NCBI RefSeq assembly: GCF_900116555.1
Contig: NZ_FPAT01000003.1
Span: forward strand, 186,001-250,000
Length of the DNA: 64,000 nucleotides
From: Actinopolyspora lacussalsi subsp. righensis
GTDB lineage: Bacteria > Actinomycetota > Actinomycetes > Mycobacteriales > Pseudonocardiaceae
Direction of reading: 5' to 3'
Under the pieces are notes generated by a model that was given only the letters and a program-made list of their open reading frames with translations, had not been told where the DNA came from and made no database searches. Below are positions 1 to 64,000 of this stretch, one piece after another. How positions within the stretch are numbered: position 1 is the stretch's first letter; each line of letters starts with the position of its first letter. The translations under genes and the position numbers were made by a program.

Positions 1-64
1 CACGATAGCTTCTGGTCAAGCATACCGACCGGCTGGTCTGTCGCCGAGTGATGAGGAGCCCCGC

Positions 65-1165
65 ATGCGCGCCGCCGTACACACCGCAGCGAACGAACCG
101 CTGCGGATCGAGGAGATCGAAGCAGAGCGTCCCGCCGAGGGTGAGGTTGCCATCGACGTGACTTCCTGCGGTGCGTGCCACTCGGACCTGCACGTGCTGA
201 AGGGCGAGTTGCCGTTTCCCACCCCCGCGGTGCTCGGCCACGAGGTCGCCGGGGTGATCAGCGAGCTGGGAAGTTCGGTCAGCGGTCTGGAGGTCGGTGA
301 CCGCGTGGTCACCAGCTTCATCATGCCGTGCGGCAGATGCGCGCAGTGCGCGGCGGGCAACGAGGAGATCTGCCTGGAGTTCTTCGCCTACAACCGCGCC
401 AAGGGGCAGCTCTACGACGGGCGGACCAGGCTCTCGCGCGGCGACGGTGAACCTGTGTGGATGTACTCGATGGGTGGGCTGGCCCAACGCGCGGTCACCC
501 CCGCCACCTCGGTGTACCGGGTGCCGGACGGGGTGGAGCTTACGGACGTGGCGGCTGTCGGCTGTTCGACCATGACCGCCTACGGGGCGCTGCGGCACGC
601 CGCCGACGTGCGGGTGGGCGACACGGTGGCCGTGGTCGCTGCCGGAGGCGTGGGATCGGCGCTGATCCAGCTGGCGCGGGTCTTCGGGGCCGCCGAGATC
701 ATCGCGGTGGACGTCGCGGCGGAGAAGTTGGAGGCGGCTCGGGAGCTCGGCGCCACCAGCACGGTCAACTCGACCGAGACGGACCCGGCGACGGCGGTCC
801 GCGAACTCACCGGTGGACGCGGTGTGGACGTCGCCTTCGAGGCGCTGGGCTCGTCCCGGACCTTCGAGGTGGCGCGGGACTCGGTGGTCGAGGGCGGTCA
901 GGTCGTCGTGGTGGGCATCGCGCCGCCCGGTGACATGGGAGAGCTGAACCTGGGCACCATCGCCCGACGCAAACTGCAGGTCAAGGGCTCCTACGGCGCC
1001 AAACCCCGCAGGGACATGCCGGTGCTGCTGGATCTGGTGGCCCGTGGACTGCTGCGGCCGCAGGACGCGATCAGCGAGCACTACCCGCTGGAGCGGGCGG
1101 CCGAGGCATTCGCCGCGCTGGACCGGGGGGAGATCCGCGGGAGGGCCGTGATCGACGTGGCGTAA
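65..1165 (+). CDS. Zinc-dependent alcohol dehydrogenase (MDR superfamily)
   Basis: A 366-residue medium-chain dehydrogenase that would oxidise or reduce an alcohol/aldehyde with NAD(P). The N-terminal GroES-like domain carries the catalytic zinc ligands (Cys in SCGACHSD, His in LGHEVAG). The structural-zinc lobe is C-x2-C-x2-C-x7-C (CGRCAQC...EEIC, about residues 90-103). The Rossmann domain has AAGGVGSA near residue 195. ATG is preceded by GAGGAG at a good distance. The length is normal for the family. It stands alone: the next gene is convergent, and a dispersed repeat follows its stop. The substrate cannot be told from sequence. Confidence 0.93.
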   Translation: MRAAVHTAANEPLRIEEIEAERPAEGEVAIDVTSCGACHSDLHVLKGELPFPTPAVLGHEVAGVISELGSSVSGLEVGDRVVTSFIMPCGRCAQCAAGNEEICLEFFAYNRAKGQLYDGRTRLSRGDGEPVWMYSMGGLAQRAVTPATSVYRVPDGVELTDVAAVGCSTMTAYGALRHAADVRVGDTVAVVAAGGVGSALIQLARVFGAAEIIAVDVAAEKLEAARELGATSTVNSTETDPATAVRELTGGRGVDVAFEALGSSRTFEVARDSVVEGGQVVVVGIAPPGDMGELNLGTIARRKLQVKGSYGAKPRRDMPVLLDLVARGLLRPQDAISEHYPLERAAEAFAALDRGEIRGRAVIDVA

Positions 1166-1206
1166 TGATTACTTCGGCGTCTCGGGAGCTTGGCGGGGTG
1201 GTCGAA

Positions 1207-1264
1207 GTGGCGGAACCTCTCGTACGGCTCTCGCTGCGGCGAAGCCCGAGATCGAGTAGTTACT
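1207..1264 (+). repeat. Dispersed intergenic repeat, copy A
   Basis: This segment shares the core GGCGGAACCTC, then a CGGCTCTCGCT-like stretch and ATCGAGTAGT, with 16279-16335, and more loosely with 28471-28525 and 41757-41818. It lies just after the alcohol dehydrogenase stop and before the end of vapC. No coding role is seen. Confidence 0.6.
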
Positions 1265-1311
1265 GCGGGAGGGGTTCGCCATCGAGGTCTGCGACACCCG
1301 TGAGGAGAGCT

Positions 1312-1740
1312 TCAGCCCAGCGGGTGGCGCCAGCGGAGTCCGGGGTAGCGGGCGAACCCGCGATCGGCGGTGATCCATTCGCAGCCGTGCTCGATGGCGA
1401 TGGCTGCGAGGTAAGCGTCCGGAACGAGGTTCCCCTTGGCCTCGGCCTTGCGACACAGCTCGGTGAAGATCTCCCAGTGGCGCGGGCCGGGTTCGGCGGG
1501 GACGAAAGCGGGCGCGGAACGGATGGTGGCAACCATGTCGAGCGCCGACTCGACCGACAGTGGACGATCGAAGATCTTCTTGTTCGTCACGATCCGCACG
1601 TACCCACTGAACACCAGCGAAGGTATCGCCAGCGGTACCGGGCCGTTCAGCGCCTCCTGCAGCCAACGATAGTACTCGGGTTGCTCGGCGAATGAGACGT
1701 TCTGCGAGTTGACCAGAACGTTCACGTCACAAGCGATCAA
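1312..1740 (-). CDS. vapC: VapC-type PIN-domain ribonuclease toxin
   Basis: A 142-residue PIN-domain protein, the toxin half of a VapBC pair that would cleave RNA. The acidic metal-binding residues are visible: Asp5 in IACDVNVLV, Asp in VPDAYLAAIAIEHG and Asp in WITADRGF. The reading frame opens with TTG at 1740, which overlaps the vapB stop as TTGA. The toxin is therefore translationally coupled to its antitoxin, and no better start is seen downstream. The length is typical. The target RNA is unknown. Family identity is firm; activity is inferred. Confidence 0.9.
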   Translation of the reverse strand: MIACDVNVLVNSQNVSFAEQPEYYRWLQEALNGPVPLAIPSLVFSGYVRIVTNKKIFDRPLSVESALDMVATIRSAPAFVPAEPGPRHWEIFTELCRKAEAKGNLVPDAYLAAIAIEHGCEWITADRGFARYPGLRWRHPLG

Positions 1741-1994
1741 TCCTGGTTCTCCATCATTTCGAGCAGCGCGGCGTTGTCGTTCAGGTCGACGCCGGGACGC
1801 ACTCCGCCGAGATCATAGGTCGGCAGCGTGAATTCGGACCCGGTGTCACTGCTCATGCGGGCGTACTGTAGCTCGGCGAAACGAAGGTCCTGTTCGATCA
1901 GCGCGCTGACCGTGGTCTGCTGCTCGAGAGCACGCGACTTGAGCTCACCGAGCAGCTGTTCGTCTATCGTGATCGTCGTCCTCGTAGTGCTCAT
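1737..1994 (-). CDS. vapB: VapB-type ribbon-helix-helix antitoxin
   Basis: An 85-residue antitoxin. The N-terminus (MSTTRTTITIDEQLL) is a ribbon-helix-helix DNA-binding strand and helix. The C-terminus (about residues 50-85) is acidic, as expected for the part that plugs the VapC active site. The ATG at 1994 is chosen over an upstream ATG at 2021 because the family begins right at the beta strand. It overlaps vapC by 4 nt. VapB normally represses its own operon with VapC as co-repressor, but no clear operator was found upstream. Confidence 0.88.
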   Translation of the reverse strand: MSTTRTTITIDEQLLGELKSRALEQQTTVSALIEQDLRFAELQYARMSSDTGSEFTLPTYDLGGVRPGVDLNDNAALLEMMENQD

Positions 1995-2100
1995 ACATCC
2001 AAGCATAACCAGCATGCACACTGATGCGCATCGCTCGAACGAGCGAGATCCGAGGAAGGCCGTCGGACGAATCCCTGGGGCGGCACGACCGCGAGCGGCC

Positions 2101-2565
2101 TCACTCCGGCGGCGGGTAGCCGGGCGGGTGGCCGAGCTGGTCGGCCAACCGCCCCTCCCGCATCCGCTTGGCCACGTCGTGCCGCACGTACAGGATGTAG
2201 CCCCAGATGAGCGCGAAGACCACTCCCATGATCCCCACCGCCGGGTGCACGAAGTAGCAGCCGATCAGGCACAGCTGCAGCGCCAGCGCCACACCGAGCC
2301 CCCACCGGCGGCCCTGCACCCCGCTCGCCGCCAGCAGCAGCACGGTCAGCACCGCGACCACGACGAACCCGGCGCTGCTCACTCCCGCCCCGAGCTGCCA
2401 GACCACCGGCAGCGCCAGGCCGAACACGATGAACTCCAGCACCAGCGTGCCCGCCATGATGCCGCGCAGCCCCTTCCAGGGATCGCGCACCTCGGGCGGC
2501 GCCTCGGGAAGTCCCGAGGAACGCCGCCCGGATTCCTCGCCGGGGGAATCACGCTGGTCGCTCAC
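2101..2565 (-). CDS. DUF4233 membrane protein
   Basis: A 154-residue membrane protein with an approximately 30-residue polar N-terminus, about four transmembrane segments (roughly residues 32-125) and a basic C-terminal tail ending in a Pro-rich stretch. This is the DUF4233 family found directly downstream of folC in actinobacteria (Rv2446c position). The start is GTG and overlaps the folC stop as GTGA, so the genes are translationally coupled. Function is unknown; the constant pairing suggests co-expression with folate metabolism rather than a proven role in it. Confidence 0.9.
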   Translation of the reverse strand: MSDQRDSPGEESGRRSSGLPEAPPEVRDPWKGLRGIMAGTLVLEFIVFGLALPVVWQLGAGVSSAGFVVVAVLTVLLLAASGVQGRRWGLGVALALQLCLIGCYFVHPAVGIMGVVFALIWGYILYVRHDVAKRMREGRLADQLGHPPGYPPPE

Positions 2566-3989
2566 GTGGGCTCCTTGCCGAACAGGGCGCGGGCCTCGCC
2601 CGCGGTGACCACCGAACCGGTGATCACGATTCCCGCCCCCGAGATGGACTCGCTCGGATCGGTGGTGTGCTCGGCGAGGCTGATCGCCGAGGCGACCGCG
2701 TCGTCCAGCCTCGGCTCGGTGTGCACCCGATCCCTGCCGAACAGTTCCTCGGCCAGCACCGCCAGATCGTCCGGGTCCATGGACCGAGGCGCGGAGTTGC
2801 GGGTGACGACGAGTTCCTCGAACACCGGTTCCAGTTCCGCCAGGATACCCCTGGCGTCCTTGTCGGCCATGACACCGACCACGCCGATCAGCCGCCGGAA
2901 CGAGAACTCGGAACTGACGGCGTCGGCCAGCGCACGCGCGCCGTGGGGATTGTGCGCGGCGTCGACCAGCACGCTGGGGGCGGAGCGCACCCGCTCCAGC
3001 CTGCCGGGAGTGATCACCTCGGCGAAGGCGTCCCTGACCTGCTCGATGTCGAGCTGGCGCTCCGAACCGGCGCCGAAGAACGCCTCCACGGCGGCCAGCG
3101 CCAGCGCCGCGTTGTGCGCCTGGTGCTCACCGTGCACGGGCAGGAAAACGTCCTCGTAGACGCCGCCCAGCCCCTGCAGCCGCAGCATCTGGCCGCCGAC
3201 GGCCACGGAGCGCTCCAGCACGCCGAACTCGTGGCCCGCGCGGGCCACGGTGGCGTCGACCTCGGCCACCCGTCGCAGGATCGGCTCCTGCGCCTCGGGG
3301 GTCTGCGAGGCCAGCACCACCACCGAACCCTCCTTGATGATTCCCGCCTTCTCCTCGGCGATGTCCGCCACGTCGTTGCCGAGGTACTCGGCGTGGTCCA
3401 GCGAGATCGGGCACAGCACCGCGACCTGGGCGTCGGCGACGTTGGTGGCGTCCCAGCCGCCTCCCATGCCGACCTCCAGCACGGCCGTCTCCACCGGGGC
3501 CTCGGCGAAGGCGGCGAAGGCCATGCCGGTCAGCACCTCGAACTTGCTCATCGGGACCTCGCTGTTGGAGTCCACGATGGACACGTACGGCGCGATGTCG
3601 CGGTAGGCCTCGACGTAGCCGGCCGGGCTGATCGGGGCGCCGTCGATGCTGATGCGCTCGGTGACCAGCTGCAGGTGCGGGCTGCTGTAGCGCCCGACCC
3701 GCAGGCCGATGCGGCTCAGCAGCGCGTCGACCATGCGGGCGGTGGAGGATTTGCCGTTGGTCCCCCCTACGTGTACGACCGGGTAGCCACGCTGCGGCTC
3801 GGCGAGCAGATCGGTCAGCGCCCTGATCCGGTCCAGCGTGGGCTCGATCTTGGTTTCGGGCCAGCGCTCGTTGAGCTCGGACTCGACGACCCGCAGTTCC
3901 TGCAGGTTGCCGGGCTCGGAGTCGGCCACCAATTCACTCTCCTCCCAGGTGCGGCCGTCCCGCTCGACGGCCGCACCGGACACGGTCAC
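2562..3989 (-). CDS. folC: Bifunctional folylpolyglutamate synthase / dihydrofolate synthase
   Basis: A 475-residue Mur-ligase-like enzyme that adds glutamate to dihydropteroate and to folates in the cytoplasm. It has the ATP-binding loop GGTNGKSST (about residues 75-83), the family SPHL motif that follows, and the [12 protein letters not shown] region of FolC. The C-terminal ligase domain contains DAAHNPHGA. The length is usual for actinobacteria. GTG at 3989 overlaps the valS stop by 4 nt, and the gene overlaps DUF4233 downstream by 4 nt. The order valS-folC-DUF4233 is one coupled operon. Confidence 0.96.
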
Positions 3990-6634
3990 GCCCCCGGAAG
4001 CGATTCCAGCCGGGTGTTGATTCGTTCGATCTCGGCGAGCGCGTTGGCGCGCCGCGTACGGATCTTCTCCACGACCTCGTCGGGTGCCTTCTCGGTGAAC
4101 GAGGGATTGTTCAGTTTCTGCTCGGTACCGGCGAGTTCCTTCTCGGCGGCCTCGAGGTCCTTGTTCAGGCGCTTGCGCTCCGCCGCGACGTCCACCGCCC
4201 CCGACAGGTCCAGCCGCACGGCCACGTCGCCGCCGGCCAGGCCGACCTTCAGCTCCGAGGACGCGTTGAAGTTCTCCCCCGGTTCGGTGAGCTTGACCAG
4301 CGCACGGATCGCCGCCTCGTGCTCGGCGATGCCGACTTCGGACAGCCCCTCCAGTTCGGCCGCGACCTTCTGATTGGGTTTGACCCCCTGATCAGCCCGG
4401 AACCTGCGTATCTCGGTGACCAGCGAGCGAACCGCGTCGATCCGCTCGGCCGCCGCGGTGTCGGCCGGGTGCCGTGTCGGGGTGGGCCAGTCGGCGATGA
4501 CGACCGACTCCCGACCGGTCAGCGCCGTCCACAGCGCCTCGGTCACGAACGGGATCGTGGGGTGCAGCAGCCGCAGCAGGACGTCGAGCACGTGGCCGAG
4601 CACCTCTCGGGTGGCCTCGGCGCGCCGCCCGCCCTCGTCCAGCTGGACCTTGGAAAGCTCCACGTACCAGTCGCAGAACTCGTCCCAGGTGAAGTGGTAG
4701 AGCGCCTCGACCGACTTGGCGAACTGGAAGTCCTCCAGCAGCTCGTCCACCTCGGTGACCAACGCGTCCGCCCGGTCCAGGATCCAGCGATCGGCGTCGG
4801 TGAGCTCGGCGCGGTCCGGCAGCCGCTCGGGGACGTGGGCGTCCTTGCCGAGGGCGAACTTGGTGGCGTTGAACAGCTTGGTAACGAAGCTGCGCGCCCC
4901 GGCGACCCACTCGTCGCTCATCGGGGCGTCGGCGCCGGGGTTGGCTCCCCTGGCGAGCGTGAACCGCACGGCGTCGGTGCCGTAGGTCTCGATCCACTGC
5001 AACGGGTCCACGGTGTTGCCGGAGGACTTCGACATCTTCTTGCCGTGCTTGTCCCGCACGATGCCGTGCAGCGCGATCCTGCGGAACGGCACGGCCTGCT
5101 CCGGCTCGCGGTCGGACATGCCGTAGAGCCCCAGCATCATCATCCGCGCCACCCAGAAGAACAGGATGTCGTAGCCGGTGACCAGCACGCTGGTGGGGTA
5201 GAACTTGCGCAGGTCGGCGGTGTCGTCCGGCCACCCCAGGGTGGAGAACGGCCACAGCCCGGAGGAGAACCAGGTGTCGAGCACGTCCTCGTCCTGGTGC
5301 CACCCCTCGCCGGTGGGCGGCTGCTCGTCCGGGCCGACGCAGACGACCTCGCCTCCCGGCCCGTACCAGATGGGGATGCGGTGGCCCCACCACATCTGCC
5401 TGGAGATGGCCCAGTCGTGCAGGTTGTCGATCCAGTCGAAGTAGCGCTTGGCCAGTTCGGGCGGGTGCACCTCGACCCGGCCGTCGCGCACCGCGTCCCC
5501 GGCGGCCTTCGCCAGCGGGCCGACCTTGACGAACCACTGCATGGAGAGCCGCGGCTCGATGGGCTCCTTGGAGCGCGAGCTGTGGCCCACGCTGTGGGTG
5601 TAGGGGCGCTTCTCCGCGACGATGCGGTCCTGCTCGCGCAGGGCCTCCCGCACGGCGACGCGGGCCTCGAACCGGTCCATGCCGTCGAACCGGGTGCCGG
5701 TTCCGGCGATGCGCCCGCGTTCGTCCATGATCGTCGGCATGGGCAGGTCGTGCCTGCGGCCGATCTCGAAGTCGTTGGGGTCGTGCGCCGGGGTCACCTT
5801 GACGGCGCCGCTGCCGAACTCCGGATCGACGTGCTCGTCGGCCACGATCGGGATCCCGCGTCCGGTCAGCGGGAGCTCGATCTCGGTACCGATCAGGTGG
5901 CGGTAGCGCTCGTCGTCGGGATGCACCGCGACCGCCGTGTCACCGAGCATGGTCTCCACCCGGGTGGTGGCCACCTCGAGCGCCGAGTCCCCGTCGCCGT
6001 AGCGCATGGTGACGAGCTCGCCCTCGACCTCGCGGTGTTCGACCTCGATGTCGGAGATGGCGGTACGCATCTCCGGCGACCAGTTGACCAGCTGTTCGGC
6101 GCGGTAGATCAGCCCGTCGTCGTAGAGCCGCTTGAACATCGTGTCGACGGCGCGGGAGAGTCCGGAGTCCATGGTGAACCGCTCGCGGGTCCAGTCCACC
6201 CCGTCACCGAGGTGACGCATCTGGGACAGGATCGAACCGCCGTGCTGTTCCTTCCACTGCCAGACCCGTTCCAGGAAGCCCTCCCGGCCGAGCTCGCGGT
6301 GGTCGATGCCCTCCTGCTGCAGCTGTCGTTCGACCAGCGCCTGCACCGCGATGCTGGCGTGGTCCATGCCGGGCAGCCAGAGAGCCTCGTAGCCCTGCAT
6401 CCTGCGGCGTCGCGTGAGCAGATCCATCAGGGTGTGCTCGAACGCGTGACCGATGTGCAGGCTGCCGGTGACGTTCGGCGGGGGGATGACGATCGAGAAC
6501 GGCGGGCGGTCGCTGTCCGCGTCAGCGGTGAAGTATCCGGCGTCTACCCAGCGCTGATACAGCTCGGCCTCTACGTCGGCCGGGTTCCAGGTCGACGGAA
6601 GTTCACGGGGCTGTGCTGGGCTGGTCTGTGTCAC
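3986..6634 (-). CDS. valS: Valine--tRNA ligase
   Basis: An 882-residue class Ia aminoacyl-tRNA synthetase that charges tRNA-Val. The HIGH signature ([10 protein letters not shown]) is near residue 60. The CP1 editing domain follows, and KMSKSSGN closes the Rossmann fold. The C-terminus (about 815-880) is the expected heptad-rich coiled coil that binds tRNA. The start is GTG at 6634. It is the first gene of the valS-folC-DUF4233 operon, and an 88-nt gap separates it from a divergent gene. No T-box leader was recognised. Confidence 0.97.
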
Positions 6635-6722
6635 ACCGGGATTCTACGAACCCCGTCGGGCATCCTTGTACGGTGCTAGGCTTCAACGGCGGAACCGAGC
6701 GTGGGAAGGCGGCCTGCGAACC

Positions 6723-7400
6723 ATGGACGAAGCCGGTCTCGACCCGGTCCGGGAGGGTCACCACAGACTGCTTGACCTGGTCAGCGAGCTGGAGACCAGC
6801 GATCTCCGCGAACCCTCCGGGTTGCCCGGGTGGTCGCGCGCCCACGTGGTGGCGCACCTCGCCCACAACGCGATCGCACTGGCGAACATGACCAGCGCCG
6901 CCGGGCGCGGCGAGCTGGTCGACCCGTATCCGGACGGTGACCGCGACGAGGCGATCGAGCGCGACGCCGCGCAGGACGCGATCGGGCTGGTGCAGCAGAC
7001 CGCAACCGCCCACGCGCAGCTGGAGATCGTCTGGGACTCGGTGTCCGAGCAGGACTGGCAGCGGCCGGTGCGGCTCCGCGACGGCACGGTGGCGGGCCTG
7101 GTGTCGTGCCGGTGGCGCGAACTGGAGATCCACATCGTGGACCTGGACCTGGGGCACACCGAGCTGGAGTGGTCGCCGGAGTTCTGCGAGCACACCATCG
7201 ACTTCCTGCTGCCCCGACTGGAGGGCAGCGGGGTCGTGCTCGCTCCCAGCGACCTGGAGCGCACCTGGGAGATCGGCGACTCCCCGACACGGAAGATCGA
7301 GGGATCCGGCGCCTCACTGGCGTGCTGGCTGGCGGGCCGGACCCCGCAGCGGCTCCCGAGCGGCGACGGACCGCTGCCCGAGCTGGGTCCCTGGCCATGA
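6723..7400 (+). CDS. Maleylpyruvate-isomerase-family mycothiol-dependent protein
   Basis: A 225-residue protein with the N-terminal DinB-like four-helix fold of the mycothiol-dependent maleylpyruvate isomerase family. The metal-site histidines are in VVAHLAHNA (about residue 45) and RELEIHIVDLDLG (about 140). A small C-terminal domain follows (AWLAGR-like CWLAGRTPQRL). ATG at 6723 is preferred because it opens the domain, with GGAAGG upstream. Such proteins use mycothiol as cofactor or act as thiol transferases; the actual substrate is unknown. It is divergent from valS. Confidence 0.85.
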   Translation: MDEAGLDPVREGHHRLLDLVSELETSDLREPSGLPGWSRAHVVAHLAHNAIALANMTSAAGRGELVDPYPDGDRDEAIERDAAQDAIGLVQQTATAHAQLEIVWDSVSEQDWQRPVRLRDGTVAGLVSCRWRELEIHIVDLDLGHTELEWSPEFCEHTIDFLLPRLEGSGVVLAPSDLERTWEIGDSPTRKIEGSGASLACWLAGRTPQRLPSGDGPLPELGPWP

Positions 7401-7423
7401 CCGCTCCCCTGGCCGTGAGCCGC

Positions 7424-7448
7424 GCGGCGATTTCGCGGGAAATTTACG
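7424..7448. repeat. Short palindromic repeat, copy 1
   Basis: GCGGCGATTTCGCGGGAAATTTACG-type element with near-inverted arms (ATTTC / GAAAT). The same element recurs at 8401-8425 and 16514-16536. Copies 1 and 2 bracket the two-gene toxin-antitoxin-like unit as direct repeats 977 nt apart. Confidence 0.7.
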
Positions 7449-7544
7449 CCCGGCCGCAAGCGCGACTCCCCGCCGCTCCGGACTCTCGCCGCTCGATCGT
7501 GGCCACAACTTGCCGCGAGTTCAGAATTAATTCATAATTCGAAT

Positions 7545-8006
7545 GTGACTACCGAAGTTCAGTGGAGCGAACTGCAACGCGATCCGCGTTCCGTGGCGGA
7601 ACGTGCCGAGCAGGGGGCAGTTCGAGTCCGTAGAAGAGGCCGGGCACCGTTACTGCTGTTGCAGGAGGAGGACGTGGCGGTGGCAACCGAGGGCGCGGCC
7701 ACCGCGGCGCGGGCGATGCGCAGCATGCTGCACCACCTGGACTCCGCCGGGATCGCCGAGATGCTCGCCGAGACCTTTCCGTGGACCGATGTACTGCCGG
7801 AAGAGGATCGCCACCGGTTCGCCACCGAGTTCACCAGGGCGTTCGAGACGGCTGCCGAACTCGAACGCTGGAACGTGCTCGCTCAGACCATCCGCGAGTG
7901 GCGCGCCACGGCGGCCGTGCACGCCGATCCCGAGCTGCACCGCGCTCTTTCCGATCCGCTGGAGGAGGACCACGGTGCCGTTCCGCCTCCCGAGACCGAG
8001 CATTGA
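7545..8006 (+). CDS. Phd-like antitoxin candidate
   Basis: A 153-residue protein whose first 45 residues (WSELQRDPRSVAERAEQG, then a basic strand and LLLLQEED) resemble the Phd/YefM antitoxin fold, in which a residue stretch before the gene product's own strand pairs with DNA. The rest is helical and ends in an acidic, disordered tail. GTG at 7545 is used because the overlapping ATG at 7543 is followed at once by a stop. Its stop overlaps the ATG of the next gene as TGATG. Similarity is by eye. The pairing with a RelE-like partner is the main support for an antitoxin role. Confidence 0.6.
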   Translation: MTTEVQWSELQRDPRSVAERAEQGAVRVRRRGRAPLLLLQEEDVAVATEGAATAARAMRSMLHHLDSAGIAEMLAETFPWTDVLPEEDRHRFATEFTRAFETAAELERWNVLAQTIREWRATAAVHADPELHRALSDPLEEDHGAVPPPETEH

Positions 8007-8359
8007 TGCCCGCCAAACGAAACGACCGAGTCGCACCACCTGGCAGGCCAGGAGGTTGGGAACCTCGATTCGCTACCACCGACGCCGCGAAGGGTTGGGA
8101 AGAGCTGTGTCGCCAGGCCCGATCCAACACCTGGGAAGCCTGGATAGTTCTGACCGAACTCCCGACCGAACCGGAGAACCCGGCACGCCAGCACAGACTG
8201 CGGGGGGCGCTGGGACACCGCAAGATCGGACAACGAGAGCTGGCGCAGTGGCAGTACGAAGTCACCGCGAGCGGCAGAATCTGGTACTGCCTCGATCCGG
8301 AGAGCCGGATCGTATGGGTCGTCCACGCGGGAACCGGGCATCCGAGCATCACCGACTGA
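8006..8359 (+). CDS. RelE/HigB-like toxin candidate
   Basis: A 117-residue basic protein. The core (WEELCRQA, RLRGALGHRKIGQRELAQWQYEV, GRIWYCLDPESRIVWVVHAGTGHP) follows the alpha-alpha-beta-beta-beta layout of RelE/ParE/HigB ribonucleases. The pattern ending in AGTGHP recurs in actinobacterial proteins of this type as I remember them. The ATG overlaps the previous stop by one base, giving tight coupling. The acidic partner plus basic toxin layout supports a type II toxin-antitoxin unit. Catalytic residues cannot be assigned with certainty. Confidence 0.62.
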   Translation: MPAKRNDRVAPPGRPGGWEPRFATTDAAKGWEELCRQARSNTWEAWIVLTELPTEPENPARQHRLRGALGHRKIGQRELAQWQYEVTASGRIWYCLDPESRIVWVVHAGTGHPSITD

Positions 8360-8400
8360 ACTCTTCCGGGCAGTCGAACAGCGGCTTTTCGTCCGACCAC

Positions 8401-8425
8401 GCGGCGATTTCGCGAGAAATTTACG
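8401..8425. repeat. Short palindromic repeat, copy 2
   Basis: This copy differs from copy 1 by one base within the 25-nt core (CGCGAG versus CGCGGG). It starts 42 nt after the toxin-like stop. Both copies are followed by a GGCCGCA-type stretch, so similarity extends beyond the palindrome. Confidence 0.7.
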
Positions 8426-8472
8426 TCCCTTCGGCCGCAGAGCTGCCGTCAACGATGCGAGAGCAGCTATGC

Positions 8473-9327
8473 CTAGGTCGTGTTCGCGTTGTTTCTGGTC
8501 AGGGACAGCCGAAGTCCGTCGTTCAGGCGTGAGAGCCGGGTCAGTCGGTAACCGTCGGGCAGGTTCGGAAGGTGCGCCGTCTCGTGCGGCCTGTGGGCCT
8601 CGACGTGGTCGATCAGACCGGCATCGAGATACGGCCGGACTGCCGCGCTGTCCGCAACCAGGCCGACAGCTCGGGCGCCTTCGTGATGGAGCGCGGCAAG
8701 GGCCTGATGCGGATCAGTCGGCAGCGTGGACAGCGACCTGGGGGCGAGCCATTCGGTAGCGGCCGTGGTCGTGTCGTCGTGGACGAGCGTGTCGATCTCG
8801 CCCGGCAGGACCGCGGCATCTCCTGTCAGACTTCCCTCCCGAGTGAGGCAACAGCCCCAGGTGAGCACCGGGCGCTGCCGCTCCAGCGCGGCCAACCACG
8901 GGCCGAGCACCAAGTGGGCTTCCTCGACGAGCAAGCCCTCAACCACGTCGATCCCGGCCTCGCGTAGCAGGGCGGACCCGCCGCGTCCTCGGGAGGTCGG
9001 GTCCAGGACAGCGATGACCACACGGGCGATGCCCGCCTCGATCAGCGCCCGATGACAGGGCGGGGTACGCCCGTGGTGGCAGCACGGTTCCAGCGTGACC
9101 ACGGCGGTCCCACCATCGGCGGCGCTTCCCGCCTGCGCGAGGGCGTGGGCCTCGGCGTGCGACTCGCCTTTCCGACGATGCCACCCCTGCCCGACCAACC
9201 GCCCGTCACCGTCGAGCACCACGCACCCCACCGGAGGATTCGGACTGGTCGTGCCGCATCCCCACGCCGACAGCGCGATCGCGTGACGCATCGCGCGAGT
9301 CTCGACCTCAGCCGTGGTGATCCTCAT
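8473..9327 (-). CDS. RibD-like pyrimidine deaminase with degenerate reductase half
   Basis: A 284-residue protein. The N-terminal half is a clear RibD cytidine-deaminase-like domain with SPNPPVGCVV, the zinc ligand and acid pair HAEAHAL, and the Cys ligands in PCCHHGRTPPC (about residues 78-88). The C-terminal half is only about 140 residues, against about 200 in normal RibD. It lacks the usual EGGP nucleotide motif: the aligned stretch reads GLVADSAAVRPYLDAGLID. So the deaminase looks intact and the reductase does not. No riboflavin genes surround it. It may serve a specialised pathway or be decaying. Confidence 0.82.
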   Translation of the reverse strand: MRITTAEVETRAMRHAIALSAWGCGTTSPNPPVGCVVLDGDGRLVGQGWHRRKGESHAEAHALAQAGSAADGGTAVVTLEPCCHHGRTPPCHRALIEAGIARVVIAVLDPTSRGRGGSALLREAGIDVVEGLLVEEAHLVLGPWLAALERQRPVLTWGCCLTREGSLTGDAAVLPGEIDTLVHDDTTTAATEWLAPRSLSTLPTDPHQALAALHHEGARAVGLVADSAAVRPYLDAGLIDHVEAHRPHETAHLPNLPDGYRLTRLSRLNDGLRLSLTRNNANTT

Positions 9328-9559
9328 GAAGCTGGTCTAGCAGATCAGTGGAGTGTTACTGGGAAATGCTGCCAGTTCATCGCCTCCAGTTGGGCGATCA
9401 TGGGCAGCTCGACGGCTTCTTCCTCACTGGGCAACCCCACGATCACTGATTCACTCCACGATCGGATTCGACTTCGCGAGTGATCCTAACTCGCAACCAC
9501 GACACGATGGGGTGAGACGGTGACGAAGAGTCACCCCCGATGGATCACAGGTCGCCTCG
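9328..9559. other. Intergenic region with no supported gene
   Basis: Between the RibD-like start and the end of a short candidate gene I see no convincing reading frame, tRNA or strong hairpin. It must carry the promoter of the RibD-like gene. Confidence 0.4.
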
Positions 9560-9739
9560 TCAGTACCGTTCCTCGTCACGCATCATTCGGACGAGTTGCC
9601 CACTGTCGTGGTCCTGCCGTGTCCGGCCACACGGTGGCGGGATCGGCCCTTCGACAGTGGACACCTCGAACTCCTCGCCTCTTCCGGGCTCCGGCAGCGA
9701 CTCCGGAAAGGCGATACGTCTACGCTTCGCCACGGACAC
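9560..9739 (-). CDS. Possible 59-residue protein at the end of the DUF397 cluster
   Basis: A short frame opening at GTG 9739, inside the last codons of the DUF397 gene above it, and reading a hydrophilic, charged peptide (VSVAKRRRIAFPESLPEPG at the start). The 20-nt overlap would allow translational coupling. No family is recognised and there is no strong ribosome binding site, so it may be spurious. It would extend the regulator-DUF397 operon by one gene. Confidence 0.35.
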   Translation of the reverse strand: MSVAKRRRIAFPESLPEPGRGEEFEVSTVEGPIPPPCGRTRQDHDSGQLVRMMRDEERY

Positions 9740-9929
9740 TCGCCAGGAAGGACCGCCAGTGAGCGGCAGGGACCGCGAGCACACCCGCTTCGGGCGACTT
9801 CGAATCCCGCACAGCGGTAAAACCTGCGCCAAAAGCAACTTCGACGCAGTTGCCGCCGCCAGGTCCACCGCTACCGGAGCGGCTGCTCTTGCGCCATGAC
9901 AGACCGGTTGAACCCTGCACTTCGAGCAT
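9720..9929 (-). CDS. DUF397 protein, copy 1
   Basis: A 69-residue DUF397 protein with the hallmarks WRKSSRSG, GNCVEVA, VAVRDSKSP-like TAVRDSKSPEAG and VPAAHWRSFL. DUF397 proteins pair with XRE/DUF5753 regulators in actinobacteria; in several studied cases the small partner antagonises the regulator. It is the last of three tandem copies behind such a regulator, 11 nt downstream of copy 2. Confidence 0.92.
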   Translation of the reverse strand: MLEVQGSTGLSWRKSSRSGSGGPGGGNCVEVAFGAGFTAVRDSKSPEAGVLAVPAAHWRSFLASVRGEA

Positions 9930-9940
9930 CCTCGGCTCCC

Positions 9941-10171
9941 TCAGCTGCCGTACTCGTAACGATCACTGTGCAATCCGCTCAAGAAAGATCGCCATTGAGC
10001 GGCGGACACCGCGAGTACTACCGCATCGGACGACTTCGAGTCCCGCACTGCGGCGAAACCTTCGCCAAAGGCAACCTCGACACAGGTGGTACCACCGTTG
10101 CTCCCACCGGTGGAGTAACTGCTCTTACGCCAAACAAGACCAGCCGAGTTCCGCGTTCTAAGCACCACCAC
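9941..10171 (-). CDS. DUF397 protein, copy 2
   Basis: A 76-residue DUF397 protein. It keeps WRKSSYS, TCVEVAFG, AAVRDSKSSDA and QWRSFL, and is the most diverged of the three copies: the glycine loop has Ser-Asn, and GNC is replaced by TTC. It sits 3 nt downstream of copy 3, so translation is likely coupled. It arose by tandem duplication, as the other two share more residues with each other. Confidence 0.92.
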   Translation of the reverse strand: MVVLRTRNSAGLVWRKSSYSTGGSNGGTTCVEVAFGEGFAAVRDSKSSDAVVLAVSAAQWRSFLSGLHSDRYEYGS

Positions 10172-10174
10172 TCC

Positions 10175-10399
10175 TCAGCTACCGCTTCCGTAGTGACCAC
10201 TGTGCACCTTGTCCAAGAAGGATCGCCACTGCACAGCCGGAACCGCGAGCACGCCCGCATCGGGTGATTTGGAGTCCCGCACAGCGGTGAAATCTTTGCC
10301 GAAGGCGACCTCGACGCAGTTGCCGCCGCCGGTGCCTCCGCCCCCGGAACGGCTGCTCTTTCGCCATGCTGTCAACAAGGAGTTCTCGATGTCGCTCAC
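10175..10399 (-). CDS. DUF397 protein, copy 3
   Basis: A 74-residue DUF397 protein (WRKSSRSGG, GNCVEVAFG, TAVRDSKSPDAG, QWRSFLDKV). Its ATG overlaps the stop of the XRE regulator by 4 nt (ATGA), the usual coupled arrangement for this family. It is probably the cognate partner of that regulator; copies 1 and 2 follow in the same direction. Confidence 0.94.
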   Translation of the reverse strand: MSDIENSLLTAWRKSSRSGGGGTGGGNCVEVAFGKDFTAVRDSKSPDAGVLAVPAVQWRSFLDKVHSGHYGSGS

Positions 10400-11301
10400 T
10401 GGTGTGTCTCCTTCGAGTGCGGACTACAGCGAAGTATCGCCTGCTCAATCCTCTTACGTGAATCGTCCGCGGAAAGTGCCTGTTCGGTAAGGGTACCGAA
10501 GCGCAAGGTGTAAGATCTCACGTCATCACGATCCTCTATGTAGACAGCACGTCCAGGGCCTTCCGAGTAACCGATATCCGGCATCGGTGCTGGTGGCGTG
10601 AGCACCGAGAAAGGCCCTTCCAAAGCGGGACTCGCCCCGGAACTCTTCGGTAGTACCTGCAAGGTGACGTTCGTCCGCTCGGCTACCTCGTTGAGATGGA
10701 CAAGTTGAGCACGCATAACGGCGAGCGGGCCTACGGGCCTGTCGAGCAGAGCTTCATCGATGATCGTGTGCAACTGCGGCGGATGGGCACGCTCCAACAC
10801 ACGCTGACGTGCTACGCGGGCAGTCACCCGGCGCTCTACTTCATCTTCGGTGAGGCCAGGATTGACGCTGCTAATGATGGCTCGTGCGTACTCGGGAGTC
10901 TGTAGCAAGCCGGGGACCAGCAGGGTTTCGAACTGTCGTAGGGCGACGAGTTCACCTTCCATGTTGAAGAAGGTCTGAAAGTCCTCCGGAAGGTTCTTAC
11001 GAATGTCAACAGACCATCCTCGTGTACGCGCCGTAGTAGCGAGCTCAAGCAACCAGTCACGAACCGAACTGTCAGCCACCCCGTAGAGATCCAGCAGCTG
11101 TTCCACCTCACGAGCTTTGATCCCTTGCGCACTGTTTTCGATACGGGACAGCTTCGGTCGTGACCACTTACCCGGCATCTTCCGCAGTTCGGCGATCACC
11201 TGATCGTGGGTGAAGCCTGCCTCCTCACGAGCTCTGCGCAGTGTCTCGGCGAGTTGCCATCGTCGAACCATCGAGCCCGTTGCCTGAGCCTCATGTGTCA
11301 T
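10396..11301 (-). CDS. XRE-family regulator with DUF5753 domain
   Basis: A 301-residue DNA-binding protein. The helix-turn-helix spans about residues 12-70 (LAETLRRAREEAGFTHDQVI, KLSRIENSAQGI). The DUF5753 domain follows (QTFFNMEGELVALRQFETLLVPGLLQTPEYARA, and the IEDRDDVRSY region near the end). ATG at 11301 is preferred, with GAGG about 8 nt upstream; a longer frame from 11397 would run through the inverted repeat. The gene is coupled to three DUF397 genes and divergent from a small-gene operon. The likely operator is the 11-bp inverted repeat at 11343-11380. Confidence 0.93.
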   Translation of the reverse strand: MTHEAQATGSMVRRWQLAETLRRAREEAGFTHDQVIAELRKMPGKWSRPKLSRIENSAQGIKAREVEQLLDLYGVADSSVRDWLLELATTARTRGWSVDIRKNLPEDFQTFFNMEGELVALRQFETLLVPGLLQTPEYARAIISSVNPGLTEDEVERRVTARVARQRVLERAHPPQLHTIIDEALLDRPVGPLAVMRAQLVHLNEVAERTNVTLQVLPKSSGASPALEGPFSVLTPPAPMPDIGYSEGPGRAVYIEDRDDVRSYTLRFGTLTEQALSADDSRKRIEQAILRCSPHSKETHQ

Positions 11302-11342
11302 CGCAGCCTCACGTTTCAACCGCCTTCGTCCGTTCGAGTGTT

Positions 11343-11380
11343 CATGTGGACGTTCACTTTTAAAAACGGACGTCCACATG
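11343..11380. promoter_or_regulatory. Perfect 11-bp inverted repeat, candidate operator
   Basis: CATGTGGACGT (11343-11353) and ACGTCCACATG (11370-11380) are exact reverse complements separated by 16 nt of AT-rich sequence. The element lies between the XRE regulator and the divergent gene at 11433, where it could control both directions. Its size fits a dimeric helix-turn-helix regulator. That the neighbouring XRE protein binds it is inference. Confidence 0.65.
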
Positions 11381-11432
11381 CACGCTAACTGTTGCACGCA
11401 GTGTTAGTACAGATACAGAGCGGGAGATTGCG

Positions 11433-11753
11433 ATGCTATCCGGATCCGATGAGAGCACGAGGCACTCCTCGCAAGAGGTCACGGCAGAAACGGACAAAAC
11501 CACATTGCTGGCGGAATCCATAGACCTCGAATGCTGCCCGAAGGTGTTCGCCCTACTGGAGAGAACTGACCCCGACTCTGGCGAGCTGGAGCTGTACGCC
11601 TGGGGTGTGGAAGTGGGTGGGAGCGCCAACGTGTTCCGGGCCGACGGCCACGTGCTTGCTCACTGCGGCTCGGCCGAAGGGGCGCGACGCATGTTCGGCA
11701 TCATCCGCGACGTCGTACTGGTCTGGCCCGAGAAAACCAACCTGACCGAGTGA
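11433..11753 (+). CDS. Hypothetical protein divergent from the XRE regulator
   Basis: A 106-residue protein of no recognised family. The first 30 residues are polar and rich in Ser, Thr and Glu. The rest looks like a small alpha/beta domain with VFALLERTDPDSGELELYAW and a C-terminal amphipathic helix (ARRMFGIIRDVVLVW). No signal peptide or membrane segment is seen. It ends in GTGA shared with the next small gene, so both are probably one operon controlled from the inverted repeat upstream. Confidence 0.75.
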   Translation: MLSGSDESTRHSSQEVTAETDKTTLLAESIDLECCPKVFALLERTDPDSGELELYAWGVEVGGSANVFRADGHVLAHCGSAEGARRMFGIIRDVVLVWPEKTNLTE

Positions 11754-11908
11754 AAATCGGCGGGAGCGCCTTACGCACCGAGAGTCCGACCCCTACGAAG
11801 AAACCGGACCACCCGGCGGCGCTGAAACAGCGGAGACCGCCGGGTTGGTTCACCGGTAACCAGCCCCGGATTCGGCACGCGAAGCAGAACGAGCGGAACC
11901 GACGGTAA
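11750..11908 (+). CDS. Small basic protein, translationally coupled
   Basis: A 52-residue frame whose GTG start overlaps the previous stop by 4 nt (GTGA). The product is very basic and Pro-rich (KPDHPAALKQRRPPGWFTGN, ending QNERNRR). Coupling and clean fit between two genes support it as real. No family is recognised. A nucleic-acid-binding role would fit the charge, but nothing proves it. Confidence 0.5.
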   Translation: MKIGGSALRTESPTPTKKPDHPAALKQRRPPGWFTGNQPRIRHAKQNERNRR

Positions 11909-11928
11909 TCTAGGGACATCGAGGCGAC

Positions 11929-12257
11929 ATGATCAGCGCATTCATCGAACGTGTTCCCACCCGACTCGTTGCCGATACGTCCGACGAACTCGAACGCGTA
12001 ATCGAAAAACTGCTGTCGGGTCCAGACGACTGTCCGGCGCGCTCAACTACATCCGGACCGACGGAACGACGATCGAGTCCTGGGAAGCCTCCGGTTCCGA
12101 GCACAGCCCGGGGCTGCTGTACTCGACCCACAGCGGCAGCCGGTTCAACACCGACGCCGCTCTCCCGGTGGACACCATCGCACGAGCAGTCCGCGAATTC
12201 GCGGAAAGCGGCACAAGGCCAACATGCGTGACCTGGCGTCAGGGAACACTCGTCTGA
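11929..12257 (+). pseudogene. Imm1-family immunity protein, frameshifted and internally deleted
   Basis: The first frame (from ATG 11929) reads MISAFIERVPTRLVADTSDE and on to LLSGPDD, as in the N-terminus of Imm1 immunity proteins. The matching C-terminal half is in a different frame from about 12036: GALNYIRTDG, then LPVDTIARAVREFAESG and RPTCVTWRQ, ending at TGA 12257. Between them, about 30-40 residues present in typical Imm1 proteins are missing. One internal deletion whose length is not a multiple of three would explain both. Imm1 proteins neutralise polymorphic toxins; no toxin gene is seen here. Confidence 0.6.
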
Positions 12258-12277
12258 AACGCGAGCCGAGAAAGACG

Positions 12278-12296
12278 AGTCGTTCCCGGAACGACT
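12278..12296 (+). terminator. Short hairpin after the Imm1 remnant
   Basis: AGTCGTTC and GAACGACT can pair around a three-base loop. It lies 20 nt after the Imm1-like stop and has no T tract. It is a weak terminator candidate. Confidence 0.35.
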
Positions 12297-12384
12297 ACCG
12301 GTCGTCGGTCCCACACCTCAACAGACAGATCGATGTCATCGGGTAGCCGCCGAGCCTACCCGGCAACAAGCCCGATGAGTGCCC

Positions 12385-12515
12385 TCACAAAATCCCCTGG
12401 CCAAGCACTTCCGAAGTCTTGCGCTCATCCCAGGATCGACCCCAGTAACGGATCCGGTCGGCAACGGCGTCCAGTAAGACTGCGTAGCGGACGCTTTCCG
12501 AGCACGCCGTGATCC
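12385..12515 (-). other. Possible gene remnant
   Basis: One minus-strand frame reads a plausible protein tail (SESVRYAVLLDAVADRIRYWG and RSWDERKTSEVLGQGIL) but has no start of its own. It may be the 3' end of a lost gene. The family is not recognised, and chance is possible. Confidence 0.25.
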
Positions 12516-12529
12516 GCGAACAGCCCCCT

Positions 12530-13216
12530 TCAGGAACAGTCGGCTGCGTCGATCTCCACGACGAGGGCGGTGTCGACCTCGCGGACGTCGTACTCGGGCT
12601 GGGTGGGCGCGCCGTGGCAGCTGGTGACACCGATCGCGGCTTCCTGCACCTTCTCGAAACCGCCCAGGTAACGCACCTCGGCCACAGTGGGCAGCTCGGG
12701 CTCGATCGCCTCGCGCAGCTCACCACCCGCGGTGGCGTGCGTGAACGTCACCCCGAGGAAGTTCTGCCCGGACATCTCCACCGGTTCGCCCGAGCCGGGA
12801 GCCTTCGGATAACCGTCGAGGTACTTCACCCGGTAACTCGGCAACTCGCTGCTGCCACCGACACCGCCGAAGCGGAAGACGACCCGCGCGGAAGCACCCT
12901 CTCCCTCCTGGACCTCCACACCGGTCAGCTCGGCGAAATCCCCACCGGCTCCGGAATTCGGCCCGTCACCCGAACCGCTCGAACCACCGGAGTCCGCGGC
13001 CGTGGAACGGCCGTCGGAAAAGCTGTCGACGACATCGGTGGCGGTACTTTCCGCGCTGTCACCGTCCGAGCTCACGCTGCCTGCCTCGGTGGAGCCGCTG
13101 GTCTCGGCATCCGTGACTCCTGAAGAGGACGCCGAGTCCGAGGCGCATCCGGCCAGCGGCAGCACCAGTGCCGCCGCCGCGCCCGTCAGCAGCATCCGTG
13201 CACCACGACGTCGCAT
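12530..13216 (-). CDS. AMIN-like domain lipoprotein
   Basis: A 228-residue exported lipoprotein. ATG at 13216 opens a signal peptide with twin-basic start (MRRRGARM), hydrophobic core and lipobox LAGC (Cys about residue 25). A Ser/Thr/Gly/Asp-rich linker spans about 26-90. The C-terminal domain (about 95-228) has the VVFRFGG, YRVKYLDGYP and FLGVTFTHA pattern of AMIN-like lipoproteins of actinobacteria. The start is supported by the signal peptide and a GGAAGGGTGAGGGAG stretch directly upstream. It probably sits in the membrane facing the cell wall. Function is unknown. Confidence 0.85.
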   Translation of the reverse strand: MRRRGARMLLTGAAAALVLPLAGCASDSASSSGVTDAETSGSTEAGSVSSDGDSAESTATDVVDSFSDGRSTAADSGGSSGSGDGPNSGAGGDFAELTGVEVQEGEGASARVVFRFGGVGGSSELPSYRVKYLDGYPKAPGSGEPVEMSGQNFLGVTFTHATAGGELREAIEPELPTVAEVRYLGGFEKVQEAAIGVTSCHGAPTQPEYDVREVDTALVVEIDAADCS

Positions 13217-13470
13217 CTCCCTCACCCTTCCAAGTGATCTCACCGCGTCGCTCTGACATTCCGTGGGACGCCCGATCGTTCCGACAGGTTGCGAGCGAGC
13301 CGGGAGAACTACGCCTCGACACCGAGGACTATCGGTTACGACTCGCCCCGCCCCGAACGCGTCGAATAGGCCGAACGGCGGAGCCGCTCCGACACCCCGC
13401 TCGCTAGAGTTCGAGTCCGCTCGACTGATCGTCAGTACCGAGCGGAATCTCGACTTCACTGGGAGAACCG

Positions 13471-13827
13471 ATGAGACGAATCCTGTCGCTCGCGATCATG
13501 CTGCCGCTGTTGATTCTCGCACCCGCCACCGCCACCGCCGCCGCGCAAAGCTCCGAGGAGTCCCGGCAGAGCGCTGCTCGGATGACAGCCGTCGCGCAGT
13601 GCCCGCCCACCTTTTCACGTGGCGACAACGCCGAGATGATCGTCGCGTTGCAGCGCGCTTTGAACGACTACTCCTACGAGGTCAAGGGGCCGGACCTGTT
13701 CGTGGACGGTGCCTACGGCCCCAAGACCGAGGCAGCGGTAATCAACTTCCAGAGCTGGTACGGCCTGCAGGTCGACGGGATCACCGGCCCCGAGACCTGG
13801 GGACAGCTCGGTTTCTGCACCTGGTGA
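13471..13827 (+). CDS. Secreted peptidoglycan-binding domain protein, copy 1
   Basis: A 118-residue exported protein: a Sec signal peptide (residues 1 to about 24, MRRILSLAIMLPLLILAPAT, cleavage near ATA-A) and one peptidoglycan-binding-1 domain (about 45-115). The domain shows RGDNAEMIVALQRALN, DGAYGPKTEAAVINFQ and DGITGPETWGQL. Cysteines flank the domain (about 42 and 116) and could form a disulfide. GGGAG lies 5 nt before ATG. There is no catalytic domain, so it may be a wall-binding ligand or inhibitor. A near-identical copy follows. Confidence 0.9.
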   Translation: MRRILSLAIMLPLLILAPATATAAAQSSEESRQSAARMTAVAQCPPTFSRGDNAEMIVALQRALNDYSYEVKGPDLFVDGAYGPKTEAAVINFQSWYGLQVDGITGPETWGQLGFCTW

Positions 13828-13833
13828 TCAGTG

Positions 13834-13866
13834 CGCCGGGAGCGTTCCGCACGAACGCTCCCGGCG
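13834..13866 (+). terminator. 14-bp hairpin after peptidoglycan-binding copy 1
   Basis: CGCCGGGAGCGTTC and GAACGCTCCCGGCG pair perfectly around a 5-nt loop, seven bases after the stop. There is no T tract, as is usual in high-GC actinobacteria. Confidence 0.75.
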
Positions 13867-14107
13867 AGCTCCCCGCAGCGTCCGCCCGGCCTGCCTCGGA
13901 CACGCCGGGGGAACGATGCGGGAATCGTCACGAAAACCGCGAGCACGGTTCCGGACCCCAACGGCACTGAAACCCACGTCGGGAGAAATCAGCACCCCGG
14001 TTTTAGGCCGAACGGCGGAGCCGCTCCGACACCCCGCTCGCTAGAGTTCTGGTCCGCTCGACTGATCGTCAGTACCGAGCGGAATCTCGACTTCACTGGG
14101 AGAACCG

Positions 14108-14467
14108 ATGAGACGAATCCTGTCGCTCGCGATCATGCTGCCGCTATTACTCCTCGCCCCCGCCACCGCCACTGCGGCCACGTCCGCGCAGAGCTCCGAG
14201 ACCGCCCAGCAGAGCACTGCTCGACTGGCAGTAGCGGCGCAGTGTCCAGACACCCTCTCGCGCGGTGACTACGGCGAGATGGTCGTGGCGCTGCAGAGCA
14301 CGCTGAACAACTATCCGTACGAGGTCACCGGCCCGGACCTGGTCCCGGACGGTATCTACGGTCCGAAGACCGAAGCGGCGGTGATCAACTTCCAGAGCTG
14401 GTACGGACTGCAGGTCGACGGGATCACCGGCCCCGAGACCTGGGGACAACTCGGCTCCTGCTGGTGA
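14108..14467 (+). CDS. Secreted peptidoglycan-binding domain protein, copy 2
   Basis: A 119-residue paralogue of the preceding gene with the same signal peptide start and the same domain (RGDYGEMVVALQSTLN, DGIYGPKTEAAVINFQ, DGITGPETWGQL). The linker between signal and domain, and several surface positions, differ: NDYSYEVKGPD in copy 1 against NNYPYEVTGPD here. The upstream 100 nt, including GGGAG, match copy 1, so both are expected to respond to the same promoter signals. The flanking cysteines are kept. Confidence 0.9.
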   Translation: MRRILSLAIMLPLLLLAPATATAATSAQSSETAQQSTARLAVAAQCPDTLSRGDYGEMVVALQSTLNNYPYEVTGPDLVPDGIYGPKTEAAVINFQSWYGLQVDGITGPETWGQLGSCW

Positions 14468-14473
14468 TCAGTG

Positions 14474-14506
14474 CGCCGGGAGCGTTCCGCACGAACGCTC
14501 CCGGTG
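14474..14506 (+). terminator. Hairpin after peptidoglycan-binding copy 2
   Basis: The same stem-loop as at 13834-13866, with one G-T wobble near the base, immediately after the stop. Confidence 0.72.
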
Positions 14507-14626
14507 AACTCCCCCGCAGCGTCCGCCCGGCCTGCCTCGGACACGCCGCGTGAACGACGTGGGAGTTATGCTGTGCCTCCACGACGCCGGTGACGACTCG
14601 GAGAGCTGGCTGGGAGGCCCACCCGC

Positions 14627-15469
14627 ATGGGACGGATCACGGTACGCAGGCCGGTGCGGCGCATCGGCCCGAACGGCGAGACCACCCGCCCCGACACGTT
14701 GGCCGCCGAGGAGCCGCTGGAGATCCGGCTGGACGGCAAACCACTGACCGTGACCATGCGCACCCCCGGTCACGACGTGGAACTCACCCACGGTTTCCTG
14801 CTGACCGAGAGCGTCATCACCGCGCGGGACGACGTCACGGCGGCGCGCTACTGCGACAGCCCCGGTCCCGACGGTCGCAACACCTACAACGTGCTCGACG
14901 TCCAGCTGGCTCCCCACGTCCCCCGGCCGGACAACTCGGTGGAGCGCAACTTCTACACCACCTCGTCCTGCGGAGTCTGCGGCAAGGCCGCACTCGACGC
15001 GGTGCGGCTCCGCAGCGCGCACCCGCCGGAATCCGACGACTCCCGCGTCAGCACGGAAACGCTGGTCGAGCTGCCGGAGAAACTGCGGGCGGCGCAACGC
15101 GTGTTCGACACCACCGGTGGGCTGCACGGCTCGGGACTGTTCGACACGGGGGGCGAACTGTTGGCGGCCCGGGAGGACGTGGGCAGGCACAACGCGGTGG
15201 ACAAGGTACTCGGCCGGGCACTGCTGGACGGCCGCACACCACTGCGGGGGCACGTGCTGATGCTGTCGGGCCGCGCTTCGTTCGAACTGGTGCAGAAGGC
15301 CGCGATGGCGGGCATTCCGACGATCGCGGCCGTTTCCGCACCCTCGTCGCTGGCAGCCGAGCTGGCCGAGGAACAGGGCATCACCCTGATCGGTTTCCTG
15401 CGCGGCTCCTCGATGAACGTCTACACCCGACCGGACAGGCTGTCGGGAACCGGATCACCCGAAGAGTGA
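14627..15469 (+). CDS. fdhD: Formate dehydrogenase accessory sulfurtransferase FdhD
   Basis: A 280-residue FdhD. It passes sulfur from the cysteine desulfurase to the molybdenum cofactor of formate dehydrogenase. The sulfur-carrying CGVCGK motif is at about residues 115-120. Typical family stretches include EEPLEIRLDG, GFLLTES, TGGLHGSGLF, REDVGRHNAVDKV and LSGRASFELVQKAA. ATG at 14627 has GGGAGG 9 nt upstream. No formate dehydrogenase gene is in the window, so its client lies elsewhere. Confidence 0.96.
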   Translation: MGRITVRRPVRRIGPNGETTRPDTLAAEEPLEIRLDGKPLTVTMRTPGHDVELTHGFLLTESVITARDDVTAARYCDSPGPDGRNTYNVLDVQLAPHVPRPDNSVERNFYTTSSCGVCGKAALDAVRLRSAHPPESDDSRVSTETLVELPEKLRAAQRVFDTTGGLHGSGLFDTGGELLAAREDVGRHNAVDKVLGRALLDGRTPLRGHVLMLSGRASFELVQKAAMAGIPTIAAVSAPSSLAAELAEEQGITLIGFLRGSSMNVYTRPDRLSGTGSPEE

Positions 15470-15496
15470 GCCCGACAGCTCCGAGAGCGGGACCAC

Positions 15497-16135
15497 TCAC
15501 ACCAGGCGGAACGTGCTCGGGGCCGCTCCTCCGGTCTGGGGTGGCGTCTCGAACCTGTCCGCCACCGGCGTCGTGCCGTGCGAGACCCAGCGCAGCACCG
15601 CCGGCCAGGGGCCGTAGCCCGCGTCGGTGTTGAGGTGTTCGCCGTCCGGGATCACGTCCAGCGCTACCCGCATGGTCTCGGCCAGGTAATGCCCGTCCTG
15701 CACGGACAGGTAGGGATCGCCGGAACCGACCACCAGCCGCGTGGTGCCCGCCGCCCTGCGCAAGGCGTGCGCGTCGACCGGATAGGGGGCGATGCCGTGG
15801 ACATCGGGATGGCGCCAGTCCGGTCCGGGCGGTGCGACCAGCAGCACCCGGTCGGCGCGGCGCGCGGTGCCGTGGATGCTCGCGGCGTGGTGCAGCCACA
15901 GCGCCGCCCCACAGGAATGCGCGGCCACCACCAGCTCGGACTCCGCGGGAACGTCCTCCAGCCGCGAACGGAGCACGGCCAACCATTCCTGCAGCACCGG
16001 TTGGTCCTGTTTGGGCAACCGCGGCATCTCGCAGGTCACGCCCAGTTCGCCCAGCCGTCCACTGAGCCACTGCTGCCAGTGCCACGGCCCCGAACCGCCG
16101 AACCCGTGCACCAGCAGGACATGCATCTCACTCAC
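15497..16135 (-). CDS. RBBP9/YdeN-type alpha/beta hydrolase
   Basis: A 212-residue serine hydrolase of the RBBP9/YdeN group. The N-terminus is VLLVHGFGGSGPWHWQQWL. The nucleophile elbow is AAHSCGAAL (about residue 75). The acid lies in VGSGDPYLS and the catalytic His in DGEHLNTDAGYG. GTG at 16135 is preferred over the ATG four codons later because GGGAGGGG sits at the right distance. The substrate is unknown; the family includes esterases and possible amidases. It converges with fdhD. Confidence 0.87.
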   Translation of the reverse strand: MSEMHVLLVHGFGGSGPWHWQQWLSGRLGELGVTCEMPRLPKQDQPVLQEWLAVLRSRLEDVPAESELVVAAHSCGAALWLHHAASIHGTARRADRVLLVAPPGPDWRHPDVHGIAPYPVDAHALRRAAGTTRLVVGSGDPYLSVQDGHYLAETMRVALDVIPDGEHLNTDAGYGPWPAVLRWVSHGTTPVADRFETPPQTGGAAPSTFRLV

Positions 16136-16278
16136 CGTGTTCCCCTCCCGACATCGGCAATCACGATGGTCGGCACCATGATTGCCCATCGGGGGACATT
16201 ACGCGCGCGGTACACGCGGAGGGGAACACCATCCGGCTAACCGGGACTTTCTTCAGCTCGGTTGCCGTAGCTGCGCGG

Positions 16279-16335
16279 GTGGCGGAACCTCTGGCACGGC
16301 TCTCGCTACGGGTGCCCCGACATCGAGTAGTCACT
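16279..16335 (+). repeat. Dispersed intergenic repeat, copy B
   Basis: The best preserved copy: GTGGCGGAACCTCTGGCACG, then GCTCTCGCTACGGG, then CCCGACATCGAGTAGTCACT. Copy A at 1207-1264 aligns along the whole length with few changes. Confidence 0.65.
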
Positions 16336-16513
16336 ACACAACGTCGGGACCGTCCTCGCGAGAGCCGCACCGGAGACCCCGCGGCGGTGCCGACTGCGAG
16401 GGTGGTCGGAGCTCGGCATCGCGGCGAGCGGCCCGGCCTCGCGATGCATCCGACTCACGCACCGGAGTCCCATGCGCTGCTTAACCGCATGCTCCCGACT
16501 CGACAGGCGGCCC

Positions 16514-16536
16514 GACAATTTCGCGAGAAATTGACG
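16514..16536. repeat. Short palindromic repeat, copy 3
   Basis: CAATTTC-GCGA-GAAATTG, the most symmetric copy, 20 nt downstream of the clpX stop. It shares TTTCGCGAGAAATT and GACG with the copies around the toxin-antitoxin-like pair. Confidence 0.65.
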
Positions 16537-16555
16537 CCACGCCCGGGGCGAGAAC

Positions 16556-17842
<1,287 letters not shown>

Positions 17843-18264
17843 GCCGCTGACCTCGTCCCCTCCGGCACGCAGCCGCGTGCGCGCCTAACCTGTTTTCACC
17901 GTCGGTTCCGCATTCGACGGTACCCGCCATTTCGACCCCGCGGGGTGGATCACGGTCCCGAATTCGTTCGTCCGTCCGAGATCGTTCCCCGTCCGGGAGG
18001 GGCACGGGGCACCGCCTGATCAACACCTTGCCTCGCCGGACCGAGCACGTCGAAAACATCGACACGCTCGGCGTGTCGGCGACTTCACACCTGGTTGACC
18101 ACTCGGTCCGCCGACCGGCGCGACTCGACCTCCCGCGGAGCGCATCGGGCCGGGCCGGAACCACATCCGCCGTCCCGTGGCCCACACCGGCCCACTCGAG
18201 CGCCGAGAACACCCCGGTCGACACGGACCGACACACCAACCCGAGAAACGGGCCGGCCTCGCTC
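17843..18264. other. clpP2-clpX intergenic region
   Basis: A 422-nt gap with no supported gene. It contains a perfect 8-bp hairpin (CGACACGC at 18060-18067, GCGTGTCG at 18071-18078, 3-nt loop) that could end clpP1P2 transcription or be part of the clpX leader. Low-confidence assignment. Confidence 0.35.
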
Positions 18265-18897
18265 TCAGGACTTCTTCGCCGAGAGCTTGCGGTACGGCAT
18301 GACCTCGTCGATCAGGCCGTACTCCTTGGCCTGGTCGGCGGTCAGGATCAGATCCCGCTCGACGTCCTTGTGGATCTGCTCCTGCGAGCGCCCGGTGTGC
18401 ACCGACAGCGTGGCCTCCATCTGGTTCCGCATGCGCTGCACCTCGTTGGACTGGATCTCCAGGTCGGAGACCTGCCCGTAGATCCCCTCGGTGGCGGGCT
18501 GGTGGATCAGCGCACGCGCGTTCGGCAGCGCCATCCGCTTACCGGGAGTACCGGCGGCGAGCAGCACGGCCGCGGCCGAGGCGGCCTGGCCGAGGCAGGC
18601 CGTGCGGATGTCGGGCCGCACGTACTGCATCGTGTCGTAGATCGCCATCAGCGCGGTGAACGACCCGCCCGGCGAGTTGATGTAGAGCTGGATCTCGCGG
18701 TCGGGATCATCGGACTCCAGGTACAGCAGCTGGGCCATGATGTCGTTGGCCGAGACGTCGTCGACCTGGACCCCGAGGAAAACGATCCGTTCCTCGAACA
18801 GCTTCTGGTAGGGGTTCGACTCCTTGACCCCGTAGGCCGTGCGCTCGACGAACGACGGCACCATGTACCGGGATTGGGGGAGCTGGAATGAGCTCAC
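18265..18897 (-). CDS. clpP2: ATP-dependent Clp protease proteolytic subunit ClpP2
   Basis: A 210-residue serine peptidase subunit. The catalytic Ser is in GQAASAAAVL, the His in ALIHQPATEG and the Asp in LTADQAKEYGLID; the oxyanion strand YINSPGGS is present. GTG at 18897 has GAGGAG 8 nt upstream, and a much longer upstream frame has no support. In actinobacteria ClpP1 and ClpP2 form a mixed tetradecamer and both are usually needed. It lies 52 nt downstream of clpP1 and is expected to be cotranscribed with it. Confidence 0.96.
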   Translation of the reverse strand: MSSFQLPQSRYMVPSFVERTAYGVKESNPYQKLFEERIVFLGVQVDDVSANDIMAQLLYLESDDPDREIQLYINSPGGSFTALMAIYDTMQYVRPDIRTACLGQAASAAAVLLAAGTPGKRMALPNARALIHQPATEGIYGQVSDLEIQSNEVQRMRNQMEATLSVHTGRSQEQIHKDVERDLILTADQAKEYGLIDEVMPYRKLSAKKS

Positions 18898-18949
18898 TGG
18901 GGTGACTCCTCGTGACTGTGATGCCGGCAGGGCTCGGTGGTTCGTAGGA

Positions 18950-19576
18950 TCAGCTGCTCGGCAGGTTGGCACGGTTGGCGATGTGGTCCACGAAGCCGTA
19001 CTCGAGCGCCTCGTCGGCGGTGAACCAGCGGTCACGGTCGGAATCCTCGGTGATCTTCTCGACCGTCTGGCCGGTCTGCTCGGCGATGAGCTGGGCCATC
19101 TCCCGCTTCTGCCTGGAGAACACATCGGCCTGGATCGCGATGTCCGAGGCCGTACCGCCCAGACCGGCCGAGGGCTGGTGCATCAGCACCCGCGCGTGCG
19201 GCAGGGCGAACCGCTTGCCCTTGGCGCCCGCGGAGAGCAGGAACTGCCCCATCGAAGCGGCGAAGCCCATCGCCACTGTCGCCACGTCCGGCTTGATGAG
19301 CTGCATCGTGTCGTAGATGGCCATTCCGGAGGGAACCGAGCCACCGGGCGAGTTGATGTAGAGGGCGATGTCGCGTTCCGGGTCCTCGGCCGCCAACAGC
19401 AGCATCTGCGAGCAGATCTGGTTGGCGATGGTGTCCTCCACCTGGGACCCGAGGACGATGATGCGTTCCCGCAGCAGCCGCTCGTAGACCGAGTCGTTGA
19501 GTGAAAGCCCGTTGCTACCGGTCCGCATCTGCGGTGACTGCGCGTCGAACGCCGGAACAGTCTGTTGCTGGGTCAC
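18950..19576 (-). CDS. clpP1: ATP-dependent Clp protease proteolytic subunit ClpP1
   Basis: A 208-residue ClpP subunit with Ser in [12 protein letters not shown], His in [12 protein letters not shown] and Asp in [12 protein letters not shown]. The [12 protein letters not shown] strand is conserved. GTG at 19576 follows a purine-rich AGGCAGGGAGAC. It is the first gene of clpP1-clpP2. A strong terminator at 19695-19736 separates it from tig, so a promoter must lie in 19577-19694. Confidence 0.96.
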
Positions 19577-19606
19577 GTCTCCCTGCCTTCTTCCACAATG
19601 GACCCG

Positions 19607-19624
19607 GTAAGCGCTTCGTCGAAC
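19607..19624 (-). promoter_or_regulatory. Possible ClgR-type site upstream of clpP1
   Basis: Read on the minus strand this is GTTCGACGAAGCGCTTAC, which resembles the GTTCGC-N5-GCG pattern that ClgR recognises upstream of actinobacterial clp genes, with one mismatch and altered spacing. The match is weak. Confidence 0.25.
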
Positions 19625-19694
19625 CGGGCCCGCCTGAAGTATTGCCCGTTACCGGGGTGCCGGAGTCCGGGTGATCCGTTACAACCGACCCTAA

Positions 19695-19736
19695 CGAACG
19701 TGGGCGGCACCAGCTTCCCGGTGCCGCCCACGTTCG
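19695..19736 (-). terminator. 17-bp perfect hairpin after tig
   Basis: CGAACGTGGGCGGCACC (19695-19711) and GGTGCCGCCCACGTTCG (19720-19736) pair perfectly around an 8-nt loop. It lies 65 nt downstream of the tig stop and upstream of clpP1, so it should insulate the two units. Confidence 0.9.
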
Positions 19737-19800
19737 CTGAGAGCTTGTTAACCGAGTCGGGATCGTCGTCGGATCCGACCGGCGCTCCACCACCTGTCGC

Positions 19801-21195
19801 TCACTGCGCGGTGGTGCGCTCCTCCTCGTCGGCTACCGCACCCTCGACCTGCTCCGGCTGCTCCTGGTCCTCGTCCTGGGTCCCCAGCAGCTCGTCCATG
19901 TCCAGCTGCTCGCCCGCCGAGTCGGTGACCGTCGCCTGCCGAACAACGGAGAACAGGGCCTTGCTGCGCCGGATGTCGGAGTAGATGCGGCCCAGCTGCC
20001 CGGACTGCTGGATCTGCTGGACGTACTGGTCCGGGCTGATGCCGGACTGCTGCGCCTGGTAGATGATGCGCTCGGTGAGCTCGTTGTCCGAGACCGAGAG
20101 CTCTTCGCTGTCGGCGATGGTGTCCAGCACCAGCTGGGTCTTGACCGCCTCCTCGGCTTCCTCGCGCGTCTCGGCGTCGAAGTCCTCGCGGGTCTTGCCC
20201 TGCTCCCGCAGCGACTCGGCGAAGCGCTCCTCGTCGTGGTCGTAGGGGTGGACCGCGTCGTGCTCGCGGATCTCGACCTCGGACTGCACGACGCTCTCCG
20301 GCAGCGGAACCTCGACCTTCTCCAGCAGGGACTCCAGGACCTTGTCCCGGGCCTGCATGCCCTGCTGCATCCGCTTGACCCGGCCGAGCCGCTCGCGCAG
20401 ATCGGCGATCAGCTCGTCGATGGTGTCGAACTCGCTGGCCATCTGGGCGAACTCGTCGTCGGCCTCGGGGAGCTGGCGCTCCTTGACCGAGTTCAGCGTG
20501 ACCTCGACCTCGGCCTCGCGGTTGGCGTACTCCCCCGCCACCAGCGTGGTGGTGAAGTGCTTGGTCTCGCCCTCGCTCGCGCCGATCAACGCCTCGTCGA
20601 TGCCCTCGACGAGCTCATCCGAACCGATCTCGTAGGACAGGCCACTGGTCTGGGCGTCCTCGACCTGCTCACCGTCGACGGTGGCCGAGAGGTCGATGCT
20701 GACGTAGTCACCGTTGGCGGCGGGACGATCAACCCCGGTCAACGTCCCGAAACGGGCACGCAGCTCGTCCAGCTGTTCCTGGACGTCCTGCTCGGTGACC
20801 TCCTGGTCGTCCACGCTGACCTGGATGTCGTCGTAGGCGGGAACGGTCAGTTCCGGCCGTACGTCGACCTCGGCGGAGAACTCGATCTGCTCGCCGTCGG
20901 CGATGTTGGTGACCTCGATCTCCGGGCGACCCAGTGTCTGGACCTCGTTGCTGGTGACGGCCTCCGTGTACTTGGAGGGAACGGCCTCGTTGACGACCTC
21001 GTCGAGCACGGGTCCACGGCCGATCCGGCTCTCCAGCACCTTGGCCGGAACCTTGCCGGGACGGAAGCCGGGGATCCGGACCTGCTTGGCCAGTTCCTTG
21101 TACGCGCGGTCGAAGTTCGGCTTGAGCTCGTCGAACGGCACCTCGACGTTGAGCCGTACGCGCGTCGGGCTCAGGTGCTCGACGGTGCTCTTCAC
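19801..21195 (-). CDS. tig: Trigger factor
   Basis: A 464-residue ribosome-bound chaperone and peptidyl-prolyl isomerase. The N-terminal ribosome-binding domain carries the signature GFRPGKVP (about 44-51). The FKBP-like domain spans about 155-245 (ANGDYVSIDLSA). The long helical C-terminal arms follow. The tail (about 435-464) is strongly acidic and Gln/Glu-rich, as in other actinobacteria. GTG at 21195 is preceded by GAGGAG; the longer upstream frame is noise. It is monocistronic, ended by the hairpin at 19695-19736. Confidence 0.96.
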   Translation of the reverse strand: MKSTVEHLSPTRVRLNVEVPFDELKPNFDRAYKELAKQVRIPGFRPGKVPAKVLESRIGRGPVLDEVVNEAVPSKYTEAVTSNEVQTLGRPEIEVTNIADGEQIEFSAEVDVRPELTVPAYDDIQVSVDDQEVTEQDVQEQLDELRARFGTLTGVDRPAANGDYVSIDLSATVDGEQVEDAQTSGLSYEIGSDELVEGIDEALIGASEGETKHFTTTLVAGEYANREAEVEVTLNSVKERQLPEADDEFAQMASEFDTIDELIADLRERLGRVKRMQQGMQARDKVLESLLEKVEVPLPESVVQSEVEIREHDAVHPYDHDEERFAESLREQGKTREDFDAETREEAEEAVKTQLVLDTIADSEELSVSDNELTERIIYQAQQSGISPDQYVQQIQQSGQLGRIYSDIRRSKALFSVVRQATVTDSAGEQLDMDELLGTQDEDQEQPEQVEGAVADEEERTTAQ

Positions 21196-21372
21196 GTGGT
21201 CTCCTCGTGCGAACGTGCTTGAAAGACTCCCGGCCTCCTTGGGCTTCCCACGGCTGTCACCACGGGAAACACTTTCCGTGCCGGGCTGACCTCCGATTCT
21301 ATGGCCTGAGCTCACGGGGGGCCGTTCCGGGTACCGACCCGCCCGAGCGGGCGAATTACGACACCCTCGTGC

Positions 21373-22317
21373 TTGAGTGGAAACGTGCAGGATCCACGGG
21401 AACAAGCCGGCGCGGCGCCGCGGACGTGCGCGGCGTGGTCCGAGACCCTCTCGGAGCCCCTGGCCGGCACCGCGGCGGTGGCGGCCAGCTGGTTGTGCCT
21501 GGAACAGCCGGGACCCTGGGGCGGGGACGCGCTGGTGCGGAGCCACCTGGATCCCGACATCGGAGCCCGACTGGCCGAGCGTGCCGCCGACACCGGGGTA
21601 CGGGTCCAGCTCATCCGCAAACCGGGCAGACACCCGGACACCGGGGTGGACGCGCCGCGCACCGTTTACTTCGCCCACACCCGCCCCGGGGCGAGTTGGC
21701 TGCGCCGTACGGAACTGACCGACCCGGCGGAACTGCTCGACCTCGACTTCCGGGCCTTCGCCCGCGGCGAACACTGCGGCTGGGGAGTCCCGACCACCGA
21801 GCCGGTACTGCTGGTGTGCACCAACGGACGCCGTGATCAGTGCTGCGCGCTGCGCGGGATCTCCCTGCTGCGCGAGATGGGACCGCGACACGAGGGCAAG
21901 CTGTGGGAAACCACACACACCGGCGGTCACCGGTTCGCGCCCACAGGGGTGGTGCTGCCCTCGGGCTACAACTACGGGCGCCTCACGCCGCACGGCGTGG
22001 ACGCGGTGCTCTCCGCCGCCACGGCCGGCAAGATGACAACGACACACTGCAGAGGGCGCTCCGCGTTCTCACAGCGCGCCCAGGTGGCCGAACTGGCGCT
22101 GCGCGAGAACCTGGGTGAACACGCCGGGGAAGCGCTGACCGTGGCTTCGGAAGCCGACGAGGAAGTGGTGCTGCGGCACCGCGACGGGCGCCGCTGGAGC
22201 ATCCGACTGCGCGAGATCACGCTGTCACCGCCGCGCCCGAACAGCTGCGGCAAGTCTCCGGCGCAGGCAGGCACCTGGACCGCCGAGCGGATCCGCCTGC
22301 TGCCGGATCCGGAGTGA
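21373..22317 (+). CDS. Sucrase/ferredoxin-like (Suc/Fer) domain protein
   Basis: A protein of about 310 residues of the thioredoxin-like [2Fe-2S] ferredoxin family annotated as sucrase ferredoxin-like. Cysteines and family residues are in LLVCTNGRRDQCCALRG (about 155-170), HCGWG, ETTHTGGHRFAPT and LPSGYNYGRL. A Cys-containing C-terminus follows (NSCGKSP). The start is uncertain: TTG 21373 or GTG 21385, neither with a clear ribosome binding site. Its role is unknown. It is divergent from tig and ends before a hairpin and tRNA-Pro. Confidence 0.85.
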   Translation: MSGNVQDPREQAGAAPRTCAAWSETLSEPLAGTAAVAASWLCLEQPGPWGGDALVRSHLDPDIGARLAERAADTGVRVQLIRKPGRHPDTGVDAPRTVYFAHTRPGASWLRRTELTDPAELLDLDFRAFARGEHCGWGVPTTEPVLLVCTNGRRDQCCALRGISLLREMGPRHEGKLWETTHTGGHRFAPTGVVLPSGYNYGRLTPHGVDAVLSAATAGKMTTTHCRGRSAFSQRAQVAELALRENLGEHAGEALTVASEADEEVVLRHRDGRRWSIRLREITLSPPRPNSCGKSPAQAGTWTAERIRLLPDPE

Positions 22318-22379
22318 GCCGGGCTCGGAAACGACGGATTCCCGCCGCTCGGGACGAACCTCGGAGTTCGAGACGAACA

Positions 22380-22409
22380 GGGCCGGACATCCACCCGGAT
22401 ATCCGGCCC
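22380..22409. terminator. Hairpin between the Suc/Fer gene and tRNA-Pro
   Basis: GGGCCGGA and TCCGGCCC form the stem, with further ATCC/GGAT pairing inside. It lies between the end of a plus-strand gene and the 3' end of the minus-strand tRNA-Pro, so it may serve both. Confidence 0.65.
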
Positions 22410-22414
22410 GAACG

Positions 22415-22488
22415 TCGGGGTGGCGGGATTTGAACCCACGGCCCCTCGCACCCAAAGCGAGTGCGCTACCAAGCTGCGCCACACCCCG
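22415..22488 (-). tRNA. tRNA-Pro (anticodon TGG)
   Basis: A 74-nt cloverleaf: acceptor CGGGGTG / CACCCCG, D-arm GCGCAGCTTGGTAGCGC, anticodon stem CTCGC / GCGAG with loop TTTGGGT (anticodon TGG), T-arm with TTCAAAT, discriminator A. CCA is not encoded. A Pro and a Gly tRNA sit at the matching point of the syntenic mycobacterial region. Confidence 0.96.
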
Positions 22489-22652
22489 ATGACCCCACCG
22501 GAACGACTCCACCAGGAGAATTCCCACGAAAGGGGTCCTTCGCGTGCACTCTATCGCTGTTGGCTAGAATACGGCACACGTGGTCGTCGAGATCGGCGGG
22601 ACCCCCGGGGATCACCCACGGGGATCGACTGTTGTAGTATCGGTGGCGCACT

Positions 22653-22724
22653 GCGGGTGTAGCTCAATGGTTAGAGCCCCAGCCTTCCAAGCTGGTTATG
22701 CGGGTTCGATTCCCGTCACCCGCT
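22653..22724 (+). tRNA. tRNA-Gly (anticodon TCC)
   Basis: A 72-nt cloverleaf: acceptor GCGGGTG / CACCCGC, D-arm with AGCTCAATGGTTAGAGC, anticodon stem CCAGC / GCTGG with loop CTTCCAA (anticodon TCC), T-loop TTCGATT, discriminator T. CCA is not encoded. The upstream stretch TTGTAGTAT could serve as part of its promoter. Confidence 0.96.
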
Positions 22725-23005
22725 CGGTCTGTCGAATCGGTGGTCATCCGCGCCGCGGGTGACCACCGATTTTCATGGCAGGCGCGGGTTTTCACGGCAG
22801 GCTCGGGCATCCTCGGATCCGGTCGCGTCCCGGTACGACCGTCGAATCATCGTGCGGCTCCGTCATCCGAGGAGCACCGCGCCGGACACGACGCCGACCC
22901 AACGGCGGCCCCCGAGGAATCGGGTTGGCCCGCGGCGCGCGGTGCGCGCATCCTGAACGTTCGCTCACGCACCCCGGTCGACGCGTCCCAGCGTTCCGCG
23001 CCGGG

Positions 23006-24502
23006 ATGCCGCGCGTTCCACTCGACACTTACGGAGGCGATGCGCCGTTGCGACGGCTCGAGTACAAGTGGCTCGTCGGGATAACTTTCGTACTGGCACT
23101 GGTCATGCAGATCCTGGACATGACCATCCTCAACGTCGCGCTGGCGACACTGGGAAAACGGTTCGACGTCGACGCCGGAACCCTGCAGTGGGTACTGACG
23201 GCCTACATGATCAGCCTGGCGGTGTTCATCCCCTCCTCGGGCTGGATCTCCGACCGATTCGGCAGCAAACGAACATTCCAGTTCGCCGTGATCATGTTCA
23301 CCGGGGCTTCCGTCGTCTGCGGCGCGGCCCCCGGGATCAAAACGCTGATCGCCGCGAGATTCCTGCAGGGAATCGGGGGCGGCATGCTGGTCCCGGTAGG
23401 GCAGGCGATGCTCTTCCGGGCGTTCCCGGCCGACGAGCGCGCCAAGGCCTCCGCGATTCTGGCCATCCCGATCACCGCCGCACCGGCGCTGGGACCGCTG
23501 CTCGGTGGGACGTTGATCGAGGTGGCCAGCTGGCGGTGGATCTTCTTCATCAACGTTCCGGTGGGCGCGCTGGCGCTGTTGTGCTCGATCCTGTTCCTGG
23601 TGGAGGAACGGGGACAGCGCCCGGGACGTTTCGACCTGCCCGGCTTCCTGCTCGCGGGCAGCGGGCTGGCCGTGCTGCTGTTCGGGCTGGACCGGGCCGC
23701 GCAGGACGGTTGGACCGACCCCGCGGTGTGGGCCTGCCTGCTGCTGGCCGTGGTACTGATCTGCGGGCTCGTGTGGCGGGAGCTCCGGGCGGCCGAACCG
23801 ATGCTGGATCTGCGGCTGCTCGGCAACCGGATCTTCGGAGCCGGTAACGTACTGCTGCTGTGTCAGACGGGTGCGATGTTCGGGGTGCTGTTCCTCATCC
23901 CGCTGTACTTGCAGAACCTGCGTGGTGCCTCCGCGTTACAGGCCGGCGCGATCCTGATGCCCCAGGCACTGTCCATGCTGCTGGTCACCCAGGTGATCAG
24001 CAGGATCTACGGTCGAGTGGGGCCACGACGTCTGGTGGCGGGTGGATTCGCGATGCTGCTGATCAGCACCGCCACCCTGCAGTGGCTGAGCCTTTCCGTC
24101 TCGCTGTGGGCCGTGGTCGGTTCGCTGTTGCTGCTCGGCGCGTCGATGGGGTTGTTGATGACTCCGCTACAGACAGCCGCGTTCGCACAGATGAGCTCGG
24201 CGGCCATGGGGCAGGCGACCTCGTTGTTCAACGTGAGTCGCCAAGTGGCCACGGCACTGGCCACGGCCGTGGTAGCCAGTGCGCTGGTGATGTTCACCGA
24301 GGCGGCCACGAGTGGGTTGAGTTCACCCGATCCGGGGGAACTGGCGCGGGCGCAGCTGAGCGGTTTCCACGGTGCCTTCCTGGTACCGGTGGTCTTCGGT
24401 GCGCTCGGACTGCTGCTGACCTTGCTGGTACGCGACTCGGACGCGGTGGCCACACTCGATCAACAGGGGAAGGCGCGGCGGGAGAGATCCTCGGTGAACT
24501 GA
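23006..24502 (+). CDS. DHA2-family MFS multidrug exporter
   Basis: A 498-residue membrane protein of the 14-helix drug:H+ antiporter family (EmrB/QacA type). It has the motif LDMTILNVALATL in helix 1, motif A GWISDRFGSKRTF, RFLQGIGGGM, and SWRWIFFINVPVG, which are typical of the family. The start is uncertain: ATG 23006 has little ribosome binding site, while TTG 23048 has GGAGG 10 nt upstream and would give 484 residues. No regulator of the usual TetR or MarR type is adjacent. The substrate is unknown. Confidence 0.92.
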   Translation: MPRVPLDTYGGDAPLRRLEYKWLVGITFVLALVMQILDMTILNVALATLGKRFDVDAGTLQWVLTAYMISLAVFIPSSGWISDRFGSKRTFQFAVIMFTGASVVCGAAPGIKTLIAARFLQGIGGGMLVPVGQAMLFRAFPADERAKASAILAIPITAAPALGPLLGGTLIEVASWRWIFFINVPVGALALLCSILFLVEERGQRPGRFDLPGFLLAGSGLAVLLFGLDRAAQDGWTDPAVWACLLLAVVLICGLVWRELRAAEPMLDLRLLGNRIFGAGNVLLLCQTGAMFGVLFLIPLYLQNLRGASALQAGAILMPQALSMLLVTQVISRIYGRVGPRRLVAGGFAMLLISTATLQWLSLSVSLWAVVGSLLLLGASMGLLMTPLQTAAFAQMSSAAMGQATSLFNVSRQVATALATAVVASALVMFTEAATSGLSSPDPGELARAQLSGFHGAFLVPVVFGALGLLLTLLVRDSDAVATLDQQGKARRERSSVN

Positions 24503-24615
24503 CACGGCTCCGGACCGCCCCGCGCCCGGGAGGCAGACTTGCCTCGTAGACAACCGAACGCCGTCAGAGCAGTCCCGCACCGTCGCGGACGGTGCATCGT
24601 CTGGGAGTGACCCAC

Positions 24616-25239
24616 ATGCCGCACGCAGATCAGGTCCGCAAACACGCACGCTGGCGCCAGGGGTGGTCCTCCGGCCGTAGCAGCCTGGCCTGGCTGCTAC
24701 CGCTCGGTGACCAGCCGGAGCTGCGGAGACTGGCCAATCAGTACCAGTACTCGCTGCGCGATCTGCCCGGTTTCGACCCCGTACCACTGGAGTGGATGCA
24801 CATCCTGCTGCAGGAGAACGGATTTCACGACGAAGCCCCGCAGGGACGTGTGGCGGCACTGCTGGAGGCGGCACGCGAGCGGCTGTCCTCCTTCGCCGCG
24901 CTCTCGTTGTCGTTCCACAGCGGGCTGGTGCTCCCGGAGGCGCTGGCGCTGCCCGCCGAGCCGCAGGCCACGCTGACGGACCTGCGGACACGGCTACGTG
25001 AGGCCACCGCGACGGTGGTGGGAGCGGATCTCGCCGGGGAGCCCGAGGAGATCGACCAGCACGTGAGCCTCGCCTTTTCCACGGCAGACGGACCAGCGGT
25101 CTTCGCGAAGGCGACGCTCGACGCGACCAGCGCCGAACCGGCCACGGTGCGGGTGCCCAGCATCTCGCTGGTACGGCTGAACCGGGATCACGCCTGCAAC
25201 GAGTGGGAGGTTCTCGGCGAGGTCCAACTGTCCGGTTGA
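24616..25239 (+). CDS. 2'-5' RNA ligase-like (2H phosphoesterase fold) protein
   Basis: A 207-residue protein of the LigT/2H superfamily. The two catalytic His motifs appear as MHILLQENGF (about residue 62) and QHVSLAFS (about 148), where the classical motif is H-x-[T/S]-x. The first copy has Leu at the Thr/Ser position, so activity may be altered. The opening W-x4-W and LPLGDQPELRRLANQYQ are seen in actinobacterial members. ATG 24616 has GGGAG 8 nt upstream and is preferred over 24592. Family fit is good; substrate unknown. Confidence 0.75.
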   Translation: MPHADQVRKHARWRQGWSSGRSSLAWLLPLGDQPELRRLANQYQYSLRDLPGFDPVPLEWMHILLQENGFHDEAPQGRVAALLEAARERLSSFAALSLSFHSGLVLPEALALPAEPQATLTDLRTRLREATATVVGADLAGEPEEIDQHVSLAFSTADGPAVFAKATLDATSAEPATVRVPSISLVRLNRDHACNEWEVLGEVQLSG

Positions 25240-25356
25240 CGGATCCGGCCGTACGGCTCCCCCAGCCGTACGGCCGTACCAGTGGTTCGCGACGAGCGCC
25301 CCGGCTTCGGCGCCATCGGGGATCCGGATCGGGTGGGTCGGTCGTCCTGCCAGCCG

Positions 25357-26163
25357 TCACTCACCCTGGCAGCCGGGGCACCAGTAGAGCTTGCGCCCGA
25401 GCAGCTCCGTCATGGCGATCGGGGTGGTGCACACCAGGCAGGGAGCGCCGGCGCGCCGGTAGACGTAGACCTCACCACCGTGACGATCGTTCCTGGGCTG
25501 TCTACCGGTCATCTCGGGCGAGTGCTGTTCCCGAACGGTGTCGATGCGCCCGGTACGGACTCCGTCGGACATCAATTCGACCAGGTCGTCCCAGAGTGCG
25601 TCCCAGCACCGCCGGGACAGCGCGTTGCCCGGCGACCGGGGTGGGATCCCCTGCCGGAACAACACCTCGGCCCGGTAGGCGTTGCCCACCCCGGCCAGCA
25701 CGGACTGATCCAGCAGCAGCGCCGCGATACCGGAGCGCGAGCGCGTCACGCGCTGCCAGGCGGTCTCGGGATCGGCGTCCGAACGCAACGGATCCGGTCC
25801 CAGCCGGGCGAGCAGCTCCGTCAACTCCTCCTCGGTGAGCAGTTCGCAGGCGGTGGGACCACGCAGATCGGTTCCGTGCGTGGGACCGACCAGGCGCATG
25901 CGGACCTTGCCGCGCGGCTGTTCGAGCGGCACGGGCGCCTCGGTGAACTTGCCGTAAAGCCCCAGGTGAACATGCACCACCCGATCCGGGGCGTAGTGGT
26001 GCCAGAGGTGTTTGCCGTGGGCCCCCGCGTCACGGAAGGTGACGCCGTCGAGCACCTCGGCGGCGGTGAAACGTCCCTGCGGACTGGTCACCCGGACCGG
26101 GTTTCCCGCGAACCGACGCCGATGCAGCTCGGCGAGCCGATGCACGATGTGTCCTTCCGGCAC
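25357..26163 (-). CDS. nei: Endonuclease VIII-like DNA glycosylase (Fpg/Nei family)
   Basis: A 268-residue base-excision repair glycosylase/AP lyase. After the initiator comes PEGH, giving the N-terminal Pro nucleophile and catalytic Glu. The beta-clamp Lys is in GAHGKHLWHH, the helix-2-turn-helix in LLDQSVLAGVGNAYRAEVLF, and the zinc finger is C-x2-C-x16-C-x2-C at the C-terminus. GTG at 26163 with GGAGG 4 nt upstream sets Pro at position 2. It is downstream of rpiB, as in the mycobacterial Rv2464c-Rv2465c order. Confidence 0.94.
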   Translation of the reverse strand: MPEGHIVHRLAELHRRRFAGNPVRVTSPQGRFTAAEVLDGVTFRDAGAHGKHLWHHYAPDRVVHVHLGLYGKFTEAPVPLEQPRGKVRMRLVGPTHGTDLRGPTACELLTEEELTELLARLGPDPLRSDADPETAWQRVTRSRSGIAALLLDQSVLAGVGNAYRAEVLFRQGIPPRSPGNALSRRCWDALWDDLVELMSDGVRTGRIDTVREQHSPEMTGRQPRNDRHGGEVYVYRRAGAPCLVCTTPIAMTELLGRKLYWCPGCQGE

Positions 26164-26171
26164 GACACCTC

Positions 26172-26213
26172 CATCCACGACCACCCTGCCGGCATCCACG
26201 ACCACCCTGCCGG
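26172..26213. repeat. Two exact 21-bp tandem repeats
   Basis: The unit CATCCACGACCACCCTGCCGG occurs twice in a row in the rpiB-nei gap, just upstream of the nei ribosome binding site. It may be simple slippage. Confidence 0.8.
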
Positions 26214-26274
26214 CGCCGACCGCCGCGGGGCCGCGGAACAGGGCTGCCCGTCTGACCGGCGGTGGCGGCGGGGA

Positions 26275-26745
26275 TCACTGCTCGGGAAGGGCTGGGGGCT
26301 CGCCGGTACGTTCGTAGTCGGCCAGCATGTCGATCCGGCGCTGGTGCCTGCCGCCCTCGAACTCGGTGGTCAGGAAGGTGTCGACTATCCCCTCGACCTC
26401 GTCGAGGCTGTGCATCCTGGCACCGATGCCCGCGAGCAGGGCGTTGTTGTGCTGCCGGGAGAGCTTCGCCGTGTCCTGGTTCCAGACCAGCGCGGCCCGC
26501 GCTCCGGGAACCTTGTTGGCCGCGATCTGCTCCCCGTTGCCGGAGCCCCCGATGACCAGACCGAGGCTGCCGGCGTCGGCGACCACGCGGCGCGCGGCCT
26601 CGACGCAGAACGGTGGGTAGTCGTCCTCGGCGTCGTAGACGGCGGGACCCACGTCGACCACCTCGTAACCGAGACGGTCGAGTCGTTCGACCAGGTGTGA
26701 CTTCAATTCGAGACCGGCGTGATCGGAACCAAGATAGACGCGCAC
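26275..26745 (-). CDS. rpiB: Ribose-5-phosphate isomerase B
   Basis: A 156-residue isomerase of the pentose phosphate pathway (ribose-5-phosphate to ribulose-5-phosphate). The start is VYLGSDHAGLELK; GGSGNGEQIAANK forms the anion-binding loop, and HNNALLAGIGARMHS is conserved. A Glu or Cys base of RpiB is expected in the GSGNG loop region. GTG at 26745 gives the usual length. It is followed by nei and divergent from comB, 56 nt apart. Confidence 0.95.
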   Translation of the reverse strand: MRVYLGSDHAGLELKSHLVERLDRLGYEVVDVGPAVYDAEDDYPPFCVEAARRVVADAGSLGLVIGGSGNGEQIAANKVPGARAALVWNQDTAKLSRQHNNALLAGIGARMHSLDEVEGIVDTFLTTEFEGGRHQRRIDMLADYERTGEPPALPEQ

Positions 26746-26801
26746 ACGTGTAGTCTGCCAAACCGCTCCACGCGCATTACTCACCCGGTCAAGGGACAGA
26801 A

Positions 26802-27551
26802 ATGCCATACGAACAAGCGACATCACCGACCGCACAGTCCGATCACACGGTGAGGTTCGAATGGGGGACGGCGGGCCTTCGCTCCCTCGGGGAGCAGTGT
26901 GCCGTGCTGCTGGTGGTGGACGTGCTCTCCTTCGCCACGACAGTGGACGTGACCACGGCCGCGGGCGCCCACGTGCTTCCGCTCCCCTACCGGGACGACC
27001 GAGCCGGTGACGCCGCGTCGGCGGCCGGAGCGGTGCTCGCCGGTGACCGGGGCGGCGGCGGGTACTCGTTGAGCCCGACCTCGCTGGTGAGCGCGCCCGC
27101 CGGCACACTCGTCGGACTGCCCTCACCCAACGGGGCCACGCTGTGTTCGGAGGCGGCCGGATTGGGCGCGGTGGTGTTCACCGGCTGCCTGCGCAATGCC
27201 GCCGCGGTCGCGGCGGCAGCGGGTTCGGCTGCCCACAACGGTCCCGTCGGCGTGATCGCCGCCGGTGAACGCCACACCGACGGTTCACCGCGCTTCGCGG
27301 CGGAGGACCTGCTCGGGGCCGGGGCGATAATCTCGGCACTGCCCGTGCCCGCGTCCGCTCGTTCGGTCGAGGCGAACCTGGCCGCGCGAGCCTACGAGAC
27401 CTCCGACGACCCCGCGCGAAATGTACGGGAGTGCGTCTCCGGCCGTGAACTGGCCGAATGGGGCTACCGAGCGGACGTCGAGCTGGCACTCGCGCGGAAC
27501 GCCAGCTCGACAGCGCCCCGGCTGCACGCGGGAGTGTTCAGCCACCACTGA
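26802..27551 (+). CDS. comB: 2-phosphosulfolactate phosphatase family protein (ComB-like)
   Basis: A 249-residue member of the ComB family. The family hydrolyses 2-phosphosulfolactate in methanogens; its bacterial role is mostly untested. Family features are VVDVLSFATTVDVTTAAGA, LPSPNGATLC, FTGCLRNAAAVA and IAAGERHTDGSPRFAAEDLLGAGAI. AGGGACAG lies before ATG. No other coenzyme M or sulfolactate genes are near, so the true substrate may differ. Confidence 0.88.
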   Translation: MPYEQATSPTAQSDHTVRFEWGTAGLRSLGEQCAVLLVVDVLSFATTVDVTTAAGAHVLPLPYRDDRAGDAASAAGAVLAGDRGGGGYSLSPTSLVSAPAGTLVGLPSPNGATLCSEAAGLGAVVFTGCLRNAAAVAAAAGSAAHNGPVGVIAAGERHTDGSPRFAAEDLLGAGAIISALPVPASARSVEANLAARAYETSDDPARNVRECVSGRELAEWGYRADVELALARNASSTAPRLHAGVFSHH

Positions 27552-27678
27552 CCGTTCCGACGACACCGGAGCGGGGGCCCACCAGGAACCGCGACCGGTG
27601 GGCGAGGACCGGGAGCGCGGACAGCGGCGGAGCGTCCGGACGATCCCGCCCCGAAAACCGCGAGCAGTCGAACCGGGA

Positions 27679-28299
27679 TCAGTCGAACCGGGGATTCTCC
27701 GTCCGGGTGCGCTTGAGCTCGAAGAAGTACGGGTAACCCGCCAACGTGCGCGCGGCGTCGAACAACTCGCCCGCCTGCTCGCCGCGCGGAATGCGGGTCG
27801 TGATCGGGCCGAAGAACGCCACGCCGTCCACGTGGATCGTCGGTGTGCCCACCTCGTCGCCCACCGGGTCCATCCCCGCGTGGTGGCTGGCACGCAGCCG
27901 CTCGTCGTACTCGTCGGTGGTCGCCGCCTTGGCGAGCGTGTCGGGCAGCCCGACCTCCGCCAGGGACTCGGCGATCACCCGGTCGAAGTCCTTGTCACCG
28001 TTGTCGTGGAACCGCGTTCCCATCGCGGTGTAGAGCGGGGACAACACCTCGTTGCCGTGGTGCTCGGCGGCGGCGATGGCGACTCGGACGGGCTTCCAGG
28101 CCCGCTGCATCATCTCGTCGTACTGGTCCCCCAGTTCACGCTCCGCGTTGAGCACGGAAAGGCTCATGACGCGGAACCGCAGGTCGATGTCACGAACCTT
28201 CTCGACCTCGAGGATCCACCGGGACGAGACCCAGGCGAACGGACAGATCGGGTCGAAGTAGAAGTGGACTTGCGGGTTCTGCGGGCTGTCGGTGCTCAT
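27679..28299 (-). CDS. DsbA-like mycothiol-dependent oxidoreductase (Rv2466c type)
   Basis: A 206-residue thioredoxin-fold protein of the DsbA/nitroreductase group, to which M. tuberculosis Rv2466c belongs. The active site is in [15 protein letters not shown]: Cys-Pro-Phe-Ala, with one cysteine and no resolving Cys in this motif. The cis-Pro region is [12 protein letters not shown] at 28299 has GGAAGG 7 nt upstream and removes a 7-residue extension. It lies next to pepN as in Mycobacterium. Mycothiol dependence is inferred from the family. Confidence 0.88.
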
Positions 28300-28619
28300 C
28301 AACACGCCTTCCACGATCACGTGTGGTCACGATTCCGGTTGGTCAACCACCCGAGGGGCCATCGTGTTCCCGGCCGCCGTGGATTCGCGGATGTGGGAGC
28401 GCACACCGGACACGATTTCCGCTCGTACCTCCCTGATCGAAGTTCTCGGTCGGGTTGGTGGGTCGCCCGCTCGGCGGAACCTCTGGCCGACTCTCCGTCC
28501 GGGAGGCCCGACATCGGGTAGCGAGTGCCGGAGCGTGATTTCATTCCGGCATGATTGTTTCCGGGCAACGCGTGACCCGCGGCCCGGCTCCCATCCGACG
28601 ACGATCAACGAGGTGATCC
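28300..28619. other. Divergent promoter region of the DsbA-like gene and pepN
   Basis: This 320-nt region holds dispersed repeat copy C (from about 28430 to 28525). Otherwise I see no gene in it. Confidence 0.5.
28471..28525 (+). repeat. Dispersed intergenic repeat, copy C
   Basis: TCGGCGGAACCTCTGGCCGA, then CTCTCCGT and GCCCGACATCGGGTAG, align with copies A and B. Its left extension from about 28430 (GATCGAAGTTCTCGGTCGGG) matches the minus strand of copy D. It therefore links the A/B type and the D type into one family. Confidence 0.62.
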
Positions 28620-31193
28620 GTGGCTCCGCCGAACCTGACCCGCCAACAGGCAGAGCAGCGCGCCGAACTGCTGCGCGTGCACTCCTACGCGATCGAGCTC
28701 GACCTGTCCGACGGCGCGGGCGGGGAGAACGTGGAGGTCTTCGGATCGAAGACGACCGTGCGGTTCACCGCCCGGCAGGGCGCCACCACGTGGATCGATC
28801 TGATGGCCGCGCGGGTGCACCAGGCCTCCCTCAACGGCGTGGACCTGGATCTGTCCGACTACGACGAGGAAACGGGGATCGCGCTCCCCGACCTGGCGGA
28901 GCAGAACGAGCTGGTCGTACGCGCCGACTGCTACTACACCAACACCGGTGAGGGGCTGCACCGTTTCGTCGATCCCGTGGACGGCGGGGTGTATCTCTAC
29001 AGCCAGTTCGAGACGGCCGACGCCAAACGGATGTTCGCCTGCTTCGACCAGCCCGACCTCAAGGCGAGTTTCCAGCTGACGGTGACGACGCCGAGCACGT
29101 GGCGGGTCGTTTCGAACTCCCCGGGCGCGATCACCGCTTCCAGCGAGACCCGCGTCACGCACACCTTCGAGGCCACGCCCCCGATCTCCACCTACCTGGT
29201 GGCGCTGGTGGCGGGCCCCTACGCGGAGTGGCGCGACGTCTACAGCGGCCCGGAGGGCGAGATCCCGCTCGGGCTCTACTGCCGTGCCTCGCTGGCCGAG
29301 CACCTGGACCCCGAGCGACTGTTCACCGAGACCAAGCAGGGATTCGGCTTCTACCAGCGGGCGTTCGGCGTGCCCTACCCGTTCGCCAAGTACGACCAGT
29401 GCTTCGTGCCCGAGTTCAACGCGGGTGCCATGGAGAACGCGGGCTGCGTGACCTTCCTGGAGGACTACGTCTTCAGGTCGAGGGTCACCGGGTACTTCTA
29501 CGAACGCCGCGCCGAAACGGTGCTGCACGAGATGGCGCACATGTGGTTCGGCGACCTGGTCACCATGCGCTGGTGGGACGACCTCTGGCTGAACGAGTCC
29601 TTCGCGACCTGGGCCAGCGTGCTCGCGCAGTCCTCGGCCACCGAGTACACCCACGCCTGGACGACCTTCGCGAACGTGGAGAAGTCCTGGGCCTACCGGC
29701 AGGACCAGCTGCCCTCCACGCACCCGGTGGCAGCCGACATCGAGGACCTGCAGGCCGTCGAGGTCAACTTCGACGGGATCACCTACGCCAAGGGCGCCTC
29801 GGTGCTCAAACAGCTGGTGTCCTACGTGGGGCTGGAGAACTTCCTCAGCGGGTTGAAGATCTACTTCGACAGGCACGCCTGGGGCAACGCACGGCTCTCC
29901 GACCTGCTCACCGCGCTCGAGGAGGCGTCGGGGCGGGACCTGTCGTGGTGGAGCGCGCAGTGGTTGGAAACCACGGGGCTCAACACGGTGCGCCCCGAGT
30001 TCGAGACCGACGAGCGGGACCGCTTCACCGAGTTCACGGTGCTGCAGGGACCCGCGAGTCCGGGCGAGGGCGAGTACCGCACGCACCGCATCGCGGTGGG
30101 CGTCTACGACGACGACCCCACCACGGGCAAGCTGGTCCGCACGCACCGGGTCGAGCTCGACATCTCCGGTGAGCGCACCGACGCCCCCGAGCTCGTCGGA
30201 GTACCGCGCGGCAAGCTCGTGCTGGTCAACGACGACGACCTGAGCTACTGCACGATGCGGCTGGACTCACGGTCGCTGGCCACCCTGGTGGAGCGGATCG
30301 CCGACATCGACCAGTCGTTGCCGCGCGCGTTGGGCTGGTCGACCGCCTGGGAAATGACCAGGGACGCGGAGCTGCGGGCGCGCGACTTCGTCAGCCTCGT
30401 GCTCGGCAAGGACAGCGACGGCGGCATCGGAGGCGAATCCGAGATCGGCGTGGTGCAGCGGGTCCTGATGCAGGCGCGCACGGCACTGGGTGCCTATGCC
30501 GATCCCGGTTGGCAGCCGGAGGGGTGGCAGCGCTACACGGATCGGCTGCTGGAGCTGGCACGTGCCGCCCGGCCCGGTTCGGACAACCAGCTCGCCTTCG
30601 TCAACGCGTTGACGGCCGCGAAGCTCGACGAGGACAAGCTCACGTTGCTGCGCGGTTGGCTCGACGGTTCGCGGGTGCTGGAAGGATTGGTGGTGGACAC
30701 CGACCTGCGCTGGCAACTGCTGCACGCCCTGGTGGCACACGGCGCTGCGGACGAGTCCGAGATCGACGCGGAGCTGGCAGCGGACTCCACCGCCACCGGC
30801 AGGCGGCGCGCGGAGCGCGCGCGTGCGCTCGTGCCCACCCCCGAGGCCAAGGAACGGGCGTGGCAGCGAGCCGTGCACGACGACGAACTGCCCAACGCCA
30901 TCAACGAAGCGATCATCTCCGGGTTCCAGCATCCCGCCCAGCACGAGCTGTTGCTCCCCTACGTGCGGCGTTACTTCGACGAGATCGACGAGGTGTGGCA
31001 ACGGCGCTCCAGCGAGCGGGCACAGCCGACGGTGATGGGGCTGTTCCCCTCCTGGTCCGTGGATCCCGGGACGGTCGAGGCCGCGGACACCTGGCTCGCC
31101 GGAGAACACCCCTCGGCCCTGCGTCGCCTGGTCTCGGAGGGCCGTGCCGGTTTGGTGCGCGCGCTGGCGGCGCGCGAGTTCGACCGCTCCTGA
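28620..31193 (+). CDS. pepN: Aminopeptidase N
   Basis: An 857-residue M1 zinc aminopeptidase of the cytoplasm. The substrate-recognition motif GAMEN is at about 269-273. The zinc site HEMAH (about 302-306) plus Glu in NESFA (about 325) gives HEXXH-x18-E. The C-terminal ERAP1-like helical domain is complete. GTG is preceded by GAGG at 7-10 nt. It works downstream of Clp proteases by clearing short peptides. A strong hairpin follows the stop. Confidence 0.97.
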   Translation: MAPPNLTRQQAEQRAELLRVHSYAIELDLSDGAGGENVEVFGSKTTVRFTARQGATTWIDLMAARVHQASLNGVDLDLSDYDEETGIALPDLAEQNELVVRADCYYTNTGEGLHRFVDPVDGGVYLYSQFETADAKRMFACFDQPDLKASFQLTVTTPSTWRVVSNSPGAITASSETRVTHTFEATPPISTYLVALVAGPYAEWRDVYSGPEGEIPLGLYCRASLAEHLDPERLFTETKQGFGFYQRAFGVPYPFAKYDQCFVPEFNAGAMENAGCVTFLEDYVFRSRVTGYFYERRAETVLHEMAHMWFGDLVTMRWWDDLWLNESFATWASVLAQSSATEYTHAWTTFANVEKSWAYRQDQLPSTHPVAADIEDLQAVEVNFDGITYAKGASVLKQLVSYVGLENFLSGLKIYFDRHAWGNARLSDLLTALEEASGRDLSWWSAQWLETTGLNTVRPEFETDERDRFTEFTVLQGPASPGEGEYRTHRIAVGVYDDDPTTGKLVRTHRVELDISGERTDAPELVGVPRGKLVLVNDDDLSYCTMRLDSRSLATLVERIADIDQSLPRALGWSTAWEMTRDAELRARDFVSLVLGKDSDGGIGGESEIGVVQRVLMQARTALGAYADPGWQPEGWQRYTDRLLELARAARPGSDNQLAFVNALTAAKLDEDKLTLLRGWLDGSRVLEGLVVDTDLRWQLLHALVAHGAADESEIDAELAADSTATGRRRAERARALVPTPEAKERAWQRAVHDDELPNAINEAIISGFQHPAQHELLLPYVRRYFDEIDEVWQRRSSERAQPTVMGLFPSWSVDPGTVEAADTWLAGEHPSALRRLVSEGRAGLVRALAAREFDRS

Positions 31194-31206
31194 GCGGAAG
31201 CAAGCA

Positions 31207-31252
31207 CGGGTGGCCGGGCCCGCGAAGCCTCCTTCACCGGCCCGGCCACCCG
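31207..31252 (+). terminator. 14-bp hairpin after pepN
   Basis: CGGGTGGCCGGGCC (31207-31220) and GGCCCGGCCACCCG (31239-31252) are perfect complements with an 18-nt loop, 13 nt after the pepN stop. Confidence 0.85.
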
Positions 31253-31409
31253 ATTTCCGGTGCGAGGACACGCCGCTGCCCGCTCCCCACCGGACGGCAC
31301 CGCCACGAGCACGCCCTTCCGGGTGGCATCCGGCGAAGATCACCCAGTCGCAGGATCACCGCGCGTAGGCTTGTGATCGCGCACCGTCCAACACGTCGTG
31401 GAGCGGCCG

Positions 31410-32156
31410 ATGCCCGAGCTGATAACCGCCATCGCCACGCTGTTGTGGCCGCTGATCACCCTGCTGGTGCTGCTGCTGTTCCGACAGGCGATCGGAAGAG
31501 TGCTGCGTACCGCCGAGAAACGCGAGCTGGAGTTCGAGGTGGGCGGGCAGCGGCTCACCTTCCACGAGCTCAACGATCAACAGAACGAGATGATCCAGGA
31601 CCTGCAGCGGCAACTCAGCATCCTGAGCAGTCGACTGGACGAGCGGGAAGCGGTGCCGGCGGGCACGGTCCCGGGCAGGGGCGGGGACGGGGCGAGCACG
31701 CCCGAGGAACCCTCCGGGTGGGAACTGGACGGCGATCCCGAGTCGGCCGAGCTGCCCCCGGTACAGGCACCGGTGGGTCCGGAACCGTTCGCCGTGCTGT
31801 GGGTCACCGATCGCGCCCAGAGCCACGCGCTGCTCGTGGAGCAGCTCCGCAACAACGGGGTACGGGTGACGATCACGGCCACCACGTCGGAGGCGGTGGC
31901 CGAAGTGTCCAAACGGCCCTACCGCGTGGTGGTTTCGGACATGGCCCGCAAGGAGGACGGGCAGTGGATCACGGACGCGGGCCTGGCGCTACTGCGCGAG
32001 CTGCGCGACCTGGGCATGGAGATACCGGTGATCGTCTTCGGCACGCAGCGCGGGCAGCTGCAACACGCCAACCAGGCTCGCCAGCTGGGCGCCGTGGCCA
32101 CCACGTCGTCGTCCTACGAGATGTTCCGACACTTCCAGAACTTCGGACTGCTCTGA
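31410..32156 (+). CDS. Membrane-anchored protein with receiver-like domain
   Basis: A 248-residue protein. Residues about 5-28 form one membrane segment (ITAIATLLWPLITLLVLLLF). A heptad-like helix follows (about 50-80, HELNDQQNEMIQDLQRQL), then a flexible acidic/Gly/Pro linker. The C-terminal 120 residues look like a response-regulator receiver: FAVLWVTDR, an Asp in YRVVVSDMARKEDG at the phospho-acceptor place, and IPVIVFGTQ. The Lys usual after the last strand is not evident. ATG 31410 has GGAG upstream. There is no kinase nearby and the role is unknown. Confidence 0.78.
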   Translation: MPELITAIATLLWPLITLLVLLLFRQAIGRVLRTAEKRELEFEVGGQRLTFHELNDQQNEMIQDLQRQLSILSSRLDEREAVPAGTVPGRGGDGASTPEEPSGWELDGDPESAELPPVQAPVGPEPFAVLWVTDRAQSHALLVEQLRNNGVRVTITATTSEAVAEVSKRPYRVVVSDMARKEDGQWITDAGLALLRELRDLGMEIPVIVFGTQRGQLQHANQARQLGAVATTSSSYEMFRHFQNFGLL

Positions 32157-32299
32157 GCGTTCCCCGCCGTCACCGGGACTGGATCGTGATCGGGTGTTTC
32201 GGCACACCCCGGGTGTTCCGGCGAGTCCGCCGCCGGAACACCCGGAGCCGCGGCCCGAAGCCCTTCCAGTGGAAATCGGGGCCTTCCGTGGAAACCGGG

Positions 32300-32806
32300 T
32301 CAGTGATGCTCACCTTCGGTTTCGAACTCGGTTCCGGCCGCGTCGGAGAGCATCCGCAACGCGCTGATGAGTCCGTCGATCAGGTCACCCTCCTTGAAGG
32401 AGGCGACCATGTTCATCACGGCCAGGTTGCAAGTGCGGTCGGGTACCCGCCGATAGGCCTGTTCGCCGGTGACGATTTCCAGACAACGCTGGGCGGGCGA
32501 GACGGCGATGAGCACACCGCGCGATGCGCGGCCGCCCAGGCCGGCGTGGATCTGCTCGGCACGATCACGGGTCCGCTCCCCCAGCCCACCGAGGTAGATC
32601 GCGAATTCGAGCCCGGTCGTGCGGGTGGAAAGTGTCAACGCCTCATCCAACCGCGCGAGCTCTCCCGGGGAGAACGGCAGTTTCGGGCGCTCCGGCTCGA
32701 TACGGCGCGCGATCGACAGCCGACCACCCGCGGTAAGAGCGTGTCCCGCCTCGAGTTCGGCCGGGTTCACGTCCGCCGCTGTTCGGGTCATCTCACCAGT
32801 TGCCAC
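32300..32806 (-). CDS. DUF5130 (TPM-like) protein
   Basis: A 168-residue soluble protein of the DUF5130 family, similar in pattern to TPM domains: LPFSPGELARLDEALTLS, TGLEFAIYLGGLG, RGVLIAVSPAQRCLEIVTG and a C-terminal helix EGDLIDGLISALRMLS. No signal peptide is seen. GTG at 32806 has GGGGAGG 5 nt upstream and overlaps the preceding small membrane gene by 14 nt, so they form a pair. Function unknown. Confidence 0.85.
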   Translation of the reverse strand: MATGEMTRTAADVNPAELEAGHALTAGGRLSIARRIEPERPKLPFSPGELARLDEALTLSTRTTGLEFAIYLGGLGERTRDRAEQIHAGLGGRASRGVLIAVSPAQRCLEIVTGEQAYRRVPDRTCNLAVMNMVASFKEGDLIDGLISALRMLSDAAGTEFETEGEHH

Positions 32807-33041
32807 GAGCGCCTCCCCTTGCGGTACCGGTCTCCGACTCGGACTCCGCGTGTTCGGTAGGTGGGCTGCTGGGGCTCACACCGGCAGGGTTCGCCACCCA
32901 CAGCACCGACGGGAAGTTCCACTCCCCGTTGGGGCGGTAACGGGCACGGAACAGTCTCGGCCACAGCACCATCAACATGACGAGGCCGTAGACAGCCGCC
33001 GGTATCACGGCCAAGACGAGTACGGTCTGCACGACAGTCAC
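32793..33041 (-). CDS. Small one-helix membrane protein
   Basis: An 82-residue protein with one hydrophobic segment (about 3-27, VVQTVLVLAVIPAAVYGLVML), then WPRLFRARYRPNGEWNFPSVLWVANPAG and a polar Ser/Glu/Gly tail. The motif RPNGEWNFPSVLW is well conserved in actinobacteria as I remember it, always beside a DUF5130 gene. The GTG at 33041 is the likeliest start, although its ribosome binding site is weak. Function unknown. Confidence 0.72.
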   Translation of the reverse strand: MTVVQTVLVLAVIPAAVYGLVMLMVLWPRLFRARYRPNGEWNFPSVLWVANPAGVSPSSPPTEHAESESETGTARGGARGNW

Positions 33042-33392
33042 ACCAGCACGGTATCCGATTTCCCCCACTAGCGGTCGACTACCTGTGCTTCCTGCCTCAC
33101 CCACTGGGAAAACCTCGCCCTGTTCCCGGCACAACCGGTCCGTGACGCCGTGAAGTAATCGCGCGGTCACGAAATACACACCACGACCGACACCATTCCT
33201 TGCCCCCGGGCATCTTCGGTGCTGCTTTCGCCCCATTCGGAACCGCCATTCGGAGCCGAACCGGACGGCCGCTCGGAGGGGTCGAGTTGGCGGCTTGTAC
33301 CGGACAGTTTCCGATTCTAGATTTCACCTGTATGGATCTTGCGTAATTGATCGCATCCATGACAGGAGCAGTTCCGAACACGTGAGGAAACA
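33042..33392. other. Divergent promoter region before the GVRIS-repeat gene
   Basis: A 351-nt gap. From about 33300 it is unusually AT-rich for this genome (for example TTCTAGATTTCACCTGTATG), as expected of a promoter or of acquired DNA. No gene is supported. Confidence 0.45.
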
Positions 33393-33941
33393 ATGATGAC
33401 CATCGAAACCGGGAACAGCGGCGCCAATTCGATCTTTCCGTGTGACGGATTCATCTCGCATGAATACGCTGCGTACACGAAACAGGTGATCCGAACCGGG
33501 ACCGGGACCGGAAACCGGCTCCGGACTGGGGTGCGAATCAGTGGCAGGGAAGGCGTGCGGATCAGCGGACGCACCGGGGTGCGGATCAGCGGCAGGAGCG
33601 GCGTGCGAATCAGCGGACGCGCGGGAGTACGGATCAGCTCCCTGGGCGGGGTGCGGATCAGCGGCCGTCATCGAGGAGTACGGATCAGCGGCAGCCACGA
33701 CTCCCGCGAGGCGGACTCCGGCGCGGGCGTGCGGATCAGCGGCAGCACCGGAACGGGCGGAGCGAGCGAACGCCGACCTGTCACGCCGCGCTGCGCCGAG
33801 CGGCGCTGCGCCGAGCGGCGAAGGGGCGGGTGGCAACCGCTCGCACCGGCGGGAGGCACACCGCGACCCGGGCAGAGCCGCGGTGCTCATGGGGACGGGC
33901 CGAACATCGAGAACGACGGCCCGCCTCACCGTTCAGTGTGA
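33393..33941 (+). CDS. GVRIS-repeat protein, unknown family
   Basis: A 182-residue protein with three parts: a 45-residue lead (polar, one Cys at 17, HEYAAYTKQVI, no signal peptide), a repeat region and a basic tail. Gly-Val-Arg-Ile-Ser occurs at residues 46, 54, 62, 70, 78, 86, 95 and 112. The first six are exactly 8 residues apart (GVRISGRE, GVRISGRT, GVRISGRS, GVRISGRA...). The DNA copies differ mainly at synonymous positions (GTG/GTA, CGA/CGG, AGT/AGC, GGC/GGA, AGG/CGC), so the peptide has been selected. ATG-ATG follows GAGGA. The tail ends 9 nt inside the convergent HNH gene. It could be a multi-core peptide precursor or a beta-repeat scaffold; neither is proven. Confidence 0.75.
   Translation: MMTIETGNSGANSIFPCDGFISHEYAAYTKQVIRTGTGTGNRLRTGVRISGREGVRISGRTGVRISGRSGVRISGRAGVRISSLGGVRISGRHRGVRISGSHDSREADSGAGVRISGSTGTGGASERRPVTPRCAERRCAERRRGGWQPLAPAGGTPRPGQSRGAHGDGPNIENDGPPHRSV
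33528..33743 (+). repeat. 24-bp coding repeats of the GVRIS protein
   Basis: Six contiguous 24-bp units and two more spaced units encode Gly-Val-Arg-Ile-Ser-Gly-Arg-x. Units are similar but not identical; most changes are at third codon positions. Not a CRISPR: units abut with no spacers. Confidence 0.9.
33789..33818 (+). repeat. Two exact 15-bp tandem repeats
   Basis: CGCTGCGCCGAGCGG occurs twice in a row in the tail of the GVRIS gene and encodes the repeated RCAER. Being exact, it looks recent, unlike the older 24-bp units. Confidence 0.8.
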
Positions 33942-34583
33942 TGCGACCTCGCCGAGATAGGGCAACCACATCGGATCGGGGTCGCTCGCGCCGGCCAACA
34001 GCCGCCAGTGCCTGCCGCGCGGCGCCTTCGGCGTCTCCGGAAGGCGCCACCCCAGCTCACGAAGCGTCCGATCGGCCTTTCGATGATTACACCGCGTACA
34101 ACAGGCCACACAGTTCTCCCAGCTGTGTGCACCACCCCTGCTCCGAGGAACCACATGATCGATGGTCTCCGCACGAACGCCGCAGTAAACACAGCGATGG
34201 TTGTCCCGCAACATCAAGGCGGAACGGGACAGCGGAACCCGCCCGCGATAGGGAACGTGCACGAACCGGCTCAGTCTGATTACCGAGGGAACCTCGATGC
34301 TGTGCGTCGCCGAATGCAACATCGATCCAGCGGAATCACCGTGCACCACTTCGGCCTTGCCGCAGACGATCAACACGATCGCCCTGCGCACGGGCAGTGC
34401 GGTCAACGGTTCGAACGTCGTGTTCAGTAGTAGGACCCGCCGCTTCGGCCAAGCGCCCACGCCCTCCGATCTGTCGGCGGAGGCCGACAGCCGGTGACCC
34501 CGCTTACGTCCGGCAGGACGCGCGGGGGCGCGGGGCGGCGCCGCCTTCGGAGCGCCGCACGGGATCGGTTTTCGGTCGGGCAC
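33933..34583 (-). CDS. HNH endonuclease family protein
   Basis: A 216-residue protein. After a Pro/Arg-rich N-terminus come RVLLLNTTFEPL and the VPVRRAI-like LPVRRAIVLIVCGKAEVV, typical of actinobacterial HNH proteins. The HNH/zinc motif is CVYCGVRAETIDHVVPRSRG followed by WENCVACCTRCNHRKADRT. GTG at 34583 is chosen because GGAGG lies 7 nt upstream; GTG 34460 would also open the conserved part. It matches the HNH gene next to glbO in Mycobacterium. The substrate is unknown. It is convergent with the GVRIS gene. Confidence 0.9.
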   Translation of the reverse strand: MPDRKPIPCGAPKAAPPRAPARPAGRKRGHRLSASADRSEGVGAWPKRRVLLLNTTFEPLTALPVRRAIVLIVCGKAEVVHGDSAGSMLHSATHSIEVPSVIRLSRFVHVPYRGRVPLSRSALMLRDNHRCVYCGVRAETIDHVVPRSRGGAHSWENCVACCTRCNHRKADRTLRELGWRLPETPKAPRGRHWRLLAGASDPDPMWLPYLGEVASH

Positions 34584-34832
34584 TCGACCACCTCCACCGT
34601 GTATGTGCATCAGTCGAACACAGAACCCGCCCGGAACGCACGTGTGATCCGCGCCGCACGACCGACCGGATATCGAAAATTCGACGACGAGAAGGCAACA
34701 CGATCGGAAATGTACGGTTATCCGTGGCGACGAGGCCACTCCGATCATTCGGAACCAATCGATTCGGCACGCCACCGACCGCCCGTGTCATGTGAACGGA
34801 CGAACGTTTTCGATACCCGTATCGTCCAGGGA

Positions 34833-36950
34833 GTGAACGAGGTTCAGTCATTGCCGGAGTCATATCCGAACGCGCATCGCACGGACACGATGGAAACGCC
34901 GCACGGGCTCGAGGTGCGCGATCCCTACCGCTGGCTGGAGGACCCTTCGGACCCGGCCTGCGAGGCGTGGTCACGTGAGCAGGACCGGCTCACCGACGCG
35001 TGGCTGCGCGGCCTGCCCCGGCGCGAGGAGATCGCCGAGCGGCTGAGCGCACTGCTGCGCACCGGGTCGGTGTCGGCGCCGGTGTGGCGCAACGGCCGCT
35101 CGTTCTTCACCAGACGGGAGAGCGACCAGGAGTTCCCGGTGCTGTTCGTGCGTGAACCGAGCGGAACGGTCCGACAACTGCTCGACGTGACCGAACTCGA
35201 TCCGTCCGGGCTGACGACGCTGGACCGGTGGACTCCCAGTCCGGAAGGGGACCGACTCGCCTACCAGGTCTCGAGCGGCGGGGACGAGGAGTCGCTGCTG
35301 CACGTGCTGGACGTGACCACGGGCGAACTGCTGGAAGGTCCCATCGACCGGTGCCGCTACTCCTCGGTGGCCTGGCTTCCCGGCGGTGCCGAGTTCTACT
35401 ACGTCCGCAGGATCGCCCCCGAGCTGGTCCCCGAGGACGAGCGACAGTTCCACCGCCGGGTGTGGCTGCACCGGGTGGGAAGCGACCCGGACGAGGACGT
35501 GCTGGTCCACGGCGAACAGCTGCATCACACCTACTTCTACTCCGTGAGCCTGTCCCCGGACGGTAGCTGGCTGCTGGTGCACGGCAGTCCGGGAACGGCA
35601 CGTCGTGATTCGCTGTGGATAGCGGACCTGCGAAACGGTGAGCGCGTTCCCGAGCTGCGACGCGTGTTGGACGACGAGCAGGGCGTGCGGGCGAGCGCTC
35701 GGGTGGAACCGGACGGGTGGATGTACATCCGCACCACGCTGGACGCCCCGCGCGGCAGGCTCTGCGTCGCCGATCCGGACCGTCCGGACCCGACCGACTG
35801 GACGGAGCTGATCCCGGAGGATCCGGAATCGGTGCTGGAGACCTCGCGTTGGCTCGACAGCACGGGGTCGGATCCACGGCTGGCCGTGTTGCGCACCGCA
35901 CACGCGGTCTCCGAACTGACACTGCACGACGCGGGCACCGGCGAGCTCCGTCGTGCGGTGCCGTTGCCCGGCACCGGCCAGGTGACCACGGTGAACACGG
36001 TGGACACCCGGACCACGACCGGACGTGACCGCATCTGGCTCGGCTGGACCGATTTCGCCACTCCACCGTGCGTGTACTCGTACTCGGTGGCCACGGACGA
36101 GACGGAGGCGGTGGAACACGCCCCCGGCCAGGAGGCCGTACCGGAGATAACCAGCACCCAGCTGAGTTACAGCTCGGCGGACGGCACCACGGTACGGATG
36201 TTCGTGCTTGCTCCCGCCACACCACCGCCCGGGCCACTGCCCACGCTGCTGACGGGGTACGGCGGTTTCGCACTGTCCAGGGAACCCGCCTACACCCCCA
36301 ACGCGCTGGCGTGGGTAGCCGCTGGCGGCGTGTGGGCGTTGCCCTCGTTGCGCGGTGGTGCCGAGGAAGGGGAACAGTGGCACCGAGCGGGCATGCGGGA
36401 GAACAAACAACGCGTTTTCGACGACTTCCACGCCGCGGCCGAGCACCTGATCGAGCGGGGCTGGACCACCTCGGACCAGCTGGCCATCAGCGGTGGCTCC
36501 AACGGCGGGCTGCTCGTGGGGGCGGCGCTGACGCAACGCCCCGAGCTGTACCGGGCAGTGGTCTGCTCGGCGCCGCTGCTGGACATGGTGCGCTACGAGA
36601 AGTTCCTGCTCGGCAGATTGTGGAGCGAGGAGTACGGCAGCGCCGAGAATCCCGAGGAACTCGAATGGTTGCTGTCCTACTCGCCGTATCACAACATCGA
36701 CGAGGCCACCGAGTACCCGGCGGTGCTGCTGTCGGTGTTCGAGTCGGACAGCCGGGTCGATCCGATGCACGCACGCAAGATGTGCGCGGCACTGCAGCAC
36801 GCGACGAGTTCACCACCGGACAAACGCCCCGTACTGCTCCGGCGCGAGACGGAGGTGGGGCATTCGGCACGTTCGGTCTCCCGTAGTGTGGGCATGGCGA
36901 CCGACCATTTCGCGTTTCTCGCGGAAGCCACCGGACTCATCCGGAAGTAG
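34833..36950 (+). CDS. Prolyl oligopeptidase family serine peptidase (S9A)
   Basis: A peptidase of about 705 residues. The N-terminal beta-propeller starts at HGLEVRDPYRWLEDPSDP. The C-terminal alpha/beta hydrolase has the nucleophile in SGGSNGGLLVGAAL (about 556), the Asp in ESDSRVDPMHARKM (about 640) and the His in EVGHSARS (about 676). PSLRGGAEEGEQWHRAG is typical of S9A. GTG 34833 is the working start; TTG 34851, with GAGG upstream, is a good alternative. It cleaves short peptides in the cytoplasm. A hairpin follows the stop. Confidence 0.93.
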   Translation: MNEVQSLPESYPNAHRTDTMETPHGLEVRDPYRWLEDPSDPACEAWSREQDRLTDAWLRGLPRREEIAERLSALLRTGSVSAPVWRNGRSFFTRRESDQEFPVLFVREPSGTVRQLLDVTELDPSGLTTLDRWTPSPEGDRLAYQVSSGGDEESLLHVLDVTTGELLEGPIDRCRYSSVAWLPGGAEFYYVRRIAPELVPEDERQFHRRVWLHRVGSDPDEDVLVHGEQLHHTYFYSVSLSPDGSWLLVHGSPGTARRDSLWIADLRNGERVPELRRVLDDEQGVRASARVEPDGWMYIRTTLDAPRGRLCVADPDRPDPTDWTELIPEDPESVLETSRWLDSTGSDPRLAVLRTAHAVSELTLHDAGTGELRRAVPLPGTGQVTTVNTVDTRTTTGRDRIWLGWTDFATPPCVYSYSVATDETEAVEHAPGQEAVPEITSTQLSYSSADGTTVRMFVLAPATPPPGPLPTLLTGYGGFALSREPAYTPNALAWVAAGGVWALPSLRGGAEEGEQWHRAGMRENKQRVFDDFHAAAEHLIERGWTTSDQLAISGGSNGGLLVGAALTQRPELYRAVVCSAPLLDMVRYEKFLLGRLWSEEYGSAENPEELEWLLSYSPYHNIDEATEYPAVLLSVFESDSRVDPMHARKMCAALQHATSSPPDKRPVLLRRETEVGHSARSVSRSVGMATDHFAFLAEATGLIRK

Positions 36951-36960
36951 CAGGTCAGCG

Positions 36961-36985
36961 GCGGGTGCTTCACAGGAGCACCCGC
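36961..36985 (+). terminator. 9-bp hairpin after the S9 peptidase
   Basis: GCGGGTGCT and AGCACCCGC pair perfectly around a 7-nt loop, 10 nt after the stop. Confidence 0.75.
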
Positions 36986-37140
36986 GCTCGCATCGTGGAC
37001 GGCGGGGCGTTCACGAAGCTCGCTCGACAACGCCGGGCGCACCGGCCCACCCGTCGGATCGCCGAAGCGCACGTGTGGGAGGCCCCACTCGTACGCCGAC
37101 CGTGAAGAACTTTCCAACGTCCGCGTGGAGCCCCGAAACC

Positions 37141-38121
37141 ATGACGACCACGTTGCCCCTGGCACAGTCCCACTGCTCGGACGATTCGAGCCGATGGTGC
37201 GAGACCGTCTTCGACTGGACCAGCAACGCGTGGCTGGCCAACTACTCGGAGATGCTGATCGCCACCCCGCTGCGGATTCTGCTGATCGTCGTGGTGGCGT
37301 TTTTGACTCGCTACATCCTGCACCGGATCATCACCAGGCTCAGCCGCACCAACGGCGAGGCACCGAAGCTGCTGCAGCCACTGCGGGAACGGCGTGGCGA
37401 GGCGGTATCGGGCGAGACGCTGGCCGAGCAGCGGAGCCAGCGAGCACGAACACTGGGCTCGGTGCTGAAGTCGGTGATCAGCTTCGTGGTCTTCGTGTTC
37501 GCGGGTTTCTACGTGCTGCGACAGTTCGGCGTGGATCTGGCACCGTTGATCGCCTCGGCCGGAATCGTCGGTGTCGCGCTGGGGTTCGGCGCGCAGAACC
37601 TGGTGCGCGACTTCCTGTCCGGCATGTTCATGATGATCGAGGACCAGTACGGGGTCGGCGACTGGGTGGACCTCGGTGAGGCCGGCGGTACCGTGGAGAC
37701 GGTGGGACTGCGAGTCACCACGCTGCGCGACATCAACGGCACCGTCTGGTACGTGCGCAACGGCGAGATCCTGCGGGTCGGCAACTCCAGTCAGGGCTAC
37801 GCGGTCGCGGTGGTGGATCTGCCCGTGGCACACAGCAGTGACGTGGCGCGCGCGCAGGAGGTGGCGCAGTCGGTCGCGGCCTCGGCGGCACAACTGGAAC
37901 CGCTCTCCAAGGACGTACTGGAGAAGCCGGAGATGCTCGGTATCAACCAGATCACCTCGGATACGATCACGCTGCGGTTGACCGCCAAGGTGCGTCCGGG
38001 ACAGCAGTGGGCCGTGCAGCGCCTGCTCCGCGCCGAGATCAAGCGGGCCTACGACGAGGCGGACATCAAGCCGCCCTACCCGGCTGGGCGCTTGATGCCG
38101 GAACCAGGCGAACAGCAGTGA
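37141..38121 (+). CDS. Small-conductance mechanosensitive channel (MscS family)
   Basis: A 326-residue membrane channel that releases solutes on osmotic downshock. Helices lie at about 38-58 ([15 protein letters not shown]) and about 105-125. The pore helix is [28 protein letters not shown], followed by the beta domain [19 protein letters not shown] and [14 protein letters not shown] cytoplasmic linker of about 45 charged residues lies between helices 1 and 2. The C-terminus is a typical alpha/beta MscS domain. ATG has GGAG about 10 nt upstream. glbO starts 25 nt further on, so the two may be cotranscribed. Confidence 0.93.
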
Positions 38122-38146
38122 CGTCGAAGCCTCCCGAGGAGGGCAT

Positions 38147-38530
38147 GTGAGCACTCCGGAAACCTTCTACGACGAGGTAGGTGGCGAGGCCACCTTCCGA
38201 GCCATCGTGGCCCGCTTCTACGAGGAGGTCGCCAAGGACGAGCTGCTCAGACCGCTGTACCCGGAGGAGGATCTCAGCGGCGCCGAGCAACGGCTGCGCC
38301 TGTTCCTGATGCAGTACTGGGGCGGCCCGCAGACCTACTCGGAGCAGCGCGGGCACCCTCGACTGCGGATGCGGCACGCCCCCTTCAAGATCGGACTCGC
38401 CGAGCGTGACGCCTGGCTGCGCTGCATGCGAATCGCCCTGGACGAGGTGGAGCTGACGCGGCAACAGCGTGACCGGCTCTGGCAGTACTTCGAGATGGCC
38501 GCACACAGCATGGTCAACTCGTGGTTCTGA
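38147..38530 (+). CDS. glbO: Truncated haemoglobin, group II (GlbO type)
   Basis: A 127-residue truncated globin that binds haem and oxygen. It has [22 protein letters not shown] with Tyr at B10, RPLYPEEDL, the proximal His in [10 protein letters not shown], and Trp at G8 in RDAWLRCM, all group II marks. GTG is preceded by GAGGAGGG. It matches Rv2470 in position, followed by the alpha-glucosidase-like genes. Confidence 0.95.
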
Positions 38531-38562
38531 CCTCGTGGTTCCGACTCCGCGTCGGCACGAGG
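38531..38562 (+). terminator. Hairpin after glbO
   Basis: CCTCGTG-(3 nt)-CCGAC pairs with GTCGG-CACGAGG around a 5-nt loop, beginning at the glbO stop. It should end the glbO transcript. Confidence 0.7.
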
Positions 38563-38911
38563 CGGTCGACCAGCTCACCGTTTGTTCCGGGCGAACACCC
38601 GGTCGGCTCAGGACCGTCCACCACCCCACGACCTCGCTGCGTATCCTGATCAGGCGTGCTCGGTCGCCTCCGCTTCGAAGTGATCGGTCCTTTCGGGCAG
38701 GTCCACACCGGACCGCCGTTCTCCGGTGATCTCCCCAGCGACGACGGGCGGCGGTGGGAGTGCTGGAATACCCGGCACGACACCGCGGCAGAGTTCGCGG
38801 TATTACGGTTATCGACAACATCGACACCGGAGACCGGCGTCGCAGCCGGCGTCCGGGCGCATCGGCCTCGTCGCCGGACACTCGGCTACGGTGGCCGGAC
38901 GCAGTTAAGGG
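38563..38911. other. Gap before the GH13-like pair
   Basis: About 350 nt. One plus-strand frame from GTG 38656 opens with LGRLRFEVIGPFGQVHTGPP but runs into the next gene out of frame and has no known family; I do not call it. The region must include the promoter of the GH13-like pair. Confidence 0.4.
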
Positions 38912-38920
38912 GTGACCACT

Positions 38921-40219
38921 GTGCGCCGCTGGACAGAACAAGACGCCCCCGCCCAGGAGCGGCTTCCCTGGTGGTGGGACGCGACGCACTACGCGATCGA
39001 CGTCCGACTGTTCGCGGATTCCGACGGTGACGGTGTCGGCGATCTGGACGGGTTGCGCAACCGGCTGGGGTATCTCGAACTGCTCGGCATCGACACGGTG
39101 TGGCTCACCGGGGTCGCGATGACCGGTGTGGGTCCCAACATCGGTGAACCGCGGCAGGCCGCCGCGATCCTGGAGTCGTTCGAACACCTGACCACGGCCG
39201 CCCACGACTGCGATCTGCGGGTTACCCTCGACATCGGTGCGGACATCTCCGATCTCCGGCAGCCCCGGGCGCAGCAGGAGCTGGTCCGCACGCTGCGATT
39301 CTGGACCGACCGGGGGGTCGACGGTTTCCGCCTCGCCCTCTCCCGTCGTGGTGCGTACTCCGGTGGCCCCGACGCCGAGGGGCTGGATCCGGAGACCTCC
39401 CGCGCCATCAGGGCGGCGCTGGCGGAGGAGTCGGACAGGCTGATCGGCTCTCTGGTGGAGGAGCAGCAGTCCAGCCGGGGGGTGTGGGACGTCGATTTCA
39501 ACCGATCCCTCGCGGAGGCGGAGTTCGAGGCGGGTGAGATCCGGGAGGCGATCAGCAAGGAACTGGCCGCCTGCCGGGAGTTCGGAACGCGCCCCGGCTG
39601 GATGGTTTCCGGCCGGAGCACCCCGCGACAGGTCACCCGGTACGGCGGTGGTGAACTCGGTCGTGCGCGTGCGCAGGCGATGTCACTGGTGACGCTGGCG
39701 CTGCCCGGAGTCGTGTGCATCGACAGCGGGGAGGAGCTCGGGCTGCCCGAGGTCATCGACTCCGACGCCGAGAAACGCCCCGGCGAACTCGTCGGTGCGC
39801 GGGTGCCGATGCCGTGGGAGGGCAACGAGCCACCGTACGGCTTCAGTGCGACCCCGACCTCCTGTCTACCGGTACCGGCCGACTGGCGGGAGCTCACGGT
39901 CGAGGCACAGTTGGAGAGCGCGGATTCCACCCTGTCGCTGTACCGTCAGGAACTGGAACTGAAACGCACCGCTCCCGCGGAAGCCGGTGTCGGCGAGAGC
40001 TCCGGCACCGCGGGGCTCTTCGACGAGGACACCGTGGAATGGTACGGAGCCCCGAGCGGCTGCCTGGCGTTCCGACGGGGCGTGGGCGGAGTGATCTGCG
40101 CGCTGAACACCTCGGAGCAACGGGTGCCACTCCCCCCGGGAGAGCTCCTCCTTTCCAGCACTCCGCTGGTGGACGGGCAGCTACCGCCGAACTCGGCGGT
40201 GTGGCTGACCGCGAACTGA
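38921..40219 (+). CDS. GH13-like protein without catalytic residues, copy 1
   Basis: A 432-residue protein on the alpha-glucosidase (GH13) scaffold: ATHYAIDVRLFADSDGDGVG, DLDGLRNRLGYLELLGIDTVWLT, RFWTDRGVDGFRL, MPWEGNEPPYGFS, and a C-terminal beta domain. All four catalytic regions are changed. Region I (normally D-x3-N-H) reads DIGADISD. Region II (GFRxD) is GFRLA, so the nucleophile Asp is lost. Region IV (F-x2-N-H-D) is MVSGRS. Domain B, about 65 residues, is missing. It is probably not a hydrolase. GTG 38921 has AAGGGG 8 nt upstream; GTG 38912 is also possible. It occupies the aglA (Rv2471) position. Confidence 0.85.
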   Translation: MRRWTEQDAPAQERLPWWWDATHYAIDVRLFADSDGDGVGDLDGLRNRLGYLELLGIDTVWLTGVAMTGVGPNIGEPRQAAAILESFEHLTTAAHDCDLRVTLDIGADISDLRQPRAQQELVRTLRFWTDRGVDGFRLALSRRGAYSGGPDAEGLDPETSRAIRAALAEESDRLIGSLVEEQQSSRGVWDVDFNRSLAEAEFEAGEIREAISKELAACREFGTRPGWMVSGRSTPRQVTRYGGGELGRARAQAMSLVTLALPGVVCIDSGEELGLPEVIDSDAEKRPGELVGARVPMPWEGNEPPYGFSATPTSCLPVPADWRELTVEAQLESADSTLSLYRQELELKRTAPAEAGVGESSGTAGLFDEDTVEWYGAPSGCLAFRRGVGGVICALNTSEQRVPLPPGELLLSSTPLVDGQLPPNSAVWLTAN

Positions 40220-40493
40220 CCGGGTTCGCCCGCGGTATCGACGACCGGTGCGGTGCTCGCCGACGCGTCGGCGCCGAGACACCACACCGGTGGCTCGCAC
40301 CGCCACGGGTCCCGCGACCGGTCTCGGGACCGCTGGTTTCGGGGTCACCGGTTCCGGTCACGCCGGAAGTGTGGCGCGGGGAAACCGTGGTGCGTGGACG
40401 ACGGACAACGGCTAGACGCCTCGTTCGATCCGACGAGATTTCAAGATCCACTCGATCGTGGTCCCGTCGACATCGCTGCGACGGGGAAACTCA

Positions 40494-41756
40494 GTGACAG
40501 GATGGGCCACCGTGGGCTTGAGCGAATTGAGCCGCGAAGACTCGACGGCGGGGCGTGGCTGGTGGGAAGACCGAATCTTTTACCGTATCGATGTCCGGGC
40601 GTTCAGCGACTCCGATGCCGACGGGGTCGGTGATCTGGAGGGTGTTCGGGACAGACTCGGGTACTTGGAACTGATCGGTATCGACGCCATCTGGTTGACC
40701 GGTGTGCTGGCTTCACCCGTGGGGCGCCCCGGGCAAGGGCGGGACGTGGATCCGTTGGTAGGCACCCTGAGCTCGTTGGAAACGCTGCTGGCCGAAGCAC
40801 ACGCGGCGGGGATGCGGGTGACGTTGGACCTCGCCGTGGACGGCACGGAGATCGTTCACAGCGAGAACCAACGGGAACTGGCGGAATCGCTGCGGTTCTG
40901 GAGCGGGCACGGCGTCGACGGGTTCCGTGTCGCCGCACTACCGGGCATCACCGGCCCGATCGACGAGTCCACGCACCGGATCGTGCGAATGATCCGCTCG
41001 GTGCTCGACGAACGGGAATCGGTCATGCTCGGCGGCCTGGTCAACGGCTGGCGCACCGGACTCGGCGATCTCGTGGAGCTGGACCTCGGCGTGGACCTGC
41101 GATTCAGCCTGACCCAGTTCGACGCCACCGAGATACGCCGGATCGTGGACACCGTGCTGACGGACTCGGACAACAACGCGGGAACACCGGTATGGACGCT
41201 GTCCACATGGGAGAACCCGCGCCCGACCACCCGATTCGGGGGTGGTGCGCACGGCCTGGCACGCGCACGGGCGATGGCGTTGGTCCAGTTCGCGCTGCCG
41301 GGGTCGGTCGGAGTGGACAACGGAACGGAACTGGGTCTGCCGGAATCCGAGAAGCCGGACCGCACGAGCAGCCACCCCGCCCGCGGCCCGATCCCCTGGG
41401 AAGGAACACAACCGCCGTTCGGTTTCTCCGCCGCGCCCGGCAACTGGTGGCCCACCCCACCCAGCTGGGCCGCCAGCACCGTGGAGGCGCAGTTGGAGGA
41501 CCCGTTGTCGACGCTGTCGCTGCACCGCAACGCGATGGAACTGCGACGCCGCCACGAGATCGCGCACCGCACCACGGTGCGCTGGTACGGCGCGCCGCGC
41601 GGCTGTCTGGCGTTTCGCTGCGACCGTGCCGGCCTGACCTGCGCGCTGAACGCTTCCGGCACGAGCGTGCCGAAACCGCCGGGCACGGTCGTGCTGTGCA
41701 GCGGATCGTTGGAGGGCGAACTCATCCCGCCGAACACGGCGGTGTGGCTGACCTGA
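40494..41756 (+). CDS. GH13-like protein without catalytic residues, copy 2
   Basis: A 420-residue paralogue of the preceding protein: RIFYRIDVRAFSDSDADGVG, GVRDRLGYLELIGIDAIWLTG, SLRFWSGHGVDGFRV, IPWEGTQPPFGFS. Again the nucleophile is absent (GFRVA), region I is DLAVDGTE, region III is MLGGL without the acid/base Glu, region IV reads LSTWEN, and domain B is deleted. It keeps a DVDPL stretch that copy 1 lost. GTG 40494 is preferred for its purine-rich GGGGAAA upstream. The two copies keep open frames and the same erosion, which argues for a new non-catalytic job. Confidence 0.85.
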   Translation: MTGWATVGLSELSREDSTAGRGWWEDRIFYRIDVRAFSDSDADGVGDLEGVRDRLGYLELIGIDAIWLTGVLASPVGRPGQGRDVDPLVGTLSSLETLLAEAHAAGMRVTLDLAVDGTEIVHSENQRELAESLRFWSGHGVDGFRVAALPGITGPIDESTHRIVRMIRSVLDERESVMLGGLVNGWRTGLGDLVELDLGVDLRFSLTQFDATEIRRIVDTVLTDSDNNAGTPVWTLSTWENPRPTTRFGGGAHGLARARAMALVQFALPGSVGVDNGTELGLPESEKPDRTSSHPARGPIPWEGTQPPFGFSAAPGNWWPTPPSWAASTVEAQLEDPLSTLSLHRNAMELRRRHEIAHRTTVRWYGAPRGCLAFRCDRAGLTCALNASGTSVPKPPGTVVLCSGSLEGELIPPNTAVWLT

Positions 41757-41818
41757 GTCGGCCGGGAGGTTCCGCCGAGCGCACGACCCGGCAACCCGGC
41801 CGAAGACTTCAATCAGGT
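41757..41818 (-). repeat. Dispersed intergenic repeat, copy D
   Basis: On the minus strand it reads TTGAAGTCTTCGGCCGGG, then GGGTCG and GCTCGGCGGAACCTCCCGGC. It matches the left part and core of copy C base for base over most of about 55 nt. It fills the gap between the GH13-like copy 2 stop and the convergent gene at 41813. Confidence 0.6.
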
Positions 41819-42454
41819 CAGCAAGGGCAGCAGAGCGTACCGCCGTCGAACCACGGCCCCGAACCGGGAGTCGATGCGAAGCCACGTCTCGGTGGCGCTG
41901 ACTCGTACGATCTCCTCCTCCGGAGGATCACTGGCCAGAAAACCCATCCCGGTCAGCACGAACAAGCAGCGCAACGGAACTTTGACCTGCAGCCCCGAAC
42001 CGCTGACGGTGAACACTTCCTGATCCATCAGCGAAGCGGGCGGGGTGCCCTTCGGCCCCACGTTCTGCCTGGCGACACCGACCCCCTGCTCGGCGACCTC
42101 ACCGACCACCCTGGCCGGTAGGTCGTCCACGTGCCGCCACCCCTCCGGAGGAGGCAGCTCGGAGCGCCACAGCAGGTCCCGCTCCGGGCCGGGATCCATC
42201 ACCGGCCCGTTGGAAACCGTCAAGGCGGCCAACAACTCGTTGCCCGAGACGCTCACGTCGGCGGGTTCGACCTCACCACCCACCGAACGAGTGCACAGCG
42301 CGTCGAACGGGGTGGCCGACCAGACGTCGATCCGTTCGGCGTCGGACCTGTTCCGCAACCGCACGACCGCCTGACCGTCCAGCCGCACGGCACGGGCCAC
42401 GAACGCGCTCAGGTCGTCACGTTCGACCGAACCGGGCATTCGCAGTTCAGGCAA
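41813..42454 (-). CDS. Conserved actinobacterial protein (Rv2474c position)
   Basis: A 213-residue soluble protein of no named function. Its place between a thioesterase gene and the alpha-glucosidase-like genes matches Rv2474c. Features seen: LSAFVARAVRLDGQAVVRLR, then a Trp-rich PPPEGWRHVDDLP, and a basic C-terminus (RIDSRFGAVVRRRYALLPLL). It overlaps the thioesterase gene by 8 nt and is coupled to it. No signal peptide or membrane segment. Confidence 0.82.
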   Translation of the reverse strand: MPELRMPGSVERDDLSAFVARAVRLDGQAVVRLRNRSDAERIDVWSATPFDALCTRSVGGEVEPADVSVSGNELLAALTVSNGPVMDPGPERDLLWRSELPPPEGWRHVDDLPARVVGEVAEQGVGVARQNVGPKGTPPASLMDQEVFTVSGSGLQVKVPLRCLFVLTGMGFLASDPPEEEIVRVSATETWLRIDSRFGAVVRRRYALLPLLT

Positions 42455-42887
42455 TTCGCTGCTCCTCGTTCACGAGCGGATCGAGTACCCACTCCGCGAG
42501 GAACGAACGCTCACCCTCGGTGAGGCGACGCGGACGTCCGGCTCGCAGATCGTAGGGAACCATCATGGTCTCGGCAGTGGCCACCGAATCGTCACCACCC
42601 GCGGCGACAGCGTAGTCGACCACGAACGAGGCCGTGCGCAACTCGCGCACCGACATGCGCACCTGCACGGCTCCCATGCGGTATTCCACCGGAGAGCGGT
42701 AGTCGACCGATAACCGGGCCACCACCATTCCCTCCGCCATGCCGCCGTGGCCCCGCCGTTCCGCTTCGTTGAAGAGCAGCCCCGCACGGGCCTCCTCGAG
42801 CAGCGTCACGGTTCTGGCATGGTTCACGTGCCCGAAAGCGTCCATATCGGACCACCGCAGGGGCACTTCGGTGACGTAGGCTCCCAC
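42447..42887 (-). CDS. Hotdog-fold acyl-CoA thioesterase (4HBT type)
   Basis: A 146-residue thioesterase-superfamily protein. The catalytic segment is RWSDMDAFGHVNHARTVTLL, with Asp at the usual position and EEAR on the long helix. GMVVARLSVDYRSPVEYRM forms the following strands. GTG at 42887 has AAGGAAGG upstream. It corresponds to Rv2475c and lies just after gdh. It would hydrolyse an acyl-CoA; chain preference is unknown. Confidence 0.92.
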   Translation of the reverse strand: MGAYVTEVPLRWSDMDAFGHVNHARTVTLLEEARAGLLFNEAERRGHGGMAEGMVVARLSVDYRSPVEYRMGAVQVRMSVRELRTASFVVDYAVAAGGDDSVATAETMMVPYDLRAGRPRRLTEGERSFLAEWVLDPLVNEEQRIA

Positions 42888-43029
42888 CTTTTGCCTTCCT
42901 TAGCGCACAGCCGAACAACAGGGGCCGGACAACGACCGCGCTGCCGGGTCCCCCGGTTACACCGTACGCGGCCACGGTACGGAACCGGATCCGACGAACG
43001 GCCCACCGCCTGCCGGGCAGAGCGGGAGG

Positions 43030-43071
43030 CCCCTCGGGCCGGTCGGCGGGTGAACGAACCGACCCGAGGGG
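43030..43071 (-). terminator. Hairpin after the glutamate dehydrogenase gene
   Basis: CCCCTCGG...GGTCGG pairs with CCGACCCGAGGGG with a small bulge. It lies 8 nt beyond the stop at 43079 and upstream of the thioesterase, so gdh and the thioesterase may be separate units. Confidence 0.65.
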
Positions 43072-43078
43072 AAAGCCC

Positions 43079-46000
43079 TCAACGCACCATGCTGCGCAGC
43101 TGCCTGGCCGCCACGGACAGCGTCGCCAGGTCCTGACGCCCCGAATGCCTGATCTCCTCCAACGAGGCCCTGGCCCGTCCGATGCGGGAGGCGTTGGCCG
43201 ACTCCCACTGGGCGATCTTGTTCTCGGGGTGCTCCTCCGGATCGCTGCTACGCAGCACATCCACCGCGATGGCGCGCAGCGAGGCGTACAGGTCGTCACG
43301 CAGCGCCAGCCGCGCCAGCGCGTGCCACCGGTTGCCACGCTCCAGCTCGGCGACCGACACCAGCATCCGCTCCATGTCGAGGTACTCCCACAGCGCGTAG
43401 TAGAGCTCCGCGCTCTCGCGGGGACTGCGTTCGGCCACGATGCCCGCGTCCCGCTCCGCCAACTCCGCTATCTCGGTGATGTCCAGCAGTGCGAACGTGT
43501 CCAGCAAGGTGCTGACACGCCGTGCGGTCCGCTTCGGCACGCCCCGATTCACGAGTCGGTCGGTCTCGGTCGCGGCGTTGGCCGCGGCCCGCCCGTGCAA
43601 CATCTCCCACACCGACTCGGCCAACCGGGTCACCACGGGACGGAAGCGATGTATCTCGGCGCCGATGGCCAACGGCTGCGGACGGTTGGAGAGCAGCCAC
43701 CTGGAGGCCCGGTCCAGCAGGCGACGGGTCTCCAGAACCATGGAGTCGACGACATCGATGGGAACCGTGCCGTGCAGCTGTTCGATCTCCTCCCACAGCG
43801 CGGGGAGATCGTAAACGCCGGTCACCACTTCGAAGGCACGTACCGCGTCGGTGGTGTCGGCGCTCATCTCCTCCGACAGGCGGTACGCGTAGGAAATGCC
43901 CGCACCGTCGACCACTTCGTTGACCAGCAGGGTCGTGGTGATCTCACGGTGCAGCGGGTGCTGGCGCACCGCCTGGCCGTACTGCCCGCGCAGCGGACGC
44001 GGGAAGTACTCGGGCAACCGCGAGGCGAAGGCTTCCGTGTCGGGCAGGTCGCTGGCCAGCACGTCCTGCTTCAGCGCGAGTTTGACGTGTCCCATCAGGG
44101 TCGCCAGCTCCGGCGAGGTGAGACCGTCGTCTGCCTTCTCGAGCTCCCGGAACTGCGCCGGGGTCGGCAACGCCTCCAGTTCACGGTCCAGTCCGGTGCG
44201 CTTCTCCAGTTCGGCGACCTGCCTGGCGTGCACCGACAGCATCGGCGCCGCGTGCGAGCGGGAAGTGCCGAGCACGGCGTTCTGGCGATAGTTGTCCGCC
44301 AGCACCAGCTCGGAGACCTCCTCGGTCATCTCCCGCAACAACTGGTTGCGTCGGTCCCGATCCAGCCGCCCGTCGGCGACCAGCTGGTCCAGCAGCACCT
44401 TGATGTTGACCTCGTGGTCCGAGCAGTCGACGCCCGCCGAGTTGTCCAGCGCGTCGGTGTTGACCTTGCCACCGTCGCGGGCGAACTCGATACGCCCGAG
44501 TTGGGTCATCCCGAGGTTGCCGCCCTCACCGACCACGCGGGCCCGCAGGTCGGCACCGTCCACCCGCACCGGATCATTGGCCTTGTCCCCCACCTCGCCG
44601 TGGGTCTCGGTGCTGGCCTTGACGTAGGTACCGATGCCACCGTTCCACAGCAGGTCCACGGGCGCCCGCAGGATCGCTCTGATCAGTTCGGCCGGCGCCA
44701 ACCGGGCGACGTCGTCGTCGATCCCGAGCGCGGCGCGGATCTCGGGGTTGAGCGGGATCGACTTGGCGGAACGCGGCCAGACACCGCCGCCCTCGCTGAT
44801 CACGTCGCGATCGTAGTCGTCCCATGTGGAGCGTGACATGGCGAACAGCCGGGAGCGCTCGGCGAACGATGCGGCGGGGTCCGGAGTCGGGTCGATGAAG
44901 ACGTGCATGTGGTTGAAGGCGGCCACCAAGCGGATGTGCTCGGAAAGCAGCATCCCGTTGCCGAAAACGTCACCACCCATGTCGCCGACTCCGACGACGC
45001 TGAACTCCTCGCGCTGCGTGTCGGTGCCGAGTTCACGGAAATGCCGTTTGACGCTCTCCCAGGCTCCCTTGGCCGTGATGCCCATGGCCTTGTGGTCGTA
45101 ACCGACCGACCCGCCGGAGGCGAAGGCGTCGCCCAACCAGAAGCCGTAGGACTCGGCGACCTCGTTGGCGATGTCGGAGAACGTCGCGGTCCCCTTGTCG
45201 GCCGCGACCACCAGGTAGGTGTCCTCGGCGTCGTGTCGGACCACGCGGGCCGGGCCGACCACCTGCCCGTTGACCAGGTTGTCGGTCAGATCGAGCATGC
45301 CGGAGATGAACATGCGGTAGCACGCGACCCCCTCGTCACGGACCGCTTCCCGGTCGGCCGCGGGGTCTCCGGTCGATGCGGGCTGGCGCTTCAGGACGAA
45401 CCCGCCCTTGGCCCCCACCGGCACGATCACCGCGTTCTTGACCGCCTGCGCCTTGGCCAGTCCCAGGATCTCGGTGCGGAAGTCCTCGCGACGGTCGGAC
45501 CAGCGAAGTCCACCACGCGCCACCGAGCCGAACCTGAGGTGCACTCCTTCGAAGCGGGGGGAGTACACGAAGATCTCGTACTGCGGCCGCGGCTCGGGCA
45601 GGCCGGGAATCTCCTGCGGTTCCAGTTTGAACGACAGGAAGGAACGGGACCGGGACCGCTCGTCCTCGACGAAGTAATTGGTGCGCAGCGTGGCCCGGAT
45701 CAGTCCGAGGTAGGCACGCAGGATGCGATCGGCGTCCAGGCTGGTGACCTCGTCGACGGCTCGTTCGGCGGCGTCGACCAGTTCCTGTTCCCTGGAGAAC
45801 CGCAGCGTCTCCGCGATACCCGGATCGAAGCGCGTCTCGAACAGCCTGATCAGTCGCACGGTGATCGACTCGTGCGTGATCAGCGCGTCCTCGATGTAGT
45901 CCTGGCTGTAGGCCACTCCGACCTGTCGCAGATACTTGGCGTAGGCACGCAGCACCGCGGTCTGCCGCCAGGTGAGCCCGGCCCGCAGCACCAGTGAGTT

Positions 46001-48070
46001 GAACCTGTCGACCTCGGCGTCGTTCTGCCAGGCGGCACGGAATGCCTCCTCGAACCGCTCCCGGAGTGTGTCGATCCGTTCGCCGTCGGACGGATCGAAC
46101 ACCCCCCGCCCGGGACGCAGTCCGAAGTCGAAGATCCAGCGGACGGTGTCGTCGTCCGGGGAGATCTCGTAGGGCCGTTCGTCGACGACCTCCACCCCCA
46201 TGCTCTGCAGCACCGGAAGCACCCTGGACAACGTCACCCGCTCGGTGAGGAACATCTTGAAACGACGGTCGCCCGGCCCGGCGTCACGTGGCGTGTAGAA
46301 CGACATCGCGAGGTCACCGGGGCTGGAGAGCGTCTCCAGCCTGCGCAGATCGACCAGACCGTCGGAGGCCTCGAAGTCCTCCTTGTACGCCTCGGGGAAG
46401 GCCGCCGCGTAGCGCAGCCCGACCTCGCTGATGGCCTCGGAGCCGAACGAGACGAGACGACCGTCCCGACGCGCCTCCGTGCGGTCCCCCGTGCGTTCCG
46501 ACTCGACCTGTTCGACCATGTCGTCGTCCCAGGTGCGGATGGCTTCGCTGAGCCGACGCTGCACCCGATTGACATCGGGGTCGAGCCTGCTTCCCGGTTC
46601 GGTGTGCACCACGAAATGCACTCGGGCCAGCGCGGACTCACCCACCCGGGTGCTGTACTCCAGACCCGTTCCTCCCAGCTCCGCCAGCAGCACTTCCTGC
46701 ATCGCCAGTCGGGAGCGGGTCGTGTATCGGTCACGCGGCAGGTAAACCAGGCACGAGAAGAACCGACCGTAGGGATCGCGCCGCAGGAAGGGCTTGAGCT
46801 TGCGGCGTTCCGCGAGTGCGAGCACCCCGGTGATGATCTCCAGCAGTGTGTCGGAGCCGGTGGCGAACAACTCCGTACGCGGATAGCTCTGGATCTCCTC
46901 GAGCATGCGCTGCCCGGAGTAGGACTCCAACGGAAAACCCGCACGATGGATCACTTCACGGGCCCGGCGGGCTATAACCGGTATTTCCAGTACGTTCTCG
47001 TGCAATGCGGTGGTGGTGAACAGACCGATGAAACGGTGCTCACCGGACATCCCGCCGTCGGAGTCGAAGGTTTTGACACCCACGTAGAACGGATGCCCGG
47101 CACGATGCACGGATGAGTTCGCGTTCGCCTGGGTAAGCACCAGCAACTCGTCGTTCGGGGACTCGACGAGTGTGTCCGGAGCGGCGGACAGGGTCCGGAC
47201 CACACCGTTGTCGGACCGCAACACACCGAGACCGGACGCGAGCGCCGGTCGCAGTGTCGGCCCGTCGGAGTCCTCGTCGCGCACCACCTCGTCGTGGCGG
47301 TACCCCAGGAAGGTGAAATGCCCTTCGGTCAACCAGCGCAGCAGGGCGGCGGCATCGGTGGCCTGTTCCACGGCAGGTTGGGAACCGTCCCGCTCCAGCG
47401 AGTCCGCGAGCTCGCGGGCGGTCTCGTGCATGCGGTCGGTGTCCTCGACGACCTCGCGCACGTCGGTCAACACCCGCAACAGGCCGTTCTCCAGCTCGGT
47501 TATCCGATCCGGGTCGGCCAGTCTGTCGATCTCGAGGAACATCCACGACTCGGCCAGGGCGTCGTCGGGCGGGTTCGAGGGGTCCGCGCCGGGCAACACC
47601 TCACGCAGTTCACCGGTGACGTCCCTGCGCACCACCACGATGGGATGAACCACGCGTTGCACCTGCGCACCGGCGCGCGACAACTCGGCGATCACCGAAT
47701 CGACCAGATAGGGCATGTCGTCGGTGACGAGCTGGACCACCGAGGCGGGGCTGTACCAGCCCTCGACGGCGCGGGTCGGGTTGAATATCCGCACCATGGC
47801 ACGGCCGGGCGCACGGTGCGCGGCTAGCTCGTAGTGCGAGTGCAGCGCACCGGCGAGATCGTCCGGCTCCTCGCTCACGACTTCCTCGGCCGGGACGTGG
47901 CGGTAGTAAGTACGTAGCAGGTGGGCCAGTTCCGGGGCCGTTCGCACGGCTCGCTCCACCAGGCTCGTCAGATACTCGGGACCTACCGCACCCGGGTCGG
48001 ACGTCCGCGGTGTCCGCTCTCCGTTCGGCACGGTGTGCTCGGTACTCAACTGTCCGGATTCAGAGGTCAT
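43079..48070 (-). CDS. gdh: NAD-specific glutamate dehydrogenase, large (about 180 kDa) type
   Basis: A 1663-residue enzyme that deaminates glutamate to 2-oxoglutarate with NAD. The long N-terminal part contains ACT-like and helical regulatory segments (about 40-700). The catalytic core has GGLRWSDRREDFRTE, VGAKGGFVLKRQ with the substrate Lys, KGTATFSD, and GDMGGDVFGNGMLLS of the NAD-binding domain. A helical C-terminal domain follows. ATG 48070 is taken as start; TTG/GTG codons just upstream cannot be excluded. It corresponds to Rv2476c. Confidence 0.95.
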   Translation of the reverse strand: MTSESGQLSTEHTVPNGERTPRTSDPGAVGPEYLTSLVERAVRTAPELAHLLRTYYRHVPAEEVVSEEPDDLAGALHSHYELAAHRAPGRAMVRIFNPTRAVEGWYSPASVVQLVTDDMPYLVDSVIAELSRAGAQVQRVVHPIVVVRRDVTGELREVLPGADPSNPPDDALAESWMFLEIDRLADPDRITELENGLLRVLTDVREVVEDTDRMHETARELADSLERDGSQPAVEQATDAAALLRWLTEGHFTFLGYRHDEVVRDEDSDGPTLRPALASGLGVLRSDNGVVRTLSAAPDTLVESPNDELLVLTQANANSSVHRAGHPFYVGVKTFDSDGGMSGEHRFIGLFTTTALHENVLEIPVIARRAREVIHRAGFPLESYSGQRMLEEIQSYPRTELFATGSDTLLEIITGVLALAERRKLKPFLRRDPYGRFFSCLVYLPRDRYTTRSRLAMQEVLLAELGGTGLEYSTRVGESALARVHFVVHTEPGSRLDPDVNRVQRRLSEAIRTWDDDMVEQVESERTGDRTEARRDGRLVSFGSEAISEVGLRYAAAFPEAYKEDFEASDGLVDLRRLETLSSPGDLAMSFYTPRDAGPGDRRFKMFLTERVTLSRVLPVLQSMGVEVVDERPYEISPDDDTVRWIFDFGLRPGRGVFDPSDGERIDTLRERFEEAFRAAWQNDAEVDRFNSLVLRAGLTWRQTAVLRAYAKYLRQVGVAYSQDYIEDALITHESITVRLIRLFETRFDPGIAETLRFSREQELVDAAERAVDEVTSLDADRILRAYLGLIRATLRTNYFVEDERSRSRSFLSFKLEPQEIPGLPEPRPQYEIFVYSPRFEGVHLRFGSVARGGLRWSDRREDFRTEILGLAKAQAVKNAVIVPVGAKGGFVLKRQPASTGDPAADREAVRDEGVACYRMFISGMLDLTDNLVNGQVVGPARVVRHDAEDTYLVVAADKGTATFSDIANEVAESYGFWLGDAFASGGSVGYDHKAMGITAKGAWESVKRHFRELGTDTQREEFSVVGVGDMGGDVFGNGMLLSEHIRLVAAFNHMHVFIDPTPDPAASFAERSRLFAMSRSTWDDYDRDVISEGGGVWPRSAKSIPLNPEIRAALGIDDDVARLAPAELIRAILRAPVDLLWNGGIGTYVKASTETHGEVGDKANDPVRVDGADLRARVVGEGGNLGMTQLGRIEFARDGGKVNTDALDNSAGVDCSDHEVNIKVLLDQLVADGRLDRDRRNQLLREMTEEVSELVLADNYRQNAVLGTSRSHAAPMLSVHARQVAELEKRTGLDRELEALPTPAQFRELEKADDGLTSPELATLMGHVKLALKQDVLASDLPDTEAFASRLPEYFPRPLRGQYGQAVRQHPLHREITTTLLVNEVVDGAGISYAYRLSEEMSADTTDAVRAFEVVTGVYDLPALWEEIEQLHGTVPIDVVDSMVLETRRLLDRASRWLLSNRPQPLAIGAEIHRFRPVVTRLAESVWEMLHGRAAANAATETDRLVNRGVPKRTARRVSTLLDTFALLDITEIAELAERDAGIVAERSPRESAELYYALWEYLDMERMLVSVAELERGNRWHALARLALRDDLYASLRAIAVDVLRSSDPEEHPENKIAQWESANASRIGRARASLEEIRHSGRQDLATLSVAARQLRSMVR

Positions 48071-48239
48071 CGTCACGCAGCTCCACAACTAGCGGCACCT
48101 CGTTGTGCCAACAAGACCACCCTAGAGTGCTCGACGGCGTGATCGGTGACGGGCTGAACAGATCAAGTGGAACCGGATTTCAGGGACTCATCCCACCCAC
48201 GTCGAAACCACCACACGTGAACACGACGGACGAGCTCGA

Positions 48240-51053
48240 TCAACGGATCCGAGGAGTCCAGCTGTACGACTCGCCGGGCTCGGTCTCTCCCGCCGCGTGT
48301 CGTCTACGTCCTCGGAACGCGGTGTCATCCGTTCCCGTACGGGCCGTCGGCTCGTCCTCGACACTCATCTCGGGATCACCGGAACGCCGAGAGCGTCGCG
48401 CGGCCGTGGAATTCGCGCCGGAAGGGGCCTCCGGAGCTTCGGGAGGGGTCTGCGGTGCCCTCGCCGTGGCGGACTGCCCGGCACTGGCGGTGTCGTCGTC
48501 GGCCCGGTTGCCGTTGCGGTAGGCCACCAGCGCTTCCGCGAGCAGATCGGCCAGTCCCGCCTGCCCCGCACCGGACTCGGTGCTGTCGGAAACGTCCATC
48601 CCGGAGAAGTCCCTGATCAACTCTCTGCTCTGCTCCAGCAGGTGCTCCGGGACCGGGGGGTGGGAACTCGTATCCCGCGAGGTGTCCTCGGAATCAGCGC
48701 CCCGCTCGGGGGAAGTTTCCGAGCCGCCGCTGCCGGCCGGTGCCGTCGATTCGGCCGGTTCCCCGGACGCGGCCGGTTCCGGTGGTTCCGCACGGCGACG
48801 GCGTCCTCCGGACCGGGCGGTGGTCGCGGACTCCGGGCCGTTCCCGGTCTCCCCGGTGACTTCGGCGGCGCCCGCGGAACGACTCCGACGCTGGCGGGGC
48901 GTGCCCCTGCCCTCCGCTTCGAGCGCGGCCCGGATCTCGTCCAGCGAACGACCGTGCGACCGCCGCGCCGGTGGTTCCTCGGTTTCGGCCGGTTCCGCTC
49001 GTCGCCTGCCCCCTGTGGTGCCTGACTCGGGCGGGGCTGACTCGGGCGGGGCTGACTCGGAGGGACCGGTCGTGGCGTGCTCGTGAAGCGGCTCGGAGCC
49101 GGGGCCCGACGAGGAATCAGCGGCACGGGGAAGGTGGGGCTCGACCGATTCGGTCGTGCCACCCGGTTGCGGGTCGGACATGGGCCAAGCCTTGTCCCCG
49201 ACCGCGTGCTCACCGACGTCCTCCCCCGGGGGCTCCGAGTCCGGAAAACTCGGCACGACCGGCATTATCGCGGTCACGTCCTCGTCGCGGGAGGACGACG
49301 GGAAACCGCTTCCCGAGCCGACTCCAGGACCGGTGCCCGACTCCGTGGCGGTCCTGTCGAACCCGGTTTCAGTCGGGTTCTCGGTGGGAAAGTCGATGTC
49401 CTCCCGTCCGCCGTGTTCACGAGGTGGGCGGTGAGCATCCGGCTCACCCTGCCGGGCGGTGTCGCTCACCGCTCCCGACGGCTCGAACACACCCGGCGGT
49501 GCGGGATCGGCCGAGACGCCGGTGTCGGCAGGCGCAACAGACCCGGCAGGGGTGTGCGGATGCGGATCGGTTGCGCCGTGCTCCTCGGCTCCGTCCGGCG
49601 CCCGATGCCGCCTGCCCGGGGCGGTTCCACCCGCCGTGACGACCTCGCCGAGGGCGACATCGGAACGGTGCGCGGCAGTGTCGTCCCCCTCGCCGGAAGA
49701 ACGGCGATCACCGGTCTCGGTGCCCTCGTGCTGGTGCGGCACGGTCGCGGAGTCCCGAGTACTCGGTGCCCCACCCGACAGCAGGGTGTTCATCAACCGC
49801 CGAGCCTGTTGCCGGGTGTCCGGGTCCTCCGTCACGGGCGCCGTGTCGCCCGCCGTGGGACTCAACGGACCCCGTGGCGGATGTTCGACGGTGTGACCGT
49901 GCCGGTCGTAATCGTGCCGGTCGTGCCGGTCGTAATCGTCCCGGCCGTAGTCCTGCCCACCGTGTTCGGACTGCTGCCGCGGGATCGCGGAGTTCGGCGC
50001 AGGGAACTCCTCCAGCAGGCGCAGCCTGGCCCGTTCGACGGTTCTGCGCCAGTGATGGTCGGCCGAGTAGGCATCGCGAACGCAACGCAACGCCTCGGGA
50101 AGGTCGGAGGACTTCTCGTGCAACGCGGACAACGTATTCAGTACCGCGGCCTGCAGATCGAACAGCTCGTGCCTGCGCCCACCGTCGAGGGCCTCTCGCA
50201 ACGACTCGAACGCGGCCGAATGCTGCCCCGAGGGCACGTACACCCTGGTCGCCACCGCGAGTCGCAGCCAACCGACCGGGGCCGCGGCGGCGGCCCGGAG
50301 CGGCTGCCGCACGATCTCGGACGCACACCGCAACGCCTCGGCCTGCTTGCCCAGATCCAGCAGCGACTGCGCCTGTTCGAGCACCAGCCCGGCACGGACC
50401 TCCCCACTGTCGGCGGCCGGGTCACCGAGACGTTCCAGGAAGTCGAGGCCCGCCGCGGCGGACTCGATCGCGAGCGCGAACTCACCGTTACCGCGATAGT
50501 GGGCCGCCCGCGCACCCGCCACCCTGGCACGGAGCAACCGCGTGGTGTCCTGGTCCTCGGTCGACTCGGCGGCGTAGAGCCGGTCGGCCTCGTCCAGCGC
50601 CTCGACACGCTCCGCCGCGCGACGGTGCATCGGCAGCGCACCACACAGCTCGACCAGTGCGTGCGCGCGCAGCCGCGCCGGAACACGCTCCAGCTCCAGC
50701 AACGGATGCAGCACACGCAACGCGACATCGGGACTGCCGCTGCCACGGGCGCAGCAAGCCAGTTCGACCCGCAGATCGCCGAGCGGTTCCGCCGAGCCCG
50801 CGCGCTCGGCGTCCCGAAAGGCCCCGAGCGCGCGTTCGGTGGCGGTGACCGAACGTCCCAAGCGGTTCTCGGCGAAAAGCGCGATCGCCTCCGCCCGGAG
50901 TCGCTGTTCGGTGTCACCGGCCTGTCGGGAAGTGGCAGTCGCGCGGTTGGCGAACAACAGTGCCAGCTCCGGAACCCGCCAGCACAGTTGCCGAGCGGAT
51001 TCCAGTAGTTCGTGGCCGGGGCTGCTTATCCGCGAACCGCGCTCCCTCGCCAA
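48240..51053 (-). CDS. TPR-like protein with a very long disordered tail
   Basis: A 937-residue protein. Residues 1 to about 350 are helical repeats of TPR character (ELALLFANRATATSRQAGDT, LRAEAIALFAENRLGRS, LEQAQSLLDLGKQAEALRCA). A short Asp/His/Tyr/Arg repeat follows (DYDRHDRHDYDRHG, about 375-390). The remaining 540 residues are low-complexity Ser, Pro, Gly, Glu and Thr with basic RRRRAEPPE patches. Only one ordered island is seen near 800-850 (PVPEHLLEQSRELIRDFSGM). TTG at 51053 has GGAGAG 6 nt upstream. It starts 16 nt after ettA and is probably cotranscribed. Function unknown. Confidence 0.8.
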   Translation of the reverse strand: MARERGSRISSPGHELLESARQLCWRVPELALLFANRATATSRQAGDTEQRLRAEAIALFAENRLGRSVTATERALGAFRDAERAGSAEPLGDLRVELACCARGSGSPDVALRVLHPLLELERVPARLRAHALVELCGALPMHRRAAERVEALDEADRLYAAESTEDQDTTRLLRARVAGARAAHYRGNGEFALAIESAAAGLDFLERLGDPAADSGEVRAGLVLEQAQSLLDLGKQAEALRCASEIVRQPLRAAAAAPVGWLRLAVATRVYVPSGQHSAAFESLREALDGGRRHELFDLQAAVLNTLSALHEKSSDLPEALRCVRDAYSADHHWRRTVERARLRLLEEFPAPNSAIPRQQSEHGGQDYGRDDYDRHDRHDYDRHGHTVEHPPRGPLSPTAGDTAPVTEDPDTRQQARRLMNTLLSGGAPSTRDSATVPHQHEGTETGDRRSSGEGDDTAAHRSDVALGEVVTAGGTAPGRRHRAPDGAEEHGATDPHPHTPAGSVAPADTGVSADPAPPGVFEPSGAVSDTARQGEPDAHRPPREHGGREDIDFPTENPTETGFDRTATESGTGPGVGSGSGFPSSSRDEDVTAIMPVVPSFPDSEPPGEDVGEHAVGDKAWPMSDPQPGGTTESVEPHLPRAADSSSGPGSEPLHEHATTGPSESAPPESAPPESGTTGGRRRAEPAETEEPPARRSHGRSLDEIRAALEAEGRGTPRQRRSRSAGAAEVTGETGNGPESATTARSGGRRRRAEPPEPAASGEPAESTAPAGSGGSETSPERGADSEDTSRDTSSHPPVPEHLLEQSRELIRDFSGMDVSDSTESGAGQAGLADLLAEALVAYRNGNRADDDTASAGQSATARAPQTPPEAPEAPSGANSTAARRSRRSGDPEMSVEDEPTARTGTDDTAFRGRRRHAAGETEPGESYSWTPRIR

Positions 51054-51069
51054 GTCGACTCTCCGATCC

Positions 51070-52746
51070 TCAGCCGCGGGTCAGTTTCCGATGGGTAACC
51101 CGGTGCGGACGTGCGGCCTCGGCGCCCAACCGGTCGATCTTGTTGTTCTCGTACCCCTCGAAGTTACCTTCGAACCAGAACCACTTGGCCGGATTCTCTT
51201 CATCACCCTCCCAAGCGAGGATGTGGGTGGCCACCCGGTCGAGGAACCACCTGTCGTGGGAAATCACCACGGCACAGCCGGGGAATTCCTGCAGCGCGTT
51301 CTCCAATGAGGACAACGTCTCCACGTCCAGGTCGTTGGTGGGCTCGTCCAGCAGCAGCGTGTTCCCACCCTGCTTGAGCGTCAACGCGAGATTCAACCGG
51401 TTGCGCTCACCACCGGAGAGCACCCCGGCCGGTTTCTGCTGGTCGGCGCCCTTGAAACCGAAGGCACTCACGTAGGCGCGCGAAGGCATCTCGACCTGGC
51501 CGACCTGGATGTGGTCCAACCCGTCCGAGACGACTTCCCAGACGTTCTTGTTGGGGTCGATACCGGAGCGGTTCTGGTCCACATAGCTGAGCTTGACCGT
51601 GTCGCCGACCCGCACCTGACCGCTGTCCGGCTCCTCGAGCCCGACGATGGTCTTGAACAGGGTCGTCTTACCGACACCGTTGGGGCCGATGACTCCCACG
51701 ATGCCGTTGGGCGGCAACGTGAACGAGAGCCTGTCGATGAGCAGATTGCCCTCGAAGCCCTTGCTCATCTCGTTGGCCTCGACCACGAGATTGCCCAGGC
51801 GCGGCCCCGGCGGAATCTGGATCTCCTCGAAATCCATCTTCTTGGTCTTCTCGGCCTCGGCCGCCATCTCCTCGTAGCGATCCAGCCGCGAACGCGACTT
51901 CTTCTGTCGCGCCTTGGTGTTGGAACGCACCCACTCCAGCTCGTCCTTGAGGCGCTTCTGCAGCTTGGCGTCCCGCTTGCCCTGCACGGCCAACCGCTCG
52001 GACTTCTTCTGCAGATAGGTCGAGTAGTTGCCCTCGTACGGGTACGTATTGCCGCGATCGAGTTCGAGGATCCAGCCGGCCACGTTGTCCAGGAAGTAGC
52101 GGTCGTGGGTCACGGCCAGCACGGCGCCGGAGTAGTTGGACAGGAACTGCTCCAGCCAATTCACGCTCTCGGCGTCCAGGTGGTTGGTGGGCTCGTCCAG
52201 CAGCAACAGGTCGGGCCTGCTCAGCAGCAGTTTGCACAGCGCGACCCTGCGACGCTCACCGCCGGAGAGGTAACGAACCTCGGCTTCGGGAGGTGGGCAG
52301 CGCAGGGCGTCCATCGCCTGCTCCAGTTGCGAGTCCAACTCCCATGCCTCGGCGTGGTCGAGCTCCTCCTGGAGCTTGCCCATCTCGGCCATGAGCTCGT
52401 CGGTGTAATCGGTGGCGAGCTGCTCGGCGATGGCGTTGAAGCGGTCCAGCTTCTCCTTGATCTCGCCAACGCCCTCCTCGACGTTGCCGAGTACGGTTTT
52501 CTCCTCGTTCAGCGGGGGCTCCTGCTGCAGGATGCCCACCGTGTAACCGGGGGAAAGGAAGGCCTCACCGTTGTTCGGGTGGTCGAGTCCGGCCATGATG
52601 CGCAGCACGCTCGACTTCCCGGCCCCGTTCGGCCCCACCACACCGATCTTGGCACCGGGGTAGAACTGGATAGTCGCGTTCTCCAGTATCATCTTGTCCC
52701 CGTGCGTTTTGCGCACATTCTTCATGGTGTAGATGAACTCGGCCAT
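51070..52746 (-). CDS. ettA: Energy-dependent translational throttle protein EttA (ABC-F)
   Basis: A 558-residue ABC-F ATPase that acts at the ribosomal E site. The two nucleotide-binding domains have GPNGAGKSSVLR and GPNGVGKTTLFK, signature motifs LSGGERRRVALCKLLL and LSGGERNRLNLALT, and Walker B LLLLDEPTNHLD and LLLDEPTNDLD. The inter-domain P-site linker is Lys/Arg-rich (about 245-300). ATG 52746 follows GGAGGC and begins the conserved MAEFIYTMKNVRK. It corresponds to Rv2477c. The TPR-like gene follows after 16 nt. Confidence 0.97.
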   Translation of the reverse strand: MAEFIYTMKNVRKTHGDKMILENATIQFYPGAKIGVVGPNGAGKSSVLRIMAGLDHPNNGEAFLSPGYTVGILQQEPPLNEEKTVLGNVEEGVGEIKEKLDRFNAIAEQLATDYTDELMAEMGKLQEELDHAEAWELDSQLEQAMDALRCPPPEAEVRYLSGGERRRVALCKLLLSRPDLLLLDEPTNHLDAESVNWLEQFLSNYSGAVLAVTHDRYFLDNVAGWILELDRGNTYPYEGNYSTYLQKKSERLAVQGKRDAKLQKRLKDELEWVRSNTKARQKKSRSRLDRYEEMAAEAEKTKKMDFEEIQIPPGPRLGNLVVEANEMSKGFEGNLLIDRLSFTLPPNGIVGVIGPNGVGKTTLFKTIVGLEEPDSGQVRVGDTVKLSYVDQNRSGIDPNKNVWEVVSDGLDHIQVGQVEMPSRAYVSAFGFKGADQQKPAGVLSGGERNRLNLALTLKQGGNTLLLDEPTNDLDVETLSSLENALQEFPGCAVVISHDRWFLDRVATHILAWEGDEENPAKWFWFEGNFEGYENNKIDRLGAEAARPHRVTHRKLTRG

Positions 52747-52999
52747 GCCTCCGATCGTAGATGTGCGGGAGCGCGTGGTCCGCACTGCATCCGCACGGTG
52801 TGCACCTCCCGTGACGAGCCCGCGGCGCGTGGCTACCGCGCCCCCACCGGCGCGGTCGGGAGTTTCGCTTCCATCGCGCGGGAACATGTCTTGCGCACCG
52901 GCGAACCGGCAACGGACGTGATCGTGGCACGGCGCCGGGCGGCGCGGAAACCGGATCGCAGCCGCCCGGCGGACCGTAGCGTCGTTACCCGCTGTGCCG
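52747..52999. other. ssb-ettA gap
   Basis: About 250 nt with no supported gene. It must contain the ettA promoter. Confidence 0.4.
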
Positions 53000-53467
53000 T
53001 CAGGCGCCGATCGCCTGCGTGGAGGTGTCCTCGGCGGTTCGTGGACAGGGTGGTGCGGCCCGGAAGCAGTCACGAGCGGAAGCCGCGCCGGCCCCGGCGG
53101 TTTCCCCGTCGGTGTCATCCGCCGCGGTGCGGGAGTCGTGCAGCACGTCGAGCCCCACCGCACCGGCTTCGACCTCCGCGGTGGTTCGACGCTGCCCGTC
53201 GGTTTCGTACTCCTTGGTGCGCAGTCTTCCGGTCACGAGTACCGAATCGCCCTTCTCCAGGGCCTGAACCACCCCTTGGGCGAGCTGCTTCCAGCAGTGG
53301 ACCGTGGCGTGTACCCGATCACCGTCGACCCAGCGCTGGTTCGCGCGGTCGAAGCGACGGGCGATGCTGACCATGCGGAAACTCGCCACACGATTGCCGT
53401 GTCTGGTCTCGCGGGTCTTCGGGGCACTGAGAACTTCACCGACAAGAGTGACAGCGGTTTCATACAT
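53000..53467 (-). CDS. ssb: Single-stranded DNA-binding protein, second paralogue
   Basis: A 155-residue OB-fold protein: MYETAVTLVGEVLSAPKTRE, FRMVSIARRFD, RVHATVHCWKQLAQGV, LEKGDSVLVTGRLRTKEYE. The C-terminal 45 residues are Ala/Asp-rich and lack the acidic DDxPF tail of the replicative SSB. It sits next to ettA as Rv2478c does, not with rpsF/rpsR. This suggests an accessory role, as for SsbB-type paralogues. ATG 53467 has AGGA upstream; a longer upstream frame is noise. Confidence 0.9.
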   Translation of the reverse strand: MYETAVTLVGEVLSAPKTRETRHGNRVASFRMVSIARRFDRANQRWVDGDRVHATVHCWKQLAQGVVQALEKGDSVLVTGRLRTKEYETDGQRRTTAEVEAGAVGLDVLHDSRTAADDTDGETAGAGAASARDCFRAAPPCPRTAEDTSTQAIGA

Positions 53468-53989
53468 GAGTTCCTGCCCTTCCACCACTTCGAGTGGTCT
53501 CGTCTCGGTTCGATGGCGCCGTGCGGCGCTGTACTCACCCTGCACGAGAACGAACACACTGAGCGACAAGACAATTACAATATGTGTAAAAACGGTAACC
53601 ATGTGGACAATTCGCGAGAAGGTTCCCTGCGGTGGTGGCCGACAACATCGCGCGACTCCACCCGAACGAGCGAGAATCGAAGCAGGCAGACGTCATGAGA
53701 TAACGACTCGATTTCGCGTAAGCGCAGCGGATAGAGTCGTACGCGAAGCGCGACTACGATGTCCGTGATGGGTCGTTGTCGCTGCGCAGGTCGCTACCAA
53801 GCTACCCGCGGCAGGAAAACGAACAAGATTCAGACAACTGGGATCAACCACTCGGGATTATGATCGGCTTGCCATTCGATACCGTCTCGGCAACAGCTCC
53901 CGTGTGGGTTCTTCGTAAAGCAAGGGGAACCGTTAGTCTGCTTGGCGCGACACGACACGCGCCGTGAGCGCGCGCTCGGTGTCGCTCGA
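53468..53989. other. ssb to tRNA-Arg gap
   Basis: A 522-nt region without a supported gene. Around 53570-53600 it is AT-rich (ACAATTACAATATGTG), a fit for the ssb promoter region. No repeat of the tRNA end was seen here. Confidence 0.45.
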
Positions 53990-54063
53990 GCCCTCGTAGC
54001 TCAGACGGATAGAGCAAGAGACTTCTAATCTCTAGGTCGCAGGTTCGAATCCTGCCGGGGGCG
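53990..54063 (+). tRNA. tRNA-Arg (anticodon TCT)
   Basis: A 74-nt cloverleaf: acceptor GCCCTCG / CGGGGGC with one T-G pair, D-arm AGCTCAGACGGATAGAGC, anticodon stem AGAGA / TCTCT with loop CTTCTAA (anticodon TCT), T-loop TTCGAAT, discriminator G. CCA is not encoded. An integrase remnant follows within 250 nt on the other strand. Confidence 0.95.
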
Positions 54064-54637
54064 CCTAGCGAACCAGCCGGTTGACCTGCAACGGGGAACC
54101 GAATCCTCGGCGTAGCTTGGTCGTGCTGATCTGCCGTGCGTGGCAGATGTGGGACTTTCGTGGTGCGAGTTCCCACCGGACTCGCATCCCGCTCAGCTCA
54201 GTGCACCAATGTTGCACCGAGGGGTAACACCCACGTGAGTTGATCGCTGGGCCATCGTGATCGTGGTGTGGCCGAGCGCCTCGAATCGCCCGGACCGGGG
54301 CCGTTGCCGGCGAGGCCTCCCATCACGGCTGCGCCATGTCCGATGCCGATTACCGTCCCCCATTCGACAAGCCCCCGCGTGATCGCACTCAGTTCGATGT
54401 CAACAAGCACATCTCGTGTGAAGCGAAGCAACACAGTTCGCGAGTGCGACAGAATTCGGCCCGCTGCACAACGTTGACAGCACACGAAAGACGCCTCGAC
54501 CTCCGGCAGAGAGCCCGAAGGACGGAGCGTTTTCGTGGTTACAGCACCCAGTGATCGTGGCTGTCGGGTTAGTCGATCCCGCACTATTGGCCGAAAACTC
54601 GTGTGACCACCCATGGAAGGTGCCCTATCGTGTGGGC
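54064..54637. other. Degraded region downstream of tRNA-Arg
   Basis: A 574-nt stretch with no intact gene. It holds the integrase tail described separately. I did not find a second copy of the tRNA 3' end that would mark the far border of an element. Confidence 0.5.
54198..54290 (-). pseudogene. Remnant of a tyrosine-recombinase (phage-type integrase) gene
   Basis: On the minus strand one frame ends EALGHTTITMAQRSTHVGV, then about a dozen residues and a stop. The ALGHTTITMAQRSTHV stretch matches the helix of tyrosine recombinases with Gly-His and the region of the catalytic Tyr (normally TxxYxHV); here the Tyr position is Ser. The rest of the gene is not in frame. Its place beside a tRNA gene, pointing towards it, is the usual one for an integrated element. 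Confidence 0.6.
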
Positions 54638-55196
54638 GTGTCAGCGTTACTGTTCCCGGACCCTCCGCTCTCCGACGACGCCGTGGCATTGCGATCCTGG
54701 AGCACCTCCGACGCGCGGCAGTGGTTCGACGGCTTCTCCGACCCGTTGTGCCTGCACTTCTCCTGGCCGCTGGTGGAGCCGTTCGATCGCACACGTGCGG
54801 CAGAACCTGACCGGGTACGAGGAAATGCGGCTCCGCGGGGAGGCGGTCAACTTCGCCGTGGTCGAGGCCACCGACCACGAACTCGTCCTGGGAGGCGCCT
54901 CGGTCTACGAAGTCGCCCTCGACCAGGGGCGCGCGGCGGCCGGTTCCTGGCTCGCGCCCCATGCGCGGGGGCACGGCCTGGCCACGCGGACGCTGAACCT
55001 GTTGGTGGGTTGGGTATTCGACCACCTGGAGTTGGAACGCTTGGAACTGACCTGTGGTCCGGACAACATCGCCTCCCAGCGGGTGGCCGAGCGGTGCGGC
55101 TTCACACACGAGGGGGTGCTGCGCTCGCACCTCCCCTTTCGGGGCAGCCGCCGCGACAGCGTGCTGTTCAGTCTGTTGCCCGGTGAACGGCTGTAG
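54638..55196 (+). pseudogene. GNAT acetyltransferase with a frameshift
   Basis: The N-terminal part reads in one frame from GTG 54638 (SALLFPDPPLSDDAVALRSW, SDARQWFDGFSDPLCLHFSW) to about 54790. The rest continues in the next frame (HVRQNLTGYEEMRLRGEAV, SWLAPHARGHGLATRTLNLL, DNIASQRVAERCGFTHEG) to the stop at 55196. Together they make a full RimJ-type GNAT domain. One extra base near 54788-54796 explains the break. It may be a real mutation or a sequencing error; without it the gene would encode about 185 residues. Confidence 0.65.
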
Positions 55197-55309
55197 CCGG
55201 GGAGCAACCGGTTTTCCGGTGGGCGGCCGGTCGCTCCAATATGGGCCGGTGGCTCGGACCAGTCCCGAGCCCCGAGCACACCCGCTCCACGTTTGTCCCC
55301 GAGAGTCGA

Positions 55310-56362
55310 TCAGCACTCGGTCACACCGACCTCATCCGCACGACCGCCGGATGGTGTGCGGGCGGCGGTGACAGCCAGGACCCCGCAGCACAGGCCGAGT
55401 ACCGCCAACGGCACGAGCACGGAGAGCACCGGCACCACTTCCGTAATCCCGAAGGCGACGAACAGCGTCGCGTGTTCCAGCAGGAACAGCGCACCGACCA
55501 GCGCCAGCGCGGCCGACCAGGAGTTCGGAACACGCCCGGGGGAACGAAGTCGTACGACCAGAGTGAACACGGCGACCACTAGCAGGCCACAGACCCGCGG
55601 TCCCGCCACCACCACGGGCGGAACGAGCCATCCCAGCAGTACGAGAATCAAGGCGGCGAGAACCCCTATCGGCAACGCGAGCGACCACGGTTTCCGCGCG
55701 GGCTCGGGCGCGTCGCGGTGGAAACCGAGGAACACGCACACGACGGGCAGCCAGATTCCGACTCCCATGATCACACTGGTGAGAGGCGTGGCCGGGGTGT
55801 CGCCCGTGGGAATCATCGACAGCAGCGAAGGCAGCAGCGCGACACCCGAACAGAGCATGCCCGCACGGCGCTTCCCCAGCACCAGCAAGAGATACGCGGG
55901 CACCCACGCCAGGTTCGGCAGCAGGTTCAGGAAGATGTACCCACTGGACGGGAACAGCAGCGTGGTGGGGTCCGCGAACGCCGTGCCGCCCCGAAGCTGG
56001 ACGTGCACCAGGCTGCCCACCGAGACGACTGCCAGCACGGCGCGCACGAGCAGCGCGAGCAGCGCGATGGTGCGAACGGTGTCGCCCCGCACACGAGCCG
56101 CGCTCGGTGCTCCGACCCCGCCGAAGCGGGTTCGGACCGCGAGCCCCGCCACGGCGAGGAACTCACGCCAGTCCGGCCAGCCGTACTCACCACGCAGGTC
56201 CTCGTCATCGTCCCAGTCGTCCTGCTCGTCGTCCGCTCCTCCGCTGTGCCTCGCCGCATCGGCGAGCAGGAAGACGTCCACCATCTCCTCCTCGCGATCG
56301 GCGCGGTACCAGCTCGGCAGCAGCCGCAGCAGACGTCGGTAGCGCTGTTCCAGTCGCGTCAT
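55310..56362 (-). CDS. Multi-pass membrane protein paired with a PadR regulator
   Basis: A 350-residue protein. The N-terminus (LEQRYRRLLRLLPSWYRADR, then EEEMVDVFLLA) is the cytoplasmic helix common in membrane proteins encoded beside PadR genes. An Asp/Glu-rich segment follows (about 48-60), then about eight to nine transmembrane helices (from about 95 to 335). Its start overlaps the padR stop by 4 nt, so they are one coupled unit. Function unknown; transport or stress sensing are both possible. Confidence 0.82.
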   Translation of the reverse strand: MTRLEQRYRRLLRLLPSWYRADREEEMVDVFLLADAARHSGGADDEQDDWDDDEDLRGEYGWPDWREFLAVAGLAVRTRFGGVGAPSAARVRGDTVRTIALLALLVRAVLAVVSVGSLVHVQLRGGTAFADPTTLLFPSSGYIFLNLLPNLAWVPAYLLLVLGKRRAGMLCSGVALLPSLLSMIPTGDTPATPLTSVIMGVGIWLPVVCVFLGFHRDAPEPARKPWSLALPIGVLAALILVLLGWLVPPVVVAGPRVCGLLVVAVFTLVVRLRSPGRVPNSWSAALALVGALFLLEHATLFVAFGITEVVPVLSVLVPLAVLGLCCGVLAVTAARTPSGGRADEVGVTEC

Positions 56363-56709
56363 GCCGTACCACCCGATTCCGGCAGCAGTCCCCGGGTCCG
56401 CAACCGCTCGGTGGCCGCCCGCACGACCTCGGAGCGACGAGCGGTCTCACCGGCCAGTGTGGTCAGTCCGTTGTCGGTGATGCGGTAGTACCGACGCAAC
56501 CGGCCGTTGTGGACCCGCTCGCTGTCGAGCTCCGCGAGTCCGTCGGCGCACAACCGGTCGAGCACCCCGTAGAGGGTGCCCACCCGCAGCACGACCCGCT
56601 GCCGCGAGAGCTCGCTCACCGCACGCACGATCCCGTAGCCGTGCAAGGCTCCATCGGCCAGCACGGTCAGCACCAGGAACGACTGCTCGGACATGGCTCG
56701 CCGTGTCAT
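56359..56709 (-). CDS. PadR-family transcriptional regulator
   Basis: A 116-residue winged-helix regulator: SEQSFLVLTVLADGALHGYG, LRVGTLYGVLDRLCADGLAE and RRYYRITDNGLTTLAGE are PadR hallmarks. A short C-terminal dimerisation helix follows. ATG 56709 is used; ATG 56694 is a close alternative. It probably represses itself and the membrane-protein gene through the palindrome at 56719-56739, which lies just before the start. Confidence 0.9.
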   Translation of the reverse strand: MTRRAMSEQSFLVLTVLADGALHGYGIVRAVSELSRQRVVLRVGTLYGVLDRLCADGLAELDSERVHNGRLRRYYRITDNGLTTLAGETARRSEVVRAATERLRTRGLLPESGGTA

Positions 56710-56718
56710 GTGAACATC

Positions 56719-56739
56719 ATATATCGTAAACCGATATAT
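56719..56739. promoter_or_regulatory. Palindrome upstream of padR, candidate operator
   Basis: ATATATCG (56719-56726) and CGATATAT (56732-56739) are exact inverted repeats with a 5-nt spacer. This AT-rich island lies 10 nt before the padR ATG, overlapping where a -10 element would be. Alternating AT palindromes of this kind are seen upstream of PadR genes. Binding is inferred. Confidence 0.6.
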
Positions 56740-56906
56740 AGCGAACAGCGAAACCCCGCATTCACCGAGAGCAGGGAGGAAGCCGCACGCGAGCTCGCGG
56801 AGCGCGGACCAGAAACACGTCGAACGAAACGACGAACAACCGACACACCCGCCGCGCTTAGACTCGTGGCGCACGCACCAGCGGATAAGGTTTCGAGGAC
56901 CACGAC

Positions 56907-57407
56907 ATGAGCACGAGACACACGGTGATCGACTCACCGGTGGGTGAGCTGACCGTCGTGGCCGAGAACGAGCACCTGGTCGGGCTGCACTTCGAGGGCC
57001 GCGAGCACAAGAACCCGGCGACGACGCTCGGCCCCCGCGCCGATGGGGACTTCCGGCACACGGAACAGCAGCTGTGTGAGTACTTCGCGGGGGAACGCAC
57101 CCGGTTCGACCTTCCGCTGGCTTTCCACGGCGACGAGTTCGAACAGCGGGTCTGGCGGCTGATCGCCGAGATCGGCTACGGCGAGACGCGCAGCTACGGC
57201 GAACTGGCCCGCGAACTCGGCAATCCGGGCCTGTCCCGGGCCGTGGGAACCGCGACCGGACGCAATCCCATAGCGGTGATCGTGCCCTGCCACCGCGTGG
57301 TCGGCGCCGACGGCAGCCTGACCGGCTTCGGCGGCGGGCTGGACCGCAAGCGCTTTCTGCTGCGGCTGGAGGAACCGCCCGCCGAAGTGGCGGGCAGGTT
57401 GTTCTGA
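56907..57407 (+). CDS. ogt: Methylated-DNA--protein-cysteine methyltransferase
   Basis: A 166-residue suicide repair enzyme that removes methyl groups from O6-methylguanine. The acceptor Cys is in AVIVPCHRVVG (about 128). GLSRAVGTATGRNP and the helix-turn-helix segment GETRSYGELARELG precede it. The length is normal. It is divergent from padR with about 200 nt between. No ada or alkA partner lies nearby. Confidence 0.95.
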   Translation: MSTRHTVIDSPVGELTVVAENEHLVGLHFEGREHKNPATTLGPRADGDFRHTEQQLCEYFAGERTRFDLPLAFHGDEFEQRVWRLIAEIGYGETRSYGELARELGNPGLSRAVGTATGRNPIAVIVPCHRVVGADGSLTGFGGGLDRKRFLLRLEEPPAEVAGRLF

Positions 57408-57470
57408 GGCGGACTCTTCCGATGAATCCCGTCGGGAAGCTGATACCCGACCGGGAACCAGCCCGCCCCG

Positions 57471-57496
57471 ATAAAACCAAAGCCTTCGCGGGCTTT
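57471..57496 (-). terminator. Hairpin with T-rich tail after the GNAT gene
   Basis: On the minus strand AAAGCC and GGCTTT pair around a 6-nt loop and are followed by GGTTTTAT. This is one of few candidates here with a T tract. It lies 11 nt after the stop at 57507. Confidence 0.6.
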
Positions 57497-57506
57497 CCCG
57501 AATCCC

Positions 57507-58256
57507 TCAGCCGAGGAGCCGCACCGAGCTGACGTCGGCGACCCGGCGGTAGCCCAGCCGCTCGTAGACGTCGATCGCCCGAGCGTTGTCCACGGTCACC
57601 CCCAGCGCGACCTCGCCGAACTCGTCGAGCAGTGCGCGGGTCATCGCGGCGGTCAGATCGCTTCCCAAGCCGCGACCACCGTAGGCCGGATCGACGGTGA
57701 TCTTGGCGAGGAAGCCGACGCCGTTGATACTCCGATCGGCGCCGCAGGCGACGAGCCGGTCACCGTCGCGGATGCCGAACCACCGGCGAATGCCCGAGGC
57801 GCGAGGGTTCGCCCCGGTGGCCGGATGTCCCTCCCGCAGCAACCGCTCGACCCGCTCGCTCTCGCCGTTCGGCAGCACCTCGACCGCCGACTCGCCGTGC
57901 CGCCGCTCGGGCGCGACTTCGGCCGTGAGGAAGTACCAGTCCTCCAGCCGGGAGACGGACAGCCGCTCGTCGCCGTCCTCGCCCGACAGCAGCGGCAGCC
58001 GAACGGAGTCGACCGAGTCGAGCAGTCCCGCCTTCCGGAGTTCGACGAGCAGTTCGAGGGCCGCGCGCGGTCGGCCGCGCAGCGAGAGCGAACCGGGCTG
58101 CCACGGAATGCGGGTGAACCAGGCGACGGCATCATCGGTCGCGTAACCGACCGTTTCCTCGGCCACGGTCATGCGGGTGTAGGTGTCGGCACCGGCCACG
58201 GTGAGCAGTTCGGCTGCTCCGGTGAGGTGGCGGACCGTCGCCGCGGACGATGTCAT
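57507..58256 (-). CDS. GNAT family N-acetyltransferase
   Basis: A 249-residue protein. The C-terminal GNAT domain (about 130-249) has the acetyl-CoA loop ITVDPAYGGRGLGSDLTAAM and VTVDNARAIDVYERLGYRRV. The N-terminal half (about 1-125) has an independent region starting VRHLTGAAELLTVAGADTYTR. ATG 58256 removes a low-complexity extension. The substrate is unknown. It converges with ogt. Confidence 0.88.
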   Translation of the reverse strand: MTSSAATVRHLTGAAELLTVAGADTYTRMTVAEETVGYATDDAVAWFTRIPWQPGSLSLRGRPRAALELLVELRKAGLLDSVDSVRLPLLSGEDGDERLSVSRLEDWYFLTAEVAPERRHGESAVEVLPNGESERVERLLREGHPATGANPRASGIRRWFGIRDGDRLVACGADRSINGVGFLAKITVDPAYGGRGLGSDLTAAMTRALLDEFGEVALGVTVDNARAIDVYERLGYRRVADVSSVRLLG

Positions 58257-58388
58257 GCCGACGATCCTGACAGAGCCGCACGGCCGCCGTGCGAGCGTGT
58301 CCGAAAGACGCCGGAAGCTCCGGAAGACCGGAGACTCCAGAAACTCCGTAGGCTTCAGAAACACCGCGGATCGCGGGAGACCGGAAAC

Positions 58389-59090
58389 TCACGGGGCGCC
58401 GCGCCCGCTCGCCCACTGATACCGGTGCTCGGGTCTGCCCGCCGAGCCGTACCGCAGGTGCAGCGTGATCCTGCCGGTGGTGGCGAAGTGATCGAGGTAG
58501 CGTCGGGCGCTGACCCGGGACAGGCCCGCGTTGTTGGCGACCTCGGAGGCGGACAGGTCGGTCGCGGCCGAGCGCAGCGTGTCGAGCACCAGGCGCGCGG
58601 TGACCGCGGAGAGCCCCTTGGGCAACTCCTCGGGAACGGTTTTCCGGGGTTCGGAGGCCCGCAGCTTGCCGTATACCCGGTCCACGTCGGCCTGCTCGGC
58701 CTCGTCGACCGCATCGAGTTCGTGCTGGGCCTCGGCGTAGCCGTTCAGCCGTTCCCGCAGCTCCCGGAACGGGAAGGGTTTGAGCAGGTAGTGCACCGCC
58801 CCGCCCTGCATGGCGGCCTTGACCGTCTCCACGTCCCGCACCGCGGTGATCACCAGGACGTCGAGCGGGTGGGCGTTGCCCCGCAGCCGCTGCAACACCC
58901 GCACCCCGGATTCGTCCGGCAGGTACAGGTCCAGCAGCACCAGGTCCGGAAGCAGCCGTTCGCTCATGGTCAGTGCCTCGTGGGCGGTGTGGGCCACGCC
59001 CACCGCCTCGAATCCGGCCATGCTCTCGACCAGTTTGCGGTGGTTGTCCGCGACCCGGACGTCGTCGTCGACCACGAGAACTCGGATCAT
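58389..59090 (-). CDS. CitB/DpiA-type response regulator
   Basis: A 233-residue regulator. The receiver domain has acidic DDD at 8-10, phospho-acceptor Asp54 in LVLLDLYLPDESG, and Lys104 in YLLKPFPFRELRERL. The C-terminal helix-turn-helix (about 160-215) contains LSASEVANNAGLSRVSARRYL. Its ATG overlaps the kinase stop by 4 nt. With the divergent tct genes it is expected to activate tricarboxylate uptake. Confidence 0.93.
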   Translation of the reverse strand: MIRVLVVDDDVRVADNHRKLVESMAGFEAVGVAHTAHEALTMSERLLPDLVLLDLYLPDESGVRVLQRLRGNAHPLDVLVITAVRDVETVKAAMQGGAVHYLLKPFPFRELRERLNGYAEAQHELDAVDEAEQADVDRVYGKLRASEPRKTVPEELPKGLSAVTARLVLDTLRSAATDLSASEVANNAGLSRVSARRYLDHFATTGRITLHLRYGSAGRPEHRYQWASGRGAP

Positions 59091-60805
59091 CGGGGGCTCC
59101 AGTGGGAGGACTGACGACCGGTCCGGGTCGGTTGCCGGTGATTTTCGGGGGCTCCGCCCGGCTCCCCCGTTTCGACGACGTCACCCACCACCGGCAGCGA
59201 CGCGGTGAAGACCGCGCCGTCGTCGTTGTCGGCGCGCACCCAACCTCCCCGGTTTCGGCAGGTCTGTCGGACCAGGGCCAGCCCCAGCCCACCGGTGCCG
59301 CCCTGTTGGGCCACCTTGGTGGTGAAGCCCGCGCGGAACACCTCGTCGGCCAGTTCGGGGGCGATGCCCGCACCGGAGTCGCCGACCTCGATGCGGGTGA
59401 CGGCGACACCGTCCGTTTCCTCCGACAGCAGCGACACCCGTACCCGCCCGGATCCCGCCAGTGACTCCAACGCGTTGTCGATGAGGTTGCCCACCACCAG
59501 TATCAGGTCGTCCCTGGCCGTGGTGGAGGGCAGGGCATCCAGGTCGGTGTCGGTGCCGAGCACGAACTCCGCTCCCCGCTCTGCGGCGGCGGCCGATTTC
59601 GCCAGCAGCAGGGCCGCGACGGCGGCGTCGCGCACCCGGGTGGTGAGGTCCTCGGTGAATCGCCCGTGGGAGGCGCTGAGCTCGTCGACGAAACTGCGCG
59701 CCTGCTCGTACTCGCCGAGTTCGAGCAGGCCGGAAATGGTGTGGATGCGGTTGGAGAACTCGTGCGCCTGGGCCCGGAGCGCGTCGGTGGTGGTCCGCGC
59801 CCCGTCGAGCTCCTGGGCGAGCTGGTCGAGCTGGGTGCGGTCGCGCAGGGTGACCACCGAGCCACCCTCGGTGCTGTCCAGCCGAACCGGCATCCGGTTC
59901 AGCGCCAGTACCCTGCCCCGCCGCAGCACGATCTGATCGGTGCCGTCGGCCTGCCCGGCCAGTACCTCGTGCAACCGCTCCGGCAGTTCGAGCTCGTCGA
60001 GGTATCGCCCCTCCGCGTCCGGTGGCAGCCCGAGCAACCGGTGTGCCTCGTCGTTGACCAGGGTGATCCTTCCGGAGGGATCGAAGGCGACAACCCCCTC
60101 CTTGAGGGCGTGCAGCATGGCCATGCGGTGTTCGACCAGGCTGCCGATCTCGTCCGCGGCCATGCCGAAGGTCATCCGGCGCATCCTGCGGAACACGAGA
60201 TAGGTGCCGAGCCCACCCAGCACCACCAGCGTCAGCACGGTTCCCAGCAGTTCGGGAAGGCTCTGCGAGACCTCCTCGCTGACCGTCGAGACGGGCACTC
60301 CGACGGAGACGACGCCGATCACCGTTCCCGACTCGTCGAGCACCGGCACCTTGGCCCGCATGGAACGTCCGGTGGTGCCGGTCTGGATCCCGGTCCAGAC
60401 GTTGCCCGCCAGCGCCGGGGCGGCGTCGGTGGAAAGTTGGTGGCCGATGCGCTCGGGTTCGGGGTGCGAGTAGCGGATCTGGCGCCTGTTGGCGACGACG
60501 ATGAAGGAGGCGCCGGTGGCCCGGCGGATTCGTTCGGCGAGCGGCGCGATGGTGTTCTCGGGGTGCGGATCGTCGAAGGCGTCGCGCACCGTGTGCAGCG
60601 TGGCGACCGACTCGGCGATGGCCAGCACGCGCTGCGCGTACTGCTCGTCGAGCTCTGCGCGGGTGTTGCGCCACCAGAACAAGCCGCTGGCCACGAGCGC
60701 GAGCACGACCAGCACCAGCTGCAGCGCGAAGAACTGGCCCGCCAGCGGCCAGCGGCGCGCGGGCCCGCGGTCGCGCGTGGTGTTGCCCTCGGCGATGACG
60801 TCCAC
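59087..60805 (-). CDS. CitA/DcuS-type sensor histidine kinase
   Basis: A 572-residue membrane kinase. Helix 1 is at about 22-42 (FFALQLVLVVLALVASGLFW). A periplasmic single-Cache/PAS domain follows (about 45-180) with RRQIRYSHPEPERIG and GTTGRSMRAKVPV. Helix 2 is at about 190-210, then a cytoplasmic PAS. The phospho-acceptor His is in AQAHEFSNRIHTISGL (about 347), and the ATPase has GNLIDNALES, GDSGAGI and GTGGLGLAL. GTG 60805 is the working start, with GGAGGG very close. It should sense a di- or tricarboxylate. Confidence 0.9.
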   Translation of the reverse strand: MDVIAEGNTTRDRGPARRWPLAGQFFALQLVLVVLALVASGLFWWRNTRAELDEQYAQRVLAIAESVATLHTVRDAFDDPHPENTIAPLAERIRRATGASFIVVANRRQIRYSHPEPERIGHQLSTDAAPALAGNVWTGIQTGTTGRSMRAKVPVLDESGTVIGVVSVGVPVSTVSEEVSQSLPELLGTVLTLVVLGGLGTYLVFRRMRRMTFGMAADEIGSLVEHRMAMLHALKEGVVAFDPSGRITLVNDEAHRLLGLPPDAEGRYLDELELPERLHEVLAGQADGTDQIVLRRGRVLALNRMPVRLDSTEGGSVVTLRDRTQLDQLAQELDGARTTTDALRAQAHEFSNRIHTISGLLELGEYEQARSFVDELSASHGRFTEDLTTRVRDAAVAALLLAKSAAAAERGAEFVLGTDTDLDALPSTTARDDLILVVGNLIDNALESLAGSGRVRVSLLSEETDGVAVTRIEVGDSGAGIAPELADEVFRAGFTTKVAQQGGTGGLGLALVRQTCRNRGGWVRADNDDGAVFTASLPVVGDVVETGEPGGAPENHRQPTRTGRQSSHWSPR

Positions 60806-61106
60806 CCCTCCGGCTGTCGACGACCGTACGACGGTAACGGCAGCGCAGTGCGCCGGAAAACCACAGCGGGGAGGTGGCCGGGAAATCGGGCGGTCCCGTG
60901 ACCACAACGACCATTACTGCGTTTATGAACACCACATTTCCACCGAACGGGTGTGACCCACATCCTGTGATCCACGACTCGTAACGTGCTGTTCATCCGG
61001 CGGTATCGCCGTACACGGGTTCCGCGCCGGTGCGCCCGGCCGCGAGAACCGGGACAGCGGGACGCGGAGTCGACGTGAACGATCCGGATTTCGCAGGGAA
61101 GAAACC
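60806..61106. promoter_or_regulatory. Divergent control region of the citAB-like and tct operons
   Basis: A 301-nt region between the kinase and tctC starts. It contains the direct repeats at 60952-60975 and a purine-rich AGGGAAGAA just before tctC. No gene is seen in it. Confidence 0.6.
60952..60975 (+). promoter_or_regulatory. Two 10-bp direct repeats, candidate response-regulator sites
   Basis: TGTGACCCAC (60952-60961) and TGTGATCCAC (60966-60975) differ in one base and start 14 nt apart. They lie in the divergent region between the two-component genes and tctC. Binding by the CitB-type regulator is inference. Confidence 0.4.
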
Positions 61107-62096
61107 ATGACAGGACGACTGATCCTGCGCGTGACCGCCGCGGTCCTGGGCGTGGTCGTCGTGGGGGCGGGCCTGACCGACGCCCACACGAAGGCCTCCG
61201 GTGGGAAAGACCCCCGGGACAAGCTGCAGCTGATGGCCCCCGCCGATCCGGGCGGAGGCTGGGACACCGTGGCCAGGGAGATCCAGAGCTCGGTGGACGC
61301 CCACGGTCTCTCGCGCGCCACCGAGGTTCTCAACGTGCCCGGCGCCGGCGGCACCATCGGGCTCTCCCGGTTGGCGAACCAGTCCGGCAAGGGCAACAAG
61401 CTGATGATGAGCGGGGCGGTGATGACCGGCGCGGTCCAGACCACCGACTCCGCCACGACGCTGGACGACGTCACCCCGATCGCGCGACTGGCCGACGACT
61501 ACGAGGTCGTGGTGGTGCCGAAGGACTCGCCGTTCCGCACGGTGGAGGACCTCATGTCGGCCTGGCGAGCCGAGCCGCGCTCGGTCGCGATCGGCGGCGG
61601 TTCGGCGGGCGGTACGGACCACCTGTTCGCGGGGATGCTGCTGCGCGCCGCCGGGATGAAGACCTCCGAACTCAACTATATCGCCTACGCGGGCGGCGGT
61701 GAGGTCGTCACGGGGCTGCTCGACGGCGGACTCGACGTCGGGGTCTCCAGCTACGCGGAGTTCGCCGGGCAGATCGAGGCGGGCAAACTGCGTGCGCTCG
61801 GGGTATCCGCCAAGCGCCCCTTGGAAGGGGTCGACATTCCGACCTTCGTCGAACAGGACGTGGACGCCTCGTTGGCCAACTGGCGCGGAGTCGTCGCCCC
61901 GCCGGAGCTGTCGGATGCCCAACGCGCGGAGCTGGAAAAGATCGTCACAACCGTGCACGGGAGCGAGCAGTGGCAGGACGCGGTGGAACGCAACGGCTGG
62001 AAGGACACCTTCCAGACCGGTGAGGAGTTCCGGTCCTTCCTGGAGTCCGAGACGGCGCGCATCAAACGAATCAGCGAGGAGCTGGGCCTGTCATGA
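61107..62096 (+). CDS. tctC: Tripartite tricarboxylate transporter substrate-binding protein TctC
   Basis: A 329-residue extracytoplasmic solute receptor. A signal sequence (residues 1 to about 26, RLILRVTAAVLGVVVVGAG) precedes the binding fold: APADPGGGWDTVAREIQ, NVPGAGGTIGLSRL, and AIGGGSAGGTDHLFAGML. No lipobox Cys is present, so it may be released or held by an uncleaved anchor. AGGGAAG lies upstream of ATG. It overlaps tctB by 4 nt. Substrates of the family include citrate and other carboxylates. Confidence 0.94.
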   Translation: MTGRLILRVTAAVLGVVVVGAGLTDAHTKASGGKDPRDKLQLMAPADPGGGWDTVAREIQSSVDAHGLSRATEVLNVPGAGGTIGLSRLANQSGKGNKLMMSGAVMTGAVQTTDSATTLDDVTPIARLADDYEVVVVPKDSPFRTVEDLMSAWRAEPRSVAIGGGSAGGTDHLFAGMLLRAAGMKTSELNYIAYAGGGEVVTGLLDGGLDVGVSSYAEFAGQIEAGKLRALGVSAKRPLEGVDIPTFVEQDVDASLANWRGVVAPPELSDAQRAELEKIVTTVHGSEQWQDAVERNGWKDTFQTGEEFRSFLESETARIKRISEELGLS

Positions 62097-62668
62097 CCAC
62101 ATTCGTGCAACGAACCGCTTCGCGGCAGCGGGGCGGCGCGAGCGCTTCCGGTTCGTTCTGGACCGGGCGCAGTGAACTGTTCGTGGGCGTACTGGTCGGC
62201 GCGATCGGTGGTTTCCTGCTGCTGCGGACCGCGATGATGGACGTGCCCTCCTCGGTCAGCTTCCTCGGCCCCCGGTTCTTCCCGGCGGTGGTCGGCACGC
62301 TGCTGGTGGTGTTGGGGGTTTCGCTGGCCGTGCGGGTGGCGCTGCCCGGACGTCGCGCCTCCGTCACGGACACGACCGCGACGGAGGAGCAGACCGCCGC
62401 GGAAGCCGACGCGGCCGGAGCGCGCAGCGACTGGAAACCGTTGCTGCTGACCGCGGGAACCCTCGTGGCGCATCTGGCGCTGCTGCGAACCGCGGGGTGG
62501 ATCGTGGCGGGAGCCCTGCTGTTCTGGGGTGTCTCCTGCGCGTTGGGAAGCAAGCACAAACTGCGTGACCTGGGGATATCGGTGATCGTTTCGTCCGCCG
62601 TGCAACTGGCGTTCTCAGCCGGGCTGGAGCTGTCCCTGCCCTCCGGGCTGCTGCTGGAGGTGCTGTGA
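62093..62668 (+). CDS. tctB: Tripartite tricarboxylate transporter small subunit TctB
   Basis: A 191-residue membrane protein with four predicted helices: [50 protein letters not shown] with [10 protein letters not shown], and the last near 165-185. A Ala/Glu-rich loop lies between helices 2 and 3. ATG overlaps the tctC stop, and its own stop overlaps tctA as TGATG. It is the weakly conserved partner of TctA. Confidence 0.92.
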
Positions 62669-64000
62669 TGGAAACGCTGTCGCTGCTGCTCGACGGGTTC
62701 GGCTCGGCTCTCACTCCCGTCAACCTGCTGCTGTGCCTGGCCGGTGTGGTGCTGGGAACGGTCGTGGGCGTGCTGCCGGGACTCGGCACCGCCATGGCGA
62801 TCGCCCTGCTGGTGCCGGTCACGTTCCAATTGGACCCCACCGGCGCCTTCATCATGTTCGCCGGGGTCTACTTCGGAGGCCAGTTCGGTGGGGCGACCAC
62901 CGCGATCCTGTTGAACACCCCGGGGCAGAGCTCCTCGATGGCCACGGCGTTCGAGGGCTTTCCGATGGCCAGGAACCGCAGGGCACCGCAGGCACTGGCC
63001 ACGGCCGTGCTCGGTTCGTTCCTCGCCAGCATCGTGGCCGTGACGCTCGTGGTGTTCTTCTCGCCGCTGATGGTCGACCTCGCGGTCGGGTTCGGTCCTC
63101 CCGAGTACTTCGCGCTGACCGTGCTGGCCTTTCTCGCGACCTCGGCCGTCGTGGCGGGCGACGTGCTGCGCGGCCTGAGCGGACTGGGACTCGGGCTGGC
63201 CCTGGCGATGGTGGGTATCGACGAGCAGAGCGGTGCGGTCCGGTTCACGCTGGGGAGCCCGCGGCTGTTGGACGGGATCAGCATCATCGTGGTGACGGTG
63301 GGGCTGCTGGCGATCGGTGAGGTGCTGTACGTGGCCTCCCGCGCGCGGCGGAATCCCGCCACCGAGACGGTCGCCTCGGGCAGGCCGTGGCTGAGCAGAC
63401 GGGACCTGGGCCGCTCCTGGCGGCCGTGGTTGCGTGGCACCGCACTGGGTCTCCCCTTCGGCGTGATCCCGGCGGGTGGTGCGGAGATACCGACGTTCCT
63501 GTCCTACGGGACCGAGAAGACGCTGTCCCGCCGTCGTGGCGACGACGAGTTCGGCCGGGGCGCCATCGAGGGCGTGGCCGGTCCGGAGGCGGCCAACAAC
63601 GCGACCACGGCCACCTCGCTGGTGCCGCTGCTGGGGCTGGGGCTGCCCACCTCGGCCACCGCGGCGATCATGCTCGGCGCGTTCCAGCAGTACGGGATGC
63701 GTCCCGGGCCACTGCTGTTCACTCAGGAGGCCGACCTGGTGTGGGCACTGCTGGCGAGCCTGTTCATCGGCAGCGTCATGCTGCTGTTGCTGAACCTGCC
63801 GTTCGCTCCGGTGTGGGCGAAGCTGCTGCGGATCCCGCGCAACTACCTCTACGCCGGGATCGTCGTGTTCGCCACCCTCGGGGTCTACACCGCGAGGTCC
63901 TCGCTGTTCGACGTGCTGCTGCTCTACGTGGTGGGAGCGCTCGGTTTCCTGCTGCGCCGCTACGGCTTCCCGGTCGCGCCGGTGTTGATCGGCGTGATCC
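62668..64000 (+). CDS. tctA: Tripartite tricarboxylate transporter large permease TctA (partial)
   Basis: About 444 residues are visible before the window ends; family members run to about 500. Many transmembrane helices are seen. The two family motifs are present: [16 protein letters not shown] with [18 protein letters not shown] in the first half, and [18 protein letters not shown] with [23 protein letters not shown] in the second. ATG 62668 shares one base with the tctB stop. It forms the channel of the tctCBA system. Confidence 0.95.

Follow-up and report, generated by a model that had tools for sequence, protein, structure and literature searches.

A vertically inherited family of Arg-centred pentapeptide-array genes next to an HNH gene in Actinopolyspora and related genera

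The array gene, its control region and its neighbours

We analysed a window of 64,000 nucleotides from Actinopolyspora lacussalsi subsp. righensis (contig NZ_FPAT01000003.1), in which a gene encoding a pentapeptide array is flanked by ctaJ and an HNH endonuclease-domain gene. The features of the locus are:

32796..33071 (start codon approximate), minus strand: ctaJ (cytochrome aa3 oxidase subunit), locus marker; NF050118 above cut-off
33287..33323, plus strand: promoter-like core TTGGCGGCTTGTAC, from conservation and spacing
33295, plus strand: TTGTAC, -35-like hexamer, 17-nt spacer to TAGATT
33318-33323, plus strand: TAGATT, -10-like hexamer, from conservation and spacing
33322..33342, plus strand: 21-bp conserved block TTTCACCTGTATGGATCTTGC, presumed transcription start or mRNA 5' end
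33382..33391, plus strand: ribosome binding site region GTGAGGAAAC; many relatives have an AGGAGG-type site close to the ATG
33393..33941, plus strand: pentapeptide-array gene, 182 aa, from the ORF, homologues and dN/dS
33393..33527, plus strand: N-terminal part, residues 1-45, weakly constrained within Actinopolyspora
33528..33740, plus strand: eight GVRIS units, from motif positions and purifying selection
33528, 33552, 33576, 33600, 33624, 33648, 33675 and 33726, plus strand: starts of the GVRIS units, 15 nt each
33741..33938, plus strand: C-terminal tail, about neutral in Actinopolyspora by dN/dS
33936..34775, minus strand: HNH endonuclease-domain gene (PF14279/PF01844), tail-to-tail neighbour and locus marker

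The ORF translation carries GVRIS at residues 46, 54, 62, 70, 78, 86, 95 and 112, exactly where an earlier note, made from the letters of this DNA, had placed it. The same note had described the differences among the copies as mostly silent, and the eight 15-nt copies indeed vary solely at third codon positions. Its strong ribosome binding site corresponds to the region directly 5' of the ATG, and its AT-rich upstream region to a drop in GC content to 0.576 in 33000-33499. The proposal of a 45-residue leader-like N-terminus was borne out in part: a counterpart is present in the homologues, but it is poorly constrained within Actinopolyspora. Its apparent lack of a signal peptide, as given in the note, is a judgement by eye. 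In relatives from other genera, the N-terminal parts, compared by eye, often have in common an aliphatic-T-[RLH]-[SPL] motif. According to a protein search, the array protein is present as a single copy in its own genome, and an Actinopolyspora homologue (G007) is 86% identical to it over residues 1-118. Tandem Repeats Finder picks up the GVRIS array in the window DNA and, at other places, a 234-bp unit repeated 2.7 times with 71% matches (9743-10367) and a perfect 21-bp tandem unit in 2 copies (26172-26214).

A similar -35/-10-like architecture was recognized by eye at 103 loci (defined below), and this conservation, together with the spacing of the hexamers, suggests that the core would function as a promoter. 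The generic sigma-70 promoter scan made no call on the region upstream of the array gene. The 21-bp block, TTTCACCTGTAYGGNYCTTGC, is located 68-76 bp 5' of the chosen ATG at 91 of the 103 loci. Among 397 genomes of the order, 57 have the exact block, each a single time, and all of these belong to the array-gene family; the reversed block, taken as a control, gave 0 among the matches listed for the 397 genomes. In the window's own genome, the block is the sole site at up to 3 mismatches. These properties are consistent with a dedicated operator or a 5'-end signal. A folded RNA leader appears unlikely: 15 aligned leaders are conserved only at the 21-bp block and the ribosome site. In 43 of 91 minimum-energy folds, the block pairs at least in part with the 20 nt directly 5' of the ATG, and Rfam yielded no match in 33150-34000.

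The usual gene order is pepN, regulator, DUF5130, ctaJ, array gene, HNH, S9 peptidase, MscS and glbO, with losses. Pfam agrees with the earlier description of the nearest neighbours as an HNH gene and a prolyl-oligopeptidase-type gene, both of backbone character. The products encoded in 28620-38118 of the window (M1 peptidase, regulator, DUF5130, CtaJ, HNH, S9 peptidase and MscS) include no modifying enzyme, in line with what had been noted from the letters (Pfam for 8 proteins, NCBIfam for 7). In the relatives, the conserved clusters consist of the same genes, with no RiPP enzyme or leader protease among the identified neighbours. Coupling of the array gene to HNH was rejected, since HNH occurs in 60 of 61 genomes irrespective of the array gene. 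The same applies to the S9 peptidase, which is not at the locus in array-positive Actinophytocola, Actinokineospora, Kibdelosporangium and A. mortivallis, and occurs without an array in L125 and L148.

In several genera, and also in some genomes of a second family (see below), a gene for an MFS exporter of the secretion-effector type is located divergently between the array gene and ctaJ. At one such locus (L129:6568-7764) it is of the PF05977/TIGR00900 type; elsewhere it has been lost or relocated. This adjacency looks ancestral. We rejected an obligate partnership: when 16 array-positive genomes with no exporter beside the array gene were tested, 12, including that of the window, had no orthologue of at least 46% identity (a line of our own choosing), and since only 4 keep one elsewhere, the exporter is not required.

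Distribution and unit types of the family

In line with the earlier note, the window protein has no match to a described family in Pfam, NCBIfam or PADLOC, the last giving 0 families for six members of the array family. No description of this family was met in the searched open-licence literature. A protein search with the window gene found a match in 19 of 61 genomes, its own included; the match in G047, a genome of another family, shares no neighbours with the locus and was treated as due to chance. By synteny, in turn, an array gene occupies the slot on the ctaJ side, tail-to-tail with HNH, in 33 of the 37 genomes of its family, the exceptions being G010, G011, G012 and G036, where none lies beside HNH. 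When this slot is read, most genomes of the family prove to hold a gene with a different unit. The sequence search thus partly misses the family (19/61 vs 33/37 by synteny) owing to the low identity between the dialects.

For the description of the units we used 103 distinct loci drawn from 169 ids (the window and L032-L199), after leaving out duplicates, outgroup loci, gene-less loci and blocks with more than 4 mismatches; one array gene left out in this way is that of G031 (GIRVT x15). Together they contain 1773 units by pattern. The units are specific to lineages and include GTRVT (773), GVRIS (536), SVRIT (289), GVRIH, GIRVN and others. A gene has between 2 and 60 copies (median 15), with small arrays in A. 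mortivallis (L037) and Halopolyspora (L094), two units each, and in S. rectivirgula, three units. Linkers measure 1-5 residues in 1560 of 1670 gaps and up to 30 in the others. The period is 8 in 503 of the 1670 gaps, with 6, 9, 10 and longer also common, and in L041 periods of 6, 8, 9 and 10 are mixed within one protein.

An array gene is present at 70 of 80 named loci (the best 80 of 320), 65 of which showed at least 3 units in an automatic scan; the other five are L094, L145 and L118, together with L093 and L127, for which the twin loci L037 and L061, respectively, were read. On the tree of the HNH proteins from these best 80 of 320 loci, the ten array-less loci form one clade. With absence counted as a label besides six unit types, the seven labels require 6 changes, which is the minimum, compared with a mean of 44.2 when the labels are shuffled; we assigned the labels of L093, L118 and L127 manually, support is weak for 18 of the 77 inner branches, and the tree covers the named loci, outside which lie dialects such as GVRIE, GTRIT, GVRVT and GIRVT. 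The six changes imply vertical inheritance of the unit with rare replacement of the whole array. We thus found a vertically inherited family in which a pentapeptide of the form x-[V/T/I]-Arg-[I/V]-[S/T/H/N/E] occurs in 2-60 copies, its units being near-invariant within a gene and its linkers mostly short, little constrained and variable in length. On the same tree, L151, titled Rhodococcus rhodnii NRRL B-16535, falls within Kibdelosporangium and has a nearly identical array; this record is possibly mislabelled or mixed.

A second family of the order, possibly Nakamurellaceae, has genes for proteins of 28-56 residues in the corresponding slot in 11 of 17 genomes. These proteins carry 2-8 looser variants of the unit with Gly as the fifth residue: RGTRVG x7, RGSRIG x5 in two genes, RGARIG x6, GTRVGF x6, AVRVGR in four tandem genes, and still looser versions such as RGGRFGF x3. 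Separate small array genes are arranged in tandem in L212 (four), L202 (two) and L208 (two), each preceded by a ribosome-site-like sequence (in L212, reverse-complement 402-1212). The tandem genes of L212 and L202 each stop exactly at a unit, and in L208 an unread stretch lies within both arrays.

Eighteen loci of other families showed no array in a short-ORF scan that recovered 10 of 11 second-family arrays. The phylum profile search (198 genomes) gave the window's own genome and 3 weak others, the latter with no motif array. At E up to 1e-4, a class search over 296 genomes yielded matches in 46; among 15 loci inspected, one was a family member, two had Arg hexad runs, and the remainder resemble low-complexity or chance matches. 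The hexad runs, short QTRVGR and GTRLTT stretches in L260 and L264, belong to other members of the class and may be simple DNA repeats. A mobile origin was rejected, as the exact 21-bp block is absent from viral contigs and the plasmid and phage matches examined (3 of 16 records) represent other repeats.

Constraint on the units

The window gene was compared with those of A. alba, A. mzabensis and A. xinjiangensis. In these three comparisons, dN/dS amounts to 0.21, 0.13 and 0.24 for the repeat part, but to 0.51, 1.23 and 0.89 for the N-terminal part and to 1.00, 1.04 and 0.84 for the C-terminal tail, indicating that selection in Actinopolyspora falls on the repeats. Variable sites of the repeat part are distributed over codon positions 1/2/3 as 2/3/11, 9/6/30 and 10/8/20. 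This concentration on the sense third positions identifies the sense strand as the coding one and rules out an antisense ORF as the true gene.

The same picture emerges from adjacent units of 99 genes with at least 4 units each, where the pentamers are identical in 1543 of 1690 cases. In a count in which only Arg was required and anchors were chosen partly by the motif pattern, core positions except Arg gave pS 0.520, pN 0.036 and pN/pS 0.070, whereas pN/pS at linker positions 6 and 7 is 0.71 and 1.21. A cruder count with register breaks shows a much weaker contrast (core ratios 0.43, 0.46 and 0.70; spacer 1.07, 0.81 and 0.79), because misaligned blocks are compared. Across the 103 loci, entropy at codon positions 1, 2 and 3 of the units is 0.085, 0.040 and 0.982 bits, conditioned on the motif pattern. 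With silent sites so far diverged, the uniformity of the peptide does not come from fresh DNA duplication.

These values bear out the earlier suggestion of selection on the peptide rather than DNA slippage (core pN/pS 0.07, repeat dN/dS 0.13-0.24). The earlier note had set unit variation without synonymous bias against its own suggestion; what we observed is a strong synonymous bias, and a frame that is kept in homologues across related genomes. A DNA-level tandem repeat or binding-site array with no protein role, or a slippage artefact, would agree with the detection of the array by Tandem Repeats Finder, but its probability is close to nil and we consider it ruled out by the codon data: variation is carried by the third position, pN/pS is very low although only Arg was required, and frame and motif are maintained across genera. 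Borg elements are reported to possess in-frame tandem repeats which give disordered regions, evolve rapidly and formed recently (PMC9879509). The arrays are similar to these in being tandem repeats at the protein level, but differ from them in their far-diverged silent sites and in their synteny over two families.

Arg makes up 20.8% and Lys 0.2% of the array residues, a composition that would suit an Arg-rich binder of polyanions (RNA, DNA or polyphosphate). RG/RGG-box proteins are characterized by Arg-Gly repeats; GTRVT arrays whose linkers contain Arg share this feature, as does the second family, in which RGTRVGRGTRVG and similar arrays look like RG boxes. Yet, the net charge per unit is not conserved: the median is 1.41 in GTRVT genes and 1.38 in GVRIS genes, but 0.07 in SVRIT genes (range -0.68 to 1.11), whose arrays are about neutral and lack the RG spacing. 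We therefore regard a polyanion-binding role as quite improbable.

Possible roles of the array

Of the roles considered, we tentatively favour, at somewhat less than an even chance, a multivalent array of short motifs over a β-helical fibre or a peptide precursor. The protein would be flexible, multivalent and, as judged by eye, cytoplasmic, and all its pentapeptides would serve as the same short motif for binding, each a short strand that makes contact chiefly through its invariant Arg. Its target would be either one partner or the same motif in another chain. Copy number would tune avidity, and the array would cluster or titrate its partner; a mutated unit would be selected against as a break in a co-operative array and not merely as the loss of one dose. 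By our reasoning, selection on each unit would go beyond what redundant doses give. A shift of the partner or of the self-interface would lead to replacement of the whole array and so to lineage-specific units.

The strongest argument for such a motif array is the near-frozen pentapeptide set against near-free, length-variable linkers, together with genes of only 2-3 units; small arrays and tandem small genes suit motif dosage more than a rigid fold. It also agrees with the distribution of unit types on the HNH tree of the best 80 of 320 loci, where the seven labels need no more than six changes, and with the AlphaFold model of a hexad relative, which, from a shallow alignment, shows no confident fold (mean pLDDT 40). 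On the other hand, the partner is itself hypothetical, and a conserved external partner should preserve one motif, whereas the motif differs by lineage.

The C-terminal tails may bear on turnover of the protein. An LAA C-terminus is found at 27 of the 103 loci, which are related to one another and do not represent independent cases; the other 76 end otherwise, the window protein with RSV. The LAA tails resemble, but do not copy, the tmRNA tags found in 12 genomes, as in the case of a CKNDFALAA tail, the tmRNA tag of the genome concerned being AEPKSQREFALAA. Genome-encoded tails resembling the tag of the same genome also occur in L054 (QNDFSLAA), L059 (KNDFALAA), L050 (GDFALAA) and L062 (SEYALAA). 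This likeness to the cell's own tag suggests that, in some lineages, the protein would be quickly removed by ClpXP. The absence of a degron-like tail from most loci, that of the window protein among them, counts against the motif-array proposal.

Structural comparisons bear mostly on an ordered β-helical fibre, a solenoid or a trimeric needle-like form, with V and I pointing inward, Arg and Ser/Thr outward, and identical units stacked in ladders; units would then be identical within a gene and might drift together between lineages. An AF2 model of an S. spinosa octad relative, also from a shallow alignment, shows regular 5-residue strands and 3-residue turns with low-to-moderate confidence (pTM 0.65, mean pLDDT 57, block means 61-75 over residues 21-130), which would suit a fibre, as well as the β-repeat protein that the earlier note gave as its alternative, and speaks against a flexible motif array. 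So do the matches of L124 (31.2) and L201 (28.3) to PF00132, the left-handed β-helix Hexapep family, above the Pfam gathering cut-off of 27. The cut-off is not reached by the window protein or by L106, L155, L136 and L168, all real arrays, and other library matches of the relatives are sub-threshold repeat look-alikes. Relatives such as RGTRVG x7 fit the PF00132 sequence pattern; the family differs from it in its periods of 8-10, long linkers, lack of an enzyme domain and lack of a confident helix model.

Sequence look-alikes include a phage central-spike chain (8kea_D, 3.6e-6) and, weakly, VgrG (0.051, 0.022), but such repeat matches are easily fortuitous, and repeats of ribosomal proteins were matched in the same search as 8kea_D. 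In the PDB, no sequence matches the window array itself (residues 1-118) at a value below 0.069. Mycobacteriophages Squirty (gp51, L271:888-1955) and Frankie (gp59, L269:1415-2317) encode long SA[RH]VxAxx octad arrays followed by a DUF7666 domain, with a period and alternation similar to those of SVRIT arrays. The array family shares with these octads, and with spike and VgrG proteins, the 8-residue period and alternating aliphatic residues, SVRITARD resembling SARVVARG, and octads of the SARVxAxG type thus lend the fibre some support. In contrast to octad needles of the gp5/VgrG type, the arrays have irregular linkers and no spike or DUF7666 domain was seen; the promoter block is not found in viral contigs, and the phage matches are look-alikes of 27-33% identity. 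Also at odds with a fibre are linkers of 1-30 residues, the mixed periods of L041, the little constrained linker position 6, genes of 2-3 units that are too short for a helix, and the low confidence of the hexad model. A fibre is, in our view, rather unlikely, and it keeps even this standing because replacement of units across a lineage is what would be expected of self-stacking strands, which we see as the main objection to a motif array.

A multi-copy peptide precursor, prohormone-like or of the RiPP type, from which pentapeptides would be released as a signal or antimicrobial, appears unlikely. Multi-core RiPP precursors (e.g., graspetides) and multi-copy neuropeptide precursors are built of identical tandem cores with variable spacers, and pheromones have lineage-specific sequences. 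The array family is similar in its N-terminal part, near-free spacers and tandem short cores of lineage-specific sequence; the tandem small multi-unit genes of the second family and the divergent MFS exporter beside the gene in part of both families also fit a precursor. In contrast to RiPP precursors, it has no modifying enzyme or dedicated protease among the identified neighbours, its linkers hold no constant cleavage site, and every unit is strongly constrained, apparently more than redundant doses would need. The MFS orthologue is absent in 12 of 16 genomes at the 46% line, and the S9 peptidase is not linked. The earlier idea of a precursor cut near Arg or Gly thus found no backing: no constant cleavage site in the linkers and no modifying enzyme among the identified neighbours came to light, and many genomes with an array have no S9 peptidase at the locus.

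The gene family, partly overlooked by ordinary sequence search, is now exposed by synteny. Its arrays are old (pS 0.52 between adjacent units), yet nearly every unit has been kept, which makes them an unusually clean natural experiment on the homogenisation of identical-motif arrays and on what they bind, and the lineage dialects represent ready-made specificity swaps. The family may possibly be a new class, a bacterial counterpart of multi-copy prohormones or motif-array scaffolds, a suggestion we would not yet call probable: a homogenised Arg-centred pentapeptide array, making up most of the protein and conserved in each unit, switched as a whole a few times over two families and equipped with its own single-copy promoter block, which would speak a lineage dialect to a co-evolving partner or receptor.
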